Position numbers and translations under genes: made by a program
DNA from: Formosa sp. L2A11
GTDB taxonomy: Bacteria > Bacteroidota > Bacteroidia > Flavobacteriales > Flavobacteriaceae
Length of the DNA: 64,000 bases
Direction: 5' to 3'
Assembly (NCBI RefSeq): GCF_009796865.1
Contig: NZ_CP047028.1
Location: forward strand, 1,674,001 to 1,738,000
Shown: piece by piece, positions 1 to 64,000 of the stretch
Numbering within the stretch: the stretch's first letter is position 1
Layout of the letters: the number at the start of each line of letters is the position of its first letter
Notes under the pieces: model-generated
Told to the model about the DNA's origin: nothing
Databases searched by the model: none
The model's input: the letters and a program-made list of their open reading frames with translations, nothing else

Positions 1-2
1 TC

Positions 3-1403
3 ATGAATACTAAATACATTGATTTAATTAATCAATCTTTTTATTTCCCACAAGAAGAATTTAAATTAGAAAACAAAACCCTTCAATTTCACGATATAGA
101 TTTAATGAAATTGGTAGAAGAATATGGTGTGCCTTTAAAGTTTACCTATTTACCACAAATTTCTAATAATATTTCCCGTGCTAAAGGCTGGTTTGCAAAA
201 GCCATTGAAAAGAACGATTACAAAGGAAAATATAACTATTGTTATTGTACAAAAAGTTCGCATTTTAAACACGTGTTACACGAAGCCTTAAAGAACGATA
301 TTCATATTGAAACCTCTTCGGCTTTTGATATTGATATTGTTGAAAGTTTAAAGAAAGAAGGTAAAATTACAGATAATACCTATGTTATTAGTAACGGTTT
401 TAAACGTGCAGAATACATTACTAACATTGCAAGGTTAATTAATAACGGACACAAAAATGCAATTCCTGTAATTGATAATTATGAGGAAATTGATTTGTTA
501 TCTCAAGAAATTGATGGCAAATTTAATGTTGGTATTAGAATTGCTTCAGAAGAAGAGCCCAAATTTGAATTTTACACCTCTCGTTTAGGAATTGGCTACA
601 AGAATATAGTACCTTTTTATAACCGTCAGATTAAAGATAATAAACAAGTCGAGCTTAAAATGCTTCACTTCTTTATAAATACAGGAATTCGTGATAATGC
701 GTATTACTGGAACGAATTAGTAAAATGTTTAAAGGTATATACAGCTTTAAAAAAGATATGTCCAACACTAGATAGTTTGAATATTGGAGGCGGATTTCCA
801 ATAAAAAACTCTTTAGCTTTTGAATTCGATTACGAATATATGGTAGATGAAATCTTGCATCAAATTAAAATGGTTTGTGAAGAAGAAGAAGTCGATGTGC
901 CTAATATTTTTACAGAATTTGGTAGTTTTACAGTTGGTGAAAGTGGAGGTGCTATTTATGAAGTATTATACCAAAAACAACAAAACGATCGTGAAAAGTG
1001 GAACATGATAAACTCATCGTTTATTACTACTTTACCAGATACTTGGGCAATTAATAAAAGATTTGTAATGTTACCTATTAATCGCTGGCATGAAAGTTAT
1101 GAACGTGTATTGTTAGGAGGATTAACTTGCGATAGTGACGATTATTATAACAGTGAACAGCATATGAATGCGATTTACTTGCCAAAGTATAATAAAGATA
1201 AACCATTGTATATTGGGTTCTTTAACACCGGTGCATATCAAGAAACTATAGGTGGATTTGGAGGTTTACAACACTGTCTAATTCCGACACCAAAACATAT
1301 TTTAATAGATAAAGACGAAGATGGAAACATCTCGACAAAATTATTTAGTGGACAACAAAAAAGTGAAGACTTACTTAAAATTTTAGGATATCATGAGCAA
1401 TAA
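3..1403 (+). CDS. speA: Arginine decarboxylase, biosynthetic (PLP, fold III)
   Basis: Predicted to decarboxylate arginine to agmatine, the first step of the agmatine route to putrescine, in the cytoplasm. The 466-residue protein has the alanine-racemase-type barrel: the segment YCTKSSHFK places the likely PLP lysine at K84, a Gly-rich phosphate-binding stretch (LNIGGGFPIKNS) lies near residue 260, and the C-terminal part carries the substrate-side motif CDSDDYY. The length fits the short flavobacterial arginine decarboxylase family. The ATG is at the window edge, so a start further upstream cannot be excluded. The 3' end overlaps the agmatinase start by 11 nt, which implies translational coupling. 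Diaminopimelate or ornithine decarboxylases share the fold, but the neighbouring agmatinase favours arginine as substrate. Confidence 0.88.
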   Translation: MNTKYIDLINQSFYFPQEEFKLENKTLQFHDIDLMKLVEEYGVPLKFTYLPQISNNISRAKGWFAKAIEKNDYKGKYNYCYCTKSSHFKHVLHEALKNDIHIETSSAFDIDIVESLKKEGKITDNTYVISNGFKRAEYITNIARLINNGHKNAIPVIDNYEEIDLLSQEIDGKFNVGIRIASEEEPKFEFYTSRLGIGYKNIVPFYNRQIKDNKQVELKMLHFFINTGIRDNAYYWNELVKCLKVYTALKKICPTLDSLNIGGGFPIKNSLAFEFDYEYMVDEILHQIKMVCEEEEVDVPNIFTEFGSFTVGESGGAIYEVLYQKQQNDREKWNMINSSFITTLPDTWAINKRFVMLPINRWHESYERVLLGGLTCDSDDYYNSEQHMNAIYLPKYNKDKPLYIGFFNTGAYQETIGGFGGLQHCLIPTPKHILIDKDEDGNISTKLFSGQQKSEDLLKILGYHEQ

Positions 1404-2331
1404 AACGTATGCTGGAATTCCTCAAGAATATGCAAAATTAGAAATCTCTAAAATTGTATTAATTCCAGTGCCCTATGACGGGACAAGTACATGGCAAAAA
1501 GGAGCAGATAAAGGGCCGAAAGCTTTTTTAGATGCTTCCGAAAATATGGAAACTTACGATATTGAAACTCAAACAGAAGTTTACCAACAAGGTGTGTTTT
1601 TAGCAGATGCTGTTACAGAAAACAGTTCGCCAGAAGCTATGGTTGATGCCGTGCATAAAACCACTAAAAAATACATTAAAAAGAATAAGTTTGTTACGCT
1701 TTTTGGTGGCGAACATTCTATTTCTATTGGTAGTATTAGAGCGTTTAATGAATGTTTTAATAATCTAACAGTTTTGCATATAGATGCACATGCAGATCTG
1801 CGTAAAACTTATCAAGGATCTGCTTGTAATCATGCTTGTGCAGTTTATGAGGCTAGCCAGACCACGAACCTAATACAAGTAGGTATTCGTTCTATGGATG
1901 TTAAAGAAACTACTGTAATGGATACAGAAAAAACATATTTTGCACACGAATTAGCCTCTAACGAATTTTGGATGGATAGTGCAATAGATCAGATGACGGG
2001 AAATGTATTCATCACATTCGATTTGGATGCTTTAGATCCGTCAATACTACCAAGTACAGGGACTCCTGAACCAGGAGGTTTGTTTTGGTATGAGACTTTA
2101 GACTTTTTAAAGAAAGTCTTTGCAGAAAAAAACGTGGTTGGATTCGACATTGTAGAGCTGTGTCCGAATAAGAAAGAGAAATCTTCAGATTTTTTAGCCG
2201 CAAAATTGTATTATAAAATGTTGAGTTATAAATTTATGGACGAAAACATAGATGATGAATACGACAACACATTCGAGAGTAAAACACAAAAAAATAACAC
2301 ATCTAAATTCATAGAAGACGATGAGTACTAA
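1393..2331 (+). CDS. speB: Agmatinase (ureohydrolase family)
   Basis: Predicted Mn2+ ureohydrolase converting agmatine to putrescine and urea. All three metal-binding signatures of the arginase/agmatinase family are visible in the 312-residue protein: GGEHSIS, HIDAHADLR and TFDLDALDPS. The gene overlaps both neighbours (11 nt with the decarboxylase, 11 nt with the downstream deoxyhypusine-synthase-like gene), so the three form a tightly coupled polyamine operon. The last ~40 residues are a low-complexity, charged and Asn-rich tail beyond the catalytic domain. Arginase or formimidoglutamase activity is possible by sequence alone; the upstream arginine decarboxylase makes agmatinase the best reading. 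Confidence 0.9.
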   Translation: MSNKTYAGIPQEYAKLEISKIVLIPVPYDGTSTWQKGADKGPKAFLDASENMETYDIETQTEVYQQGVFLADAVTENSSPEAMVDAVHKTTKKYIKKNKFVTLFGGEHSISIGSIRAFNECFNNLTVLHIDAHADLRKTYQGSACNHACAVYEASQTTNLIQVGIRSMDVKETTVMDTEKTYFAHELASNEFWMDSAIDQMTGNVFITFDLDALDPSILPSTGTPEPGGLFWYETLDFLKKVFAEKNVVGFDIVELCPNKKEKSSDFLAAKLYYKMLSYKFMDENIDDEYDNTFESKTQKNNTSKFIEDDEY

Positions 2332-3295
2332 AGGAGCAATTTCAAATTTTATAGAAAAATATTATTTACACTTTAATTCAGCTGCTTTAGTTGATGCAGC
2401 AAAAGGGTATGAAGATCAATTAAACAAAGGGGCTAAAATGCTAGTGTCTTTAGCAGGAGCAATGAGTACTGCTGAATTAGGTAAAATCTTTGCAGAAATG
2501 ATTCGCCAAGATAAAGTGCAAATTATTTCATGTACAGGTGCCAATTTAGAAGAAGATATCATGAACTTGGTAGCACATTCTCATTACAAACGTGTACCAA
2601 ACTACCGTGATTTAACTCCTCAAGAAGAATGGGATTTGTTAGAAAAAGGTTTAAATCGTGTTACAGATACTTGTATTCCTGAAGAGGAAGCTTTTAGACG
2701 TTTACAAAAACATATTTTTAAAATTTGGCAAGAAGCAGAAGCTAAAGGCGAACGTTACTTACCTCATGAATATATGTACAAAATGTTATTATCTGGCGTT
2801 TTAGAAGAGTACTACGAGATCGATTTAAAAGACTCTTGGATGTATGCTGCAGCAGAGAAAAATTTACCTATTATTTGCCCAGGTTGGGAAGATAGTACTA
2901 TGGGTAACATTTTTGCTAGCTATGTGCTTAAAGGTGAGTTAAAGGCTAACACGATGAAATCAGGAATAGAGTATATGACATTTCTTGCAGAATGGTATAC
3001 AGCAAATTCTGAAAACGGAATCGGTTTCTTCCAAATTGGAGGAGGAATTGCCGGGGATTTCCCAATTTGCGTAGTGCCAATGTTGTATCAAGATATGGAG
3101 CGTCCAGAAACACCATTTTGGAGTTATTTCTGCCAGATTTCAGACTCAACAACTAGTTATGGTTCGTATTCAGGAGCTGTTCCTAACGAGAAAATAACTT
3201 GGGGGAAATTAGATATAGATACCCCTAAATTTATAATAGAAAGTGATGCAACTATTGTTGCACCATTAATTTTCGCTTATTTATTAGATATGTAA
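2321..3295 (+). CDS. Deoxyhypusine synthase-like protein (probable homospermidine synthase)
   Basis: Member of the deoxyhypusine synthase family, NAD-dependent enzymes that transfer an aminobutyl group from a polyamine. Bacteria lack eIF5A, and characterised bacterial homologues make homospermidine or related polyamines, so that role is inferred here. The 324-residue protein ends with the family's active-site region: the motif VPNEKITWGKLD puts the reactive lysine at about K296. A Gly-rich NAD-binding stretch (IGGGIAGDFP) lies near residue 240. It overlaps agmatinase by 11 nt and would act on the putrescine that the two upstream enzymes produce. The exact product (homospermidine, spermidine or other) cannot be read from sequence. 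Confidence 0.82.
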   Translation: MSTKGAISNFIEKYYLHFNSAALVDAAKGYEDQLNKGAKMLVSLAGAMSTAELGKIFAEMIRQDKVQIISCTGANLEEDIMNLVAHSHYKRVPNYRDLTPQEEWDLLEKGLNRVTDTCIPEEEAFRRLQKHIFKIWQEAEAKGERYLPHEYMYKMLLSGVLEEYYEIDLKDSWMYAAAEKNLPIICPGWEDSTMGNIFASYVLKGELKANTMKSGIEYMTFLAEWYTANSENGIGFFQIGGGIAGDFPICVVPMLYQDMERPETPFWSYFCQISDSTTSYGSYSGAVPNEKITWGKLDIDTPKFIIESDATIVAPLIFAYLLDM

Positions 3296-3312
3296 ACCCG
3301 TTATACAAAAAA

Positions 3313-3618
3313 ATGAAACGAGTAATTGTAGACTACCAAAAATTAAATGAAGATATTTTAGATCTTCTAGTAGAAAAATTTCCTGATGGATATGATGATT
3401 CAGACATCATCTCTTTTAGAAATGCTAAAAATGAAATAGTTGAGGCTGTAGAAGTTAAAACCGAAGACACCATTTACTTAGTAAAAGTAGGTGTGAGATT
3501 GGTTAAAGCTATGGAAAACTATATTGAAGTTGACGACGATGATGATGTAGATGCCGATGAAAATGTAGATTTCGATGAAGTAAAAGCCGAAGAAGTTGAC
3601 GACGACGATAACGATTAA
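3313..3618 (+). CDS. Hypothetical protein with Asp/Glu-rich tail
   Basis: Function not recognised. The 101-residue soluble protein has an ordered-looking first ~75 residues (MKRVIVDYQKLNEDILDLLV start) and a last ~30 residues made almost entirely of Asp, Glu and Val, including a run of five Asp. Such acidic tails can act as nucleic-acid mimics or bind basic partners or cations, but nothing here proves that. It starts 17 nt after the polyamine gene and is followed 20 nt later by another small gene, so it is probably co-transcribed. Homologues in Bacteroidota are, to my recollection, often labelled DNA primase without good reason; no primase motif is visible. Confidence 0.75.
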   Translation: MKRVIVDYQKLNEDILDLLVEKFPDGYDDSDIISFRNAKNEIVEAVEVKTEDTIYLVKVGVRLVKAMENYIEVDDDDDVDADENVDFDEVKAEEVDDDDND

Positions 3619-3638
3619 TATTATAAAAATAACTTAAA

Positions 3639-3866
3639 ATGAGAGTTGCTGTTTTTCAATCTTACGCCAACGGATTGTACACATTTATGTTTGAAAATGG
3701 GGAGGATATGATTTTTGATGAGATTCATCCCCGAGCTTTAAAACAATTCGATTTAAAGCATGATGAAAGCTATATCGAAAAAACCTTTAAAATTACTTTT
3801 GTTGAAGTACCAGATGCTAACGACGATGTGATTTATAGAATAGATAGTTTGAAACTCGTTTCGTAA
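3639..3866 (+). CDS. Hypothetical 75-residue protein
   Basis: Function not recognised. A small soluble protein, rich in beta-prone and aromatic residues (FQSYANGLYTFMFENGEDM), which could form a small barrel; there is no signal peptide or membrane segment. It is the last gene of the run that begins with arginine decarboxylase, 20 nt after the acidic-tail protein and about 100 nt before a clear hairpin terminator. Its composition and ATG start look like a real gene rather than a chance frame, and its operon position suggests it is made together with the polyamine enzymes. Confidence 0.65.
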   Translation: MRVAVFQSYANGLYTFMFENGEDMIFDEIHPRALKQFDLKHDESYIEKTFKITFVEVPDANDDVIYRIDSLKLVS

Positions 3867-3963
3867 ACAGTTTTCAAATGCTATAAATATTTTGAGGTGT
3901 GCTTTCCTTATAAAGTAACGCTAAGGTAATCTTGTCTTAAAATTTAAGCTATTAAGTATATAT

Positions 3964-4002
3964 AAAAGGGGTAAACAATAGGTGTTGTTTATCCCTTTTT
4001 TT
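3964..4002. terminator. Rho-independent terminator, bidirectional
   Basis: Inverted repeat with 15-nt arms (AAAAGGGGTAAACAA and its near-perfect complement, one G-T mismatch) around a 6-nt loop, followed by a T tract on the plus strand and preceded by an A-rich run. It closes the polyamine operon and could also serve the convergent minus-strand gene ending at 4067. Confidence 0.8.
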
Positions 4003-4066
4003 GTATTAACGTAGTTGTTTTTTATCGTTGAAAAGCAGCGTGTTTGTTTTTAGAAAAGAACTGTTT

Positions 4067-5425
4067 TTAACTCCGTTTGTCAATATGTTTATTACCCAAT
4101 TGTTTCTTTAAAATGACTTCGTAAATAAATGCGCCATACACTAAGATATATTCTAAACCAATAATCCAGAGGTTTTCTTTATGGTCCGAACTTACATAAG
4201 CAAGATAACTAAGTATTATTGTTACACTCCAAATTAAAGGGAATTTGTACCCTGTAAATACGGCTAATATTAGCAATATGCTTACATACCAAGGATGCAC
4301 TGTGGTAGCCATAAAATAATACACAGAAATAATTAAAAGCATGTTAATTAATAGGTTTTTAATGTCTTTTAAAGGCGATTTATAGGTGGTGTATAGAATG
4401 TAAAGTATAACTAAAATAGCCATAACAGGACCAATAAGTTTGATTTTATTTTCTCCTGTAATCTGGTATCCTATTGATTTAGAGATGTTAAAAAGACTCG
4501 CATTAAATTCAAAGTTTTTAAACCAAAGTCCAACAGTCTCAGTATAATTAGTAATAAATTCAGAACTTATAAAAGGCAGGAATAAAACGATATTTATAAG
4601 GCCTACAATAGAACAAAATAAGAAGCCTTTTTTCAGTTTTAAATGCTTAAAAATTAAGGGTAGAAAAATTAGAGGAATTAGTTTTGTTGCTACAGATAAA
4701 GAAAAAGCTACTGCAGCCCATTGCCATTTTAGTTTTTGTAATAGGTATAAGCTCAATACCAGAAAGCAAATCATAACACCTTCAAAATGTAAATTTCCTG
4801 TCAGTTCTATAATAATAAACGGATTTAATATATACCAAAAAATGTAATTCGGATTTAAATGAAGTGCTTTTAAAAGTTTTCTTCCAAAAAAAAGCGTTGC
4901 GAAATCTGCAATTATAATTAAAATTCGCATAGCAATTATAGATCCTAATACTGAGTGATTTGCAAATACGGCAGCAAGAAAATAACAAAACTGACTAACG
5001 GGAGGATAGTTGGTGAAATGTGAAGCACTTAACCATCCCATTCCATCGTAAAGTGTTTGTGCTCCAGAAACAGGGAGCTCTCCTTTTTCAAAGAAAAAAT
5101 TAGGTGTGTATAAAAAGGGATTATAACCTTCAAAAATCATACGCCCATCCCAAATAAAACGAAAGAAATCTTGTGACAAGTTTGGTGTTGCAACTAAAAA
5201 TATAAGTCTCGATACGAATGCAATTCCTATTAATTGACTCGAATTTAGAAGTTTAGATTTTACTATTTTATAGCTTAATATACAGAGTAAAAAATACAGA
5301 ATTATAAGTTTTAGATACTCTGTTCTGACTAAATGATAAGCAAAGATGTAGTTTATTAAAAAGATGAAAATTACAAGAAAAACAGAATGTGTTAACTTTT
5401 TTTTAACATATAATATTGTGCTCAT
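4067..5425 (-). CDS. GT-C family membrane glycosyltransferase (mannosyltransferase-like)
   Basis: A 452-residue polytopic membrane protein with roughly 10-12 hydrophobic segments. It resembles polyprenol-phosphate-mannose-dependent glycosyltransferases (GT87-like). The first extracytoplasmic loop carries DFFRFIWDGRMIFEGYNPF, with acidic residues around D86 and D93 in the place where GT-C enzymes keep their catalytic Asp; a conserved-looking TVHPWY motif lies in a later loop. It would take a sugar from a lipid-phosphate donor outside the cytoplasmic membrane; donor and acceptor are inferred. A GT2 polyprenol-phosphate sugar synthase-like gene at 19435-20127 could supply the donor. The gene stands alone, convergent with the polyamine operon and divergent from the epimerase gene. 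Confidence 0.72.
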   Translation of the reverse strand: MSTILYVKKKLTHSVFLVIFIFLINYIFAYHLVRTEYLKLIILYFLLCILSYKIVKSKLLNSSQLIGIAFVSRLIFLVATPNLSQDFFRFIWDGRMIFEGYNPFLYTPNFFFEKGELPVSGAQTLYDGMGWLSASHFTNYPPVSQFCYFLAAVFANHSVLGSIIAMRILIIIADFATLFFGRKLLKALHLNPNYIFWYILNPFIIIELTGNLHFEGVMICFLVLSLYLLQKLKWQWAAVAFSLSVATKLIPLIFLPLIFKHLKLKKGFLFCSIVGLINIVLFLPFISSEFITNYTETVGLWFKNFEFNASLFNISKSIGYQITGENKIKLIGPVMAILVILYILYTTYKSPLKDIKNLLINMLLIISVYYFMATTVHPWYVSILLILAVFTGYKFPLIWSVTIILSYLAYVSSDHKENLWIIGLEYILVYGAFIYEVILKKQLGNKHIDKRS

Positions 5426-5552
5426 AATGAAAATATAGGGTTTTTAACTTGTTGTATTTCAATTTAATGTATAATTTCAATCGTTGTAATTTATACGATG
5501 ATTCTGTCCGGTTTACATGATAACTATCATAAATTAACTTCCAATCAAAATG

Positions 5553-5560
5553 TAAATTTG
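5553..5560 (+). promoter_or_regulatory. Probable -7 promoter element of the methylmalonyl-CoA operon
   Basis: TAAATTTG matches the Bacteroidota -7 consensus TAnnTTTG and lies 39 nt before the epimerase start. No good TTTG is found at the ideal -33 distance, so the call rests on one box and on its position in the only non-coding stretch before an eight-gene run. Confidence 0.45.
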
Positions 5561-5599
5561 TAAAGTACATTATAAATAATCATAATAAACAATTTTAAA

Positions 5600-6013
5600 A
5601 TGAATATTTCACATATAGAACACATCGGAATTGCAGTTGAGAATTTAGAAGAATCAATAAAATACTACGAAGGTGTATTGGGATTAAAATGTTATTCTAT
5701 TGAAGAGGTTGCAGACCAGAAGGTAAAAACGGCATTCTTCTTAGTAGGACAAACCAAAATTGAATTATTAGAAAGCACTTCGCCAGATGGCCCTATTGGT
5801 AAATTTGTTGCGAAAAAAGGACAAGGTATGCATCATATCGCATTTGCAGTAAACGACTCTACAGAAGCGTTAAAGCAAGCCGAAGAACGTGGTGTAACAT
5901 TAATAGATAAAACGTCTAGAAAAGGTGCAGAGGGATTAAATATTGGCTTCCTTCACCCTAAATCAACTCAAGGCGTACTAACCGAACTTTGTTCAAAAGA
6001 AAAACAAGAATAA
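5600..6013 (+). CDS. mce: Methylmalonyl-CoA epimerase
   Basis: Predicted to interconvert the R and S forms of methylmalonyl-CoA, linking the mutase product to the decarboxylase/carboxylase. The 137-residue protein is a vicinal-oxygen-chelate fold with paired repeats: the N-terminal metal histidine in [11 protein letters not shown], a second His in [11 protein letters not shown], and the closing Glu in VLTELCS. Length is typical. It is the first gene of the methylmalonyl-CoA/Na+ decarboxylase operon, 25 nt upstream of the carboxyltransferase. Context agrees fully with the family assignment. Confidence 0.93.
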
Positions 6014-6038
6014 TAATACACAAATAAAACACGTACTA

Positions 6039-7598
6039 ATGGCAAATCAAGAAAAAATTAATGAGCTCATTGAAAAAAGAGCGAAAGCAAAATTAGGTGG
6101 TGGTGAAAAGCGTATCGATTCTCAACATGCTAAAGGAAAATTTACGGCACGCGAAAGAATAGATATTCTTTTAGATGACGATAGTTTTGAAGAGTTTGAT
6201 ATGTTTGTTACCCATAGAACAAAGTCTTTTGGGTTAGACAAGGAACTATATTTATCAGATGGTGTTATTACCGGACATGGAACCATTGATGGTAGAATTG
6301 TATATGTATTCTCTCAAGATTTTACAGTATTTGGAGGTTCTCTTTCTGAAACGTATGCCTTGAAAATATGTAAAATTATGGATATGGCCATGAAAATTGG
6401 TGTACCAGTAATAGGACTTAACGATAGTGGTGGAGCACGTATTCAAGAAGGTGTTAGATCGCTTGCTGGATATGCCGAAATTTTCCAAAGAAATATAATG
6501 GCCTCTGGTGTAATTCCTCAAATTTCTTCAATTTTAGGGCCTTGTGCTGGTGGAGCTGTGTACTCTCCAGCATTAACAGATTTTACAATCATGACAGACC
6601 AAACCAGTTATATGTTTGTAACCGGTCCAAAAGTAGTGAAGTCAGTCACAGGAGAAGAAGTGACTACAGAACAATTAGGAGGAGCAAAAATACATTCTAC
6701 AAAATCTGGAGTATCTCATTTCTTAGCAGAAAACGACGAAGAAAATTTAATGTTAGTTAGAAAGTTACTCAGCTATTTGCCTTCAAATAATTTAGAAGAA
6801 GCACCTATAGTGACTTGTAATGATCCTATAGATAGATTAGACGATGTTTTAAATGATATTATTCCAGAAAATGCCAATCAACCTTACGACATTATAGATG
6901 TTATTTCTGTTCTTACAGATAACGGCGAATTCACAGAAGTACATAGAGATTATGCAAGAAACATAGTTGTTGGTTTTGCACGTTTTAACGGACGTTCAGT
7001 AGGGATTGTTGCCAATCAGCCTAAGTTTTATGCAGGTGTTTTAGATTGTGATGCGTCTAGAAAAGCGGCTCGATTTGTGCGTTTCTGTGATGCCTTTAAT
7101 ATTCCAATTGTAACCTTAGTAGATGTTCCCGGATTCTTACCAGGTACAGGACAAGAATATGCGGGTATTATTTTACATGGTGCTAAGTTATTATTCGCTT
7201 ATGGAGAAGCTACAGTGCCTAAAGTAACTATTACACTACGTAAATCTTATGGAGGAGCACACGATGTAATGAGTTGTAAACAATTACGAGGCGATTTAAA
7301 TTACGCTTGGCCAACTGCAGAAATTGCTGTAATGGGAGCTAAAGGAGCAGTAGAAGTACTTGAAGGGTCTAACATTAGAAAAATTGAAGATGAAGTAGAA
7401 AAACAACACTACATTACAGAAAAAGAACATGAGTACAATACTAAGTTCGCTAATCCATATGTAGCTGCTAAATACGGATTTATTGATGATGTTATCGAAC
7501 CTAGAAATACCAGATTTAGAATTGTTAGAGCTTTAGAATTGTTAGCTAATAAGAAAGAAGTAAATCCGCCTAAAAAACATTCAAATATCCCATTATAA
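6039..7598 (+). CDS. mmdA: Methylmalonyl-CoA decarboxylase/propionyl-CoA carboxylase carboxyltransferase subunit
   Basis: The 519-residue carboxyltransferase carries the crotonase-like N and C halves of the family, with the acyl-CoA oxyanion-hole motifs SGGARIQEG and [12 protein letters not shown] in the first half and [13 protein letters not shown] and SYGGAHDVM in the second. It moves CO2 between (S)-methylmalonyl-CoA and biotin. As a stand-alone sequence it could be the beta subunit of propionyl-CoA carboxylase. Here the next three genes encode a gamma-like anchor, a biotin carrier and a Na+-pump beta subunit while no biotin carboxylase is present, so the decarboxylase reading is preferred. 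The stop codon overlaps the next start by one base. Confidence 0.9.
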
Positions 7599-7957
7599 TG
7601 ACACATATATATTTATTAACCAATGATCTAAGTGAAGGATATGTTATTTTAGTAACAGGCCTTACCATTGTTTTTGGAGGATTACTGATTTTAACGTTAT
7701 TTTTTAAATATGCATTACCGATAATGCTCTATATATATAAAATAATTAGCAAGGGAAGAGATAAAAAAATAAAAGAGATATCTCCCAAACTTAATGAGCA
7801 ATTTACAGGAGAAATTGCTGCGGCTATTTCAGCTGCAATTCATTTGCATTTAAATGAACAGCACGATAACGAAAATGCCATATTAACTATAAAACAAGCT
7901 CGGAAAATGTACTCTCCTTGGAGTTCTAAGATTTACGGCGTTTATAATAAACGGTAA
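7598..7957 (+). CDS. OadG-like gamma subunit of Na+-translocating decarboxylase
   Basis: A 119-residue protein with one N-terminal membrane span (about residues 15-40, GYVILVTGLTIVFGGLLILT) and a charged cytoplasmic remainder, the shape of OadG/MmdD subunits that hold the carboxyltransferase and biotin parts on the membrane beta subunit. Its last ~50 residues include an Ala-rich segment (AAAISAAIHLHL) found in this small-subunit family. It starts on the last base of the carboxyltransferase stop (TAATG), so translation is coupled. Small-subunit sequences diverge strongly; the assignment relies on topology and neighbours. Confidence 0.8.
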   Translation: MTHIYLLTNDLSEGYVILVTGLTIVFGGLLILTLFFKYALPIMLYIYKIISKGRDKKIKEISPKLNEQFTGEIAAAISAAIHLHLNEQHDNENAILTIKQARKMYSPWSSKIYGVYNKR

Positions 7958-8002
7958 TTAAGGGTTCGTTTTTTTTCCACATTTAAAGACATACAACATA
8001 CA

Positions 8003-8431
8003 ATGAAAAATTTCACATTCAATATAAATGAAAATAGTTATAGTGTTAGAGTTGTTTCTCAAGAAGATAGCACGATAAACTTAGAGGTAAACGGAACTGC
8101 ATATTCGGTTAAGATGAAGGAGGCGTTAAAAACCATTAAAACACCAACCTTGGTACGTAAACCAGCGAGTCCGGTTGTTGAGCCATTAAAAGTAAATAGT
8201 GCAAATTCTGGTTCTGGAAGCGTACAAATTGTGGCACCTATTCCAGGTGTTGTCTTATCAATTAATGTAAAAGTTGGAGATTCTATTAAGGAGAATGATT
8301 TATTATTAGTTCTTGAAGCCATGAAAATGGAGAATAGTATCGTTTCAGAAAAATCTGGAGTAGTTTCAGCTATAAATGTTAAAGTTGGACAACAAGTTTT
8401 ACAGAGTGAAGTAATGATAGAACTAGAATAA
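8003..8431 (+). CDS. Biotin carboxyl carrier protein of the decarboxylase
   Basis: 142 residues: a short beta-rich N-terminal part, a flexible Pro/Val/Ser linker (about residues 50-75), then a biotinyl domain with the canonical EAMKMEN motif, placing the biotinylated lysine at K108. It shuttles the carboxyl group from the carboxyltransferase to the membrane beta subunit, where it is released as CO2. It lies between the gamma and beta subunit genes, 45 nt after the former. It could also serve another biotin enzyme in the cell, but the position makes it part of this complex. Confidence 0.9.
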   Translation: MKNFTFNINENSYSVRVVSQEDSTINLEVNGTAYSVKMKEALKTIKTPTLVRKPASPVVEPLKVNSANSGSGSVQIVAPIPGVVLSINVKVGDSIKENDLLLVLEAMKMENSIVSEKSGVVSAINVKVGQQVLQSEVMIELE

Positions 8432-8522
8432 ATAAAATAGTGTTATACGTTTTAATATTTAAAGTGCTAATCTATTAAAGTTAGTAGGTCACAAAAAATT
8501 GGAACGACCAAAATTTAAAAAA

Positions 8523-9845
8523 ATGAAAAAAATAATATTAATATTTGGAGTTTTATCGCTATTAGTTTTTATCAGACCTCTTTTAGGTATGAATGCTAGT
8601 TCTGAAACAACAACCATAACAACAGCTACTAATCAGTCTGTTGACTCTAACGAAGATAAAACTTTCGTTTCAGAGGCTGTAGGTGGGATAAAACAATTTT
8701 ACCAGTTCACGGGTTTTGCAAATGCACAATCTGGCAATTTAATTATGATACTTATAGGTGTTATATTTATATATTTAGGAATTAAATTTGATTACGAACC
8801 ACTGCTTTTAATTCCTATAGGTTTAGGTGTTCTGATTGGAAACATTCCATTTTTGCCAGGTTATGAAACGGGTATTTACGAGGAGGGATCAGTTTTAAAC
8901 TTTTTATATTTTGGTGTTGTAAAAGGTATTTATCCGCCACTAATATTCTTAGGTATCGGTGCGATGACCGATTTCTCATCCCTGATAGCTAATCCAAAAT
9001 TAATGCTTTTGGGTGCAGCTGCTCAAGTAGGTGTTTTTGTAACTTTTTTAGGAGCGCTTTATTTAGGGTTTAACCTTCCTGAAGCGGGTGCAATAGGTAT
9101 TATTGGTGGGGCCGATGGGCCAACCGCTATTTTCTTATCCTCAAAATTGGCAAATGGGATAAACATATTACCTGATGGCACAACCGTTAAAAATTTAATA
9201 GGGCCAGTTGCTATTGCGGCATATTCTTATATGGCTTTAATACCTGTTATTCAACCCCCAATTATGAGATTGCTTACTACAAAAAAAGAGCGATTAATTA
9301 GAATGAAACCGCCGAGAGCAGTTTCACAAAAGGAAAAAATGATTTTCCCTGTGGTTGCGTTATTGTTAACTACATTTATATCACCTAGTGCAATACCTTT
9401 ATTAGGGATGTTGTTCTTTGGTAATTTACTTAAAGAATCTGGCAAAACAGAACGACTTGCCGATACGGCTCGAACTAAATTAATAGACATAGTAACTATT
9501 CTTTTAGGTGTTACCGTAGGAGCATCAACTCAAGCCGATATTTTTCTTACTAAAGATTCTATGTTAATCTTTGGACTGGGAGCTATATCATTTGTAATAG
9601 CAACGACAGGAGGTTTGCTTTTTGCAAAATTCATGAATTTATTCTTGAAAGGAGATGAAAAAATAAACCCACTTATCGGTGCAGCAGGGGTTTCAGCAGT
9701 ACCAAATAGCGCTAGGGTAGTACATGCAGAAGGTTTAAAAGCCGATCCTCATAATTATTTAATAATGCACGCCATGGCACCAAACGTTGCAGGTGTTATT
9801 GGTTCTGCAATTGCGGCAGGTATTGTCTTAAGCTTTTTAGGGTAG
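8523..9845 (+). CDS. Na+-translocating decarboxylase beta subunit (OadB/MmdB family)
   Basis: Membrane subunit that couples decarboxylation of carboxybiotin to Na+ export. It shows about ten hydrophobic segments and the family signatures GIIGGADGPTAIFLSSKLA and GAAGVSAVPNSARVVH, which include the conserved Asp and Ser/Asn residues implicated in Na+ passage. I chose the ATG at 8523 (MKKIILIFGVLSLLVF), giving 440 residues; an in-frame TTG at 8499 would add eight residues with no clear reason. An extra N-terminal hydrophobic segment followed by a ~50-residue Thr/Ser-rich loop precedes the core. It is the last of the four pump genes. Confidence 0.9.
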   Translation: MKKIILIFGVLSLLVFIRPLLGMNASSETTTITTATNQSVDSNEDKTFVSEAVGGIKQFYQFTGFANAQSGNLIMILIGVIFIYLGIKFDYEPLLLIPIGLGVLIGNIPFLPGYETGIYEEGSVLNFLYFGVVKGIYPPLIFLGIGAMTDFSSLIANPKLMLLGAAAQVGVFVTFLGALYLGFNLPEAGAIGIIGGADGPTAIFLSSKLANGINILPDGTTVKNLIGPVAIAAYSYMALIPVIQPPIMRLLTTKKERLIRMKPPRAVSQKEKMIFPVVALLLTTFISPSAIPLLGMLFFGNLLKESGKTERLADTARTKLIDIVTILLGVTVGASTQADIFLTKDSMLIFGLGAISFVIATTGGLLFAKFMNLFLKGDEKINPLIGAAGVSAVPNSARVVHAEGLKADPHNYLIMHAMAPNVAGVIGSAIAAGIVLSFLG

Positions 9846-9897
9846 TAGCGATTTATAAAATCATTTAATCATAATGTAATTTTAAAAAATTAACGTC

Positions 9898-11184
9898 ATG
9901 AACATACCAAATAAAATGTCTGCAGCAGATGCAGTAAAATTAATTAAATCAGGAGATAGAGTCTTAATTCAAGGTGGTTCTGCAACTCCTCAGTCTCTTA
10001 TTAAAGCAATGGTAGCAAGAGCTTCAGAGCTTAGAGGTGTGAATATTGTTCATTTACATACAGAAGGTGAGTGCGGTTATGTCGCACCAGAATTAAAAGA
10101 AAGTTTTTATACTAGTGCCTTTTTTATTGGAGGAAATATTAGAAAAATGATTGGTGTTACAGCCGATTATATCCCTGTATTTTTAAGTGATATTCCAAGC
10201 CTATTCCGTGAAGGATATATGAAATTAGATGTTGTTTTAGTTAATGTATCTCCTCCAGATAAACATGGTTTTTGTTCATTAGGCGTCTCTGTAGATATTG
10301 TGATTTCTGGGATTGAAATGGGAAAAACTATTATTGCACAGATTAATCCTAAAATGCCAAGAACTTTTGGTGATGCTATAGTAAATATTAATCAATTTGC
10401 TGCTTGTGTTGAGGTTGATGAAGAACTTTTTGAAATGCAATTTGTAGCACCTTCAGAAGAAGAAAAAGCAATTGGTAAAAATGTGGCAGATATTATTGAA
10501 GATGGAGCCACAATACAAATGGGTATTGGAGGGATTCCAAACGCTGTGCTAACGTATTTAAATAATCACAAAAATTTAGGAGTTCATACTGAAATGTTCT
10601 CTGAAGGAATCGTAGATTTAGTGGAAAAAGGCATAGTAAATGGCTCTCAGAAAAAAGTAAACCCAAATAAAATTGTATCTGGATTTGCCATGGGAACACG
10701 ACGTTTGTATGATTTTATGGACGATAATCCCGAAATTGAAATGTTAGATATTGGTTATGTTAACGATACATCTGTTATTCGTCAGAATCCAAAAGTAACA
10801 GCTATTAATTCAGCCGTAGAAATTGATATTACTGGACAAGTTTGTGCAGATTCTATTGGTACTAGAATGTTGTCTGGAGTTGGAGGACAAATGGACTTTA
10901 TGCGAGGTGCAGCCTTGTCTGAAGGCGGAAAACCAATTATTGCTATAAATTCTAGAACTTTAAAAGGCGTTTCTAAAATTGTACCAACATTAAGAACTGG
11001 AGCAGGAGTTGTTACCACAAGAGCTCATGCAAGATTTGTGGTTACAGAATACGGTGTTGCCGAATTTTTTGGTAAAACCTTAAGAGAGCGTGCAAATGCT
11101 TTAAGAGACATTGCACACCCTGATTATAGAGAAGAATTAGATAAAGCTATTTTTGAAAGATTTGGAAGTAGCATCATGATTTAA
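9898..11184 (+). CDS. Acetyl-CoA hydrolase/CoA-transferase family protein (probable propionyl-CoA:succinate CoA-transferase)
   Basis: The 428-residue family I CoA-transferase resembles 4-hydroxybutyrate and succinate CoA-transferases. Two similar halves are visible; the likely catalytic glutamate is E232 in GVHTEMFSEG, and the glycine-rich QMGIGGIPNAVL lies just before it. In this operon the simplest role is to exchange CoA between propionyl-CoA and succinate, closing the succinate-to-propionate cycle with the mutase; that substrate choice is inference. It lies 52 nt after the pump beta subunit and 20 nt before mutA, so it is within the same run of genes. Acetate- or 4-hydroxybutyrate-specific activity remains possible. 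Confidence 0.85.
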   Translation: MNIPNKMSAADAVKLIKSGDRVLIQGGSATPQSLIKAMVARASELRGVNIVHLHTEGECGYVAPELKESFYTSAFFIGGNIRKMIGVTADYIPVFLSDIPSLFREGYMKLDVVLVNVSPPDKHGFCSLGVSVDIVISGIEMGKTIIAQINPKMPRTFGDAIVNINQFAACVEVDEELFEMQFVAPSEEEKAIGKNVADIIEDGATIQMGIGGIPNAVLTYLNNHKNLGVHTEMFSEGIVDLVEKGIVNGSQKKVNPNKIVSGFAMGTRRLYDFMDDNPEIEMLDIGYVNDTSVIRQNPKVTAINSAVEIDITGQVCADSIGTRMLSGVGGQMDFMRGAALSEGGKPIIAINSRTLKGVSKIVPTLRTGAGVVTTRAHARFVVTEYGVAEFFGKTLRERANALRDIAHPDYREELDKAIFERFGSSIMI

Positions 11185-11204
11185 TCACACTAAATACAAA
11201 TAGT

Positions 11205-13013
11205 ATGAGTACTAAAAATAATACACTTTTTTCCGAGTTTGGACCTGTGACTAAGGACGCATGGTTGGAAAAAGTTAATATAGATTTAAAAGGTGGAGAT
11301 TTCAATAGAAGATTGGTTTGGAAAAACTTAAACGGTATTGAAATACAACCTTTATATAATACTGAAGATACTATAGATTATCTTAAAAACACTGGCGAAA
11401 ATGCACATGCATTAGTAAACTATAGAAGTGTTATAGTAACTTCAGCAGCAAGCGGAAACGCTTTAGCGCTAAAAGCAGTTGTAGAAGGTATAAACGGTTT
11501 GGTTTTTCAAATCAAATCAAATGTCTCTGTTTCTGCTTTATTACAAGGGCTTGATTTAAATACAATTACAGTCTCTTTTGTTTTATCTGAAAATGCTTTA
11601 GATTTTGCTACAGATTTCTTTGCATACGCAGAAAAAAATGTATCAGATAAAAAGAATTTAAAAGGATATTTAGACCTTGGTGTCATTTCAGATTATGTGA
11701 CTACGGGATCTTTAAAAGCTAATATCTTTAAAACTTTAGCCAAAGTAATCACTCTAGGAACTGGATATTCAAACTTTAAAACAGTAACACTTTCTGGAAC
11801 TGCATTTTTAGATTCTGGAGCAAATCAAGTTCAGGAAGTTGCCTACACTTTAAATGCTTTGGTTTATGTAATTGAAGAATTAAAAGCTCAGGATATTTCT
11901 GCAGAAACTATTTTTAATAGTTTACATGTTCAGTTAGCAATCGGATCTGAGTACTTTGTAGAAATGAGTAAATACAGAGCATTAAATAGCTTGGTACATA
12001 AAGTGGCTAATTCTTACGAGGTTTCTAATTTTAAATTTGCTTTAACCGCTAAAACATCTATTTGGACAAAATCTGTGACCGATGCACATGCTAATATGTT
12101 GCGTTCTACTACAGAAGCGATGTCTGCCATTTTAGGAAATGTAGATGGTATTTTAGTAGATGCTTACGATAAAGAATTTAATGCACCTTCAGATTTTTCA
12201 AGTCGAATTTCTGGAAACATTACAACTATATTAAGAGAAGAATCTTACTTCGGAAAAGTAGCAAATCCAGTAGATGGATCTTATTATGTAGAAGAAGTGA
12301 GTTCTAAAGTAGCAACAAAAGCTTTAGAGTTATTTAAAGCAATTGAAGCTGACGGTGGGTTCTTTACTGCTTTCGAAAACGAAACCATTCAACAACAGAT
12401 TGCCGAAATTCGTCAGAAAAAGATTAAGTTAATTAGTCAGAGACGTTTACCAATGGTTGGGGTAAATAAATATCCAAACCTAATGGAAAAATTAGATCCA
12501 AAAGTATTATTTACAGGAGGAGAATCTAATTCTAAGGTGTTAACACCACGACGTGCTGCATTAGAAATTGAATCTTTACGTAAGGTTTCTGAAGACATTG
12601 TAGTTAAAGCTGGTAAACGCCCAATAATAGAACTTACTAGTTTTGGTAATCTAACCATGCGTAAAGCAAGAGCAGCATTTGCTTACGATTTTCTTGGAGT
12701 AAGTGGCTTTGAAGTCTTGCAAGAAAAAAGTTACGAAAGTGCAAAAGAAGCTGCAGAAGCAAGTGCAAAATCAGAATCTAGTGTGGTTGTTATTTGTAGT
12801 TCAGATCCAGATTACGACGAGCAAGCTTTAGCCTATGTAGAAACATTTAGAGCATTAAATACAGATAAAGTGCTTTTATTGGCAGGTAATCCTGTAGCAC
12901 TTTTAGACGCGCTTACAAAAGCAGGTTTAGACGATTGTATTCATATAAAATCTGATGTTATTAAAACCATTTCTAAGGTTCAGAATAAAATTCAGAAACA
13001 TATTAAAAAGTAG
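11205..13013 (+). CDS. mutA: Methylmalonyl-CoA mutase small (beta) subunit
   Basis: 602 residues. The N-terminal two thirds match the mutase barrel of the small subunit; the C-terminal ~150 residues keep the outline of a cobalamin-binding domain but lack the DxHxxG cobalt-ligand motif, as is normal for this non-catalytic subunit. It pairs with MutB to isomerise succinyl-CoA and (R)-methylmalonyl-CoA. It begins 20 nt after the CoA-transferase and ends 78 nt before mutB. The degenerate B12 domain is a feature of the family and not damage. Symbol assigned from family and context. Confidence 0.9.
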   Translation: MSTKNNTLFSEFGPVTKDAWLEKVNIDLKGGDFNRRLVWKNLNGIEIQPLYNTEDTIDYLKNTGENAHALVNYRSVIVTSAASGNALALKAVVEGINGLVFQIKSNVSVSALLQGLDLNTITVSFVLSENALDFATDFFAYAEKNVSDKKNLKGYLDLGVISDYVTTGSLKANIFKTLAKVITLGTGYSNFKTVTLSGTAFLDSGANQVQEVAYTLNALVYVIEELKAQDISAETIFNSLHVQLAIGSEYFVEMSKYRALNSLVHKVANSYEVSNFKFALTAKTSIWTKSVTDAHANMLRSTTEAMSAILGNVDGILVDAYDKEFNAPSDFSSRISGNITTILREESYFGKVANPVDGSYYVEEVSSKVATKALELFKAIEADGGFFTAFENETIQQQIAEIRQKKIKLISQRRLPMVGVNKYPNLMEKLDPKVLFTGGESNSKVLTPRRAALEIESLRKVSEDIVVKAGKRPIIELTSFGNLTMRKARAAFAYDFLGVSGFEVLQEKSYESAKEAAEASAKSESSVVVICSSDPDYDEQALAYVETFRALNTDKVLLLAGNPVALLDALTKAGLDDCIHIKSDVIKTISKVQNKIQKHIKK

Positions 13014-13023
13014 CGGTGTGACA

Positions 13024-13055
13024 TTGTTTAAAACTTTATGTTGAGGTTTTAACAA
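13024..13055 (+). other. Weak hairpin between mutA and mutB
   Basis: TTGTTTAAAAC (13024-13034) can pair with GTTTTAACAA (13046-13055) with one bulged T. There is no T tract after it, so it is unlikely to be a full terminator; it might stabilise or process the mutA-mutB transcript. Low confidence because the stem is AT-rich. Confidence 0.3.
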
Positions 13056-13091
13056 TAGCATGTGACCATTGATTAATTAAAAAAGAAACAC

Positions 13092-15230
13092 ATGAAACCA
13101 AATTTTTCAAATATAACATTAGACACTGCTTCAAAACAAGAGGCAGTACCTTCAGATAATAAAGACGTTTGGAATACGCCAGAAGGTATTCCTGTTAAAA
13201 CACATTTTTCTAAAGAAGATCTTGCAGATGCAGAGCATTTACAATTTCTTTCTGGATTGCCTCCTTTTACAAGAGGTCCTTATAGCGCTATGTATGCGTT
13301 GCGTCCTTGGACTATTCGTCAGTACGCAGGTTTTTCTACAGCAGAAGAATCTAATGCATTTTACAGACGTAATCTTGCAGCAGGACAAAAAGGATTGTCT
13401 GTCGCATTCGATTTAGCAACACACCGTGGGTACGATTCAGATCACCCAAGAGTTACGGGAGATGTTGGTAAAGCAGGTGTTGCGATAGATTCTATTTTAG
13501 ATATGGAAATTTTATTCGACCAAATTCCGTTAGATAAAATGTCTGTATCTATGACTATGAACGGTGCTGTACTTCCAATTATGGCATTCTATATAGCAGC
13601 AGCTAAAAAACAAGGTGTGGCGCTAGATCATTTAAGCGGAACCATACAAAACGATATTTTAAAGGAATTTATGGTGCGTAATACGTACATATATCCGCCT
13701 TTACCATCTATGAAAATTATTGGTGATATTTTTGATTACACCACTAAAAACATGCCTAAGTTTAACTCTATTTCTATTAGTGGTTACCACATGCAAGAAG
13801 CTGGTGCAACTGCAGATATTGAATTGGCTTATACTTTAGCCGATGGTATGGAATATATTAGAACAGGTTTAGCATCAGGATTAAAAATAGATGAATTTGC
13901 GCCTAGACTTTCATTTTTCTGGGCAGTAGGAATGAATCATTTTATGGAGATTGCTAAAATGCGTGCAGCACGTATGCTTTGGGCAAAAATTATAAAACAA
14001 TACAATCCTAAAAATCCAAAATCTATGGCATTGCGTACGCATAGTCAGACATCGGGTTGGAGTTTAAGTGAGCAGGATCCTTATAATAATGTTGCTAGAA
14101 CGTGTATAGAAGCGATGGCAGCAGCTTTAGGAGGAACACAATCTTTACACACCAATGCATTAGATGAAGCGATTGCGTTACCAACAGATTTTTCTGCTAG
14201 AATTGCACGTAATACACAAATTTATATTCAAGATGAAACCCAAATGACTAAGGCTGTAGATCCTTGGGCAGGTTCTTATTATGTTGAGTATTTAACTAAA
14301 GAAATTGCTAAAAAAGCATGGGCACTTATTGAAGAAGTTGAAGAACTTGGCGGTATGGCTAAAGCAATTGAAACTGGTGTGCCTAAAATGCGTATTGAAG
14401 AAGCATCTGCAAGAAAACAAGCGCGTTTAGATTCTGGTCAAGATATTTTAGTAGGTGTAAATAAATTTAGAACTGACGAAAAATCGTCTATAGAAATCTT
14501 AGAAGTAGATAATACAATAGTAAGAGATTCTCAAATTGCACGTCTAAAAAAATTAAAAGCAAATAGAGATCAAACTGTAGTTGATAAAAATATAAAAGCA
14601 TTAACAGATTGTGCTAAAACAGGAAAAGGTAATTTATTAGAATTAGCTGTAGAAGCAGCAGAAAACTTTGCCACTTTAGGTGAAATATCTGATGCTTTAG
14701 AAGTTGTTTTTGGACGACATAAAGCAGATACTAAATTAATTAGTGGTGTTTACAGTAAAGAGGTAAGTAATGATACTACGTTTGCTGAAGCTTTAAAATT
14801 AGCAGATAAATTTGCTGAGATTGAAGGACGTAGACCACGTGTTATGGTTGCCAAAATGGGACAAGACGGACATGATAGAGGAGCAAAAGTTGTTGCTTCA
14901 AGTTTTGCCGATTTAGGATTTGATGTAGATATGGGACCTTTATTCCAAACACCAGAAGAAGTTGCAAAACAAGCCATTGAAAACGATGTACATTTTGTAG
15001 GAGCTTCTAGTTTGGCTGCCGGACATAAAACATTAATACCACAATTAATAGAAGAGCTTGCTAAACTAGGAAGACCAGATATTATGGTGTTTGCAGGAGG
15101 CGTAATTCCTGAACAAGATTACCAATTTTTATTAGATCATAAAGTTGCTGCAATTTTCGGTCCTGGTACCGTAATTTCAAAATCAGCAATTACCATATTA
15201 GAGAAGTATTTAGAACATGAGGAAGCTTAG
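13092..15230 (+). CDS. mutB: Methylmalonyl-CoA mutase large (alpha) subunit, cobalamin-dependent
   Basis: The 712-residue catalytic subunit has a TIM barrel with substrate-binding segments ([13 protein letters not shown] near residue 230) and a C-terminal B12-binding domain with [11 protein letters not shown], which places the cobalt-ligating histidine at about H594. It interconverts succinyl-CoA and (R)-methylmalonyl-CoA. The full-length gene is intact and ends with [11 protein letters not shown] before TAG. Its last ~35 nt of coding sequence plus the following terminator reappear in diverged form after the dehydrogenase at 16.5 kb (see the repeat entries). The reactivation partner MeaB is encoded 1.5 kb downstream on the other strand. 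Confidence 0.96.
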
Positions 15231-15296
15231 TTTTAAGTATTGATTTGCCGAAAAACCCCAATATTGATATGCGTCAGTAATGGGGTTTTTTATTTT
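15190..15296 (+). repeat. Direct repeat copy 1: mutB 3' end plus terminator
   Basis: The end of mutB and its downstream hairpin. Its counterpart lies at about 16547-16676, roughly 1.37 kb away. Between TTTAGAACATGA in the coding end and the start of the hairpin the two copies agree at about four of five positions, and both have the TAG stop at the same place. Confidence 0.8.
15251..15291 (+). terminator. Rho-independent terminator of the mutB operon
   Basis: Stem of 17 pairs (left arm 15251-15267, right arm 15274-15290) with one mismatch and one G-T pair, built around AAAAACCCCA / TGGGGTTTTT with a six-base loop, then a T-rich run. It closes the methylmalonyl-CoA operon. Confidence 0.88.
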
Positions 15297-15469
15297 AATA
15301 AAGTAAAGGTTTCAGATCTACTAGATGAAGCTTTGCATACTATTCGTAAATAATTATTTTTTGTAATTACTTCAAAACTTAGTAATCTAAAAGTCTATAT
15401 TCTTAATACTGTTTTCCTCTATTTCATGTTTCCGTGGATTTTACTTTTTCTTGATTTAGTTTATCTGTG

Positions 15470-15498
15470 TTATTAATGCAACTGTGTTGCGTTAATAA
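15470..15498. promoter_or_regulatory. Palindromic operator candidate
   Basis: TTATTAATGCAAC (15470-15482) and GTTGCGTTAATAA (15486-15498) form 13-bp inverted arms with a single mismatch and a 3-nt spacer. The right arm covers the -33 region of the dehydrogenase promoter, where a bound repressor would block polymerase. No regulator gene lies nearby, so the binding protein is unknown. Confidence 0.6.
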
Positions 15499-15518
15499 TT
15501 AAAATAGTTGTATATTTG
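15487..15518 (+). promoter_or_regulatory. Promoter of the SDR gene
   Basis: TTG at 15487-15489 and TATATTTG at 15511-15518 (consensus TAnnTTTG) with 21 nt between them, within the spacing range seen for Bacteroidota promoters. The -33 box sits inside the palindrome just described. Transcription would start near 15525, giving a leader of about 245 nt. Confidence 0.65.
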
Positions 15519-15771
15519 TACTATAAAAATATAGCTGTTTTATGCTGTATATATCTAAATTACAAAGTGTTTATAAAAAAAATAAGGACATGTATAAATA
15601 GAAACTACATTTAAAGTTTTTGTGTTTTTCTGTGATTTTTTAGCCTCAGCACAGCAATTAAATTTTCTTACACATTAATCATAATATGCATTGCTTCTAG
15701 CAGTAGAAAACAATTATGTTTTCATAAAATATTTAATTAATAGAAACAAAGAATTTAAAAATAATAACGTA

Positions 15772-16536
15772 ATGAGTACTTTAAACAAAAGAGTAGCAGT
15801 AGTTACAGGTGCAACTAGTGGGATTGGATTTCAAGTTGCAAAAAGATTAGGACAAGATGGATATGCTGTTGTTTTAAATGGTATTGAAGATGAAGAAGGC
15901 GCTAAAAAAGTTGAAGAACTTAAGACGGAAGGAATTACAGCAGAGTATGTTAGTTTTGATGTTACCAATGATGCTGCTGTTACTAAAAATATTACTGCAA
16001 TTGGAGAAAAGTATGGTAAAATAGATGTGCTTGTAAATAATGCAGGTGGGTTAGGAGGTAGATCTAGATTTGAAGAAATGACAACTGATTTTTACAGATT
16101 TGTAATGGCTTTAAACCTTGATTCAGTATTTTTTGCATCAAGAGCTGCAATACCTTTCCTTAAAAAAGGAGAAAATTCGTCAATTATTAATTATACATCA
16201 AATGCTGCTTGGAATGCAGGTGGTCCAGGTGCTGGAGTTTATGCAACATCTAAAGGAGGAGTTCATGCAATTACAAGAGCATTAGCAAAAGATTTAGCTG
16301 AATATGGTATTAGAGTAAATGCGGTATCTCCTGGTACTATTGATACGCCATTTCATGCACAAATTAAAGCAACAAAACCTGAAGTTTTTGCATCTTGGGC
16401 AAATAGTATTTTGTTGAAAAGAATAGGTAAACCAGAAGAAGTTGCTTCAGTTGTGTCTTTCTTAGCGAGTAAAGATGCTTCTTTTATAACAGCAGAAACT
16501 ATTCAAATTGGTGGAGGTCAGGCTTTAGGTATATAG
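15772..16536 (+). CDS. Short-chain dehydrogenase/reductase
   Basis: Classical SDR of 254 residues with all landmarks: cofactor motif TGATSGIG near residue 14, NNAGG, and the catalytic YATSK with Y157 and K161. It ends in the usual IQIGGGQALGI. I chose the ATG at 15772 (MSTLNKRVAVVTGA) because the frame upstream of it has no dehydrogenase sequence. The substrate cannot be read; SDRs of this type act on sugars, sugar acids, hydroxyacids or ketoacyl-CoAs, and a KduD-like or DEH-reductase role is possible. It is not part of the methylmalonyl-CoA operon: it has its own operator, promoter and terminator and is flanked by two copies of the mutB tail, suggesting later insertion. Confidence 0.88.
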   Translation: MSTLNKRVAVVTGATSGIGFQVAKRLGQDGYAVVLNGIEDEEGAKKVEELKTEGITAEYVSFDVTNDAAVTKNITAIGEKYGKIDVLVNNAGGLGGRSRFEEMTTDFYRFVMALNLDSVFFASRAAIPFLKKGENSSIINYTSNAAWNAGGPGAGVYATSKGGVHAITRALAKDLAEYGIRVNAVSPGTIDTPFHAQIKATKPEVFASWANSILLKRIGKPEEVASVVSFLASKDASFITAETIQIGGGQALGI

Positions 16537-16546
16537 TCTGGTAGTA

Positions 16547-16676
16547 GACATATCTAGAGTAAGATTAATAATATTAAAGACATATTTAGAACATGAAGTA
16601 ACCTAGTTTTATGTATTGATTTGTTGAAAACCCCCCATTACTAACGTATATTAGTAATGGGGGGTTTTATGTTTTG
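16547..16676 (+). repeat. Direct repeat copy 2: decayed mutB 3' end plus terminator
   Basis: Starting about ten bases after the dehydrogenase stop, one frame reads DISRVRLIILKTYLEHEVT then TAG at 16604-16606. It aligns without gaps to the MutB C-terminus [19 protein letters not shown] then TAG. The non-coding sequence after it (TTTTATGTATTGATTTG) and the hairpin also match copy 1. There is no start codon or any other mutB sequence, so this is a tail fragment, not a gene. Confidence 0.75.
16627..16668. terminator. Rho-independent terminator after the SDR gene, perfect 18-bp stem
   Basis: AAAACCCCCCATTACTAA (16627-16644) pairs perfectly with 16651-16668 around the loop CGTATA. It is the diverged relative of the mutB terminator at 15251-15291, with more G-C pairs and no mismatch. 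It can stop transcripts of the dehydrogenase gene and of the convergent meaB. Confidence 0.9.
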
Positions 16677-16728
16677 TAGTTATCCTTCGTTCTTTGATAA
16701 AATGAGTCAGAATCGAATATAATAAGTA

Positions 16729-17733
16729 TTACAAACTTTTTTTAAACGTTTCCATAATATGCTGAGCTGCTTTTACAGGAGAAACTTTAGAGGTAATAAC
16801 TTCACTTTCTAAAGTAGCTAGTTTGCTTTTCATGTGAGGCGAACCGTAAAATAAATGTTTTAGTTCTTCATTTATGTTGTTGTACATCCATTTTATTTTT
16901 TGATGATTTCTGTTCTCATCAAAATAACCATTTTCGTTAACAAGCTCTTTGTATTTTATAACCTGTTCCCAAACGGTATGAATTCCTGTATTTTTAGTAG
17001 AAGATGCTTTGGTTACCACAGGTGTCCAGCCCGAATCTGGTTGAGGAAAAATGTGTAAGGCATTTTGGTATTGTAATCGTGCCATTTCACTATTTTTAAT
17101 ATTATCGCCATCTGCTTTATTGATAACAACCATATCGGCCATTTCCATAATACCTTTTTTAATACCTTGTAGTTCGTCTCCTGCTCCTGCAAGCATTAAG
17201 AGTAAGAAGAAATCTGTCATGCCATGAACAGCTGTTTCCGATTGTCCGACACCAACGGTTTCTACTAAAATAACATCGTAACCAGAAGCTTCGCAAAGTA
17301 GCATGGTTTCTCCTGTTTTGTTAGCAACACCACCAAGTGTGTCTCCGGTTGATGATGGACGGATATAAGCATTTTCGTTATTGCTTAATTCTTCCATACG
17401 TGTTTTGTCTCCAAGAATACTTCCTTTAGAACGTTGACTACTTGGATCTATAGATAAAATGGCAACCTTATGGTCTAATGTTGTTAAGTATTTACCAAAA
17501 GCTTCTATAAATGTGCTTTTACCAACTCCAGGGACTCCTGTAATTCCAATACGGATTGATTTTCCTGAATAAGGTAATATGGATTGAATAATTTCTTTAG
17601 CAAGTACTTTGTCGCTTTCTAAATTACTTTCTATAATGGTTATTGCACGCGAAAGTATAACTCTACTCCCTTGTAAAACACCATCTATATATTCTTGAGC
17701 TGTTAATCTATTTTTACGTTTATATGCCTTCAT
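16729..17733 (-). CDS. meaB: Methylmalonyl-CoA mutase-associated GTPase MeaB (ArgK family)
   Basis: G3E-family P-loop GTPase that protects and reactivates methylmalonyl-CoA mutase. The 334-residue protein has Walker A GVPGVGKS at residues 66-73, a Walker B/switch region VETVGVGQSE, and the base-specificity motif NKADGDN. Length is typical. It is convergent with the dehydrogenase gene and lies 1.5 kb from mutB, so the functional link to the mutase genes is strong although it is transcribed separately. A likely -7 box lies at 17780-17787. Older databases call this family ArgK or arginine transport kinase, which is not supported here. Confidence 0.94.
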   Translation of the reverse strand: MKAYKRKNRLTAQEYIDGVLQGSRVILSRAITIIESNLESDKVLAKEIIQSILPYSGKSIRIGITGVPGVGKSTFIEAFGKYLTTLDHKVAILSIDPSSQRSKGSILGDKTRMEELSNNENAYIRPSSTGDTLGGVANKTGETMLLCEASGYDVILVETVGVGQSETAVHGMTDFFLLLMLAGAGDELQGIKKGIMEMADMVVINKADGDNIKNSEMARLQYQNALHIFPQPDSGWTPVVTKASSTKNTGIHTVWEQVIKYKELVNENGYFDENRNHQKIKWMYNNINEELKHLFYGSPHMKSKLATLESEVITSKVSPVKAAQHIMETFKKSL

Positions 17734-17779
17734 CTTGTCCCTGTAAATTAATAACTTAATTACATGTTATTATGTTTTA

Positions 17780-17787
17780 CAAAGATA
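17780..17787 (-). promoter_or_regulatory. Probable -7 element of meaB
   Basis: On the minus strand TATCTTTG matches TAnnTTTG, 47 nt before the meaB start. No TTTG is found at the ideal -33 distance; that region is occupied by the arm of the hairpin at 17800-17860. Confidence 0.45.
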
Positions 17788-17799
17788 CTTATAACCGTA

Positions 17800-17860
17800 A
17801 AAATCACCATAAATACTGCGTTGTTTTTTGTGTAAACAAGACGGTATTTATGATGATTTT
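17800..17860. terminator. Long hairpin after the GT2 operon
   Basis: AAAATCACCATAAATAC (17800-17816) pairs with 17844-17860 with one mismatch over 17 bases; inside, GTTT and AAAC can extend the stem. It directly follows the folded element at 17861-17940 in minus-strand transcripts and is the likely end of the glycosyltransferase transcript, just before the meaB promoter. Confidence 0.6.
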
Positions 17861-17940
17861 GCGTTAGGGATTGTAGTAGAAATCCTTTTGCTTTTTTGCA
17901 AAAGATTGTAACGGAAAGCGCGACCCTTTTGGGAACGCCC
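17861..17940 (-). ncRNA. Structured RNA-like element 3' of the GT2 gene
   Basis: Read on the minus strand, it opens with GGGCGTTCCC and closes with CCCTAACGC. GCGTT and AACGC can form a closing stem, with two inner hairpins: CCC-AAAA-GGG, and ATCTTTTGC paired to GCAAAAGGAT around an A-rich loop with one bulge. It starts 7 nt after the stop of the glycosyltransferase gene. From memory, similar GGGCGTT...CCCTAACGC sequences recur after genes in many flavobacteria; I could not check this. It may be an interspersed repeat or a 3' UTR element. A 60-codon frame across it is not credible as a gene. Confidence 0.5.
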
Positions 17941-17947
17941 AAATTGT

Positions 17948-19438
17948 TTATGCTTTAGAGGTTATTGATTTAAAAAACACATAACCAAAACCTAAAAATA
18001 ACATAAGGTGAAACGGAAATAATCCAAAGTCTCCTCCTTGATCTCCAACTATAAATGCGCTATACATACCGAATGCAAAATAAAGTGTAAGTAAGCCTTC
18101 GAAAATGACATTTACAGAGATGTTTTTCTTTATGTATTTGTTGTCTTTCCAGCTGTCTTTTAGGTTGTTAATGTTGAATTTAGGTGTACGAACAAATTCG
18201 CTTCGTTTACCAATGTGTCCTTCTAATACAGCAATAGAATTGTGTAGAGAGAAGCCCATTGCCACGGTAAAAAAGGTGAAAAACATACCTATATATTTGA
18301 TGAAATTTTTAATACCTCCGCCATAAATATTTTTATACATAAACCAATAGCATATAAAGAAAATAACACTACTTACTACAAAGAAACTCATGACGTAGAA
18401 GTATGGTTTTAAATGCGCATATTCGTTTTTAATATACAACATTGGAATACTTAAAACGGCTACTATAAATACATTTAAAAACATGGTACTGTTTAGTAAA
18501 TGTAATACACCGTGAATTTTTGTTTTACCAGAAATATTATCTGATTTTAAAACACGCCAAAGCATTTTTCTGAAGTTTTCTGCACCACCTTTATTCCAAC
18601 GGAATTGTTGCGAGCGTGCGGCACTAATTACCACAGGAAGTTCTGCTGGTGTTTCTACGTTTTCTAAATATTTAAATTTCCAGTTTTTAAGTTGTGCACG
18701 GTAGCTTAAATCTAGGTCTTCTGTAAGTGTGTCTCCTTCCCAGTTTCCTGCGTCTATAATACAGTCTTTACGCCAAACTCCGGCTGTACCGTTAAAATTT
18801 ATAAAGTGTCCTTTACTGTTTCTACCTACTTGTTCTAGCGTAAAATGCGCATCTAAAGCAAAGGCCTGGATACGTGTTAGTAAAGAATATTCGCGGTTTA
18901 TATGTCCCCAACGGGTTTGAACTACACCAATATTTCTGTCTTTAAAATAAGGTAGTGTACGTAATAACCAATCTGTTTGAGGTAAGAAATCTGCATCGAA
19001 AATGGCAATAAATTCTCCTTTTGCTATTTTTAAACCTTCTTTTAAGGCTCCTGCTTTAAATCCGCTACGGTCTGTTCTCGTAATATGTACAATGTCTAAA
19101 CCTGCTGCTTTTAGTTTTTGTACATGTTCGCGTGTGGTTTGAACGGTTTCGTCTGTAGAATCGTCTAAAACTTGAATTTCCAATTTATTTTTTGGATAAT
19201 TCATAGTTGCGATGTTTTCCAACAAACGATCCATAACATACATTTCGTTATAAACAGGTAATTGTATGGTAACATAAGGGACTTCTTTTTCTTTAGAAAG
19301 ATCTAAAGGGGGCAAAGAAGTATCTTTCTTATGAGCAGAAAGATAATTTAACAATAAATTTAACTGTGCTAAAGCATACATGAAAATTAATGCTAAAGAA
19401 GTTGAGTAAATGGCAATTATAATAATTTCTAATATCAT
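17948..19438 (-). CDS. GT2 family processive-type glycosyltransferase (cellulose synthase-like)
   Basis: A 496-residue membrane glycosyltransferase. An N-terminal membrane span (about 5-30) is followed by a cytosolic GT2 domain with the family residues in order: LDDSTDE near 91-97, DAD at 148-150, TED at 239-241 and QQFRW at 277-281, then about four to five C-terminal spans. This is the DDD-QxxRW arrangement of cellulose synthase/CsbB-like enzymes, which use a nucleotide sugar. It is short for cellulose synthase and lacks a PilZ domain, so a glycolipid or beta-glucan/mannan product is more likely. It overlaps the upstream DPM-like gene by 4 nt. Confidence 0.85.
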   Translation of the reverse strand: MILEIIIIAIYSTSLALIFMYALAQLNLLLNYLSAHKKDTSLPPLDLSKEKEVPYVTIQLPVYNEMYVMDRLLENIATMNYPKNKLEIQVLDDSTDETVQTTREHVQKLKAAGLDIVHITRTDRSGFKAGALKEGLKIAKGEFIAIFDADFLPQTDWLLRTLPYFKDRNIGVVQTRWGHINREYSLLTRIQAFALDAHFTLEQVGRNSKGHFINFNGTAGVWRKDCIIDAGNWEGDTLTEDLDLSYRAQLKNWKFKYLENVETPAELPVVISAARSQQFRWNKGGAENFRKMLWRVLKSDNISGKTKIHGVLHLLNSTMFLNVFIVAVLSIPMLYIKNEYAHLKPYFYVMSFFVVSSVIFFICYWFMYKNIYGGGIKNFIKYIGMFFTFFTVAMGFSLHNSIAVLEGHIGKRSEFVRTPKFNINNLKDSWKDNKYIKKNISVNVIFEGLLTLYFAFGMYSAFIVGDQGGDFGLFPFHLMLFLGFGYVFFKSITSKA

Positions 19439-20127
19439 TTTTTAAAGCTATATTTAAAAATCCAATACAGGATTTTCATGCCTGCAAATATAGCACCTTT
19501 TATCGTACCTGAAACTTTTGAAACTCCTATTCTGTTACGATATTTTACAGGGATTTCTCGATAAGAAAAATGTCTTTTTAAAATTTTTAATTGCATTTCT
19601 ACCGTCCAACCATATGTTTTGTCTAACATGTTTACTTCTAGTAGGTTACTGTATTTTATAGCGCGAAAAGGACCTAAATCTGTAAAAGTTGATTTAAAAA
19701 ATAAGCGCATTAATGACGTCGCTAACCAGTTTCCAAACTCTTGAGGAATGGTCATTGAACCTTTTTCACGAAGATTTTTCATACGTGCACCGACAACAAA
19801 ATCGATATTTTCTTCTAGTATAGGTGTAATAAGCTCTGTTAATTGTTCAGGATAATCGCTATAATCTCCATCTAAAAAAACAATAATATCTGGTTTTGTA
19901 TTTAGTTTAGAAATGTAATCCATACCCTTTAAGCAAGCATAGCCATATCCTTTGTTTTTTTCTATTAAAACAGTTGCGCCAGCTTGTTTTGCATTTTCTT
20001 CTGTATTGTCTGTAGAGTTGTTACTTACAACAATAATTTCGTCTACAATATTTGGAATATCGTGTATAACTTTCGAAATAGAATCTGCTTCGTTATACGC
20101 AGGTATAATAACTTTAATTATGGCCAT
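19435..20127 (-). CDS. GT2 family glycosyltransferase, polyprenol-phosphate sugar synthase-like
   Basis: 230 residues, a compact GT-A domain: IIPAYNEADS at the N-terminus, SNNSTDNT, and the metal-binding DGDYSD (DGD at 86-88). It resembles dolichyl-phosphate mannose/glucose synthases without C-terminal membrane spans, and would transfer a sugar from a nucleotide donor to a lipid phosphate. It is the first gene of a two-gene operon with the cellulose-synthase-like enzyme and has a -7 box 24 nt upstream. A partnership with the GT-C enzyme at 4067-5425, which should need a lipid-linked sugar, is inferred. Confidence 0.82.
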   Translation of the reverse strand: MAIIKVIIPAYNEADSISKVIHDIPNIVDEIIVVSNNSTDNTEENAKQAGATVLIEKNKGYGYACLKGMDYISKLNTKPDIIVFLDGDYSDYPEQLTELITPILEENIDFVVGARMKNLREKGSMTIPQEFGNWLATSLMRLFFKSTFTDLGPFRAIKYSNLLEVNMLDKTYGWTVEMQLKILKRHFSYREIPVKYRNRIGVSKVSGTIKGAIFAGMKILYWIFKYSFKK

Positions 20128-20150
20128 ATTAGGTTTTCAGAATGGGAAAG

Positions 20151-20158
20151 CAAATATA
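20151..20158 (-). promoter_or_regulatory. Probable -7 element of the GT2 operon
   Basis: TATATTTG on the minus strand matches the -7 consensus and lies 24 nt before the start codon at 20127. No clear TTTG at -33. Confidence 0.45.
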
Positions 20159-20234
20159 ATTAGTTATTTGGATTTGCTTTTGTATTTTTAAATTCTTCTT
20201 GCTGAGCGGGATAATAGTAGTTTGTAAATTGTAT

Positions 20235-20277
20235 AAAGACCATTTTATACCAGGAAATCTAGTGTAAAATGGTCTTT
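20235..20277. terminator. Rho-independent terminator, bidirectional
   Basis: AAAGACCATTTTATAC (20235-20250) pairs with GTGTAAAATGGTCTTT (20262-20277) over 16 positions with one wobble, around an 11-nt loop. It lies about 90 nt past the stop of the minus-strand gene ending at 20369 and is the obvious end of that transcript. The rest of the 240-nt gap (20128-20368) holds only the GT2 promoter. Confidence 0.82.
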
Positions 20278-20368
20278 ATTTTACTAGTGTACATCAGTGT
20301 TTTAGTTCTGATTTGTATCCGTGCAACATAACATGTAGTCTAATTAAAGTGCAAAACCTTTCAGGCGT

Positions 20369-21910
20369 TTAGTTTTCTGGTGCTGTTTCAATACTTTTAA
20401 ATTCTTTTATGGCCTTATTTGGCTCTATAATATTGTAACCTTTCCAGAATTCGGGATCGTAGGCAGGAAGATAAATGGGTTCTACTTTTGCTTTTTCTTT
20501 AAATGTATTAAAATCTGTTTGTGTTATGGTGTTGTTTTCGAAAACCACCATTTCTTTTTTAGAGTAGTTAGTTGCTATAAAATTGATGTCTCCAGAAAGT
20601 TCGTTTTGTTTTCTTCGGCCTTTTACATGTTTGTTTTTTTCAATAATTTTAAAAGGTCTATCAATAGCTACTTTGTTTGCGGTTTCAATTTCTGCGTATT
20701 TTAAACTATAACTATCCGTATTATTTTTAGTATAAATAAAGCTACCTTGTCTTTTGTATACGTTTAAAGAAACGCCAAAAAGATTAAATGTTTTTAGAGA
20801 TTTTACATTTTTAAAATCTATTCTTATTACAGCAAAATCGTCTGTGTTTATATAAAGTACACCTTTGTAGTCTTCACTGCGTTTTGGTTTAAAAGCAATT
20901 TTGTAAACGTATTGGTCGTTTAAAAACGAATAGTCTAATAGTTCGAATTCGTAACGGTTTGATTTGTAAATACAGTTTAGGCTAGAATCTTCGTCTGTAA
21001 AACTGCTTTTTTCAAGACTATTAATGCCATATTTTCTGTATTTTAAAAAGTCTTTTTTCTTGTCTGCTTCTTTTTTCTTCTCGGCTTCGAGAAAGGCTTT
21101 AGATTGTTTATCGGAGTCGTCCTGAAAAAATGAAGAATCTATATCTTCTTTTGTGCCAAACCAACCCGATTTAATTTTAAAGTAAGAATCGCGTTTTACG
21201 TGTTTCTTTAAAATAGCATTCAGTTTGTTTTCATAAGCCTCAAAAGTCATTTCATTATTTTTATCGTAAAGTTCTGAGGCCTTTATAATATCTAATTTTA
21301 TAATAGTGTCTTCTGCTGTTTTTAATTTGTTTTTGTAGAATTCTCCTAATACTTCTGTGTATTGACTGGAGTGTAAAGGGATATCTTTTAAAATACTATC
21401 TGTTAATTCTTGATTGAATTCTGGAATAGTAGAGGCTTTAATTTTAACCGATTTTCTAAGAATGTTAGAGCCGTAGGTTGTTCTAAAAAAGAGTTTGCTT
21501 TTACTAAAAGTTCCGGCATAGTTTTTATCTAAATTGTCTTCAACCTTATCAATAATTTCTTCAACCGTATAGTTTTTATTAAACAACATAACTTCTCCTA
21601 ATTCAATAGATTTAGGTTTTAAATAGATTAAACTATCTTGAAATGTTTGTACTTTAAATTGTTTAGACTCGTACCCTAAACAGCTAAAATATAGAGAATC
21701 TTTCGCAGAAATAGTTTTATTAATTTGAAGCTGAAACTGTCCAACATCATTACTTATTACTCCAGATGTATTATTAAATGAAATGGTAGCAAAAGGAATA
21801 GGAGCTTGGCTTGTTGAGTCTAAAATTCTAGCATGAATTTGTGTCTGAGCAGCAACTGTTGTAGCGCAAAAGAGTACTAAAAAGAAAGGGAGAAAGTAGT
21901 GGTGTTTCAT
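20369..21910 (-). CDS. Secreted protein with carboxypeptidase-regulatory-like domain
   Basis: 513 residues. A signal peptide (MKHHYFLPFFLVLFCATTVAAQ) is followed by a CarboxypepD_reg-like beta-sandwich (about 23-105; ARILDSTSQAPIPFATISF and GYESKQF). This domain is common at the N-terminus of Bacteroidota outer-membrane and secreted proteins. The remaining ~400 residues are rich in Lys and Tyr with an alternating beta pattern (YKGVLYINTDDFAVIRIDFKN), resembling outer-membrane-associated proteins of unknown role. There is no TonB-dependent barrel and no C-terminal secretion domain that I can recognise. It is a single-gene unit with its own terminator, so no neighbour informs its function. Confidence 0.75.
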   Translation of the reverse strand: MKHHYFLPFFLVLFCATTVAAQTQIHARILDSTSQAPIPFATISFNNTSGVISNDVGQFQLQINKTISAKDSLYFSCLGYESKQFKVQTFQDSLIYLKPKSIELGEVMLFNKNYTVEEIIDKVEDNLDKNYAGTFSKSKLFFRTTYGSNILRKSVKIKASTIPEFNQELTDSILKDIPLHSSQYTEVLGEFYKNKLKTAEDTIIKLDIIKASELYDKNNEMTFEAYENKLNAILKKHVKRDSYFKIKSGWFGTKEDIDSSFFQDDSDKQSKAFLEAEKKKEADKKKDFLKYRKYGINSLEKSSFTDEDSSLNCIYKSNRYEFELLDYSFLNDQYVYKIAFKPKRSEDYKGVLYINTDDFAVIRIDFKNVKSLKTFNLFGVSLNVYKRQGSFIYTKNNTDSYSLKYAEIETANKVAIDRPFKIIEKNKHVKGRRKQNELSGDINFIATNYSKKEMVVFENNTITQTDFNTFKEKAKVEPIYLPAYDPEFWKGYNIIEPNKAIKEFKSIETAPEN

Positions 21911-21985
21911 GGTGGTAGTTTTTGTGAAAGTAATTTATTACCTGAAACGATGAATACACTTTAGATTTTAATTAAGTAAATTTTA

Positions 21986-22687
21986 TTAGTTTTTAACACT
22001 TACATGCTTTAAATAGTAGTTGTAAAGTGTTTCAGGAGAGGTGCCTAGTCTGTATTTTAAATGAATTACAGTATAATGATATTGTAAATAGCAGATGCCT
22101 TTTGTGTGATATCTTCTTGCAGATGTTGTTAGTTGTTTTTGAATAACAGCAAAGTTAGTTGCTTTGTATGCACAATTTATAAAATGATTGTCTTCGTAAA
22201 TTTTATAGTGCTCGTTATAACCGCCAAGCGTTTCGAAAAGTGTTTTTGTAACAAATAAACTTTGGTCGCCACCGCGACATATTCTCCAAGAAAACTGTGT
22301 AAACCAACCCGCTAGTTTTAGCCACCAATGCAAAGAATTAAACGACATTTTAAAGCAACCTGCTTGTGTGTTTGTATTGAGAGTTTCTGTAATATGTTTG
22401 TCGAAGTTTTTAGGCGGATAAGAATCTGCGTGAAGAAAATACAGAATGTTCCCTTTGGCTTGTTTTGCGCCTAAATTCATTTGGATTCCGCGTCCTTTTT
22501 CTGAGTTTATAAGGTTAGCTTCTGTAAATAGTTTGGTTATGTTTTGTGTACCATCTGTACTGCCGCCATCTACAATTATAATTTCTTTAATATTTTTTGA
22601 AGATGAATTTTTTATTAGATATGGAATTAATTCCTGAAGATTCTTTGCTTCATTAAAAACGGGAATTACTATAGAAATTTTACTCAT
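21986..22687 (-). CDS. TIGR04283-type glycosyltransferase (arsenosugar biosynthesis-associated)
   Basis: A 233-residue GT2 glycosyltransferase with IPVFNEAKN at the N-terminus, VDGGSTDGT, FLHADSYPP (metal-binding HAD in place of DxD) and CRGGDQSLFV, the features of the family named TIGR04283 in arsenosugar-type clusters. It is the last gene of the minus-strand operon that contains the ArsS-like radical SAM enzyme, 21 nt after the fatty acid hydroxylase. It could attach the sugar-like product to a carrier; the acceptor is unknown. Family members also occur outside arsenic clusters, so the substrate is inference. Confidence 0.82.
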   Translation of the reverse strand: MSKISIVIPVFNEAKNLQELIPYLIKNSSSKNIKEIIIVDGGSTDGTQNITKLFTEANLINSEKGRGIQMNLGAKQAKGNILYFLHADSYPPKNFDKHITETLNTNTQAGCFKMSFNSLHWWLKLAGWFTQFSWRICRGGDQSLFVTKTLFETLGGYNEHYKIYEDNHFINCAYKATNFAVIQKQLTTSARRYHTKGICYLQYHYTVIHLKYRLGTSPETLYNYYLKHVSVKN

Positions 22688-22708
22688 TTAAATTTTCAGG
22701 ATATAGCT

Positions 22709-23599
22709 TTAATCTTGTTTTCTCTTTAGTGGATAGAGTTCTTGGTCTATAAAATGTTTTGGAAATTTTTCGTCTTCTTCAAAACCTAATTCTATATCTC
22801 TTCCGTTATGCGGAATGTAATCTGTTTTAAATAAATAATCCCAAATACTTAATGTAATCCCGTAATTAGATCCATAAATAGAATTTGGAGGTAATTCTTT
22901 GGCGTGGTGCCAAATGTGCATTTTAGGATTGTTTAAAATATATTTAAAAGGACCGTAGTTCCAGCCCAAATTAGCATGATTTAAATGCCCAACAGCAATG
23001 GAGAAAAAATGAACCAATACAACATCTTGCACGTTAAATCCTCCAATAATAGCAATAGGAAGGTATAATAAAGATTTGTAAAGCACCGGTTCCATCCAAT
23101 GGTAACGTAAGTGTCCTGCAAATCCCATTTCTTTTATAGAATGGTGTACTTTATGAAAATCCCATAGTAAAGGGAAACGGTGTAATAAGCGGTGAGTATT
23201 CCATTGTATAAAATCACTCACTATAAAAAAGATAAATAAACCAACGGCTTTAGGTAATTGGTTTACATTAAATAGTTGAAGATTTTCTAGAGATAATCCG
23301 AAAACAGAAAGGACATCGTTAAATAATTCTGAGGCCGTGTTAGATAATGCTATAAGAACAATTAAATTAAGAATAAAAAAATTGAAAAACATATAGAATA
23401 TGTCTTGCCAAAAATCTTTTCTAAAAATAGACTGATTTTTACGCCAAGGAAATGCAATCTCTAAACTCCAAACCACTAATGATATAGTAATTAAGCCATA
23501 GAAATAATTATCCCAATGGTTTATAGATATTAACTCGTATTTTAAATACCTCCAGTAACCAGAGTACGAGTCTTGTATTATATTAATGTATTTATCCAT
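22709..23599 (-). CDS. Sterol desaturase/fatty acid hydroxylase family protein
   Basis: A 296-residue membrane di-iron enzyme. Its histidine clusters are all present: HRLLH and FHKVHHS around residues 130-150, HLNH, and HIWHH further on, between four or so hydrophobic segments. Family members hydroxylate or desaturate lipids. I chose the ATG at 23599 (MDKYINIIQ), since the only earlier start is a TTG that would run through a perfect hairpin. It lies between the phosphorylase and the TIGR04283 glycosyltransferase in the ArsS operon, so its substrate might be a lipid linked to that pathway; this is speculative, and a role in hydroxy-lipid formation unrelated to arsenic is equally open. Confidence 0.87.
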   Translation of the reverse strand: MDKYINIIQDSYSGYWRYLKYELISINHWDNYFYGLITISLVVWSLEIAFPWRKNQSIFRKDFWQDIFYMFFNFFILNLIVLIALSNTASELFNDVLSVFGLSLENLQLFNVNQLPKAVGLFIFFIVSDFIQWNTHRLLHRFPLLWDFHKVHHSIKEMGFAGHLRYHWMEPVLYKSLLYLPIAIIGGFNVQDVVLVHFFSIAVGHLNHANLGWNYGPFKYILNNPKMHIWHHAKELPPNSIYGSNYGITLSIWDYLFKTDYIPHNGRDIELGFEEDEKFPKHFIDQELYPLKRKQD

Positions 23600-23605
23600 A
23601 ATAAA

Positions 23606-23646
23606 ACATCTTGTTTTCTGAGTTGTAGACGTTAAAAACAAGATGT
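23606..23646 (-). terminator. Perfect 12-bp hairpin between PNP and hydroxylase genes
   Basis: ACATCTTGTTTT (23606-23617) and AAAACAAGATGT (23635-23646) are perfect inverted arms. Read on the minus strand the stem is followed by TTTATTATGG, whose ATG is the start of the hydroxylase gene. It could be a partial terminator that lowers expression of the last two genes, or a structure that controls access to the start codon. Confidence 0.65.
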
Positions 23647-23678
23647 CATTACGTTTTTAAAATCTTTTTAAAGTAAAA

Positions 23679-24491
23679 TTATAGAGATTTTATAAGATCT
23701 TTAAAAAGTGTTATCATTTTAGGTTCGGCTTTTTCTGCCATAGCTATAATGTCTTTAATGTCTACAGGGTATAAATTTTCAGGATCACCTTTATCTGTAA
23801 TTACAGAAACAGCAGCAACTTTTAAACTTAAGTGATTGGCAACAATAATTTCAGGAACCGTACTCATACCAACAGCATCTACGCCTAAAAGTTTAAGCAT
23901 TCTATATTCTGCACGTGTTTCTAATTGTGGGCCTAACATGCTTGCATAAACACCTTCGTGTAAAGTAAAGTTGTGTGCTTTTGCGATCTCTTTAAATTTG
24001 GTATTTATTTCTTTATCGTAAGGCGCACTCATGTCTGCAAAACGTTCTCCTAGTTTAGATACACCTTTAAAAGCTAAAGGAGAACCGCCTAGTAAATTAA
24101 TATGGTCGTCTATTAACATTAAGTCTCCTTTTTCGTAATCTAAATTTACAGCTCCAGAAGCGTTAGATACTAAAAGCGTATGTATTCCTAATTGGTTCAT
24201 AATACGAACTGGGTAGGTAATGTCTTGTAAAGTGTAGCCTTCGTATAAATGAAAACGGCCTTGCATAACCACTACTTTTTTACCTTCTAATTCGCCATAA
24301 ATTAATTTCCCCTTATGGAACTCTACAGTTGCTGTTGGGAAATATGGAATTTGGTTGTAGCTCACTTCGTGAATTATAGATATTTCATCTAATAATTTTC
24401 CTAATCCTGTACCTAGAATAATTCCAATTTCAGGTTTATCGAAGCCTTTATTTTGTAAATATTCTGTGGTTTCGTTAATGTATTTAATCAT
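23679..24491 (-). CDS. Purine nucleoside phosphorylase, trimeric PNP/MTAP family
   Basis: 270 residues with the trimeric family motifs: phosphate loop GIILGTGLGKL, GRFHLYEGY, the purine-binding glutamate in GPQLETRAEYRM, and VSVITDKG. The last places Asp (about D233) where hypoxanthine/guanine-specific enzymes have Asn; Asp there is linked to 6-aminopurine (adenine) recognition. In the ArsS operon it could release adenine from the 5'-deoxyadenosyl product of the radical SAM enzyme. That is an inference, as this Asp may be common in Bacteroidota PNPs used for ordinary salvage. The start overlaps the upstream TIGR04282 gene by 8 nt, and a hairpin follows the stop. Confidence 0.88.
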   Translation of the reverse strand: MIKYINETTEYLQNKGFDKPEIGIILGTGLGKLLDEISIIHEVSYNQIPYFPTATVEFHKGKLIYGELEGKKVVVMQGRFHLYEGYTLQDITYPVRIMNQLGIHTLLVSNASGAVNLDYEKGDLMLIDDHINLLGGSPLAFKGVSKLGERFADMSAPYDKEINTKFKEIAKAHNFTLHEGVYASMLGPQLETRAEYRMLKLLGVDAVGMSTVPEIIVANHLSLKVAAVSVITDKGDPENLYPVDIKDIIAMAEKAEPKMITLFKDLIKSL

Positions 24492-25161
24492 GATGTATAC
24501 TATATTTTTTAAATTGAGGATAATCTTTTATATCTTCAAATGTATCGATATCATTTAATTCTTCAAGTAAATAAACCGATTTGTTAGTTAAGTTTTTTAG
24601 AGATTCTTCTAGAACAGTTGCGGTTCCCCAAGCTTTATTTTTAAACAATTCGCTATGTAACGTTTTCATTCCTAGTAAGTAATATCCGCCATCTTTTGCT
24701 GGACCAATAACAACATCGTTATGTTCTAGTTGGTTAAAAGCATCGTCAATAATTTCTGAAGTAAGATCTAAAATATCACTTCCAATTATAACAACTTTCT
24801 GATAATTATTCTGAAACAAATCTTTGAAAGCATGATTCATACGTTCGCCTAAATCTTCGCCTTGTTGCAGTTTTTTTCTGAAATTATTATCGTCCCAAGT
24901 ATCATTTTTGTGAATATGTTCAGAATAAAATACAAAATTATCAGCTTTTACACTTTCAGAAATCTTAGCCGTATGCTGTAAAAGTGTCCTGTAAATTGCT
25001 AAAGCATTTTCATCTCCAATAGTTTTGGCTAAACGGGTTTTGCATTTTCCCAATTCTGGGTTTCTTGCAAATACAATAAGTGCTTTTTTAGATGTAGGAA
25101 AATGAAATGTTGCAATCGCTTCATCATCATTTTCTGTGTCATTCGAGGTTAAAAATCCCAT
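24484..25161 (-). CDS. TIGR04282-type glycosyltransferase (DUF2064; arsenosugar biosynthesis-associated)
   Basis: 225 residues with a nucleotidyl/glycosyltransferase-A-like fold: LIVFARNPELGKCKTRLAK near residue 30 (nucleotide-binding loop), VIIGSDILDL carrying the central acidic residue, and IGPAKDGGYYLLGMK, which are signatures of the DUF2064/TIGR04282 family. It is predicted to be a sugar transferase partner of TIGR04283 in arsenosugar-type clusters. It lies 40 nt after the ArsS-like gene and overlaps the phosphorylase by 8 nt. The N-terminal ~25 residues (acidic, Asn/Asp-rich) precede the core, so a later start is possible. Confidence 0.84.
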   Translation of the reverse strand: MGFLTSNDTENDDEAIATFHFPTSKKALIVFARNPELGKCKTRLAKTIGDENALAIYRTLLQHTAKISESVKADNFVFYSEHIHKNDTWDDNNFRKKLQQGEDLGERMNHAFKDLFQNNYQKVVIIGSDILDLTSEIIDDAFNQLEHNDVVIGPAKDGGYYLLGMKTLHSELFKNKAWGTATVLEESLKNLTNKSVYLLEELNDIDTFEDIKDYPQFKKYSIHHD

Positions 25162-25201
25162 GTTTTAAAAGTAATATTAAATAAAATTGAATGTATAAAA
25201 A

Positions 25202-26257
25202 TTATGCGACATTGCCTTGGCAACTGCTTCCTGCTCCAGCCGTACAGCCATAACAGTGTTGTGAGGTTACAATTTGCCTACCGTTTAGTAGGGTTTCGTT
25301 GTAATCTGAAATATGTTTTATTTTACTATTTACAGGTAATTCTAGCATTTGGTTAAAATCGCAATCGTATAAAAAGCCATCCCAACTTATAGATAACGTA
25401 TTTGTACACATAACACTTTTTGTGGCCTGCGGGTTGTATGCTTCAACGAGCGCATACATATAATCTTCGTAATTTTCTGAAGCAATTAAATAATCTAAAA
25501 ATCGACTAATAGGTAAATTTGTAATTGCAAATAAATTATGGAATTGAATACCAAAATCATCTAAAAGAGCATGTTTAAAATCTTTTTCCATCGCAGATTG
25601 ATTTGCGGGTAAAAATGCTCCTGATGGATTGTAAACTAAATCTAGTTTTAAATTGCTTCCTGGCATACCGTATCCAACAGCATTTAAGTCTTTTAAAGCC
25701 TGAATAGATTGGTTAAATACGCCTTTACCACGTTGTTTATCTGTTTTGCCTTGTGTCCAATGTGGCATAGAGCTTACCACATGTATGTTGTGTTTTTTAA
25801 AAAAATCTGGTAAGTCGTGATACTTTTTATTGGCACGAATAATAGTTAGATTAGAGCGTACAATAAAATCTTTAATTCCTGCTTTAGAAGCTTCTTCTAC
25901 AAACCATCTAAAATTTGGATTCATTTCTGGTGCGCCACCAGTTAAATCTAGCGTGTGTGCTTTTGTGGTTTTTATAACTTCAAGACATTGTTGCATGGTG
26001 TCTTTTGTCATAATTTCCTTGCGATCTGGACCTGCGTCTACATGGCAATGTTCGCAGACTTGGTTACACATATAGCCTACATTAATTTGAAGAACTTCTA
26101 GTGAGCCAGCAGTCAATGTATCTATACCTGTTTCTGCTAATTTTGTTTTAAAAGTAGGTAATTCACCATTTTTAAATATTCCATTGGCTAAAAAGTCTAA
26201 TTGTTCTTGACTTTGAGCTAATTTATTATTGCGTTTATGTAATGATTTTTGAGTCAT
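25202..26257 (-). CDS. arsS: ArsS-like radical SAM/Cys-rich protein (arsenosugar biosynthesis type)
   Basis: 351 residues. The radical SAM cluster motif is CNQVCEHC (C64, C68, C71), followed by the GGE-like LTGGAPEMN and the DUF3641-type C-terminal half, ending in CYGCTAGAGSSCQGNVA (Cys at about 335, 338 and 346). This layout matches the rSAM/Cys-rich family (TIGR04167) to which ArsS belongs; ArsS joins the 5'-deoxyadenosyl group of SAM to dimethylarsinate. Many relatives use selenocysteine in the C-terminal motif; here the frame has only Cys and no internal TGA. No arsM is found in the window, so the substrate may differ or come from elsewhere. It lies 83 nt after the AhpD-like gene. Confidence 0.85.
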   Translation of the reverse strand: MTQKSLHKRNNKLAQSQEQLDFLANGIFKNGELPTFKTKLAETGIDTLTAGSLEVLQINVGYMCNQVCEHCHVDAGPDRKEIMTKDTMQQCLEVIKTTKAHTLDLTGGAPEMNPNFRWFVEEASKAGIKDFIVRSNLTIIRANKKYHDLPDFFKKHNIHVVSSMPHWTQGKTDKQRGKGVFNQSIQALKDLNAVGYGMPGSNLKLDLVYNPSGAFLPANQSAMEKDFKHALLDDFGIQFHNLFAITNLPISRFLDYLIASENYEDYMYALVEAYNPQATKSVMCTNTLSISWDGFLYDCDFNQMLELPVNSKIKHISDYNETLLNGRQIVTSQHCYGCTAGAGSSCQGNVA

Positions 26258-26340
26258 ATTATTTTTCTGAATGATAAAGTTGTTGAGATCTTAAATTTGA
26301 TTTTAAGATGTCTGTTCTAGTCATGTTTTTTTTATAAAAA

Positions 26341-26676
26341 CTACATTTCTAATTTATTTACTTTATTCATCATTTGTACACCGTGTACTAGAGAAGCTCC
26401 GCCTCGAATGGCTGCCGAAACATGTAAGGCTTCCATCATTTCTTCTTTAGTTATGCCGCGTTGTAGTGCATCTCCTGTATAAGCATCAATGCAATACGGA
26501 CATTGTACGGTATGAGAAACAGCTAATGCTATTAACGATTTTTCACGTTCAGATAAAGCGCCTGCTTCAAATACTTTGCCATAGTAATCAAAGAATTTTT
26601 CTCCTAATTCTTCATTCCAATCAGATATTTTACTAAATTTTTTTAAGTCGGCTGGATCGTAATATGTTTTTTGCAT
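26341..26676 (-). CDS. AhpD/carboxymuconolactone decarboxylase-like protein (arsenosugar-associated peroxidase-like)
   Basis: A 111-residue all-helical protein with the redox pair in HTVQCPYCIDAY (C59 and C62), the hallmark of AhpD-like alkylhydroperoxidase family members. Small proteins of this type are regular companions of ArsS genes and are named arsenosugar biosynthesis-associated peroxidase-like proteins. A redox role on arsenic or thiols is plausible but not shown. It is the first gene of the minus-strand operon and faces the Na+/H+ antiporter gene across a 166-nt region containing a perfect palindrome. Confidence 0.85.
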   Translation of the reverse strand: MQKTYYDPADLKKFSKISDWNEELGEKFFDYYGKVFEAGALSEREKSLIALAVSHTVQCPYCIDAYTGDALQRGITKEEMMEALHVSAAIRGGASLVHGVQMMNKVNKLEM

Positions 26677-26782
26677 GCTTTCAGAATGGTTTATTTACAT
26701 TTCTTTAAAAACGTAAGCTTTAATTAAGTCGTTTGTATTAAAATTTATTTACAGCTAATTTACGGTTTTCTGAAATTGAACC

Positions 26783-26798
26783 TAACAAGATCTTGTTA
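26783..26798. promoter_or_regulatory. Perfect 16-bp palindrome in the divergent region
   Basis: TAACAAGATCTTGTTA is a perfect dyad with no spacer, 107 nt upstream of the AhpD-like/ArsS operon and 45 nt upstream of the antiporter gene. Its size and placement fit an operator for a dimeric regulator. I see no regulator gene next to it and no well-matched -7 box in this gap, so which direction it controls is unknown. Confidence 0.5.
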
Positions 26799-26842
26799 AT
26801 CTCCTTAATTATGATTTATTTTAATCCTCTTAAAGACTCATC

Positions 26843-28084
26843 ATGGATTATTTTGTAATTATTACCACTCTCGTTTTTCTTTCTGCTGCTTTTGGATACA
26901 TAAATGTGAGGTTTCTAAAGATGCCAAACACGATTGGTTTAATGTTTATAACCTTAGTTTTTACCTTAGTTGTACTTGGTATAGCAACTATAGATAAGAC
27001 ACTTTTGTTAGCAGAAAGGAAGCTAATTACAGATATAGATTTCGAAACGGTGTTGTTAGATATCATGCTAAGTTTTATGCTTTTTGCGGGTGCATTACAT
27101 ACTAATTTCGAGCAGTTAAAAGTGCAACGTTGGCCTGTTTTTGTTTTTGCAACTGTGGGAACGTTGTTGTCTACCTTTTTAATTGGTGGTTTTATGTATG
27201 GCGTGTTAATGTTATTAGGTTTTAATATTGGCTTTATATATTGTTTGCTTTTTGGAGCTTTAATTTCTCCTACAGATCCTATTGCTGTACTTGGAATTTT
27301 AAAAAAAGTTGGTGTGCCTAAAGATTTAGAGGCTAAAATTGTTGGAGAGTCACTCTTTAATGATGGTGTTGGTGTTGTGGTGTTTTTAACCATATTTGAA
27401 ATCGCTAATGCTTCTGGCGGAGGTGGTGTCCAGGCCACAGATGTTCTCGAGTTGTTTGGTCGAGAAGTTATTGGTGGTATTTTTCTAGGACTTCTTTTAG
27501 GATATGGAACTTATAGATTAATGAAATCTATAGACGATTACGATATAGAAGTGATTATTACTCTAGCGACTGTTATGGTTGGAACTGTAGTTGCACAGAA
27601 ATTTCATTTATCGGCACCTTTAGCTATGGTAACGGCAGGATTGGTTGTAGGAAATGATACCGTAAGAGGGTCTGCAATGTCTGAAATTACAGAGAATTAT
27701 GTAGATAAGTTTTGGGAACTTGTAGATATACTATTAAATACTATTTTGTTTGTATTAATAGGAATGGAGATGTTGGTTTTAGAATTTCAGTGGACGTATA
27801 TTTTGGCAGGTTTATTGGCAATTCCGATAGCTTTATTAAGTCGATATATTTCGTTATACGGACCAATAAGTATGTTTGAGAAACGATTAGATTTTATTCC
27901 TAAAACTAATAAAATTATGACTTGGGGAGGATTGCGTGGTGGTATTTCTATTGCATTAGCTTTAAGTTTGACCAACGAAATGCATAGAGAACTGTTCTTA
28001 GTGATTACTTATGTATTGGTTGTATTTTCAATTTTAGTACAAGGATTGTCTTTAAGTGCGCTAGTAAAACGATTAATCAAATAG
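26843..28084 (+). CDS. Na+/H+ antiporter, CPA1 (NhaP-type) family
   Basis: 413 residues with about 12 membrane spans. The cation-site region [13 protein letters not shown] with its Asn-Asp pair and the preceding [12 protein letters not shown] are the CPA1 signatures; [13 protein letters not shown] lies in a late span. It would exchange external H+ for internal Na+ (or K+) at the cytoplasmic membrane. There is no long cytoplasmic tail. It is divergent from the ArsS operon and followed at 178 nt by an MscS channel, so this part of the window handles ion and osmotic stress. Interaction with the Na+-pumping decarboxylase at 6-10 kb is possible only through the shared Na+ gradient. Confidence 0.9.
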
Positions 28085-28261
28085 AACTTTCTGTTTCTAT
28101 GCAGTAAATTCAAGACCAGTTTTTATATTTACTTTTAAATATTATTATGCGTTTTACAGTTCGTTATGTTTCTGGTTATTTTTAAAATGGAATGCGTCAA
28201 TCCGTTTTGATTTATTTTAGTAACTTCTTTGTTTTAATTTTAAAACTGAACATACCAAATT

Positions 28262-29164
28262 ATGAAGGATGATTTATTAAAAGCTTGGTCTAAAATGATT
28301 TCTAAGCTATGGCATTGGATAGATAGCGCCATCATAGCAGTTCCGAACTTTATTATTGCTATTATAGTATTTCTATTCATTTTATTTGTATCCAAGTATG
28401 TTAATAAGTTGGTTTTAAAAATACTAGATAGAAGTAAATTGCTGCAATCAATGAAAAATTTGATTTCCAAGTTAGTATCCGCAGTTTTTGTTCTTTTTGG
28501 GCTTTTTGTTGTACTCGGAATTCTAAATCTAGACAAAGCATTAAATACTGTTTTAGCAGGAGCAGGGGTTTTAGGTTTGGCGGTTGGTTTAGCATTACAA
28601 GGTGCTTTATCTAATTTTTACTCTGGAGTTGTACTGTCTTATGTTCACTTTTTTAAATACGGAGATTGGGTAGAAAGTAATGGTTATAGTGGTGTAATTA
28701 CCAATATTGATTTGCGTTCGGTAACATTAAAACAATTCGACAATAATCTCGTGTATATTCCGAATAAAATGGTTGTTGAGAATGCAATTACAAACTATTC
28801 AACTACAACAGAAACTCGCGTTATTTTGGAATGTGGTGTACATTATGATTCCGATTTAAAGTTTGTTCGAGATTTGGTTATTAATACTATTGTTGAACAA
28901 TTAGATACGGTTAAAAGCTCGAAAGACGTATTATTTATCTATAAAGAATTTGCAGATAGTTCTATTAATTTTGAAGTTCGTTTTTTTATAGAAGCTATAT
29001 CTCCATTAGAGATGATAAAAGCGAAATCTGAAGCGATTATAGCAATAAAAGCTGTGTTTGATGCTAATGATATTAATATTCCATTCCCAATTAGAACATT
29101 AGATTTTCCTGAAGGCTTTATAAATGTAAATACTTCAAGCGATGCGCCAATTAGTAAAACTTAA
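28262..29164 (+). CDS. Small-conductance mechanosensitive channel (MscS family)
   Basis: A 300-residue protein with three N-terminal spans (about 25-45, 70-90, 95-125). The pore helix shows the Gly/Ala-rich pattern AGVLGLAVGLALQGALSNF, followed by the beta domain (GDWVESNGYSGVITNIDLRSVTLKQFDN) and the C-terminal alpha/beta region. It opens under membrane tension to release solutes. The minimal MscS length indicates the basic channel form. The stop is followed one base later by the ATG of the zincin-like protein, so the two are translationally coupled. The gap upstream (28085-28261) shows no other feature I can support. Confidence 0.92.
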   Translation: MKDDLLKAWSKMISKLWHWIDSAIIAVPNFIIAIIVFLFILFVSKYVNKLVLKILDRSKLLQSMKNLISKLVSAVFVLFGLFVVLGILNLDKALNTVLAGAGVLGLAVGLALQGALSNFYSGVVLSYVHFFKYGDWVESNGYSGVITNIDLRSVTLKQFDNNLVYIPNKMVVENAITNYSTTTETRVILECGVHYDSDLKFVRDLVINTIVEQLDTVKSSKDVLFIYKEFADSSINFEVRFFIEAISPLEMIKAKSEAIIAIKAVFDANDINIPFPIRTLDFPEGFINVNTSSDAPISKT

Positions 29165-29165
29165 A

Positions 29166-29816
29166 ATGAAGTTTGAATTGAAGGACTGTCTTTCAGTTAT
29201 AATATTAATTCTAAGTGTAATCTTATTTCAATCTCAAGCTATGTCAACGACATTACTATCAGAACATCATACGGTTCCAGAATCGATTAAAAAAGAAGCT
29301 AAAGAAGCATTTTCTTTCTATCCAGAACTCGAAAATGTAGACATAGATATTCGTTTTAAAAAAGAAATTAAGAAATCTACTATGCAAGCTCAGCCTCAGT
29401 TTTGGAGTTTATTAAAAGGGAAAAAGGGGAGACGCTATGTGATTTTTATAAGTAAGAAAATTAAAATTACAGACTCAGAATTTTCAACAAAACACATTCC
29501 TTTTAATGTTATTGTGGGCTGGTTGGGGCATGAATTAGGACATGTTTGCGACTATCAAAACCGGTCGTCTTTTGGGCTGGTTAAATTCGGTTTTAAATAT
29601 TTGTTTTCAGAAAAGTTTATAAAGCAAGCCGAGCGTAATGCAGATTCTTTCGCTATTATTCATGGTATGGAAGATTATATTATAGTGACTAAAAACTTTA
29701 TTTTAGATCATGCTAATATTCCAGAAGATTATAAAAATAGGATTAAACGCTTTTATTTGTCTCCAGAAGAAATTATGATGTTAATAGATGAGCGGGATAA
29801 AAAAAGCGACAACTAA
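29166..29816 (+). CDS. Putative zinc metallopeptidase-like protein (HELGH motif)
   Basis: Not assigned to a named family. About 216 residues from the ATG at 29166 (MKFELKDCLSV), one base after the MscS stop; an ATG at 29142 inside the channel gene is the alternative. An N-terminal hydrophobic segment (about residues 8-25) looks like a signal peptide or anchor. The sequence GWLGHELGHVCDY contains the zinc-binding HExxH motif, and AERNADSFAI about 45 residues later offers the ExxxD type third ligand of gluzincins. A periplasmic or membrane-attached peptidase role is therefore likely. The channel partner suggests a cell-envelope or osmotic function. The 3' end overlaps the convergent GH3 gene by 4 nt. 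Confidence 0.7.
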   Translation: MKFELKDCLSVIILILSVILFQSQAMSTTLLSEHHTVPESIKKEAKEAFSFYPELENVDIDIRFKKEIKKSTMQAQPQFWSLLKGKKGRRYVIFISKKIKITDSEFSTKHIPFNVIVGWLGHELGHVCDYQNRSSFGLVKFGFKYLFSEKFIKQAERNADSFAIIHGMEDYIIVTKNFILDHANIPEDYKNRIKRFYLSPEEIMMLIDERDKKSDN

Positions 29817-31345
29817 ATAGTCTCTTCGCTTTTAACGAAATCTTCCCAAACTTTAAATTTTTCTTCGTTCATAACGCGTTCCATTTTTACTTGTCCTCCT
29901 TTTTTCTTGTTTCTTGCATTCCAATTATAGAAGGTTTCCGGATTGGTTAGTTTTACTTTTAGTCCTCTTAAAGCTTTAGATCGTGCAACGGCATAATTTT
30001 TATTCACATCTTTTAAAAAGTTGTCTATAGCTTCTGCAATTTTAGTAGTGTCTTGCGTTGTGTTTTCTGTGCCTAAATACCAGCAATGGTAAAAACCATC
30101 TTCAAATTCTTTGGCGCAAATAGTAAATTCTGGAATTTTCATCCCAAATTTTTCTTCTAAATACATCATTGCATCATTCATTTTATTAACAGAAAGTTGA
30201 GAGCCAACTGTGTTTAGAAAGAATTTTGTGCGTCCTGTAATTTTAATCTCAGCACGATTAACATCTGTAAACATTATAGTATCTCCAATAATATAACGCC
30301 AAGCACCAGAAACTGTACTAATAATAAGCACATAGTCTGTGTCTGGTTTTACATTTGCTAAAGTAATAGAAGGTGCATCTGCTGTAAGTGAGCCGTCTTC
30401 TAAAATGTATTCAGGTTTAAAGGGGACGAATTCAAAATAAATACCATTATCTGTAACCAATTGCATAGATGTGGTTTCTGGTCTGGCTTGAAAGGCAATA
30501 AAGCCTTCAGAAGCTAAATAGGTGTCTATAATAGTTATCGGGTGTTCTAGGAGTGCATTAAAGCTTTTTTTATAAGGTTGAAAAGCGATTCCACCAGTAG
30601 TATATACTTGTAAGTTAGGCCAGATTTCATGAATGTTTTTTGCGTTGTGATATGCAATCACCTTTTTTAACATCAGTTCTAACCATGAAGGAATACCACT
30701 TAAAGCACCAATATCCCATTTTTTTGCATTTTCGGCTATTTTCTGAATACGTTCGTCCCAATCGTCAATTTTAGAAATTTGTTCTCCAGGTTTATAATAA
30801 CCACGAAACCAAAACGGAATATTACTTGCACTTATGCCACTAATTTCACCTTCGTAATGGTCTTCTTTTTCAATTAAATCTGTAGAGCTTCCTAGCATCA
30901 TAATTTCTTTTTCGAAGAAATCTGGAGGTAAATCGAATGCGTTTAGCGCAAAAACTTGTTGAATTCCTGAGTTACGTATAGACTCTATCATGTCTTTGGT
31001 TACAGGAATACGTTTGCTTGTTTTTCCTGTAGTTCCAGAACTTAATGCAAAATAATCTGGGTTTCCTGGCCATGTAATGTCTTTTTCGTTATTATGTAGT
31101 CGGTACCACCATTCTGTATTTATCTTGTTGTAATCAAAATAAGGAATGGTTTTAGAAAAAGCAGATTGGTAATCTTTATGGTTTAAAAGGGTTTCAAAAT
31201 TATAGTGTTTTCCAAAAGCAGTGTGTTTTGCGGTCTCTAAAAGAAACTTTAGAACTTCTTTCTGGTTCTCTACAGGATTAGACTCTGGAGTAAGTGTGTC
31301 TTTAATTTGGATGACGCCTTTAATAATGTTACCAATAATAGCCAT
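29813..31345 (-). CDS. GH3 (auxin-responsive) family acyl-adenylating protein
   Basis: A 510-residue protein of the GH3 domain family, ATP-dependent enzymes that join acids to amino acids in plants; bacterial members are mostly uncharacterised. The nucleotide-binding loop is SSGTTGKTSKRIPVT near residue 105, YLASEGFIAF lies in the middle, and the hinge to the C-terminal domain is GAWRYIIGDTIMFTD, with ITGRTKFFLN after it. The length is close to plant GH3 proteins. The substrate is unknown. It is a single-gene unit: tRNA-Phe and its terminator lie just upstream, and the convergent zincin-like gene meets it at the 3' end. Confidence 0.85.
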   Translation of the reverse strand: MAIIGNIIKGVIQIKDTLTPESNPVENQKEVLKFLLETAKHTAFGKHYNFETLLNHKDYQSAFSKTIPYFDYNKINTEWWYRLHNNEKDITWPGNPDYFALSSGTTGKTSKRIPVTKDMIESIRNSGIQQVFALNAFDLPPDFFEKEIMMLGSSTDLIEKEDHYEGEISGISASNIPFWFRGYYKPGEQISKIDDWDERIQKIAENAKKWDIGALSGIPSWLELMLKKVIAYHNAKNIHEIWPNLQVYTTGGIAFQPYKKSFNALLEHPITIIDTYLASEGFIAFQARPETTSMQLVTDNGIYFEFVPFKPEYILEDGSLTADAPSITLANVKPDTDYVLIISTVSGAWRYIIGDTIMFTDVNRAEIKITGRTKFFLNTVGSQLSVNKMNDAMMYLEEKFGMKIPEFTICAKEFEDGFYHCWYLGTENTTQDTTKIAEAIDNFLKDVNKNYAVARSKALRGLKVKLTNPETFYNWNARNKKKGGQVKMERVMNEEKFKVWEDFVKSEETI

Positions 31346-31482
31346 AAGGTTTAGTATAATTTATACCTATAAAAATAATAAAGCAGAAGGTTAAATGTGT
31401 ACTCTAAACCGTTAAAAAATAACGGAATCAAAATAAAATTTAGAGAAAGCAGCGTGTAGTTGTAGAAATGGCTATAAAAGTA

Positions 31483-31515
31483 AAAACCCCGAAAACGTAA
31501 TGTTTTCAGGGTTTT
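31483..31515 (-). terminator. Terminator of tRNA-Phe
   Basis: Fourteen-base arms (31483-31496 and 31502-31515) containing GTTTTC/GAAAAC and CCC/GGG with one mismatch. On the minus strand the stem is followed by a T-rich stretch. It begins two bases beyond the encoded CCA end of the tRNA. Confidence 0.8.
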
Positions 31516-31516
31516 C

Positions 31517-31592
31517 TGGTGGTGCCTCCAGGAATCGAACCAGGGACACAAGGATTTTCAGTCCTTTGCTCTACCAACTGAGCTAAGGCACC
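31517..31592 (-). tRNA. tRNA-Phe (GAA)
   Basis: Full cloverleaf on the minus strand, 76 nt with encoded CCA. Acceptor GGTGCCT pairs with AGGCACC; D stem GCTC/GAGC; anticodon stem AAGGA/TCCTT with loop CTGAAAA giving anticodon GAA; five-base variable loop GTGTC; T stem CCTGG/CCAGG with loop TTCGATT. All stems are perfectly paired. It is the only RNA gene recognised in the window and has its own promoter and terminator. Confidence 0.97.
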
Positions 31593-31610
31593 AGTGCGTA
31601 ATTGCGAGTG

Positions 31611-31641
31611 CAAATATACACGCTTTTTTTAGTTCTCCAAA
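31611..31641 (-). promoter_or_regulatory. Promoter of tRNA-Phe
   Basis: On the minus strand TTTG (31638-31641) and TATATTTG (31611-31618) are separated by exactly 19 nt, the ideal Bacteroidota arrangement. The -7 box ends 18 nt before the mature tRNA 5' end. This is the best promoter match in the window. Confidence 0.8.
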
Positions 31642-31691
31642 ACATTTTTATAAAAATTTTCTTTTGTAAATTCGTATTTCAAATATTAACT

Positions 31692-32423
31692 ATGAATTTA
31701 ATAATAGATGTCGGGAATTCTTTTGTGAAACTAGCTGTTTTTGAAGCGGATAGAATTACGGATAAAGAAACAGTAACTTCTGAAAATTTTTTAAAAAAAA
31801 TTAAAAAATTTATTGAAAAGCATCAAAATATAGAAAAAGGGATCATGTCTTCTGTTGGAAATTTAACAGAATCTGATATTTTAGAGCTTAAAAGTTATTG
31901 CGAATTATTGATTTTAGATCGAGAGACTCCAGTTCCCTTTTTAAACAGCTATGCAACACCCAGAACATTAGGTATAGATAGAGTTGCTTTGGTTTGTGCT
32001 GCGGTACACCAGTGTAGAAATAAAAATGTACTTATAATAGATGCAGGAACATGTATAACCTACGATTTTGTTTCTAGTGCTTCAGAATATTTTGGAGGCG
32101 GTATTTCTCCTGGGTTAAATTTAAGATATAAAGCATTACACAATTTTACATCCAAACTACCGTTGTTATCTCCTGTACAACCCTTAGATCTTATTGGGCA
32201 TTCCACAGAGACTTCAATTCACTCTGGAATAGTTTATGGAATTTTAAATGAAATTGAAGGGAATATTTCTAGGTACCAAAATGAGTATGCAGATTTAACA
32301 ATTATTTTAACAGGAGGCGATTCAGATTTCTTGTCTAAGCAATTAAAAAGTAGCATATTTGTTAACTCGAACTTTCTTTTAGAAGGATTAAATTATATTT
32401 TACAATTTAATTCAGCTAAGTGA
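31692..32423 (+). CDS. coaX: Type III pantothenate kinase
   Basis: Catalyses the first step of coenzyme A synthesis in organisms lacking CoaA. It is 243 residues from the ATG at 31692, which begins MNLIIDVGNSFVKLAVF, the expected N-terminal phosphate motif; the frame upstream is hydrophobic noise. Further family motifs are LGIDRVALVCAA and IIDAGTCITYDF (residues ~115) and the GGDSDF adenosine-side motif near the end. It heads a stretch of plus-strand envelope genes (TPR protein, LptC, CNNM protein, PpiD), with a 347-nt gap before the next gene. Confidence 0.93.
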   Translation: MNLIIDVGNSFVKLAVFEADRITDKETVTSENFLKKIKKFIEKHQNIEKGIMSSVGNLTESDILELKSYCELLILDRETPVPFLNSYATPRTLGIDRVALVCAAVHQCRNKNVLIIDAGTCITYDFVSSASEYFGGGISPGLNLRYKALHNFTSKLPLLSPVQPLDLIGHSTETSIHSGIVYGILNEIEGNISRYQNEYADLTIILTGGDSDFLSKQLKSSIFVNSNFLLEGLNYILQFNSAK

Positions 32424-32770
32424 TTGATGTGTTGGTTTATAGTTTTATTAATGCTTTAAATGTTAATAAAAGATGCTTAATATAAAGGTTAAACAGCGTT
32501 TTGTTCTTTTAACATATTTAGATTGTAATTTATAATTATGCTTGTTTAAAATGAGATTCTTAATAAGTTTGGCATGTCTTTTGGTATTAAATTAATAAAT
32601 ATTGGTTTTTCTTCGGTAATTTTTGTAGGATTCGAAAAAGAAGAAAGAGGAATATTAAACAAGTGCTGAGTTAAAGAAAACTTTATTAACTTTAGCGGCA
32701 CATTATCTTTAAAACGATGGTTTATTCGTTGCACGGAATTATGATTAACTTTACTCAAATAAAAAAAATT
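32424..32770 (+). other. Non-coding gap between coaX and the TPR protein gene
   Basis: About 350 nt, AT-rich. I see no credible gene, tRNA or strong hairpin. A 70-codon minus-strand frame (32546-32758) lacks any protein-like pattern. A promoter for the following operon is expected near 32690-32740 (TATCTTTA at about 32704 is one base off the -7 consensus) but is not convincing. Confidence 0.5.
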
Positions 32771-34153
32771 ATGAAAATGAAAGTTACTTTAATAGTAGCA
32801 GTATTATGTTTAGGGCTAACAAGTGGATTTGCTCAAACTCAAGAAGAATGTACTACTAAGTTATCTATTTTTCACGAATATGTAAAAGCTAAAAATTACG
32901 ATGCAGCTTATACGCCTTGGATGGAAGTTCGAAAAGCTTGTCCTAAGTTTAATAAAGCGATTTATATAGACGGATTTAAAATTTTAGACCATAAAATTGA
33001 TAATTCTGCTGCAGCTGAGAAAAAAGGATTCATTGAAGATAAAATGAAACTTTTAGATGAAGAATATGCTAATTTTCCTAAAAGATCATCAGAAGGAGAA
33101 TTGTTGTCCGATAAAGGACAGTTAATGTATGATAACAAAGCAGAGTTAGGTTTATCTGATCTTGAAATTTACAATACATTCGATAAAGCGTTTACTGCGG
33201 ATAAAAAGAATTTTAAAAACCCTAAAGGATTATATACCTATTTTTCTTTAATGGTAGATTTATATGATGCTAAAGAAAAAACAGCACAAGATTTATTCAA
33301 TAAATATGATGATGTTGTAGAGAGAGTAGACGAAGAAGTTGCTAATTATTCTGCAGATTTAAATAAATTGATAGAAAAAGAAGAAGCTGGTACAGCTTTA
33401 ACGAGTAAAGAATCTAAATATAAAAAATATTACGAAAGTTATTTAAATGCTTACGATCAAATTTCTGGAAGTATTGACGGTAAATTAGGTGAACGTGCAA
33501 ATTGTGAGAACTTAATTCCTTTATACGAGAAAGATTTTGAAGCTCATAAAACAGATGCTGTTTGGTTACAAAGAGCTGCTGGTAAGATGTCCGATAAAGA
33601 TTGTACAAGCGATCCATTATTCTTTAAATTAGTAAATGCATACCATAACTTAAATCCTTCAGCAAATTCTGCTTATTATTTAGGGATCTTAAAAGACAAA
33701 GAGAACAAAACAAGCGAAGCGATTAAGTATTACGAGCAAGCTTTAAGTTTAGAAACAGATTCTTATAAAAAAGCAAAATTATATAGTAAGATTGCCGATA
33801 AGTTAAAAAGAAGTCATTCTTACTCTAAAGCAAGAAGTTATTACCGTGAAGCTTTAAAATTAAATCCATCTAACGGTCGTCCTCACTTACAAATTGCTTC
33901 TATGTATGCTGCAAGTGCAAACAGCTGTGGAGATTCTAATTTTAACAAACGTGCTGTATTCTGGTTAGCTGCAAACGAAGCATCAAATGCTGGTCGTGTA
34001 GATCCAACCTTAAAATCTCATGCATCACAATCTGCTGCAAGTTATAGAGCTAAAGCACCTCAGAAATCAGATATTTTCTCTGAAGGGAATGCAGGTAAAA
34101 CAATTAGCATTGGTTGTTGGATTGGATTAAGTGTAACGGTTCCTAATCTATAA
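32771..34153 (+). CDS. Periplasmic tetratricopeptide repeat protein
   Basis: 460 residues from the ATG at 32771 (MKMKVTLIVAVLCLGLTSGFAQ), which supplies a clean signal peptide; the upstream extension has no such logic. The middle is largely helical with charged repeats, and at least two TPR units are visible in the C-terminal half (TSEAIKYYEQALSLETDSY and YSKARSYYREALKLNPSN, about residues 320-375). There is a small set of Cys residues. It probably scaffolds envelope proteins. It lies 2 nt before lptC in an envelope-biogenesis operon; the partner is unknown. Confidence 0.82.
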   Translation: MKMKVTLIVAVLCLGLTSGFAQTQEECTTKLSIFHEYVKAKNYDAAYTPWMEVRKACPKFNKAIYIDGFKILDHKIDNSAAAEKKGFIEDKMKLLDEEYANFPKRSSEGELLSDKGQLMYDNKAELGLSDLEIYNTFDKAFTADKKNFKNPKGLYTYFSLMVDLYDAKEKTAQDLFNKYDDVVERVDEEVANYSADLNKLIEKEEAGTALTSKESKYKKYYESYLNAYDQISGSIDGKLGERANCENLIPLYEKDFEAHKTDAVWLQRAAGKMSDKDCTSDPLFFKLVNAYHNLNPSANSAYYLGILKDKENKTSEAIKYYEQALSLETDSYKKAKLYSKIADKLKRSHSYSKARSYYREALKLNPSNGRPHLQIASMYAASANSCGDSNFNKRAVFWLAANEASNAGRVDPTLKSHASQSAASYRAKAPQKSDIFSEGNAGKTISIGCWIGLSVTVPNL

Positions 34154-34155
34154 AC

Positions 34156-34707
34156 ATGTTTTTAAAACATTATAAAAGTATATTCATGGTCATAGCTGTT
34201 GCTATGACCATGTTTGTTTCTTGTGGTAAAAATTTAAGCGAGGTTAATAATTTAAACGTATCTGCCAATGAGCCTATTGGTGTGGCAGAAGGTCTTAACC
34301 TTAAGTATACAGATTCTGGTAGGCTTAAAGCGAATTTAGTTAGTCCAAAAATGTTAGATTATTCTAATCGTGAGTTTTCTTTTTCGGAGTTTCCAGAAGG
34401 TGTACACTTGTATTTGTACGACAAAGACAAAAATAAAAGTACAGTAATTTCAGATTATGCTATCGTGTATGATAAAACTGGGCTAATAGATATGCAAGGT
34501 AATGTAGTATTGGCAACCTCTACAAACGATACGTTGTTTGCAGATCAATTGTATTACGATCAAAATAGACAATGGTTGTCTACAAACCAGCCTGTAACAT
34601 TTAGAACAAAACAAGATGTTATAAATGGAAATGGTTTTGACTCTGATGTTAATTTTAAAGAAGCAGAAGTACTTGAAATTAACGGAATTATTACACTTGA
34701 CGAATAA
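34156..34707 (+). CDS. lptC: LPS export protein LptC-like lipoprotein
   Basis: A 183-residue LptC/OstA-like beta-jellyroll protein. The N-terminus is hydrophobic and ends in MFVSCGKN, a plausible lipobox with Cys at about 23. The rest has the repeating beta pattern of the family (GLNLKYTDSGRLKANLVSP, DKTGLIDMQGNVVLATSTND, LFADQLYYDQNRQWL). In the Lpt bridge it would carry lipopolysaccharide across the periplasm. It follows the TPR gene by 2 nt. A perfect 12-bp hairpin is encoded at 34185-34212, within the signal-peptide codons. Confidence is below that of enzymes because LptC sequences diverge. Confidence 0.85.
   Translation: MFLKHYKSIFMVIAVAMTMFVSCGKNLSEVNNLNVSANEPIGVAEGLNLKYTDSGRLKANLVSPKMLDYSNREFSFSEFPEGVHLYLYDKDKNKSTVISDYAIVYDKTGLIDMQGNVVLATSTNDTLFADQLYYDQNRQWLSTNQPVTFRTKQDVINGNGFDSDVNFKEAEVLEINGIITLDE
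34185..34212. repeat. Perfect inverted repeat inside lptC
   Basis: CATGGTCATAGC and GCTATGACCATG form perfect 12-bp arms around TGTT, 30 nt into the lptC coding sequence. The amino acids encoded (MVIAVAMTM) are ordinary signal-peptide residues that do not demand this nucleotide choice, so an RNA hairpin is possible. Confidence 0.7.
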
Positions 34708-34745
34708 TTGGTTACCTTTACACAAAATTAATTTTTATATTAATC

Positions 34746-34934
34746 ATGAATAAATCATTTAAGCTTTTTCAATATGCTTATTTAATATTTGCCGTTGTTT
34801 TTTTATACGATGTTATTTCAAAATACATGGCAACAGCAACAATTAATTATGCTTCACTATTACTTTGTGCAGCTGCAATTTTTATGTTTTTCTTTAGAAA
34901 GAGATTCAATAAGAAATTTGATAATAAAGACTAA
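34746..34934 (+). CDS. Small membrane protein, 62 residues
   Basis: Function not recognised. Two hydrophobic spans (about residues 8-24 and 33-50, FQYAYLIFAVVFLYDVI and INYASLLLCAAAIFMFFF) are followed by a basic tail RKRFNKKF, giving an inside C-terminus. It is placed 38 nt after lptC and 9 nt before the CNNM gene; from memory, a small membrane protein occupies this slot in other flavobacteria, which supports it being real. Confidence 0.75.
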   Translation: MNKSFKLFQYAYLIFAVVFLYDVISKYMATATINYASLLLCAAAIFMFFFRKRFNKKFDNKD

Positions 34935-34943
34935 TTGCTATAG

Positions 34944-36236
34944 ATGACTTCTGCTATCATCATTATTGTTGTATCCTTAATTCTATCTGCATTTTTTTCA
35001 GGTATGGAGATTGCCTACGTGTCGTCTAATAAAATCCATATTGAAATTGAAAAAAAGCAAAAAGGATTTCTAGCAAAAATTTTAACTAAACTTACCAAAA
35101 AACCTTCAAAATTTATAGCAACCATGCTTATTGGAAACAATATTGCTTTGGTTATTTATGGACTTTTTATGGGCGATTTGTTGGTAGATTGTTTTCGAGA
35201 TATCTTATCTACGTCAAACTCGGCATTTGTAAATTATTTACTGAATGATTTAAGTTTGTTAACGCAAACAGTGTTATCTACCCTTGTTATTTTAATTACT
35301 GCAGAATTTTTGCCAAAAGTCTTTTTTCAGATTTATGCAAACTCACTAATTAAATTTTTTGCAGTTCCTGCATACTTTTTTTATTGGTTGTTTAGTTTAA
35401 TTTCAGATTTTGTATTGTGGGTGTCTAACTTTGTATTAAGGCGATTTTTTAAAACGGAAGGCGATCAAGTACAGCTCGCATTTACCAAAGTAGAACTTGG
35501 AAATTATATTTCTGAGCAAATGGAATCTATAGCAGAAAATGACGATATAGACTCCGAAATTCAGATCTTTCAAAACGCACTAGAGTTCTCTGAAGTTAAA
35601 GCAAGAGAGGTAATGGTGCCTAGAACAGAAATAATTGCAGTAGAAATACAAGAACCTACAAAAAATTTGAATGCTTTAATTATAGAGTCTGGATGTTCTA
35701 AAATTTTAGTTTATAAAGAAACGGTAGACGATATTTTAGGTTACGTACACTCGTTCGAGCTTTTCAAAAAACCAAAATCAATTAAATCTATAATACTTCC
35801 TGTAGAGTTGGTTCCAGAAACCATGTTAATTAAAGATGTGTTAAGTGTACTTATTAAAAAACGTAAAAGTATTGCTGTTGTTTTAGATGAATACGGAGGT
35901 ACATCTGGAATTATGACTGTCGAGGATATAATTGAAGAGTTGTTTGGAGAGATTGAAGATGAGCATGATACGATGGACTTAATTGAGCAAAAAATAGACG
36001 ACGATAATTATACGTTTTCTGCAAGAATAGAAGTCGATTATTTAAATGAAAACTACAAATTAGATATTCCTGAGAGTGAAAACTACGAAACTTTAGGAGG
36101 ATTTATCGTTAATCATACCGAAGAAATTCCAGAACAAGATGAGGTTGTTGTTATAAATGATTTCGAATTTACAATTCTAGAAGTGTCAAATACAAAAATA
36201 GACTTAGTTGGACTTACCATAGTTAACCCTGATTAA
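34944..36236 (+). CDS. CNNM/hemolysin C-like transporter-associated protein
   Basis: 430 residues in the classic order: DUF21 membrane domain with about four spans (1-150), a CBS-domain pair (about 205-335; VMVPRTEIIAVEI and KSIAVVLDEYGGTSGIMTVEDI), and a C-terminal CorC/HlyC domain (about 345-425; ETLGGFIVNHTEEIP). Family members take part in Mg2+/Co2+ homeostasis; hemolysin is a historical label. It lies between the small membrane protein gene and the PpiD-like gene, with a 107-nt gap to the latter. Confidence 0.9.
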   Translation: MTSAIIIIVVSLILSAFFSGMEIAYVSSNKIHIEIEKKQKGFLAKILTKLTKKPSKFIATMLIGNNIALVIYGLFMGDLLVDCFRDILSTSNSAFVNYLLNDLSLLTQTVLSTLVILITAEFLPKVFFQIYANSLIKFFAVPAYFFYWLFSLISDFVLWVSNFVLRRFFKTEGDQVQLAFTKVELGNYISEQMESIAENDDIDSEIQIFQNALEFSEVKAREVMVPRTEIIAVEIQEPTKNLNALIIESGCSKILVYKETVDDILGYVHSFELFKKPKSIKSIILPVELVPETMLIKDVLSVLIKKRKSIAVVLDEYGGTSGIMTVEDIIEELFGEIEDEHDTMDLIEQKIDDDNYTFSARIEVDYLNENYKLDIPESENYETLGGFIVNHTEEIPEQDEVVVINDFEFTILEVSNTKIDLVGLTIVNPD

Positions 36237-36343
36237 TTTTCTTATTTGTATAAATTAAATGAATTATTTGGTGTTTTCTCCTTTTATTATTAAAAGGAAA
36301 ATGGTATTTTCGCGCCCAATATTTCATATAATTTAAATGACAA

Positions 36344-38467
36344 ATGGCAGTTTTAAATAAAATTAGACAACGTTCACTTTTCTTAATCCTAATTATTGCA
36401 CTAGCATTATTCTCTTTTGTGCTTTCTGGGTTATTCAAAAACGGAAGCGCTTTAGGTAGTAAATCTCAAAATGTTGTCGCTACAATTAATGGTAAAGAAA
36501 TTTCTAGAGAAGATTTTTTACGTAAAGTTGAGTACGCACAAAGACAAATGGGACAAGGCGTAACAAACACACAAGCAATGAATCGTGTTTGGGATCAAGA
36601 AGTAAGACAAGCCGTTATGGAGTCTCAATATGAAAACTTAGGATTTAGTGTTGAGCGTGATCAAATGAGAGACTTGTTAAAAACAAACTTAGCAAGTAGC
36701 CCAGAATTTCAAAATGAAGCTGGATTATTCGACGAGAATAAACTAAACGAATATATTGCTAACTTAAAAGCAACATCTAAAGAAGCTTACGAGCAATGGG
36801 TAGATTACGAACAATCTATCGCAGCTAGTGGTATGCAACAAGATTATGTAAACATGGTTAAGGCTGGTGTTACAGGGACTTTAGCAGAAGGAAAAGTTGA
36901 GCATGGTTTAGAAAATAATAAAGTAGATATTAAATATGTACAAGTGCCATTTACATCAATTTCTGATAGCACTGTATCTGTTTCTAAATCTGAAATTTCT
37001 AGTTATATAAAAGATCACAACAAACAATTTCAAGTTGAAGCTTCTAGAGATATTAATTATGTAGAGTTTAGAGAAGTTGCTTCTTTAGACGATGAAAAAG
37101 AAATTTCTTCTGCATTATCTGGTTTGTTAAATAACTCTGTTGTGTACAACGATATTACTAAAGCTAACGATACACTTTTAGGTTTTGCACAAGTAAAGGA
37201 TAACGAAACATTTGTAAATTCTAATTCAGATATTAAATTTGATGACCGTTTTCTTTTTAAATCGGCTTTAGCTAAAAATTTAGCAGATAATTTATACGAC
37301 CAATCTGTTGGAAGTACTTTCGGACCATATAAGGATAATGGCTATTTAAAATTATCTAAATTAGTTTCAGAAACATTCATACCTGATTCTGCAAAAGCAA
37401 GACACATTTTAATTCCTTTTGTTGGGTCTCGTGGTGCTACTGCAGAAACAACACTTACAGAAGTAGAAGCTAAGAAAACTGCAGATAGTGTTATGGCTGT
37501 AGTAAAAGCTAATCCTGCTAAATTTGTAGATATGTTAAGCTTATCTGCAGATAAAGTGAGTAACGAAAAAGAAGGTGTTTTAGATTGGTTTACATATAAT
37601 GCTATGGTGCCAGAATTTAGAGACTTTACATTTCAAAATAATAAAGGAGATATTGGTGTTGTAAAAACAGATTTTGGTTACCACGTTATTGAAATATTAG
37701 ACCAAACAGCAAAAGAAAAAGCAGTTAAAATAGCTACTATCGCTAGAGAAATTGAACCATCTGACGAAACAGTAGATAAAGTATTTAGAGATGCTTCTAA
37801 ATTTGAAATCGCTGTTGCTGGTAAAGATTTTCAAGCTGTGTCTAAAGAAAATGATTACGGTGTGCGTCCTGTAAAAGGAATAGAAGTTCTTCAAGAAAAT
37901 ATTCCTGGATTAGGTAGTCAACGTCAAATTGTACGTTGGACATTTAATGAAGAAACTAAAGTAGGAGATGTTAAACGTTTCAATATTTCTGGTGGATATG
38001 TAATTGTACAACTTGCAGCTAAAAATGAAGCAGGTTTAATGTCTGTAGAGAATGCATCAGCAATTGTGCTTCCTAAATTACGTAAAGAGAAAAAAGCAGC
38101 CTTAATTAAGGAACGTGTTAAAGCAACAACTTTAGATGCTTTAGCTTCAGAAGAAAATCAAACAGTTAAAATGGCTTCTTCAATAAACATGAAAAACCCT
38201 ACTATTTCTGGTGCGGGTAGAGAGCCAATTATTGTTGGTGCTGCTTTCGGTTTAAAAGAAGGCGAAACATCTAAATTAATTGTTGGAGAAAATGGTGTGT
38301 ATATGGTGCAAGTGACTAAAGTGTCTCCTGCAGCAGAGTTAGACAATTACCAAGCTTTTGCTAACCGTGTTGGACAACAAAAAGCAAATGCAGTTAATAC
38401 TAAATTATATGAAGCTTTAAAAGATGCTTCTGAAATTGAAGATAATAGAGCAGAGACTGTTCAATAA
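36344..38467 (+). CDS. PpiD/SurA-like periplasmic peptidylprolyl isomerase
   Basis: 707 residues: one N-terminal membrane anchor (SLFLILIIALALFSFVLSG, about 10-30), a SurA_N-type chaperone region (about 40-160), a parvulin domain around 345-450 (KARHILIPF, DWFTYNAMVPEF, VVKTDFGYHVIEILD), and a C-terminal region that resembles a second, degenerate parvulin domain (REPIIVGAAFGLKEGETSKLI). It would help outer-membrane proteins to fold as they leave the Sec translocon. It closes the coaX-to-PpiD stretch and is followed by a strong terminator. Confidence 0.9.
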   Translation: MAVLNKIRQRSLFLILIIALALFSFVLSGLFKNGSALGSKSQNVVATINGKEISREDFLRKVEYAQRQMGQGVTNTQAMNRVWDQEVRQAVMESQYENLGFSVERDQMRDLLKTNLASSPEFQNEAGLFDENKLNEYIANLKATSKEAYEQWVDYEQSIAASGMQQDYVNMVKAGVTGTLAEGKVEHGLENNKVDIKYVQVPFTSISDSTVSVSKSEISSYIKDHNKQFQVEASRDINYVEFREVASLDDEKEISSALSGLLNNSVVYNDITKANDTLLGFAQVKDNETFVNSNSDIKFDDRFLFKSALAKNLADNLYDQSVGSTFGPYKDNGYLKLSKLVSETFIPDSAKARHILIPFVGSRGATAETTLTEVEAKKTADSVMAVVKANPAKFVDMLSLSADKVSNEKEGVLDWFTYNAMVPEFRDFTFQNNKGDIGVVKTDFGYHVIEILDQTAKEKAVKIATIAREIEPSDETVDKVFRDASKFEIAVAGKDFQAVSKENDYGVRPVKGIEVLQENIPGLGSQRQIVRWTFNEETKVGDVKRFNISGGYVIVQLAAKNEAGLMSVENASAIVLPKLRKEKKAALIKERVKATTLDALASEENQTVKMASSINMKNPTISGAGREPIIVGAAFGLKEGETSKLIVGENGVYMVQVTKVSPAAELDNYQAFANRVGQQKANAVNTKLYEALKDASEIEDNRAETVQ

Positions 38468-38486
38468 ATCACAATTTATTATATAT

Positions 38487-38518
38487 AAAAAATCCTCATC
38501 GTTAGATGAGGATTTTTT
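38487..38518. terminator. Rho-independent terminator, bidirectional
   Basis: Fourteen-base perfect arms built on AATCCTCATC / GATGAGGATT with loop GTTA, A-rich before and T-rich after. It ends the PpiD transcript and, from the other side, the convergent mevalonate-gene transcript ending at 38587. Confidence 0.9.
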
Positions 38519-38586
38519 TGTTTTATAACACGTTGTCTATTTTAAAACGTAAATTAATTACGAACACTAAATCTTGTAAGTGGTGT

Positions 38587-39492
38587 TTATAGAATCATAT
38601 CTTGATACGATAATATGGTGTAGTATCCTTTTAGATTAAAGTATGTTGTGGGATTCTCTTTAGATGTTACCATAACAAAATCTCCTCCCCAAGCACCTAA
38701 ACTCTTTATGCTTCCAGAAAAGTTAGGAAATAGTGCGCTTTTTACTGGCTCTAACTTAATAATGTCTGAAATAATAGTTTCATGTGCTTCAATTAAGTTG
38801 TTAAATACATTTATATCTGTACATGTTAAAAGTGCCTTAGTTATTGTGTTTAACGCTGTAATTGCTTCAGTTTTATCTGTTGTATTAGATTTGTAATGGG
38901 CAATACCTTCTCGACTATTTTGTTTCTGATTTAAATGAACAAAATAAATATTTTCAGAAAATTCAGGATGAAAGACTACAGGTTTTACAATAGGTAACTT
39001 CTTGTCTAATTGATATGTAATAGGCGAGTTGTTAGATGCGCATGCAATATCGTAACCGCTACCTCCAAAAGTAAGTTCAAGTAGCTTATAAGGGTTTATT
39101 TCTGCCCAGTCTGCAATGTTGTTTATTAGTGTAGACGATGTTCCTAATCCCCAATTTGTAGGGAAATCTAAATGTGTTTTTATAGTATAGCCAACATGGT
39201 CTTTTAGAAATTCAGGATTCATTACACGAGCAGTATTTAATATAGAAGCTAACCGTGTTGTGATTTCGTTTTCTATCTCTGATTCTAGTTTGTTGTTTTT
39301 AAGTTTAAAACTAGCATTTAGCCATAATTCTTGCTTATCATTAAAGCTTTTCCAGTTTAATACGTTTTCAGAATTGGGTTGTATAGTAAGCGATTGACCA
39401 AATTTTGTTGGAAGTGCTAATGCCTCGGCTCCGTCTAATACTAAATATTCTGCGGTAATTAATAACTTGCCATTACTGTAAAAAGTGTTCAT
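38587..39492 (-). CDS. GYDIA-family GHMP kinase (mevalonate pathway-like)
   Basis: A 301-residue GHMP-superfamily kinase. It begins GKLLITAEYLVLDGAEALA, as in mevalonate kinases, carries the ATP-binding GLGTSSTLI near residue 117, the name-giving GSGYDIA about 30 residues later, and a C-terminal GAWGGDFVMVTS. It follows HMG-CoA reductase by 2 nt in the same operon, so it probably phosphorylates mevalonate or phosphomevalonate in isoprenoid synthesis. Which of these it uses, or whether it serves several steps, cannot be told from the sequence. Confidence 0.88.
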   Translation of the reverse strand: MNTFYSNGKLLITAEYLVLDGAEALALPTKFGQSLTIQPNSENVLNWKSFNDKQELWLNASFKLKNNKLESEIENEITTRLASILNTARVMNPEFLKDHVGYTIKTHLDFPTNWGLGTSSTLINNIADWAEINPYKLLELTFGGSGYDIACASNNSPITYQLDKKLPIVKPVVFHPEFSENIYFVHLNQKQNSREGIAHYKSNTTDKTEAITALNTITKALLTCTDINVFNNLIEAHETIISDIIKLEPVKSALFPNFSGSIKSLGAWGGDFVMVTSKENPTTYFNLKGYYTILSYQDMIL

Positions 39493-39494
39493 TA

Positions 39495-40811
39495 TTAACG
39501 TAGTTTTTCAAGCGCTTCAACAACGGCACTATGCGATACTGTGTGCGTTTTAAAATGATTTACTAGAGTGATTTTTTCTTCAGCATTAGCTTCAAACTGA
39601 TTTAAAATATTCATTAAATGCATTTTCATATGTCCTTCCTGAATACCTGTCGTGGTAAGCGATCGCAGGGCAGCGAAATTTTGTGCCAATCCAGCGACTG
39701 CAACAATTTGCATTAATTCTTTGGCAGATGGTTTGCCAAGCATTTCTAAAGCTAATTTCACTAAAGGATGTAAGTTTGTTAACCCGCCAACAGTTCCTAA
39801 AGCTAAAGGGATTTCCATCCAGAAGGTGAATATGCCAGCTTCTATTTTAGCATGAGATAAGCTGCTGTAAGATCCGTTTCTAGACGCATAGGCATGTACG
39901 CCTGCTTCAACAGCTCTAAAGTCGTTACCGGTAGCTAAAACTACAGCATCGATGCCATTCATAATACCTTTGTTGTGTGTAACGGCTCTGTATGGTTCTA
40001 TTTCGGCAATGTTTACCGCTTGTATAAATTTATTTGCAAATTCTTCTCCTGAGATGCTTTTGTTTTCGGCTAAATCTTCAACATTACAACTTACTTCTGC
40101 ACGTACAAGGCAATCTGGAACGTAGTTAGAGAGTATACTCATTACAATCTCAAGCTGTTGTTCTTCAGTAGTAAATCCATCAAAATTTAAGGCTTCAACT
40201 TTAAAGGTTTTAGCAAACTGCTCTAAACACGAGTTTATAAAATTTGCTCCCATAGCATCTGCTGTTTCAAAAGAAACATGCAGCTGAAAATAGTTAGAAA
40301 TTTGGTCTGTTTTATCTCGTAATTCTATATCTAGAATACCACCACCACGTTTTTCCATATTTTTAGAAAGTGGTTTTACAGCTTCTAAAAGTTTAGGTTT
40401 TACGGCCTTAAAATAAGCTTTTAAATGGTTGGTGTTTCCATGAAACATAAAGTGTACTTGACCAATTTTTGTTGTAGAAATTACAGTGGTTTTAAATCCG
40501 CCACGATCTAGCCAGAACTTTGCCGCTTTACTGGCCGCAGCAACCACAGAACTTTCTTCTATAGCCATTGGGACAGCGTAAATAGTGTTGTTAATTAAAA
40601 AATTAGGAGCAACACCTAAAGGTAAATAGTAGTTAGAAATGGTGTTTTCTATAAATTCGTCGTGTAACTGTTGAAGTTTTTCATCGGAATTCCAATATTG
40701 TTTCAGGATTTTTTTAGCATTTTCTTGATTAGAAAAATACGTGTTAACAATCCAATCTATTTTTTTTGACTTTGATAGTTTTGAAAAACCAGAAATTGTT
40801 TCGTTGCTCAT
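39495..40811 (-). CDS. Hydroxymethylglutaryl-CoA reductase, class II (degradative type)
   Basis: 438 residues with class II signatures: ENTISNYYLPLGVAPNFL and the substrate segment MAIEESSVVAAASKAAKFW near the N-terminus, THNKGIMNGIDAVVLATGND in the middle, and a C-terminal flap containing the catalytic His in GHMKMHLMNI. It interconverts HMG-CoA and mevalonate. Despite the degradative label of the class, the downstream GHMP kinase points to mevalonate synthesis for isoprenoids, as is usual in Flavobacteriaceae. First gene of a two-gene operon, with a -7 box 22 nt upstream. Confidence 0.93.
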   Translation of the reverse strand: MSNETISGFSKLSKSKKIDWIVNTYFSNQENAKKILKQYWNSDEKLQQLHDEFIENTISNYYLPLGVAPNFLINNTIYAVPMAIEESSVVAAASKAAKFWLDRGGFKTTVISTTKIGQVHFMFHGNTNHLKAYFKAVKPKLLEAVKPLSKNMEKRGGGILDIELRDKTDQISNYFQLHVSFETADAMGANFINSCLEQFAKTFKVEALNFDGFTTEEQQLEIVMSILSNYVPDCLVRAEVSCNVEDLAENKSISGEEFANKFIQAVNIAEIEPYRAVTHNKGIMNGIDAVVLATGNDFRAVEAGVHAYASRNGSYSSLSHAKIEAGIFTFWMEIPLALGTVGGLTNLHPLVKLALEMLGKPSAKELMQIVAVAGLAQNFAALRSLTTTGIQEGHMKMHLMNILNQFEANAEEKITLVNHFKTHTVSHSAVVEALEKLR

Positions 40812-40832
40812 TCATTTTTAATTTAAACGAAA

Positions 40833-40840
40833 CAAATATA
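40833..40840 (-). promoter_or_regulatory. Probable -7 element of the HMG-CoA reductase operon
   Basis: TATATTTG on the minus strand, 22 nt before the start codon at 40811, giving a very short leader. No TTTG at the ideal -33 distance. Confidence 0.5.
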
Positions 40841-40984
40841 GTACTTATTAGAGGTAAAATACGGATTTAACCGAGTGTATTGTCTATATAAACTGTTAAT
40901 TGAAGTGGTAATTTCGTTAATTTTTAGTAAACTTGGGGACTTTTTAAAATTCTTCAATTTTAACTCATTTATAAAAAAATATTC

Positions 40985-43174
40985 GTGAAGTATTATACTC
41001 CTTTATTACTGTCTTTATTTCTTATGACAGGTTTAGTTTCCGCACAACAAAAACAGATTACTTTAGAAGATATTTGGACTGGAAGTTTTAGAACAGACGG
41101 TATGGAATCTCTGCATTCTATGACAAATGGCCAGCAATATTCTGTGTTAGATTTTAATGGTGATACGAGAACAACTGCTATCGATATTTATGATTATAAG
41201 ACATTAAAGAAAGTGAAAACTTTAGTGGATTCTGGCGATTTATCTGATATTGATTATTTTACAGATTACACGTTTAGTAAAGACGAAACTAAGGTGCTTT
41301 TGGCAACTCAAGTAGAATCTATTTTTAGACGCTCTACTTTAGGTAATTATTTTGTTTTCGATACGGCTACAAAAAAAACAACTTCGGTTTCTGATGAAAA
41401 AATTCAAGAACCTACTTTTTCTCCAGATGGAACAAAAGTGGCTTATGGCTTAAATAATAATCTTTTTATTAAAAATTTAAAGACTGGCGAAACGAGTAAG
41501 ATTACTACAGATGGTGTAAATAATAAAATTATTAACGGTATTACAGACTGGGTTTACGAAGAAGAATTCGCTTTTGTACGTGCTTTTGAGTGGAATGCAG
41601 CAAGTAATAAAATTGCCTATATAAGATTTGACGAAACTAAGGTTCCTGAATTTTCTATGGATATATACGGTAAAAATTTATATCCGCAACAAGAGGTATT
41701 TAAGTATCCAAAGGCTGGTGAAGCAAACTCAGAAGTGTCTCTTCATATATTCGATTTAGCAAAAAATAAAACGTCTGAGGTTACTTTAGATAAAAGTTAT
41801 TCAGATTTTTATATCCCAAGAATTAAATGGACAAATGAAGCAGATGTGTTAAGTGCACAATACACAAATAGACATCAGAATGAATTAGACTTATGGCTTA
41901 TAGATGCTTCTGCAATGACATCTAAATTAGTGCTTACAGATAAAGATGATGCTTACGTAGATGTTACAGATAATTTAACGTTTTTAGACGATAATAGTTT
42001 TATTTGGACGAGTGAAAAAGATGGATATAATCATATTTATCATTACAAAAAAGATGGGACGTTAATTAATCAAATTACATCAGGTAATTGGGAAGTTACA
42101 AACTATTACGGTTACGATAAAAAAACTAAGAAAATATTTTATCAGTCTGTAGAAAACGGTTCTATTAATCGTGATGTGTATAGTATTTCGTTACAAGGAA
42201 AAAATAAAATACATTTATCAGATAAAGAAGGAACAAATTCGGCTGCTTTTAGTGCAGACTTTACTTACTTTATTAATACATATTCTAGTGCAACAACGCC
42301 GCCTTTATATACTTTAAACAGATCTAAAAACGGAAAAGTTATTAAAGTTATTAAAGATAATAATGCATTAAAAAATCAATTAGACGCATACGATATTTCT
42401 CCAAAAGAGTTTAGTACTCTAAAAGTGAATGGTAACGATTTAAACATGTGGACCATTAAACCTTCTAATTTTGATGCTTCTAAAACATATCCGTTATTAA
42501 TGTTTCAATATTCTGGTCCTGGATCGCAAAGTGTAGCGAATACATGGTTAGCAGCAAACGATTTTTGGTATGAAATGCTTGCAGAAAAAGGATATATTAT
42601 TGCTTGTGTAGATGGTCGTGGTACAGGTTTTAAAGGTGCTGCATTTAAAAAAGTAACACAGAAAGAATTAGGAAAATACGAATTAGAAGATCAAATACAA
42701 GCAGCAAGACAATTAGGAGATTTATCTTATATAGATAAAGAACGTATTGGAATTTGGGGATGGAGTTTTGGTGGTTTTATGAGTAGTAATGCTATTTTTA
42801 AAGGAAACGATGTGTTTAAAATGGCAATTGCTGTTGCGCCTGTTACAAGCTGGAGATTTTACGATTCTATTTACACAGAGCGTTACATGACAACACCTCA
42901 AGAAAATCCTTCTGGTTACGATGAGAACTCACCAATTAATCATGTAGATAAACTTAAAGGAGACTTTTTATTAGTACATGGAACGGGAGATGATAATGTA
43001 CATGTTCAGAATTCAATGCAAATGATTGAAGCCTTAATTCAAGCGAATAAACAGTTTGAATGGATGCTTTATCCAGATAATAATCATGGTATTTATGGTG
43101 GTAATACAAGACTGCATTTATATACTAAAATGACGAATTTCTTGGATCAGAAATTAGGAGATAAAATTAAATAA
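40985..43174 (+). CDS. Dipeptidyl peptidase IV-type S9 peptidase
   Basis: A 729-residue secreted or periplasmic serine peptidase that removes dipeptides from peptide N-termini. The GTG start opens a signal peptide (MKYYTPLLLSLFLMTGLVSAQ). Residues ~30-470 form the beta-propeller, including the DPP4-type double Glu in WVYEEEFAFVRAF that anchors the substrate amino group. The C-terminal hydrolase domain has the nucleophile in WGWSFGGF (S594), the acid in GTGDDNVH (about D669) and the histidine in NNHGIYGG (H701). Two POT peptide transporters follow directly, so the products are probably imported by them. Confidence 0.93.
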   Translation: MKYYTPLLLSLFLMTGLVSAQQKQITLEDIWTGSFRTDGMESLHSMTNGQQYSVLDFNGDTRTTAIDIYDYKTLKKVKTLVDSGDLSDIDYFTDYTFSKDETKVLLATQVESIFRRSTLGNYFVFDTATKKTTSVSDEKIQEPTFSPDGTKVAYGLNNNLFIKNLKTGETSKITTDGVNNKIINGITDWVYEEEFAFVRAFEWNAASNKIAYIRFDETKVPEFSMDIYGKNLYPQQEVFKYPKAGEANSEVSLHIFDLAKNKTSEVTLDKSYSDFYIPRIKWTNEADVLSAQYTNRHQNELDLWLIDASAMTSKLVLTDKDDAYVDVTDNLTFLDDNSFIWTSEKDGYNHIYHYKKDGTLINQITSGNWEVTNYYGYDKKTKKIFYQSVENGSINRDVYSISLQGKNKIHLSDKEGTNSAAFSADFTYFINTYSSATTPPLYTLNRSKNGKVIKVIKDNNALKNQLDAYDISPKEFSTLKVNGNDLNMWTIKPSNFDASKTYPLLMFQYSGPGSQSVANTWLAANDFWYEMLAEKGYIIACVDGRGTGFKGAAFKKVTQKELGKYELEDQIQAARQLGDLSYIDKERIGIWGWSFGGFMSSNAIFKGNDVFKMAIAVAPVTSWRFYDSIYTERYMTTPQENPSGYDENSPINHVDKLKGDFLLVHGTGDDNVHVQNSMQMIEALIQANKQFEWMLYPDNNHGIYGGNTRLHLYTKMTNFLDQKLGDKIK

Positions 43175-43211
43175 TAACTAAACTTATATAAAACCTTAAT
43201 TATAAAGACTT

Positions 43212-44579
43212 ATGGCAGATACGATTGATGTTAAACAAAAAGAATTATTTGGTCATCCTGTAGGATTGTACGTGTTGTTCTTTACCGAAATGTGGGAACG
43301 ATTTTCTTTTTACGGAATGCGTGCTATTCTAGTATTGTATCTAGTCGCAGAAACTAAAACTTCAAATGCTGGTTTAGGTTGGACAAATGGAGAGGCATTA
43401 GCATTATATGGTTGGTATACTATGCTAGTTTATGTGTCTTCAATTCCAGGAGGTTGGTTAGCCGATAAGTTTTTTGGACAAAAAAGAGCTGTTTTATACG
43501 GTGGAGTTTTGTTAGTTGCAGGTCATGGTATTCTTGCTGTTGAGCAAATGTGGGCCTTTTATAGCGGATTAGCATTAATAATTTTAGGTGTTGGTTTATT
43601 AAAACCAAACATTTCTACAATGGTTGGTGGTTTATATAAAAAAGGAGATATAAGAAGAGATAAAGGGTTTACTATATTTTATATAGGAATAAATGTTGGA
43701 GCATTCTTGTCTAGTATTATAGTAGGATATGTAGGAGAAGTTTACGGATGGCATTATGGTTTCGGATTAGCCGGAATAGGTATGGCATTGGGTTTAATTC
43801 AATACGTTGCGGGTCAGAAATATTTACACGACGCATTAAGTCACGAGAGTGAATCTGAAGATGCTACTATTCAAGATAAACCTTTAACTAAAGTAGAAAA
43901 AGATAGAATTATAGTTTTATTCGTTTCTTTCTTTTTAGTTATTGTTTTCTGGGGAGCTTTTGAACAAGCAGGAGGATTAATGAATATTTATGCTTCAGAA
44001 AAAACAAATAGATTAATCATGGGATTTGACTTTCCAGCATCATGGTTCCAATCTTTTAACGCGATGTTTATTATTTTACTAGGAACTACAGTTGCTGGTT
44101 TTTGGGCAAAAAGAAAGCTACAAGGAAAAATATCTACTTCGCTTTTTAAAATGATTGTTGGGCTTATTATTATGGGAATGGGATTCTTTTTTATGACAGC
44201 TGCAGCGGCGCAATATAGTGCAAATGGACCAGTTGTAGATGGACAAGGAGGATCTGCAATGTATTGGTTAGTTCTAGCTTATTTATTTCATACGGTAGGA
44301 GAGCTTTCTTTATCTCCAGTAGCACTTTCATATATTACTAAGCTAGCTCCAGTAAAATATGCCTCTCTAATTATGGGTGTGTATTTTGCAATGACAGGTA
44401 TTGGTAATAAAGTAGCTGGACTTTTAGGTGAAGCTTCAGAAAGTTTAGGAGAGTATACTATTTTCACTGGAATAGCTATTTTTTGTGTTGGTTTTGGATT
44501 ACTAATGTTACTTTTTAGAAAGAAATTAGAAGTCTTAACTCACGGTGCAGAAGACGATGAACACGAAATGGCTCATTAA
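43212..44579 (+). CDS. POT/PTR family proton-coupled di/tripeptide transporter (first copy)
   Basis: A 455-residue major-facilitator transporter with 12 or more spans. The proton-coupling motif EMWERFSFYGMRA lies in the first span, and the PTR signature region GLLKPNISTMVGGLY and the GFTIFYIGINVGAF segment follow. It imports small peptides with protons. It is 37 nt after the dipeptidyl peptidase gene and is followed by a paralogue. Its C-terminus is short, His- and Glu-rich (GAEDDEHEMAH). Substrate range cannot be read. Confidence 0.92.
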   Translation: MADTIDVKQKELFGHPVGLYVLFFTEMWERFSFYGMRAILVLYLVAETKTSNAGLGWTNGEALALYGWYTMLVYVSSIPGGWLADKFFGQKRAVLYGGVLLVAGHGILAVEQMWAFYSGLALIILGVGLLKPNISTMVGGLYKKGDIRRDKGFTIFYIGINVGAFLSSIIVGYVGEVYGWHYGFGLAGIGMALGLIQYVAGQKYLHDALSHESESEDATIQDKPLTKVEKDRIIVLFVSFFLVIVFWGAFEQAGGLMNIYASEKTNRLIMGFDFPASWFQSFNAMFIILLGTTVAGFWAKRKLQGKISTSLFKMIVGLIIMGMGFFFMTAAAAQYSANGPVVDGQGGSAMYWLVLAYLFHTVGELSLSPVALSYITKLAPVKYASLIMGVYFAMTGIGNKVAGLLGEASESLGEYTIFTGIAIFCVGFGLLMLLFRKKLEVLTHGAEDDEHEMAH

Positions 44580-44618
44580 ACTTGTTTTAAGTTTAAAGAA
44601 AAATATAAATAATTAACA

Positions 44619-46199
44619 ATGAGTGTAGCAAATTTTAGATTTGAAGGTTCAGATATGAACCGAAAACTTTTAATGGGACATCCTTCTGGTTTGTTCGTAT
44701 TATTCTTTACAGAAATGTGGGAACGTTTTTCTTATTATGGAATGCGTGCCATTTTCGTATTGTTCTTAACTTCTGCTATTTTAGATGGCGGTTGGGCTTG
44801 GAGTAGAGAAGATGCATTAGGACTTTACGGAACATATACTATGTTGGTTTATTTTTCTCCAATTTTAGGAGGTTTTCTAGCAGATAAGTTTTTTGGTTAC
44901 AGACGTTCTGTGGCAATTGGAGCTTTAATTATGACTTTAGGTCATGCTGCAATGGCTTTCGATACGCCATGGAGTTTATATGTTGGAATTGGATTATTAG
45001 TTGCAGGAAACGGGTTATTTAAACCGAATATTACATCTATTATAAATGGTGTTTACATAAAAGCACAAGACAAAAAGGATGGAGCATTTACTATATTTTA
45101 TATGGGTGTTAATGCCGGTGCTTTCTTAGGAATCTTACTTTGTGGTTATGTTGGCGAATCTATTGGATGGCATTTTGGTTTTGGTTTAGCTGGAATATTT
45201 ATGTTCTTAGGAATGGTTCAGTTTTGGTTAGCTCAGACTATTTTTGGAAGAATAGGATTGTCTCCAAAAGAAACTCTAGATTATGATGAAGGTCATAAAG
45301 ATGTAGACGAAGATTGTAATGGAGATCATGAAGAAGTTGTTCCTGGACATGTTCAGAGAGATAGATATATTGTTGTCGCGATTCTTGCCTTCTTTACCAT
45401 ATTCTTTTGGGCTGCGTTTGAGCAAGCTGGAGGTTCTATGACTATTTTTGCATCAGATTATACAAACCGTGTTTTAGAAGGAAACTCGGCTATGGTTTTT
45501 AGAATAGTAAATACGTTACTAACCGTAGTGCCCTTAATGATTATTACTTATGTGTTATTACAGCTTTTTAAAATAACCTTTAGTAAATACAAAGTATCAA
45601 ATCTAGCTTTAGGTTTAAGTTTTACTATTATTTGGGGTATTGTAATATATATGCTTAAAGCACAATTCGATCAGGAAAATACTGAAATTCCAGCATCTTG
45701 GTTCGGTATATTAAACTCATTTTATATTATTGCGTTTGCTCCTTTAGTTTCTAAAATTTGGGAAAGTAAATACAACCCGCCAGCAACTGTTAAATTCGGG
45801 ATTGGTTTAATTTTATTAGGATTAGGATTTGGTGTGCTAGCTTATGGTTCTGCAAGTATTCCTCAAGGTGCACAAACAGCTTCTGTTAGTGTCGTTTGGT
45901 TAATATTAGCTTATTTACTTCATACCTTAGGAGAGTTATCTTTATCTCCTGTCGGTTTGTCTTATGTTAGTAAGTTAGTGCCCGCAGCAAAAATAGGGAT
46001 GATGTTTGGGCTTTGGTATATCGCCGTTGGTTTAGGAAATAAAGCAGCAGGTTTCTCAGGAGGACTAATCGATAAAATTACCGCAGCTTACGATATGAGT
46101 ACATTCTTCTTAATCTTCACAATAATACCAATTTGTGCAGGATTATTAGTAATGGCTTTAACACGAAAAATGAATAAATTAATGCACGGTGTGCACTAG
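44619..46199 (+). CDS. POT/PTR family proton-coupled di/tripeptide transporter (second copy)
   Basis: A 526-residue paralogue of the preceding transporter, about 70 residues longer, mainly through an acidic insertion in the central cytoplasmic loop (DYDEGHKDVDEDCNGDHEE, about residues 222-242) and extra hydrophobic spans after it. It keeps EMWERFSYYGMRA and GLFKPNITSIINGVY. It lies 39 nt after the first copy and ends at a good terminator, making a three-gene peptide-use operon. The different loop suggests altered specificity or regulation. Confidence 0.92.
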   Translation: MSVANFRFEGSDMNRKLLMGHPSGLFVLFFTEMWERFSYYGMRAIFVLFLTSAILDGGWAWSREDALGLYGTYTMLVYFSPILGGFLADKFFGYRRSVAIGALIMTLGHAAMAFDTPWSLYVGIGLLVAGNGLFKPNITSIINGVYIKAQDKKDGAFTIFYMGVNAGAFLGILLCGYVGESIGWHFGFGLAGIFMFLGMVQFWLAQTIFGRIGLSPKETLDYDEGHKDVDEDCNGDHEEVVPGHVQRDRYIVVAILAFFTIFFWAAFEQAGGSMTIFASDYTNRVLEGNSAMVFRIVNTLLTVVPLMIITYVLLQLFKITFSKYKVSNLALGLSFTIIWGIVIYMLKAQFDQENTEIPASWFGILNSFYIIAFAPLVSKIWESKYNPPATVKFGIGLILLGLGFGVLAYGSASIPQGAQTASVSVVWLILAYLLHTLGELSLSPVGLSYVSKLVPAAKIGMMFGLWYIAVGLGNKAAGFSGGLIDKITAAYDMSTFFLIFTIIPICAGLLVMALTRKMNKLMHGVH

Positions 46200-46221
46200 A
46201 AATAATAAGGTTAAAATTATT

Positions 46222-46251
46222 AAAAAGCATCTTCGTTGTAAGGTGCTTTTT
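46222..46251 (+). terminator. Rho-independent terminator of the peptide-use operon
   Basis: AAAAAGCATCTT (46222-46233) and AAGGTGCTTTTT (46240-46251) pair with one wobble around a 6-nt loop, and the 3' arm is T-rich. Confidence 0.82.
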
Positions 46252-46302
46252 GTATTTTAGACCACATACATTAGATACAAGTGTTTTTTATTATAAAATG
46301 AA

Positions 46303-46860
46303 ATGTTTACAACTATGAAGAAAGGGGTACTAGTATTGGTTCTTATGTTTTCAGTAGGACTTATAAATGCTCAAGAAATTAAATGGTTAACTTTTAATGA
46401 GGCTTTAGAACTTCAGAAAATGACACCTAAAAAAATTATGATGGATGCGTATACCAATTGGTGTGGCCCATGTAAAATGTTAGATAGGAATACATTTCAT
46501 AATAAAGATGTTGTAGCGTATGTAAATAAGCATTTTTATGCTGTAAAATTTAATGCAGAAGGGAAAGAGCCAATAACTTATCAAGACAATACTTATGGTA
46601 ACCCAAACTTTAATCCAGAAAAAGAAAATCAAAGAAATAGTGTGCATGAATTTGCGAGTGCTTTAGGTGTAAATGCATATCCTACTATTGTGTTTTTAGA
46701 CGAAGAAGCTCAAGTTATTACTCCTGTTCGTGGTTACCAAACACCACAACAGTTAGAGTTGTACCTAAAATTGTTTTATACAGATAAATATAAAGAACTA
46801 GATAATCAAGAAGTTGTAAATGCATATTTTGAAGCATTTGTTCCAGAATTTGTTGAATAA
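46303..46860 (+). CDS. Periplasmic thioredoxin-like protein
   Basis: 185 residues. A signal peptide (MKKGVLVLVLMFSVGLINAQ, reached from either the ATG at 46303 or that at 46315) leads into a thioredoxin fold with the redox site TNWCGPCKMLD, a DUF255/thioredoxin_7-like arrangement (MMDAYTNWCGPCK), and the cis-proline region NAYPTIVFLDEEA. An insertion between the first helix and the cis-Pro strand (about residues 85-110) is rich in Asn. It probably reduces periplasmic disulfides. It stands alone after a terminator and is convergent with comEC, only 4 nt away. Confidence 0.85.
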   Translation: MFTTMKKGVLVLVLMFSVGLINAQEIKWLTFNEALELQKMTPKKIMMDAYTNWCGPCKMLDRNTFHNKDVVAYVNKHFYAVKFNAEGKEPITYQDNTYGNPNFNPEKENQRNSVHEFASALGVNAYPTIVFLDEEAQVITPVRGYQTPQQLELYLKLFYTDKYKELDNQEVVNAYFEAFVPEFVE

Positions 46861-46864
46861 AAAA

Positions 46865-48889
46865 TTACTCTTTAAAAATATAAGCTCCCTTTTTACCTGT
46901 TTGGTAGAAAGGGATTTTTTTGTGTTTACATGTCGCTTCCCAGCGTTTTATATACGATTTGTAATTACTGCCATCTGCTATAATCTCTTTAGGGCTTAAG
47001 GAATCTATTAAACGATTTAAATTGACTTTTGGTGAATTGCTAAGTAATACAAAATACGGTTTAAACGTGTTTACATTGTAAACTCCTAAACTATCTACAA
47101 TAAGGAGTGTTTTGTGGTGTATGTTATATACTGATTTCAAAGATTCGTTAGTTTGATTTTTTATGTCTTTTGATATGATATAGTCTTTTAAAGGATATGA
47201 CTTTGAGGTGTTAGATGAATCTGAATTGTAAATATTTAATGTAATTGCATCTTTATATGTTAGAAGTGTTTGTCTGTTTTTATGAAATAAAACCCATTCA
47301 GAATTATACAGAGACACATCGTTGTAAATTAAAGTTATTTGGAGTCCAATACATGTAAAAAGAGCAATGCTAATTGATTTAAATTTAGGATTTGTGTAAA
47401 CGTAAATCAAATTTAACATGACGGCATAAATAGCTAAGAGTGTATTTAGTTTTATAGAAATGGCATCGAAAATAAAGTGCTGCTGACTTGCAATCCAACT
47501 TATAAAACCATTCATAAAAGCAATTGTTTCATTAAAAATATAGACTAAAGCATTTGGTAAAAGCTGAACAGAAGCTAGTGCGATTATAAGAATACCTAAA
47601 CCTAAAATATAGCCTAATAGTGGTACAATTATAAGATTAGAAAGAAAGAACAAACCAGGAAACTGATGAAAATAATAAATACTTAATGGTAAAACGCCTA
47701 TTTGTGCGGCTGTTGTTACAGTTAGTGTATTCCAGAATATTTTACTCAGTTTGGTTTTAGGAAACCATAATGCATTTAGTTTAGGTTGAAACGTTATTAT
47801 GCTTAAAACGGCAGTGTAACTTAGCTGGAAACCGACATCGAAAAGAAGCATAGGTTTACAAAGTAATAATAAGAATGCAGATATTGCTACTGTGTTAAAA
47901 ATATTAGAAGGCCGGTTACTGTTTAAACTAATAGCAACCAAAGTAAACATAAGTGTTGCTCTGCTTACCGACGGTGATAAGCCTGTTAAAAGTGCAAAAC
48001 ACCACATTAAAATAATAATGCAACCGGTTTTTATAATTTTGCCGTGTTTAATACATTCAAACGGCGTTAATATATAATTTAGTATTAATAGTAAAATCCC
48101 CACATGTAATCCCGATACAGCAAGTATGTGAATAACGCCTGCTTTAGTGTAGTTTGTATATAATGTTTCCGAAATATCTTGTCGTTGTCCAAGCAGTAAT
48201 GCATTAAGAATGGCGAGTTCATCGGATCCAAAGGGATATGTTTTTAATTTGCTACTTATCGCTCTATTTGTTGCGTAAGCAATACCTAAAATAGAAGGTT
48301 TAGATTTCGGGAGTTGTAATAAGTGCTCTTTGCTTGTAGTAATTTGATTGTAAATATATTGCCGCTCTAAATACTGTTTGTAATTAAATTGATTTGGATT
48401 TAAAGGCGGAAGAATATCCTGAAAAACGTCTGTAGTCAGAAATACATCATCAATTTTATAAGATGCACTTAAGGTGTCTTTCTTGATGTTTAATAATGAA
48501 GTACCTGTAACATTTTTAGTATTAACTTTTAATATATCAATCACGTATTTATCATAATACGTATTTGATTTCAGTACAGATTTAATCTTAAAAGTAACAG
48601 ATTCTACAGGTAATTTAAAATGAGAATAATGCCTCTTTTGTAATTTTTGATTGTGAATATTAACACTTAATATTCCGATGGAAATCATTAAAACAAAAGC
48701 AACAATTCCAAAAGAAAGAGGAGGCTGAAAACGGTTTGTATTCAGCACTAAAATCAGAAAAAGAATGCAAAGTAAAAGTAGGCACGTCACGATGCTCCAT
48801 AACAACGTAATGTTTAAGAAATAGCCTAAACAAATACCAAGTATGAGAAAAAATGTGAGTTTTACTATTACAAAGCGACTTAACTTCAT
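46865..48889 (-). CDS. ComEC/Rec2-family membrane protein
   Basis: 674 residues. Three or so N-terminal spans and a DUF4131-type domain (about 30-180) lead into the competence domain with many spans (about 215-490; AVSGLHVGILLLILNY and GLSPSVSRATLMF are diagnostic). The protein would form the DNA-uptake channel in the inner membrane. The last ~170 residues sit where other ComEC proteins have a metallo-beta-lactamase domain, but I see no HxHxDH metal motif, so this part is degenerate or different. It is the last gene of a minus-strand run that starts with surE. Confidence 0.9.
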   Translation of the reverse strand: MKLSRFVIVKLTFFLILGICLGYFLNITLLWSIVTCLLLLCILFLILVLNTNRFQPPLSFGIVAFVLMISIGILSVNIHNQKLQKRHYSHFKLPVESVTFKIKSVLKSNTYYDKYVIDILKVNTKNVTGTSLLNIKKDTLSASYKIDDVFLTTDVFQDILPPLNPNQFNYKQYLERQYIYNQITTSKEHLLQLPKSKPSILGIAYATNRAISSKLKTYPFGSDELAILNALLLGQRQDISETLYTNYTKAGVIHILAVSGLHVGILLLILNYILTPFECIKHGKIIKTGCIIILMWCFALLTGLSPSVSRATLMFTLVAISLNSNRPSNIFNTVAISAFLLLLCKPMLLFDVGFQLSYTAVLSIITFQPKLNALWFPKTKLSKIFWNTLTVTTAAQIGVLPLSIYYFHQFPGLFFLSNLIIVPLLGYILGLGILIIALASVQLLPNALVYIFNETIAFMNGFISWIASQQHFIFDAISIKLNTLLAIYAVMLNLIYVYTNPKFKSISIALFTCIGLQITLIYNDVSLYNSEWVLFHKNRQTLLTYKDAITLNIYNSDSSNTSKSYPLKDYIISKDIKNQTNESLKSVYNIHHKTLLIVDSLGVYNVNTFKPYFVLLSNSPKVNLNRLIDSLSPKEIIADGSNYKSYIKRWEATCKHKKIPFYQTGKKGAYIFKE

Positions 48890-48908
48890 AACAGTAAGAT
48901 ACTAATAA

Positions 48909-49478
48909 TTAGAGTATTCTGCGTGCTTCTTCAAAAGAATAATACCAGTAACGTTCTGCAAGAGAAGATATTATAACACCTTTGCTTGTAGAAGCATGTA
49001 TAAATTCTACACTTCCCGTTCTAGAAGCAACAACTAATCCTACATGATTAATGCTTTTTCGTCTGGGATTGGTATGAAAGAATAATAAATCGCCAACTTT
49101 TACGTCTTCAATATCTATTTTAGAACCTTCTTGTGCCATGTCTCGAGAGACTCTTGGTAAACTAATATCGTAAGCTTTAAACGTTTCATAAATTAAACCG
49201 GAGCAATCCATTCCTTTTTTTGTTGTACCGCCGTATTTGTAACGTACACCCTGAAATTGCTTAGCGTAATCGCTTAATTCTGTTCCTAAAGGTTTTAAAT
49301 TGTCTGTGTTTTCTGGTTCTAGGATAGAACTGTTTCTGTTTTTAGTCCTCTCGACAGTTTTTGAAGGAATTGAGACCTCTGTAGATCTTTTGTAAGATGT
49401 TGTTCTTTTTGAAGACTTACAGCTACTTATGCAAATAAGCAAGCAAAATAAAATGGATAATTTATGCATATTAGGCAT
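48909..49478 (-). CDS. NlpC/P60 (C40) cell-wall peptidase, lipoprotein
   Basis: 189 residues. The signal peptide ends in CISSCKSS, a lipobox, so the mature protein should be a lipoprotein. After a basic Ser/Thr-rich linker (about 25-65) comes the C40 domain with Cys in KKGMDCSGLIYETF, His in SINHVGLVVAS and a further polar residue in FIHAST. It would cleave peptidoglycan stem peptides. The start overlaps lpxB by 8 nt (ATG at 49478); an internal ATG at 49469 is the alternative. It is followed by comEC. Confidence 0.88.
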   Translation of the reverse strand: MPNMHKLSILFCLLICISSCKSSKRTTSYKRSTEVSIPSKTVERTKNRNSSILEPENTDNLKPLGTELSDYAKQFQGVRYKYGGTTKKGMDCSGLIYETFKAYDISLPRVSRDMAQEGSKIDIEDVKVGDLLFFHTNPRRKSINHVGLVVASRTGSVEFIHASTSKGVIISSLAERYWYYSFEEARRIL

Positions 49479-50589
49479 TTTGTTTTAGGGCATTGTAAAT
49501 ATGTTCGGCAGTTTTTTGGCTTGCGCCTTTTCCACCAAGTTTTTTTTCTAAATCGTAATAATTGATAAAGAATTTTGTGCGTTCGTAAGTATTTAAAATA
49601 CGATCTAATTCCTTTTTTAAATTGGTAGAATTAAATTCGTCTTGAATTAATTCTGTAACTACAGGTTTATCCATAATTAAATTCACCAAAGAAATATATT
49701 TTAATGTAATAATACGGCGTCCAATTTGGTAAGACAACCAACTCCCTTTGTAACAAACCACTTGAGGGACTTTAAACAAAGCCGTTTCTAAAGTTGCTGT
49801 TCCAGATGTTACTAAAGCAGCAAAGGACACGCTAAGTAAATCGTAGGTTTTGTTAGCTATAAAATGAACATCTGTGTTTTTTATAAATTGTTGGTAATAA
49901 TTATAATCTTGACTCGGAGCCCCAGCTATAACAAATTGATAATCTGGATACTCGTTAATAATGCTAAGCATAACCGTTAGCATTTTATTTATTTCTTGCT
50001 TTCTACTTCCTGGTAAAATAGCTATAATGGGTTTCTCGCTTAATTTGTATTTAGATCTAAATTCAAACTCATCTACTTGTTTTCTGTCTGCTATGGCATC
50101 TATTAAAGGGTGTCCCACAAAAGTAACATCGTAATTGTATTTATCGTAAAACGATTTTACAAAAGGAAGTATCACATACATAGCATCTATGTCGTGTTTT
50201 ATTTTTTTAACACGTCCAGCTCTAGAAGCCCAAACCTGAGGAGATATATAGTAATTTGTGCGGTAGTTTTGTTGTTTTGCCCATTTTGCAATTCGTAAAT
50301 TAAATCCGGAGTTATCTATAAATATAATAACATCAGGATTATACTTTGCAATGTCTGATTTACAAAACGAGATCGCTTTTAAGATTTTAGATAAATTCAT
50401 GAAGACTTCTGCAAATCCCATAAAAGCACGCTCCTTATAATGGCTAACTAAAGTGCCTCCTACATTTTGCATGAGATCTCCACCCCAAAATCTAAAATCG
50501 GCGTTTGCATCTACTTGTTGTAACGCTTTCATTAGATTCGAGCCATGTAAATCTCCCGAGGCTTCTCCTGCAATAATGTAATATTTCAT
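49471..50589 (-). CDS. lpxB: Lipid-A-disaccharide synthase
   Basis: A 372-residue GT19 enzyme that condenses UDP-2,3-diacylglucosamine with lipid X, a committed step of lipid A synthesis at the inner face of the cytoplasmic membrane. The N-terminus IIAGEASGDLHGSNLM is diagnostic, as are IDNSGFNLRIAKWAK, YISPQVWASRAGRVKKI and ILPGSRKQEI, and the donor-site TSGTATLETALFKVPQVV. Length is normal. It overlaps the upstream small membrane protein by one base and the downstream peptidase by 8 nt. Confidence 0.95.
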   Translation of the reverse strand: MKYYIIAGEASGDLHGSNLMKALQQVDANADFRFWGGDLMQNVGGTLVSHYKERAFMGFAEVFMNLSKILKAISFCKSDIAKYNPDVIIFIDNSGFNLRIAKWAKQQNYRTNYYISPQVWASRAGRVKKIKHDIDAMYVILPFVKSFYDKYNYDVTFVGHPLIDAIADRKQVDEFEFRSKYKLSEKPIIAILPGSRKQEINKMLTVMLSIINEYPDYQFVIAGAPSQDYNYYQQFIKNTDVHFIANKTYDLLSVSFAALVTSGTATLETALFKVPQVVCYKGSWLSYQIGRRIITLKYISLVNLIMDKPVVTELIQDEFNSTNLKKELDRILNTYERTKFFINYYDLEKKLGGKGASQKTAEHIYNALKQNA

Positions 50590-50873
50590 TATAAAAATTT
50601 AAAAATAAAAGTAAAAATGGCAATACAAACGGTCGCTAATATTACGCCTCTTGCTCTATAGTCTTGTTTCTTTTTTATAAAAATAAAAAAAGCTACTAAA
50701 TTTAAAATAGCACCTATACTTATTAGTTTTCCTAAAAAACCTTCGGCGGCAGCAGCATTAATTACTGTAGTAACATTATCGCCACGTCCAAGTAATAAAG
50801 CGGCTAAAAATAAGCCCATTGCATTGGCTATAACACCAACCATAAATCCTATAAATACTTCTTTTTTAATCAT
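50589..50873 (-). CDS. Small membrane protein, 94 residues
   Basis: Function not recognised. Three hydrophobic spans (about residues 6-28, 46-64 and 76-93) with a Gly/Ala-rich loop; the second span is followed by KKKQDYRARG, which sets the topology. It lies between surE and lpxB with overlaps at both ends (8 nt and 1 nt), so it is made with them. A protein of this size at this place occurs, to my recollection, in other flavobacteria. Confidence 0.78.
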   Translation of the reverse strand: MIKKEVFIGFMVGVIANAMGLFLAALLLGRGDNVTTVINAAAAEGFLGKLISIGAILNLVAFFIFIKKKQDYRARGVILATVCIAIFTFIFKFL

Positions 50874-51642
50874 TAAAATTCCAAGTGTTAATTTCTTTTA
50901 TACTTTGGTAAGCTGTTAAATCAAATTGTACAGGCACTATAGAAACATAATTGTTTTCTAGAGCCCATTCGTCTGTATCTTCACCTTGGTCTAAATTTTC
51001 GAATGTTCCGGCAAGCCAATAATAATCTTTACCCATCGGGCTTTGTCTTTTATCAAACTTCTCGACCCAATTGGCACGTGCTTGTCTGCACACGCGAATT
51101 CCCTTAATATCTTTTTTAGGAATGTTAGGGATATTTACGTTTAAGACTACGCCTAAAGGTAATCCGTGTTCTAATGTGTTTAGTGTAATACGCTTTATAA
51201 AAGATTCTGTGTGTTCAAAATTTGCACTCCAATTATAATCTAATAAAGAAAAACCAATGGCAGGAATACCTTCAATACCAGCTTCGATAGCGGCACTCAT
51301 AGTTCCTGAATAAATAACATTTATTGAAGAATTAGAGCCATGATTAATTCCAGAAACGCAAAGATCGGGTTTTCGTTTTAAAATTTCACGTACACCTAGC
51401 TTTACACAATCTGCCGGAGTTCCGGAGCAACTATAATCTTTTTGAGGACCATTATCTACCCTAATTTTTTCAACATATAAGGTAGAATCTACAGTTATAG
51501 CGTGTCCCATTCCGCTTTGTGGGCTATCAGGAGCGACTACAACGACGTCTCCAATAGTGTTCATTATTTTTATTAAAGTTCTAATTCCAGGGGCAGTAAT
51601 ACCGTCGTCATTAACAACTAAAATGAGAGGCTTTTTAGACAT
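50866..51642 (-). CDS. surE: 5'/3'-nucleotidase SurE
   Basis: A 258-residue nucleotide phosphatase. The N-terminal metal site LVVNDDGITAPGI (D12, D13), APDSPQSGMGHAIT, and SGINHGSNSSINVIYSGTM are the family signatures. It dephosphorylates nucleoside monophosphates in the cytoplasm. First gene of the minus-strand run surE, small membrane protein, lpxB, NlpC/P60 protein, comEC; the promoter should lie in the 150-nt gap before the divergent protease gene, but no box matches well. Confidence 0.95.
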   Translation of the reverse strand: MSKKPLILVVNDDGITAPGIRTLIKIMNTIGDVVVVAPDSPQSGMGHAITVDSTLYVEKIRVDNGPQKDYSCSGTPADCVKLGVREILKRKPDLCVSGINHGSNSSINVIYSGTMSAAIEAGIEGIPAIGFSLLDYNWSANFEHTESFIKRITLNTLEHGLPLGVVLNVNIPNIPKKDIKGIRVCRQARANWVEKFDKRQSPMGKDYYWLAGTFENLDQGEDTDEWALENNYVSIVPVQFDLTAYQSIKEINTWNFND

Positions 51643-51796
51643 ATTTGTTGTTTTAAATAGCTATGCTAAAATACATAAAATCTCGCTGAAACCGCGAAAT
51701 TGTTTAGTTTAACAAAAAATTACCTTTCGTGGATTTTTATTGGCATAGTTTTTTCTCTACTTTAGTGAAAAATATACGATGCATTTTTATAGGCTT

Positions 51797-53977
51797 ATGA
51801 AAAGGAATTACAGATATTTAGTCTTATTGTTACTGTTAGCTTCGGCTTCTTGCAGCTTTACTACTAAAACATTTAGCAACCCAGATAAAGATAAATTATT
51901 AATCCAAGTAATCACTTATGTGCTTGAACGTGGACATTTCGATCCGAAAACTCTAGACGATAGTTTTTCTGAAGAAGTGTACGATAATTATTTAAAGGCA
52001 ATAGATCCCTTAAAGCGCTATTTCTACGAATCTGATATTAAGGAATTCGAAAAATATAAGGATAATATAGACGATCAATTAAAGGAGTACGATATTACAT
52101 TCTTTAATATTACTCACGAACGTTTATTGCAAAGAATGGAAGAGTCTAAAGTACTTTACAAATCTGTTTTAAGCGCCCCTTTTAATTATGGTGTAGACGA
52201 AGAATTTAATGTAGATTATGAAAATAAATCTTATGTGAATTCTAAAAAAGAAATGAGAAACCGTTGGAGACAACAACTTAAATTTTCTACCATTTCTAAT
52301 TACGACGATTTAAAAAGTGAAGAGAGCCTTAAGAAAGAAGAAGATGCTACATATAAAGTCATGTCTGATAAAGAGATGGAAAAAGAATCTCGAGAAGCAA
52401 CATTAAAATCTATAGATAATTATTATACAGATTATATAGACGATTTAGAACGTAGTGACTGGTTTACTATGTATGTAAATGCTGTTGTAGAAGGTTTCGA
52501 TCCCCATACATTTTACTTTGCACCTGAAGATAAAGACAGATTCGATCAGCAAATGTCGGGTAAATTAGAAGGTATTGGAGCTAGACTTCAAAAGAAAATG
52601 GATAACGTTAAAATCATGGAACTTATTTCTGGTGGTCCAGCCTGGAGAGGTAAAGAATTAGAAGTTGGAGATGCTATTTTAAAAGTACGTCAAGAAGACG
52701 AAAAGGAAGCTGTTAATATAGTAGGTATGCGCTTAGACGATGCTATTAAATATATAAAAGGACCAAAAGGGACTACCGTTATTCTTACCGTTAAAAAAGT
52801 AGATGGAACCACGAAAGATATATCTATAGTTAGAGATATTGTAGAGCTTGAAGAAACGTATGCAAAATCTTCTATTGTTACTAAAGAAAATATAAAATAT
52901 GGGGTGATTAATCTTCCTAAGTTTTATGTTGATTTTGAAGATTATAATAGCCGTAATGCTGCTTCAGATATTAAAAAAGAAATAGATAGGTTGAAAGATG
53001 CAGGCATGGAAGGTCTTGTTCTAGATTTAAGAAATAATGGAGGTGGATCTTTACAAACAGTTGTAGATATGGCCGGGTTATTTATTAAAGATGGTCCTGT
53101 TGTGCAAGTACGATCTACTGGAGAACCAAAAGAAATTTTAAGAGATAAAGACGAATCTATAGAGTGGGACGGGCCTCTTGTAATTTTAGTAAACGAATTG
53201 TCTGCTTCGGCTTCAGAGATTTTAGCAGCCGCTATGCAAGATTATAAACGTGCTATTATTATAGGTAGTAAACAAACTTATGGTAAGGGAACAGTTCAAA
53301 ATGTTTTAGATTTAAATCGTATGGTTCGTAATAATAGTAACGGAGATTTAGGAGCTCTTAAATTAACAACTCAAAAATTCTACCGTATTAATGGTGGGTC
53401 TACACAATTAGAAGGTGTTAAAAGTGATGTTGTTGTTCCGGATCGTTACAGCTTTATTGATATCGGAGAGAAAGATCAAGAAAATCCATTACCATGGGAT
53501 AAAATTGAGGCTGCAGATTATACATTATGGAATGGTTATTTCGATTATAATTCTACCATTAATAAAAGTAAAGAGCGTATGAATAATAATGCTCAGCTTA
53601 ATCTTATTGCTGAAAATGCAAAATGGATTAAACTTAAAATGGATGAAAACACATTCAACTTAAACTATAAAAAGTATAAAGAAAAGTTAGAATTAAACGA
53701 AGATGAAGCGAAACGTTTCGAGAAAATTTCAGATTATAAATCTAACTTAACGTATTCTTCTTTGCCATACGAAGAAGCCCTTTTTGCAAAAGATTCTACG
53801 TTAAGAGAAAAACGCGATCGTTGGCACGAAAGTTTAACACAAGATGTTTATGTAGAAGAAGCTGTTAATGTTCTAGAAGATTTAAAAATGTCTTATTCTA
53901 TGAAAAAAGTAGCAGCGACACAAACTGCAAAAACAGATTTAAAATCACAGTCAACAGGTTCTTCAACAAAAAATTAA
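51797..53977 (+). CDS. prc: Carboxy-terminal processing (tail-specific) protease, S41A
   Basis: About 726 residues. The start at 51797 (MKRNYRYLVLLLLLASASC) gives a lipoprotein signal with a Cys at 19; an ATG at 51779 would add six residues. Domain order is that of Tsp/Prc: an N-terminal helical region (YFYESDIKEFEKYKDNI), a PDZ domain (about 245-330), the S41 core with GLVLDLRNNGGGSL and NELSASASEILAAAMQDY holding the nucleophile, the lysine in KQTYGKGTVQ, and a C-terminal DUF3340 region. It degrades or trims envelope proteins. The oppC-like gene follows after 7 nt. Confidence 0.93.
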   Translation: MKRNYRYLVLLLLLASASCSFTTKTFSNPDKDKLLIQVITYVLERGHFDPKTLDDSFSEEVYDNYLKAIDPLKRYFYESDIKEFEKYKDNIDDQLKEYDITFFNITHERLLQRMEESKVLYKSVLSAPFNYGVDEEFNVDYENKSYVNSKKEMRNRWRQQLKFSTISNYDDLKSEESLKKEEDATYKVMSDKEMEKESREATLKSIDNYYTDYIDDLERSDWFTMYVNAVVEGFDPHTFYFAPEDKDRFDQQMSGKLEGIGARLQKKMDNVKIMELISGGPAWRGKELEVGDAILKVRQEDEKEAVNIVGMRLDDAIKYIKGPKGTTVILTVKKVDGTTKDISIVRDIVELEETYAKSSIVTKENIKYGVINLPKFYVDFEDYNSRNAASDIKKEIDRLKDAGMEGLVLDLRNNGGGSLQTVVDMAGLFIKDGPVVQVRSTGEPKEILRDKDESIEWDGPLVILVNELSASASEILAAAMQDYKRAIIIGSKQTYGKGTVQNVLDLNRMVRNNSNGDLGALKLTTQKFYRINGGSTQLEGVKSDVVVPDRYSFIDIGEKDQENPLPWDKIEAADYTLWNGYFDYNSTINKSKERMNNNAQLNLIAENAKWIKLKMDENTFNLNYKKYKEKLELNEDEAKRFEKISDYKSNLTYSSLPYEEALFAKDSTLREKRDRWHESLTQDVYVEEAVNVLEDLKMSYSMKKVAATQTAKTDLKSQSTGSSTKN

Positions 53978-53984
53978 ATAATTA

Positions 53985-55079
53985 ATGATTGCTAAAACAC
54001 AGTCGTTGAAACAATTAGCGCTCCAAAAATTTAAACACAATTTCTGGGGCGTTTTTAGTTTTAGTTTCATTATTCTAGTAGGTTTGGTATCTGTCTTCGC
54101 GTATGTTTTGGCTCCAGACCATTCGCAACATGCTAACCAAATGCATTTGTCTGTACATTCTAAGAAACCAGGATTTACAGTCGATATGCTTACGGTTCCT
54201 TCTCAAATTAAAAACACACAAAGTACATTAGATAAGGTTTTCTTTGGAACTATAAATACAGAAACAGAAATTCCAATTTCAAAATCTGAAATTAAAAATA
54301 ACACTTTATTATATACAGAATATGCTTCTGATGGATTAATTGGTGAAGAAAAAACGTTAGACTTAAAGCTGTTCTCTAAATCTCAAATCTCAAAATTAGT
54401 AACAACTAAAACGTTTCATTTAGGTACAGATAAATATGGACGCGATGTATTAAGTCGTGTTTTGGTTGGAGCAAGAATTTCGTTTTTTATTGGTTTTGTA
54501 GCAGTCTTTATTTCTTTAATTATAGGTTTAGGTTTAGGGAGTATTGCAGGATATTATGGCGGAAAAGTAGATACTATAATTATGTGGGTTATAAATGTAA
54601 CGTGGTCTATTCCTACTTTATTATTAGTTATAGCTATTACATTGGCTTTAGGTAAAGGCTTCTGGCAAGTTTTTATAGCTGTAGGCTTAACTATGTGGGT
54701 AGAAGTTGCTCGAGTAGTGCGTGGCCAGATTATTAGTGCTAAAGAGATGCAATATGTTACCGCAGCAAGGGCTTTGGGATATACAGATTACCGTATTATA
54801 ACTAAACATATTCTGCCAAATATTATGGCGCCAGTAATTGTAATTTGTGCAGCTAATTTTGCGTCGGCAATTTTAATAGAAAGTGGACTTAGTTTCTTAG
54901 GTATTGGTGCGCAGCCACCTATGGCTAGTTGGGGAGCCATGATTAAGGATCATTATAATTACATTATACTAGGAAAGCCCTATTTGGCAATTATTCCAGG
55001 GCTTTGTATCATGAGTTTGGTAATGGCGTTTATGTTAATAGGGAATGCGCTACGAGATGCGTTAGACGTAAAAAGTTAG
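53985..55079 (+). CDS. ABC transporter permease, OppC/DppC type, with insert
   Basis: 364 residues. After an N-terminal span (about 20-44) come ~95 residues of predicted extracytoplasmic sequence before FHLGTDKYGRDVLSRVLVGAR, the normal OppC landmark. Five further spans follow, with the EAA loop (AARALGYTDYRIITKHILPN) that contacts the ATPase. Family members import peptides or nickel. Neither the partner permease, the ATPase nor a binding protein is in the window; the protein must pair with subunits encoded elsewhere. The insert is longer than the usual ~35-50 residues. It is coupled to prc upstream and overlaps engB by 4 nt at the 3' end (convergent). Confidence 0.88.
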   Translation: MIAKTQSLKQLALQKFKHNFWGVFSFSFIILVGLVSVFAYVLAPDHSQHANQMHLSVHSKKPGFTVDMLTVPSQIKNTQSTLDKVFFGTINTETEIPISKSEIKNNTLLYTEYASDGLIGEEKTLDLKLFSKSQISKLVTTKTFHLGTDKYGRDVLSRVLVGARISFFIGFVAVFISLIIGLGLGSIAGYYGGKVDTIIMWVINVTWSIPTLLLVIAITLALGKGFWQVFIAVGLTMWVEVARVVRGQIISAKEMQYVTAARALGYTDYRIITKHILPNIMAPVIVICAANFASAILIESGLSFLGIGAQPPMASWGAMIKDHYNYIILGKPYLAIIPGLCIMSLVMAFMLIGNALRDALDVKS

Positions 55080-55681
55080 TCTATTTTTAAATTGGCATTC
55101 ATATTATCTATGTAGTCTAGTAATTCGTCTTTCCCGACTTCTTTAGAAGAAGATGTTACAAAATAGTTAGGCATTTCTTCCCAAGTTTTAAGTAAAACAT
55201 CACGATAATCATTTACGTGATTTTCAATAGCCATTGGCTTTAATTTATCAGCTTTGGTAAAGATAATAGAGAACGGAATGCTGTGCTCGCCTAACCAAGC
55301 CATAAATTCTAAATCTACAGGTTGTGGTTTGTGGCGAATATCTACTAAAACAAAAGCAGATATTAGTTGGGCTCTTTTGCTAAAATATTGCGTTATAAAT
55401 TTCTGAAACGTTTTCTTCGCGCTCTTAGAAACACGCGCGTATCCGTAACCAGGTAAATCTACCAAAAACCATGTTTTGTTAATTAAAAAATGATTTATAA
55501 GTTGTGTTTTTCCTGGTCTTCCAGAAGTTTTGGCAAGACTTTTACGGTTCGTTAGCATGTTTATAAGCGACGATTTCCCTACGTTACTGCGCCCTATAAA
55601 AGCGTATTCAGGGATTCTGTCTTTCGGACATTTTGCAACATCCGAATTGCTTACTACAAACTCAGCCGATTTAATTAGCAT
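55076..55681 (-). CDS. engB: Ribosome biogenesis GTP-binding protein EngB (YsxC/YihA)
   Basis: A 201-residue GTPase needed for large ribosomal subunit assembly. All G motifs are present: GRSNVGKSS at residues 30-38, TSGRPGKTQ in switch I, DLPGYGYA (G3) and FTKADKL (G4), with the C-terminal VTSSSKEVG as G5. Length is typical. It lies 15 nt downstream of the alpha/beta hydrolase gene in a two-gene minus-strand unit. Confidence 0.95.
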   Translation of the reverse strand: MLIKSAEFVVSNSDVAKCPKDRIPEYAFIGRSNVGKSSLINMLTNRKSLAKTSGRPGKTQLINHFLINKTWFLVDLPGYGYARVSKSAKKTFQKFITQYFSKRAQLISAFVLVDIRHKPQPVDLEFMAWLGEHSIPFSIIFTKADKLKPMAIENHVNDYRDVLLKTWEEMPNYFVTSSSKEVGKDELLDYIDNMNANLKID

Positions 55682-55696
55682 AATTCTCTTCTGTTA

Positions 55697-56461
55697 TTAT
55701 AGTTCTTTAGCCGTTAGCCAAGAGTTTAATATGTTATTAAATTCATCTGGGTGTTCCATCATAGCAGCGTGTCCACATTTTTCAATCCAAAATAAATCTG
55801 AATTTGGTAAAAGGTTGTGGAACTCTACAGCAACATCTGGAGGTGTAACAATATCATTTCTACCCCAAATAATACAAGTTGGTACTTGCATTACAGGTAA
55901 ATCTTTAGCCATGTTATGTCTAATCGCACTTTTAGCTATTGCTAAAGTTTTAATTAGTTTGTTACGGTCGTTCACGGTTTCGTAAACTTCGTCTACTATT
56001 TCTTTGGTAGCTATAGCAGGATCGTAAAAAACATCTTGTGCCTTTTTCTTGATTACTTCGTAGTCACTTCTTTTAGTGTACCCACTTCCCATAGCGCTCT
56101 CATATAAACCAGAACTACCAGTTATTATAAGTGCTTTTACTTTTTGAGGGAACAGTTTTGTATGATATAAACCAATGTGTCCTCCAAGAGAATTTCCTAG
56201 AAGAATAACATTGTCAAATCCTTTATATTCAATAAAATCGTGTAAGTAATTTGCGAAATTTTTTACATTCGTTTTTAGTAAGCTCATGCTATAAATAGGT
56301 AGCACGGGAATTACAATCTTGTAGCCTTTTGTACTAAAATAGCTTGAGACGGCGTCGAAATTACTCAAACCGCCCATTAACCCATGTAATACAATTATGG
56401 GTTGTCCTTCACCCACTTCCATGTAGCTAAAATTCTTCTCTTTTTTTAAGCGATGCGTCAT
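55697..56461 (-). CDS. Alpha/beta hydrolase
   Basis: A 254-residue alpha/beta-hydrolase fold enzyme. The oxyanion region HGLMGGLSNF is followed by the nucleophile elbow LLGNSLGGH (S91), the acid in IWGRNDIVTPP and the histidine in CGHAAMMEHP near the C-terminus. There is no signal peptide, so it acts in the cytoplasm. Substrate unknown: esters and C-C cleavage products are both common in this subfamily. It precedes engB by 15 nt, and a -7 box lies 25 nt upstream. Confidence 0.88.
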   Translation of the reverse strand: MTHRLKKEKNFSYMEVGEGQPIIVLHGLMGGLSNFDAVSSYFSTKGYKIVIPVLPIYSMSLLKTNVKNFANYLHDFIEYKGFDNVILLGNSLGGHIGLYHTKLFPQKVKALIITGSSGLYESAMGSGYTKRSDYEVIKKKAQDVFYDPAIATKEIVDEVYETVNDRNKLIKTLAIAKSAIRHNMAKDLPVMQVPTCIIWGRNDIVTPPDVAVEFHNLLPNSDLFWIEKCGHAAMMEHPDEFNNILNSWLTAKEL

Positions 56462-56485
56462 TAATTAGTCATTATCATCAACAAA

Positions 56486-56493
56486 CAAATATA
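56486..56493 (-). promoter_or_regulatory. Probable -7 element of the hydrolase-engB operon
   Basis: TATATTTG on the minus strand, 25 nt before the start codon at 56461. No TTTG at the ideal -33 distance. Confidence 0.5.
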
Positions 56494-56675
56494 GGTATTT
56501 CATTTTTATAATAACCTATTTAATGTGACTCTGCTTAAATACTTTTTAAGAATAGATATTAACATGAAATTATGAGTTGTATTTTTTGTTCTAATAGATT
56601 TTAAGTCAGGTCTTAAGCTGTTTTTGGTGTGGTTTGAGTGCTAAAGTAGGTGGGTGTGTTTATAAATTTATCAAC

Positions 56676-56705
56676 AAAGTGGTATATTGTGGTAAAAAGT
56701 GGTAT
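56676..56705 (+). promoter_or_regulatory. MraZ operator: three contiguous 10-bp MraZ boxes
   Basis: Three abutting 10-mers, AAAGTGGTAT, ATTGTGGTAA and AAAGTGGTAT, put GTGGTA at 56679, 56689 and 56699, an exact 10-bp (one helical turn) period. MraZ proteins are known to bind direct repeats of this kind (AAAGTG-type boxes in mollicutes, GTGGG repeats in enterobacteria) and to control their own operon. The array ends 9 nt before the -7 box, where binding would hide the promoter. Confidence 0.85.
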
Positions 56706-56714
56706 ATTTTTCAA

Positions 56715-56722
56715 TATATTTG
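56715..56722 (+). promoter_or_regulatory. -7 promoter element of the dcw operon
   Basis: TATATTTG matches TAnnTTTG exactly and lies 32 nt before the mraZ start. The expected -33 region lies within the MraZ boxes and has no TTTG. The rest of the 293-nt gap (56462-56754) shows only the divergent hydrolase promoter. Confidence 0.6.
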
Positions 56723-56754
56723 ACAATTGTAGAATGTAATTCCAGAAAACTGTT

Positions 56755-57225
56755 TTGAACTCATTAATAGGTACATACGAATGTAAAGTAGACGCGAAAG
56801 GCAGATTGATGCTTCCTGTTTCGTTGAAAAAGCAGTTGAGTGTGGTCTTGCAAGATGGGTTTGTAATTAAGCGTTCTGTTTTTAATCCGTGTTTGGAATT
56901 GTATCCAATGCAGGAGTGGAATGCTTTAATGCAGAAGATAAATAAGCTAAATAGGTTCAAGAAAAAGAATAACGATTTCATTAGAAAATTTACAGCAGGC
57001 GTGAAAATGGTAGAGGTAGATGGAACGGGTCGTTTGTTAATTCCGAAAGATTTAGCGGTTTTTGGAGGGATTTCAAAAGAAATAGTTGTGGCTTCGGCTG
57101 TAAATATAGTTGAAATCTGGGATAAAGATAAGTATGAATTGAGCATAAGTGGCTCGGCTGATGATTTTGCAGATTTAGCTGAAGAAGTTATGGGACAAGA
57201 TGATGAAGAATATGGAATATCATAA
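56755..57225 (+). CDS. mraZ: Transcriptional regulator MraZ
   Basis: A 156-residue protein made of two SpoVT/AbrB-like half domains, each with the family motif: YECKVDAKGRLMLPVSLK at the N-terminus and VEVDGTGRLLIPKDL about residues 84-98. MraZ represses the division and cell-wall cluster by binding repeats in its own promoter, which are visible at 56676-56705. The start is TTG at 56755: the only codon that gives the expected MNSLIGTYECKVD N-terminus, with no ATG nearby. The 3' end overlaps rsmH. Confidence 0.94.
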   Translation: MNSLIGTYECKVDAKGRLMLPVSLKKQLSVVLQDGFVIKRSVFNPCLELYPMQEWNALMQKINKLNRFKKKNNDFIRKFTAGVKMVEVDGTGRLLIPKDLAVFGGISKEIVVASAVNIVEIWDKDKYELSISGSADDFADLAEEVMGQDDEEYGIS

Positions 57226-58108
57226 CCCGGTATTATTAAAAGAAACAGTAGACGGTCTTAATATAAAAGAAGACGGTATATATGTAGATGTGACTTTTGG
57301 TGGTGGCGGACATAGTAAAGAGATTTTAAAACGTCTAGGACCGAATGGGAAATTATTTGCATTCGATCAGGATCCTGATGCTTTAGGAAATGCTTTAGAT
57401 GATGAACGTTTTCAGTTAATTCATGAAAATTTTAGATATGTAAAACGTTTTTTGCGTTTTTATGGCGTAAAACAAGTAGATGGTGTGTTGGCAGATTTTG
57501 GTGTGTCATCTCATCAATTCGATGTTGCAGAACGTGGGTTTTCTACGCGCTTTGAGGCAGACTTGGATATGCGTATGGATCAGACGAGTCAATTGTCTGC
57601 TTTTAATGTTATTAATGATTATGATGAAGAACAAATTAAGCAAGTTTTGTCACAGTATGGTGAGTTGCGTGCTTCTTCTTCAATGGCAAAATTAATAGTA
57701 GAGTCTCGTGAACATGAAGAGATAAAAACGAGTAGTCAGTTAAAATCAGTATTGAAAAAATTTTTATCCCCAAAGTTTGAGAATAAAATTTTAGCACAAA
57801 TATATCAAGCGATTCGTATAGAAGTGAATCAGGAGATTGCTGCTTTAAGGGAGTTTTTAGAACAAACTCCGGAGATTTTAAAGCCAGAAGGACGATTAAG
57901 TTTTATTTCTTATCACTCTTTAGAAGATAGATTGGTAAAACGATTTATTAGAAGTGGCATGTTTGAGGGGGAGCCTGTAAAGGATGTGTTTGGGAATTTT
58001 GAAGTGCCATTGAAAAAAGTAGGTGGATTAATAGTCCCATCTGCAGAGGAGGTAAAATTGAATAATAGGGCGCGTAGTGCTAAGCTTAGGATCGCAGAGA
58101 AGTTATGA
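57212..58108 (+). CDS. rsmH: 16S rRNA (cytosine-1402-N4)-methyltransferase RsmH
   Basis: A class I SAM methyltransferase, formerly MraW, that modifies C1402 of 16S rRNA at the P site. YHNPVLLKETVDGL opens the protein, VDVTFGGGGHSKEIL is the SAM loop, GVLADFGVSSHQFD follows, and the C-terminal half has RLSFISYHSLEDRLVKRF. I placed the start at 57212 (MEYHNPVLL, 298 residues); ATGs at 57200 and 57203 would add a few residues and lengthen the overlap with mraZ. The stop overlaps the next start by 4 nt. Confidence 0.95.
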   Translation: MEYHNPVLLKETVDGLNIKEDGIYVDVTFGGGGHSKEILKRLGPNGKLFAFDQDPDALGNALDDERFQLIHENFRYVKRFLRFYGVKQVDGVLADFGVSSHQFDVAERGFSTRFEADLDMRMDQTSQLSAFNVINDYDEEQIKQVLSQYGELRASSSMAKLIVESREHEEIKTSSQLKSVLKKFLSPKFENKILAQIYQAIRIEVNQEIAALREFLEQTPEILKPEGRLSFISYHSLEDRLVKRFIRSGMFEGEPVKDVFGNFEVPLKKVGGLIVPSAEEVKLNNRARSAKLRIAEKL

Positions 58109-58422
58109 AAAAAAGTACGTATAGTATTTTAAAAGGGACTTTTCTTGTTAGTGACGGGTCGTTTAAGAATTGGCAACTTATTGTTTTTGTTATGGTTTTA
58201 GCCTTTTTTATGATTGCGAGTTCGCATAGGGCAGATAGGAAAGTGCATGAGATTGCAAAACTGGGAGATGATGTAAAGGAATTGCGATCGGCTTTTATAG
58301 ATGGGCGTTCCCGATTAATGCGAATTAAGATGGAATCGTCAATAGTAGATAAGATGTCAAAAAAGGGTTTGGTGCCTTCAGAAATTCCACCAAGAAAAAT
58401 TAAAGTTAATATTAAAAATTAA
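58105..58422 (+). CDS. FtsL-like cell division protein
   Basis: 105 residues: a cytoplasmic N-terminus (~25 residues), one membrane span (about 26-42, LIVFVMVLAFFMIASS) and a periplasmic coiled-coil-like segment (VHEIAKLGDDVKELRSAF), the shape of FtsL. FtsL joins FtsB/FtsQ to bring FtsI and FtsW to the septum. Sequence identity in this family is low; assignment rests on topology and on the slot between rsmH (4-nt overlap) and ftsI (9-nt gap), the standard dcw order. Confidence 0.85.
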   Translation: MKKSTYSILKGTFLVSDGSFKNWQLIVFVMVLAFFMIASSHRADRKVHEIAKLGDDVKELRSAFIDGRSRLMRIKMESSIVDKMSKKGLVPSEIPPRKIKVNIKN

Positions 58423-58431
58423 AGTTCAAAG

Positions 58432-60438
58432 TTGGCAACAAACGGAAAGAGCATATTAAACAGATTATATTTTGTGGCAGGATGTATGTTCCTTTTTGCT
58501 ATAGCTGTGCTGTTTAAATTGTGTTCTATTCAATTTGTAGATGGCGATAAATATCGTAGTCTGGCAGAAAAACGAACTATAAAATCTGTTACCATTCCTG
58601 CAAATCGTGGTAATGTGTATGATTCTGAAGGGAGTCTTTTGGCGACTTCGGTGCCTAAATACGATATCCGTTTCGATGCGGTTACACCGTCTTCAAAAAC
58701 TTTCGAAAAATATTTAAAACCATTATGCGATTCGCTTCATGTATTTGGAGGGAAACCTTCTAGTTATTATCAGAATGTATTGCGTAGAGCGCGTGCTAAT
58801 CGAAATAGATATCATTTAATAGCAAGAAATATTGGGTATTCAGATTATATCCGTTTACGAAACTTTCCACTTTTAGGGCTTGGTGCTTTTAAAGGCGGTT
58901 TAATCGTAGAGCAAAAAACAAAACGTGAGCATCCAATGGGTGGTATGGCAGAACGTACTATTGGTTACGAACGTATAGACGATCAAGGAAATGTAACTCG
59001 TCCAGGGATTGATGGTGCTTTTGGAGTAAAATATTTACGCGGAACAGATGGAAAGCGTTTAAAACAAAATATAGGTAAAGGACAATGGAAACCTATTGCA
59101 GATTATAACCAGATAGAGCCTAAAGATGGTTACGATGTGTATACAACCATTAATGTTAATATTCAGGATATTGCGCATCATGCGTTATTGAAACAGTTAG
59201 AATATTATGAAGCAGAACATGGGTGCGTGGTTGTTATGGAGGTTAAAACTGGCGAGATTAAAGCCATTTCAAATCTAGGAAAAACTAAAAGCGGAAGTTA
59301 TTACGAGAAGTTAAATTATGCTGTAGGAGAGTCTCAAGAGCCTGGTTCTACGTTTAAGACAATAGCTTTAGTTGCTGCTTTGGAAGATAAAGTAATTGAT
59401 ACATCTACGGTTATAGATACCGAAAATGGTTCTAAGCGTTTTTATGGGCGTTCAATTTCAGATTCTCATCACGGTGGATTTGGTAAAATTTCTGCTGCGA
59501 GAGCGTTAGAGGTATCGTCTAATATTGGTTTGGCTACTATAATTGACGAAGGGTATTCTAAAAATCCAGAGAAGTTTATAAATAGATTAAAATCTTGGCA
59601 TATAGATCAGCCTTTAGGAATTCCTATTAAAGGAGAAGGTAAGCCTGTTATTCCTGAGCCTGGAGATGCTAAGTGGAGTAGAAATGCTTTGCCTTCTATG
59701 GCTTATGGATATAATTTAAGTGTTACGCCGCTTCAAACATTAACGTTTTATAATGCTATTGCTAATGATGGTGTTATGGTAAAGCCGCGTTTTATTTATA
59801 GTGTAAAAGAATTAGATACGCCAATAGAAACATTTCATAAAGAAGTGATAAATGAAAAAATCTGTTCAGAAGAAACGATAAAAGAAGTACAAGCTATTCT
59901 TGAGAATGTGGTAAAACACGGAACAGGAAAATCGTTGTACAATCCGTATTTCTCTATGGCAGGAAAAACGGGAACTGCTAGAACAGAATATTGGATGGCA
60001 GATTGGAAAACGAATAAGCGTTATGTGTCTTCGTTTGCAGGATATTTTCCAGCAGATAATCCTAAGTATTCTTGTATTGTGGTTATTCACAAGCCAAGTG
60101 TTAAAAAAGGATTTTATGGTGCAGATGTTTCTGGACCAGTATTTAAAAGTATTGCTCAGAAAATATTTACAGACACACCAATTATAGATGAAGTGAATTC
60201 ACTTCAGGTGGTAGACGAGTCTGCTAGTAAAGAGTTTGAAGGGTTTTATGAAACGGCTCAGACATATAAAACAATAATGCCAAGAGTAGTTGGGTTGCCA
60301 GTTATGGATGCGGTGGCTTTATTGGAAAACTTAGGATTGAAAGTAGAAATGGATGGTTTAGGGGAAGTGAAATCTCAATCAATTCCTAAGGGACAAAAAA
60401 TTAAAAAGAATCAAAAAGTAGTATTAAAAATATCGTGA
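58432..60438 (+). CDS. ftsI: Penicillin-binding protein 3 / FtsI (septal transpeptidase) with PASTA domain
   Basis: A 668-residue class B PBP. One N-terminal span (about 10-30) precedes the dimerisation domain (RGNVYDSEGSLLATSVP), then the transpeptidase domain with SxxK in PGSTFK (S306, K309), SxN in SSNIG, and KTG in AGKTGTAR. The C-terminus is a single PASTA domain (MPRVVGLPVMDAVALLENLG, about 610-668). It crosslinks septal peptidoglycan. The start is TTG at 58432: no ATG lies between the stop of the FtsL gene and the anchor segment. The stop overlaps the murE start. Confidence 0.95.
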   Translation: MATNGKSILNRLYFVAGCMFLFAIAVLFKLCSIQFVDGDKYRSLAEKRTIKSVTIPANRGNVYDSEGSLLATSVPKYDIRFDAVTPSSKTFEKYLKPLCDSLHVFGGKPSSYYQNVLRRARANRNRYHLIARNIGYSDYIRLRNFPLLGLGAFKGGLIVEQKTKREHPMGGMAERTIGYERIDDQGNVTRPGIDGAFGVKYLRGTDGKRLKQNIGKGQWKPIADYNQIEPKDGYDVYTTINVNIQDIAHHALLKQLEYYEAEHGCVVVMEVKTGEIKAISNLGKTKSGSYYEKLNYAVGESQEPGSTFKTIALVAALEDKVIDTSTVIDTENGSKRFYGRSISDSHHGGFGKISAARALEVSSNIGLATIIDEGYSKNPEKFINRLKSWHIDQPLGIPIKGEGKPVIPEPGDAKWSRNALPSMAYGYNLSVTPLQTLTFYNAIANDGVMVKPRFIYSVKELDTPIETFHKEVINEKICSEETIKEVQAILENVVKHGTGKSLYNPYFSMAGKTGTARTEYWMADWKTNKRYVSSFAGYFPADNPKYSCIVVIHKPSVKKGFYGADVSGPVFKSIAQKIFTDTPIIDEVNSLQVVDESASKEFEGFYETAQTYKTIMPRVVGLPVMDAVALLENLGLKVEMDGLGEVKSQSIPKGQKIKKNQKVVLKIS

Positions 60439-61898
60439 ATTTATTAAAAGACATATTATACAAGGTTGCTATTGATACTGTTGTTGGGGTAACCAATGTA
60501 CAGGTAAATAATATCGCTTTCGATTCAAGAAAAATTGAATTGAATGACGTGTTTGTGGCCATTTCTGGAACTGTAGCCGATGGTCATGGTTTTATAGAAA
60601 CAGCTATAAATAATGGTGCTTTGGTAGTGGTTTGCGAACATATTCCTGCAGAAAGAGTTAACGGTGTTACTTATGTTCAGGTAGCAGATTCTAAAGTTGC
60701 ATTAGCAATAATGGCTTCAAATTTCTATAATAATCCTTCAGAAAACTTAAAGCTTGTTGGAGTTACAGGAACGAATGGAAAAACTACAATTGCAACACTT
60801 TTATATCAGTTATTTAAAGCTGCTGGTTATAAAGTTGGATTGCTCTCAACAGTAAAAATATTAATAGACGATCACGAATATCCTGCAACACATACCACGC
60901 CAGATTCATTAACAATTAACTCGTTTCTGAGTATGATGAATAATGAAGGTGTCGAGTTTTGTTTTATGGAAGTGAGCTCGCATGGAATTCATCAAAAACG
61001 TACAGAAGGACTTCATTTTGTTGGCGGTGTGTTTACTAATTTATCGCACGATCATTTAGATTATCATAAAACGTTTGCAGAATATAGAGACGTTAAAAAA
61101 TCATTCTTCGATCAGTTGCCAAAAACAGCTTTTGCTTTGGTTAATGTAGACGATAAGAATGGTGAAATAATGCTTCAGAATACGAAGGCAGAAAAATATA
61201 CTTATGCTTTAAAAAATTACGCCGACTATAGAGCTCAGATTTTAGAAAATCAGTTCACAGGGTTGTTGTTAAAAATTAATGATAGCGAAGTTTGGTCTAG
61301 ATTAATAGGTCGTTTTAATGCGTCTAACTTATTAGCAATTTATGGTGTTGCCGAATTGTTAGGCTTAGAAAAAGATGAAACATTACGCTTAATCAGTGGT
61401 TTAGAAAGTGTAAGCGGAAGATTTCAATATATAATTTCTGAAACTAAAATTACTGCTATTGTAGATTATGCACATACGCCAGATGCGTTGCAAAATGTGT
61501 TAGAAACCATTAATAGTATTAGAACTAAAAATGAAGATTTAATAACAGTTGTAGGTTGTGGTGGAAATCGCGATAAAACGAAGCGTCCAGAAATGGGAGA
61601 TATTGCTTCTGTTTTAAGTACTAAAGTCATATTTACAAGCGATAATCCTAGGAATGAAGAACCTGGAGCTATTATAGAAGAGATTGAAAAAGGTGTAGAG
61701 CCTATTCATTTTAAAAAAACAATGTCTATTGCAGATAGAAGACAAGCTATAAAAACGGCATGCCAATTGGCAAAGCCAAACGATATTATACTAATTGCTG
61801 GTAAAGGACATGAGACTTACCAAGAAATTAAAGGAGAGCGTTTTCATTTTAACGATCTCGAAATTGTAAAGGACTATTTAAAACAGCTAGAGAAATAA
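60435..61898 (+). CDS. murE: UDP-N-acetylmuramoyl-tripeptide synthetase MurE
   Basis: A 487-residue Mur ligase that adds the third amino acid to UDP-MurNAc-L-Ala-D-Glu. The N-terminal domain has [18 protein letters not shown], the ATP loop is TGTNGKTT (about 112-118), the central domain shows [15 protein letters not shown], and the C-terminal domain has DNPRNEEP, the DNPR motif of meso-diaminopimelate-adding enzymes. This makes mDAP the expected substrate. The start is GTG at 60435, overlapping the ftsI stop (GTGA). Confidence 0.95.
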
Positions 61899-61899
61899 G

Positions 61900-63141
61900 A
61901 TGCTATACTATTTTTTCGAGTATTTAGAAAAACATTATCAATTCCCAGGAGCGTCGTTGTTTGGGTTTATAACCTTTCGTGCGGCAATGGCAATATTAAT
62001 GTCATTAATGATTTCTACCGTTTATGGAAAACGAATTATTGGTTTTTTACAGCGTCAGCAAGTAGGAGAAACAATTCGTGATCTAGGATTAGAAGGTCAG
62101 ACAGAAAAGGCCGGGACGCCAACTATGGGTGGAATTATTATTATTCTAGCCACATTAATTCCGGTTATTTTACTGGCTAAGTTGGACAATGTTTACATCT
62201 TGTTACTTATTGTAACCACCTTATGGATGGGGACTATTGGTTTTATAGATGATTATATCAAGAAATTTAAAAACGATAAAGAAGGGTTAAAAGGAAAGTT
62301 TAAAGTGCTTGGCCAAGTTGGATTAGGACTTATTGTTGGAGCAACGTTATACTTTAATCCTAATGTTGCTATTAAGGAAAAATTGCCAGTAGCGCAACAG
62401 CAAGAAATATTAGCAGAAAACCCAAATGCTTTACCTAGTAAGTTTTTTGCAGAAGAAGTACAGTCTACTAAAACAACAATACCTTTTGTGAAAGGAAATG
62501 AGTTTGAGTATGCAGATTTAATTACGTGGATTAATCCAAGTTACGGAAAATACGCTTGGTTAATTTTTATACCGATCGTAATTTTTATCATAACAGCAGT
62601 TTCTAACGGTGCTAATCTTACCGATGGAATTGATGGTTTGGCTGCAGGAACATCGGCAATTATAGTATTCACTTTGGGGATATTTGCTTGGGTTTCAGGG
62701 AATATTATTTTCTCAGGTTACTTGAATATTATGTACATCCCGAGAGTTGAAGAAATTACTATTTATATCGCTGCTTTTATGGGGGCTTTAGTTGGATTCT
62801 TATGGTATAATACGTATCCAGCACAAGTTTTTATGGGTGATACGGGGAGTTTAACAATTGGTGGAATTATAGCTGTAATTGCTATTGCGGTTAGAAAAGA
62901 ATGGTTGATTCCTGTATTATGCGGAATCTTTTTAGCAGAAAATTTATCAGTGGTATTGCAAGTAAGTTACTTTAAATATACACGTAAAAAATATGGTGAA
63001 GGCCGACGCATTTTTAAGATGTCGCCTTTGCATCATCACTATCAGAAATCAGGATATCACGAAAGTAAGATTGTAACCCGATTTTGGATTATAGGAATTC
63101 TGTTAGCGATTATAACAATTGTAACCTTGAAAATTAGATAA
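61900..63141 (+). CDS. mraY: Phospho-N-acetylmuramoyl-pentapeptide transferase MraY
   Basis: A 413-residue integral membrane enzyme with about ten spans that makes lipid I from UDP-MurNAc-pentapeptide and undecaprenyl phosphate. Motifs: [12 protein letters not shown], the catalytic Asp pair in [38 protein letters not shown], and the His-rich [16 protein letters not shown] ~60-residue stretch after the fourth span ([19 protein letters not shown] onward) is longer than in E. coli MraY, as in other Bacteroidota. It begins one base after the murE stop. Confidence 0.95.
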
Positions 63142-63142
63142 T

Positions 63143-64000
63143 ATGAAAAGGTTGGTCATTCTTGGAGGAGGAGAAAGTGGTGTAGGAACAGCGCTTTTAG
63201 GAAAAGAAAAAGGATTTGACGTGTTTGTTTCCGATAAGGGAAAAATAAAAGAAAAGTATAAAGACGTTCTAATACATAATGAGATTGCTTGGGAGGAACT
63301 ACAGCATACAGAAGCTAAAATTCTGAATGCGGATGTGGTTATGAAAAGCCCCGGGATTCCAGATAAAGTGCCTTTGGTAAAACAATTAGTTGAAAAAGGG
63401 GTGCCTGTAATTTCAGAAATTGAATTTGCAGCTCAATTTACAACAGCAACACTTGTTGGGATTACCGGAAGTAATGGTAAAACAACAACAGCAACACTAG
63501 CGTATTATATTCTAAAACAAGAATTAGATGTGGGGTTAGCTGGGAATATTGGAGACAGTTTCGCAAAGCAGGTTTTAGAAGATGATTTTAAAAACTATGT
63601 GCTTGAGATTAGTAGTTTTCAGTTGGATGGTGTGGTAGATTTTAAACCACATATTGCAGTAATTACCAATATTACACCAGATCATTTAGATCGGTATAAT
63701 TATAATTTTGAAGAGTATATCGCTTCAAAGTTTAGAATTGCAATGAATCAGACAAAAGAAGATTATTTGATTTATGATGCAGATGATCCCGTGTTAGTTG
63801 ATTGGTTGGATAAGCATCCTGTAAAATCACAATTATTGCCGTTTTCATTAGATAAAACAATAGAGAATGGCGCGTATTTAGATCAAGATAATATTAAAAT
63901 AACAATAGATAATAACCAGATAATTATGTCAGCAAGAGACTTAGCATTAGAAGGAAAACATAATGTTAAAAATGCAATGGCTGCATCAACAGTAGCGCAC
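63143..64000 (+). CDS. murD: UDP-N-acetylmuramoyl-L-alanine:D-glutamate ligase MurD, 5' part
   Basis: An open reading frame from the ATG one base after the mraY stop to the window end (286 codons, no stop). It begins MKRLVILGGGESGVGTALLG, the MurD Rossmann-like N-terminus, with KSPGIP near residue 71, the ATP loop ITGSNGKTTT about residue 107-116, LEISSFQLDG, and NITPDHLDRY. The last codons encode HNVKNAMAASTVAH, the start of the C-terminal domain junction. It adds D-Glu to UDP-MurNAc-L-Ala. Truncated only by the window edge. Confidence 0.94.
   Translation, partial: MKRLVILGGGESGVGTALLGKEKGFDVFVSDKGKIKEKYKDVLIHNEIAWEELQHTEAKILNADVVMKSPGIPDKVPLVKQLVEKGVPVISEIEFAAQFTTATLVGITGSNGKTTTATLAYYILKQELDVGLAGNIGDSFAKQVLEDDFKNYVLEISSFQLDGVVDFKPHIAVITNITPDHLDRYNYNFEEYIASKFRIAMNQTKEDYLIYDADDPVLVDWLDKHPVKSQLLPFSLDKTIENGAYLDQDNIKITIDNNQIIMSARDLALEGKHNVKNAMAASTVAH

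Follow-up and report, generated by a model that had tools for sequence, protein, structure and literature searches.

Bacterial arsenosugars have been reported from cyanobacteria (PMC12159101), and the ArsM and ArsS enzymes of Synechocystis are reported to catalyse the first steps of arsenosugar formation (PMC8552651). NCBIfam holds a set of arsenosugar families (TIGR04167, TIGR04169, TIGR04282, TIGR04283 and NF038099), and four of these five are matched above cut-off by the operon described here, which means that an operon of this kind has already been recognised by NCBI curators. Our locus departs from that set in two respects: NF038099, the arsenosugar-type ArsM, has no match in the genome at E <= 1e-60, and the operon includes a membrane hydroxylase that carries no arsenosugar family name. 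Among the open-access PMC matches listed, a scope in which most subscription papers do not fall, there was no paper on the operon layout, the hydroxylase or an exchange of ArsM. The window analysed is a stretch of 64,000 nucleotides from Formosa sp. L2A11 (Flavobacteriaceae; NZ_CP047028.1, 1,674,001-1,738,000), and the operon occupies window positions 21986-26676. We propose, with a probability of roughly 0.7, that this is an arsenosugar operon whose own NF038099-type ArsM has been lost and whose methylation step now falls to a canonical ArsM that is linked to ArsR and encoded elsewhere on the chromosome.

Gene content of the operon and its empty ArsM position

The six genes and the order given for them by an earlier, sequence-only reading were confirmed with NCBIfam profiles and their curated cut-offs for five genes and with Pfam PF04116 for the hydroxylase; all six lie on the minus strand and score above their family cut-offs. 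The first gene encodes an AhpD-like, arsenosugar-associated protein (TIGR04169; 26341..26676, 111 aa, 189 bits against a cut-off of 120), followed by the radical SAM enzyme ArsS (TIGR04167; 25202..26257, 351 aa, 440 bits against 300), in whose translation the CxxxCxxC motif is visible by eye as CNQVCEHC. The next two products are a TIGR04282 (DUF2064) protein (24484..25161, 225 aa, 227 bits against 134) and a purine nucleoside phosphorylase (PNP; 23679..24491, 270 aa, 337 bits on NF006054 against 218). The operon ends with the membrane hydroxylase, which belongs to the fatty acid hydroxylase superfamily (PF04116; 22709..23599, 296 aa from its ATG, 92 bits against 31), and a TIGR04283 family-2 glycosyltransferase (21986..22687, 233 aa, 236 bits against 182). 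The open reading frame of the hydroxylase starts with TTG at 23641, but the part that relatives share in the alignment begins only at the ATG at 23599. In operon order, the gaps between the open reading frames are 83, 40, -8 (an overlap), 37 and 21 bases.

The neighbourhood was compared in 101 loci, namely the window and 100 ArsS loci of relatives, with gene presence scored at >= 100 bits; since the latter were hand-picked among the best-scoring ArsS matches listed, and some genomes for their canonical ArsM, the resulting fractions are not an unbiased estimate. The clustering of the operon genes is far beyond chance, the AhpD-like gene being present in 92 loci, TIGR04282 in 79, PNP in 74, TIGR04283 in 53 and the hydroxylase in 36. 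Genes for NF038099 (65 loci), rhodanese (64) and DUF547 (59) are all absent from the window operon. In 60 of the 65 loci with NF038099, its gene stands directly after PNP, and the stretch separating PNP from the start codon of the hydroxylase (23600..23678) is therefore the expected position of this ArsM, a slot that is empty here. The three missing genes would agree with an operon that is a relic, or silent, in Formosa sp. L2A11, as would a congener (G245) that is without ArsS above the cut-off and has neither of the ArsM types nor the hydroxylase. We consider such decay very improbable in the face of six open reading frames, each with its family model above cut-off.

The predicted structure of the TIGR04282 protein (pLDDT 89.7) finds its best PDB match in 3cgx (E 1.5e-21), followed by 2i5e, 7p97 and 6bwg; lower down, the same list includes glycosyltransferases such as 2y4m. 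The predicted fold is shared with the CofC/FbiD-type guanylyltransferases (7p97, 6bwg), whose family PF01983 the protein matches with 38 bits against a cut-off of 22; it differs from them in reaching 43 bits on TIGR03552 (F420_cofC), the cut-off of which is 105. The model suggests that the glycosyltransferase annotation of this protein should give way to that of a nucleotidyltransferase, which would supply the sugar-activation step. For PNP, an Asn at the T-D site is typical of 6-oxopurine specificity. The T-D motif was found in 74 of 89 rows, mostly as LTDE and in the window as ITDK; because the pattern was off-target or unmatched in 15 rows and several PDB PNPs also have Asp at this site, no conclusion on specificity is drawn from it.

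Supply of methylated arsenic

The absence of ArsM from the window, already remarked in the sequence-only reading, is upheld by the fact that none of the seven NF008823 matches in the genome (E <= 10) falls within chromosomal positions 1674001-1738000. The accompanying picture of a pathway devoid of ArsM did not survive the search of the remaining genome which that reading had proposed: a canonical ArsM (NF008823, 367 bits against a cut-off of 263) is encoded at 2967329-2968132, ~1.27 Mb from the operon, and a genome without ArsM is rejected. The gene belongs to an ars locus, where it is divergent from an ArsR-family gene and has ArsP_1, ArsF- and ArsG-family genes nearby.

In a family draw of 299 Flavobacteriaceae genomes, ArsS was found above cut-off in 215, and NF038099 is almost confined to these, 167 of its 168 genomes having ArsS. 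The ArsS-bearing genomes comprise 163 with NF038099 only, 17 with canonical ArsM only, 4 with both and 31 with neither. Among them, canonical ArsM is present in 17 of the 48 without NF038099 versus 4 of the 167 with it (Fisher p = 2e-9, uncorrected for ancestry). Over the whole draw there is no enrichment, ArsS occurring in 21 of 27 genomes with canonical ArsM versus 194 of 272 without (p = 0.65); canonical ArsM as a general partner of ArsS was rejected on this ground, and the support is confined to a substitution pattern within ArsS-bearing genomes. Loss of the operon ArsM in relatives often coincides with another possible arsenic source, and an import cassette lies at the ArsS locus in 12 of the 18 examined ArsS-bearing genomes having neither ArsM. 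In an ancestry-aware test, resting on a quick tree with some long branches and on five supported pairs, NF038099 loss was accompanied by canonical ArsM alone in 2.3 of the 5 pairs on average; accepting the import cassette as an alternative to canonical ArsM raised this to 4.5 of 5 pairs (median p 0.06). The ArsS rows nearest to the window on the tree (L045 and L040) both come from NF038099-bearing genomes, and a congener (G014) carries ArsS, canonical ArsM and the hydroxylase and lacks NF038099. The genomic canonical ArsM, the substitution pattern in ArsS-bearing relatives and the import cassettes together point to an arsenosugar pathway supplied in trans as the most likely explanation.

It had also been suggested from the sequence that the radical SAM enzyme adenosylates something other than arsenic, in which case the distant arsM would be an unrelated detoxification gene. 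The independence of canonical ArsM and ArsS across the family draw is in keeping with this idea, and part of it stands in that these models find neither ArsM in 31 of the 215 ArsS-bearing genomes; moreover, two loci (L189 and L226) carry RHOD-TIGR04282-PNP-hydroxylase-DUF547-TIGR04283 without ArsS, beside another radical SAM protein. However, an ArsM-superfamily methyltransferase precedes the genes at these two loci too (in L226 with 198 bits against a cut-off of 263), the window ArsS clears its own cut-off by 140 bits, and NF038099, an arsenite-methyltransferase relative named for the pathway, resides in the operon and is accompanied by ArsS almost without exception. The idea is further weakened by the genomic arsM and by the alternative arsenic sources in relatives, and we regard a non-arsenic substrate as improbable.

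The membrane hydroxylase

The hydroxylase can be assigned to the PF04116 superfamily by its score and by its intact histidine motifs, with H136, H140, H149, H152, H153, H205, H208, H228, H231 and H232 invariant in a 28-row alignment. Its sole NCBIfam match is the ornithine lipid hydroxylase OlsE (NF052566), a member of the same superfamily; at 84 bits against a cut-off of 475, membership of OlsE itself was rejected. The structure model (mean pLDDT 64.5) was too poor for comparison, and a sequence search of the PDB returned no useful relative of either the hydroxylase or ArsS. In relatives the gene proved to be a genuine, conserved companion of ArsS: only 2 of its 36 occurrences in the hand-picked loci are off the operon, and ArsS, TIGR04282, PNP, NF038099 or AhpD lies <=10 kb away in 72 of the best 80 hydroxylase loci. 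Species of Winogradskyella, Algibacter and Bizionia are examples of relatives in which operon genes adjoin the hydroxylase. Operon-type hydroxylases were delimited at E <= 1e-140, a threshold that we set at a thin part of the score histogram, and all 86 genomes of the family draw that have one also have ArsS. That the operon-type enzyme never occurs without ArsS was nevertheless rejected, since two of the six genomes with a hydroxylase at this threshold in a phylum draw (G432 and G444) are without ArsS above the cut-off. The hydroxylase is thus conserved, optional and family-restricted, and its distribution follows that of ArsS closely though imperfectly.

A sharper form of the preferred reading, concerning its last step only, is that the hydroxylase makes or modifies a hydroxyl, either on a lipid acceptor or in the lipid moiety of the product, and that TIGR04283 glycosylates it to give an arsenolipid. 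If so, hydroxylase, DUF547 and TIGR04283 would together finish a membrane-bound arsenosugar lipid. Such a role is plausible in view of the order of these three genes on one strand in 63 of the best 80 hydroxylase loci (GTDB contigs), the strict association with ArsS in the family draw, the intact histidine motifs and the fact that the nearest NCBIfam model, though far from reached, is that of a lipid hydroxylase. It remains tentative and somewhat short of an even prospect, for in the window TIGR04283 follows the hydroxylase without an intervening DUF547 gene, and the hydroxylase is found in fewer of the hand-picked ArsS loci than TIGR04283 (36 versus 53). A doubtful, competing view is that a general membrane-lipid enzyme is merely carried in the operon and serves lipid metabolism, not the arsenic product. 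It would account for the non-operon-type homologues in 132 of the 299 genomes, 21 of them ArsS-free, for the two ArsS-free genomes of the phylum draw, and for the presence of a second copy (E <= 1e-70, <=8 candidates scored per genome) in only 4 of the 86 operon-type genomes, as if one sufficed. It is also consistent with 20 hand-picked non-operon loci, none of which has ArsS within four genes and 8 of which adjoin a pair of genes interpreted as sulfite dehydrogenase and cytochrome c. Conversely, the operon-embedded hydroxylases hold a constant position and fall, with few exceptions, into a single clade distinct from the two in which the unlinked homologues lie, and even the latter are commoner in ArsS-bearing genomes (111 of 129 versus 21 of 84), a bias that shared ancestry could explain.

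Proposed pathway and comparison with described systems

For the arsenosugar pathway fed in trans, we propose that ArsM would methylate As(III) to a dimethylarsenical, to which ArsS would add a 5'-deoxyadenosyl group. PNP may then exchange adenine for phosphate, yielding arseno-ribose 1-phosphate, which TIGR04282, a nucleotidyltransferase by predicted fold, would convert into an NDP-sugar. TIGR04283 would transfer the activated arseno-sugar to an acceptor, and the membrane hydroxylase would tailor this acceptor or the product, most likely a lipid. More speculatively, the arsenosugar operon of Flavobacteriaceae could be a plug-in that draws methylated arsenic from any of three exchangeable suppliers (the ArsM of the operon itself, an ArsM linked to ArsR and acting in trans, or an organoarsenic import cassette of SusC/SusD, a sodium symporter and a phosphoesterase), with hydroxylase, DUF547 and TIGR04283 finishing a bacterial arsenolipid, a conjunction that we hold to be unlikely as a whole. 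If it were true, heterotrophic bacteria would both produce and recycle arsenosugars and arsenolipids; of the 299 genomes sampled in this one heterotrophic family, 215 have ArsS above cut-off, and 167 of the 215 have the matching ArsM as well. The supply of methylated arsenic once the operon ArsM has gone, and a hydroxylase that makes the product lipid-bound, are both directly testable now. As in the Synechocystis arsenosugar pathway, an ArsM and ArsS pair is present in Formosa sp. L2A11, a likeness at the level of the named enzymes. The system described here differs from the cyanobacterial one in its operon with AhpD-like, PNP, TIGR04282, TIGR04283 and hydroxylase genes, and in an ArsM that is of the canonical type and encoded 1.27 Mb from that operon.

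The operon and the ArsM gene of the Formosa genome

The six genes that the sequence-only reading had described as an ArsS-type arsenosugar operon are closely spaced on the minus strand at 21986-26676 of the window, in the order it had given: AhpD-like (TIGR04169), ArsS (TIGR04167), TIGR04282, PNP (NF006054), the PF04116 hydroxylase and TIGR04283, all exceeding the curated cut-offs. The hydroxylase ORF has a TTG start at 23641, and the alignment of its relatives begins at an ATG at 23599. The same reading had reported ArsM as missing, which holds for the operon and for the 64-kb window, where profile matches to both NF008823 (canonical ArsM) and NF038099 (the arsenosugar-type ArsM) were absent, but not for the genome. 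On its one contig of 3,783,741 bases, a single NF008823 match exceeds the cut-off (C1:2967329-2968132, 367 bits against 263), around 1.27 Mb from the operon, and NF038099 has no match there at E <= 1e-60. This canonical arsM is divergent from an ArsR/SmtB-family regulator gene, which is followed by ArsP_1 permease, ArsF-family and ArsG-family genes and, as judged from translations, by thioredoxin-like and OsmC-like genes; an ArsR-like ORF, judged in the same manner, adjoins canonical ArsM in 11 of 17 fetched loci (the window genome and 16 others). The likeliest interpretation is a gene swap, in which the operon's ArsM was replaced by an ArsM elsewhere in the genome.

Two family-2 glycosyltransferase genes, GT2a and GT2b, lie downstream in the operon's direction (17948-20127), and GT2a homologues occur at 8/101 ArsS loci, the window counted in. 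A GH3-domain protein related to OlsH (lyso-ornithine lipid synthetase; 290 bits against a cut-off of 620) is encoded at 29813-31345, 3 kb from the operon; this is another lipid-type gene, which is perhaps unrelated to it.

ArsM types and a putative import cassette across relatives

In one draw of 299 genomes from the family of the window genome, placed in Flavobacteriaceae by named loci, ArsS exceeded its cut-off in 215, canonical ArsM in 27 (G104 and G148 reached E <= 1e-60 yet stayed below cut-off) and NF038099 in 168. NF038099 was accompanied by ArsS in 167 of these 168, the sole exception (G292) carrying a partial ArsS match (1.5e-50). No enrichment of ArsS with canonical ArsM was observed over the draw (21/27 vs 194/272, p = 0.65). 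The 215 ArsS-positive genomes comprise 163 with NF038099 only, 17 with canonical ArsM only, four with both and 31 with neither (Fisher p = 2e-9 for NF038099 against canonical ArsM, a test blind to ancestry). We read 100 relatives' ArsS loci, picked by us from the best-scoring among the matches listed, those of G038, G080, G121, G125, G133 and G261 being included for the canonical ArsM of these genomes; together with the window, 65 of the 101 loci hold an NF038099-type gene, directly after PNP in 60. PNP and hydroxylase without NF038099 were found at seven sampled loci, six from canonical-ArsM genomes (four deliberately chosen, plus the window). The congener G014 has the same gene combination as the window genome; in a second congener, G245, no ArsS exceeds the cut-off, and both ArsM types (E <= 1e-60) and the hydroxylase (E <= 1e-70) are without a match.

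For the genomes with neither ArsM, ArsS loci were read in 18 of 31, eight from the general sample and ten fetched on purpose. A SusD-like and/or sodium:solute symporter gene is present in 12/18, against 5/93 loci of ArsM genomes (p = 2e-8, blind to ancestry). Mostly it lies in a cassette in which genes for a SusC-like receptor, a SusD-like lipoprotein and the symporter are joined by one for a calcineurin-like phosphoesterase. SusC/SusD, symporter and phosphoesterase genes are inserted at the ArsS loci L102, L112-L114, L145, L146, L148-L152 and L154, from genomes in which neither profile finds an ArsM. In five of the six loci that remain of the 18, GT2a lies beside the operon. In a second set of named loci, which partly overlaps the first (contigs of equal length occur in both), symporter and NF038099 likewise avoid each other among the 54 that have ArsS and PNP (both 1, symporter only 7, NF038099 only 38, neither 8; p = 2e-4). 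From the cassette and this avoidance, we read a putative organoarsenic import as standing in for methylation in these genomes. In a rapidly built ArsS phylogeny with 111 rows, NF038099 presence changes at least five times on supported branches and 17 times on the best tree; across five supported independent pairs, its loss is accompanied by a possible substitute, canonical ArsM or the cassette, in 4.5 on average (median p 0.06; canonical ArsM alone 2.3, cassette alone 2.4). This pattern of ArsM substitution is suggestive, in an underpowered test.

The hydroxylase as an optional gene

Hydroxylase sequences from 27 relatives share 52-77% identity with the window copy, and the motif histidines are invariant. 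Its place beside ArsS, from which a lipid-linked product had been proposed, proved to be a real association and not a strict one. It occurs in 36/101 fetched ArsS loci, with DUF547 next on the same strand in 28; the copies at L057 and L091 sit outside the operon and fall in a different clade. Matches at E <= 1e-70 were found in 218/299 genomes: 86 of the operon type (E <= 1e-140, our own threshold), all 86 with ArsS, and 132 of other types, 111 with ArsS. Among the best 80 of 519 relatives on GTDB contigs, 72 have ArsS, TIGR04282, PNP, NF038099 or AhpD within 10 kb (ArsS in 54), DUF547 is next in 68, and DUF547 then TIGR04283 in 63. In a 64-row tree, operon copies form one group with few exceptions (93/85 support), the window copy lacks a starred group of its own, and two groups of unlinked homologues stand apart.

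Across 20 unlinked homologues of our choosing, none has ArsS within four genes; one (L264) comes after TIGR04282 and PNP, five have an MBL-fold neighbour, and eight (L251, L252, L256, L258, L259, L262, L263, L268) adjoin what we judged to be sulfite dehydrogenase and cytochrome c, a hint of a sulfur-related lipid or substrate for these homologues.

Among 247 genomes drawn from the phylum, the hydroxylase reached E <= 1e-140 in six, all Flavobacteriaceae and two (G432, G444) without ArsS above cut-off, against ArsS in 104. It is therefore a family-restricted, optional tailoring gene and no core step. Its most likely target would be the acceptor lipid or a lipid-bound product, to which we assign about one chance in three; a general role in lipid metabolism is granted nearly as much.

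Variant layouts and the proposed pathway

At L226:1381-12576 and L189:4997-12718, RHOD, TIGR04282, PNP, hydroxylase, DUF547 and TIGR04283 follow one another in a locus without ArsS or AhpD. Ahead of them stand an ArsM-superfamily methyltransferase (in L226, NF008823 at 198 bits against 263) and a radical SAM protein of 316 aa that falls short of every NCBIfam cut-off, with an ABC transporter upstream in L226; possibly this is a sister pathway using another radical SAM enzyme. A split layout (L051, L058, L063, L084, L096, L115, L116 with L157-L161, L163, L164) has ArsS apart, mostly with AhpD and often with a weak TIGR04282-like gene and a TetR-like one, and TIGR04282, PNP, NF038099 and TIGR04283 at another locus elsewhere in that genome. 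A phosphate-transporter-like gene (PiT, judged from translation) is sometimes inserted in the operon, behind NF038099 (L187, L194, L207, L231; L037, L044, L077, L080, L098).

The structure model of the TIGR04282 protein (pLDDT 89.7) matches 3cgx best in the PDB, then nucleotidyltransferases including 2i5e, 7p97 and 6bwg; glycosyltransferases (2y4m) rank lower, the family annotation is glycosyltransferase, and CofC (PF01983) also matches. The presence of the PNP, TIGR04282 and TIGR04283 genes suggests that PNP would phosphorolyse the arsenical adenosine, that TIGR04282 may convert ribose 1-phosphate into an NDP-sugar, and that TIGR04283 would transfer the activated sugar. Arsenic adenosylation is reported to be the work of a radical SAM enzyme (PMC12159101, PMC8552651), and in Synechocystis the initial steps are reportedly catalysed by ArsM and ArsS (PMC8552651).
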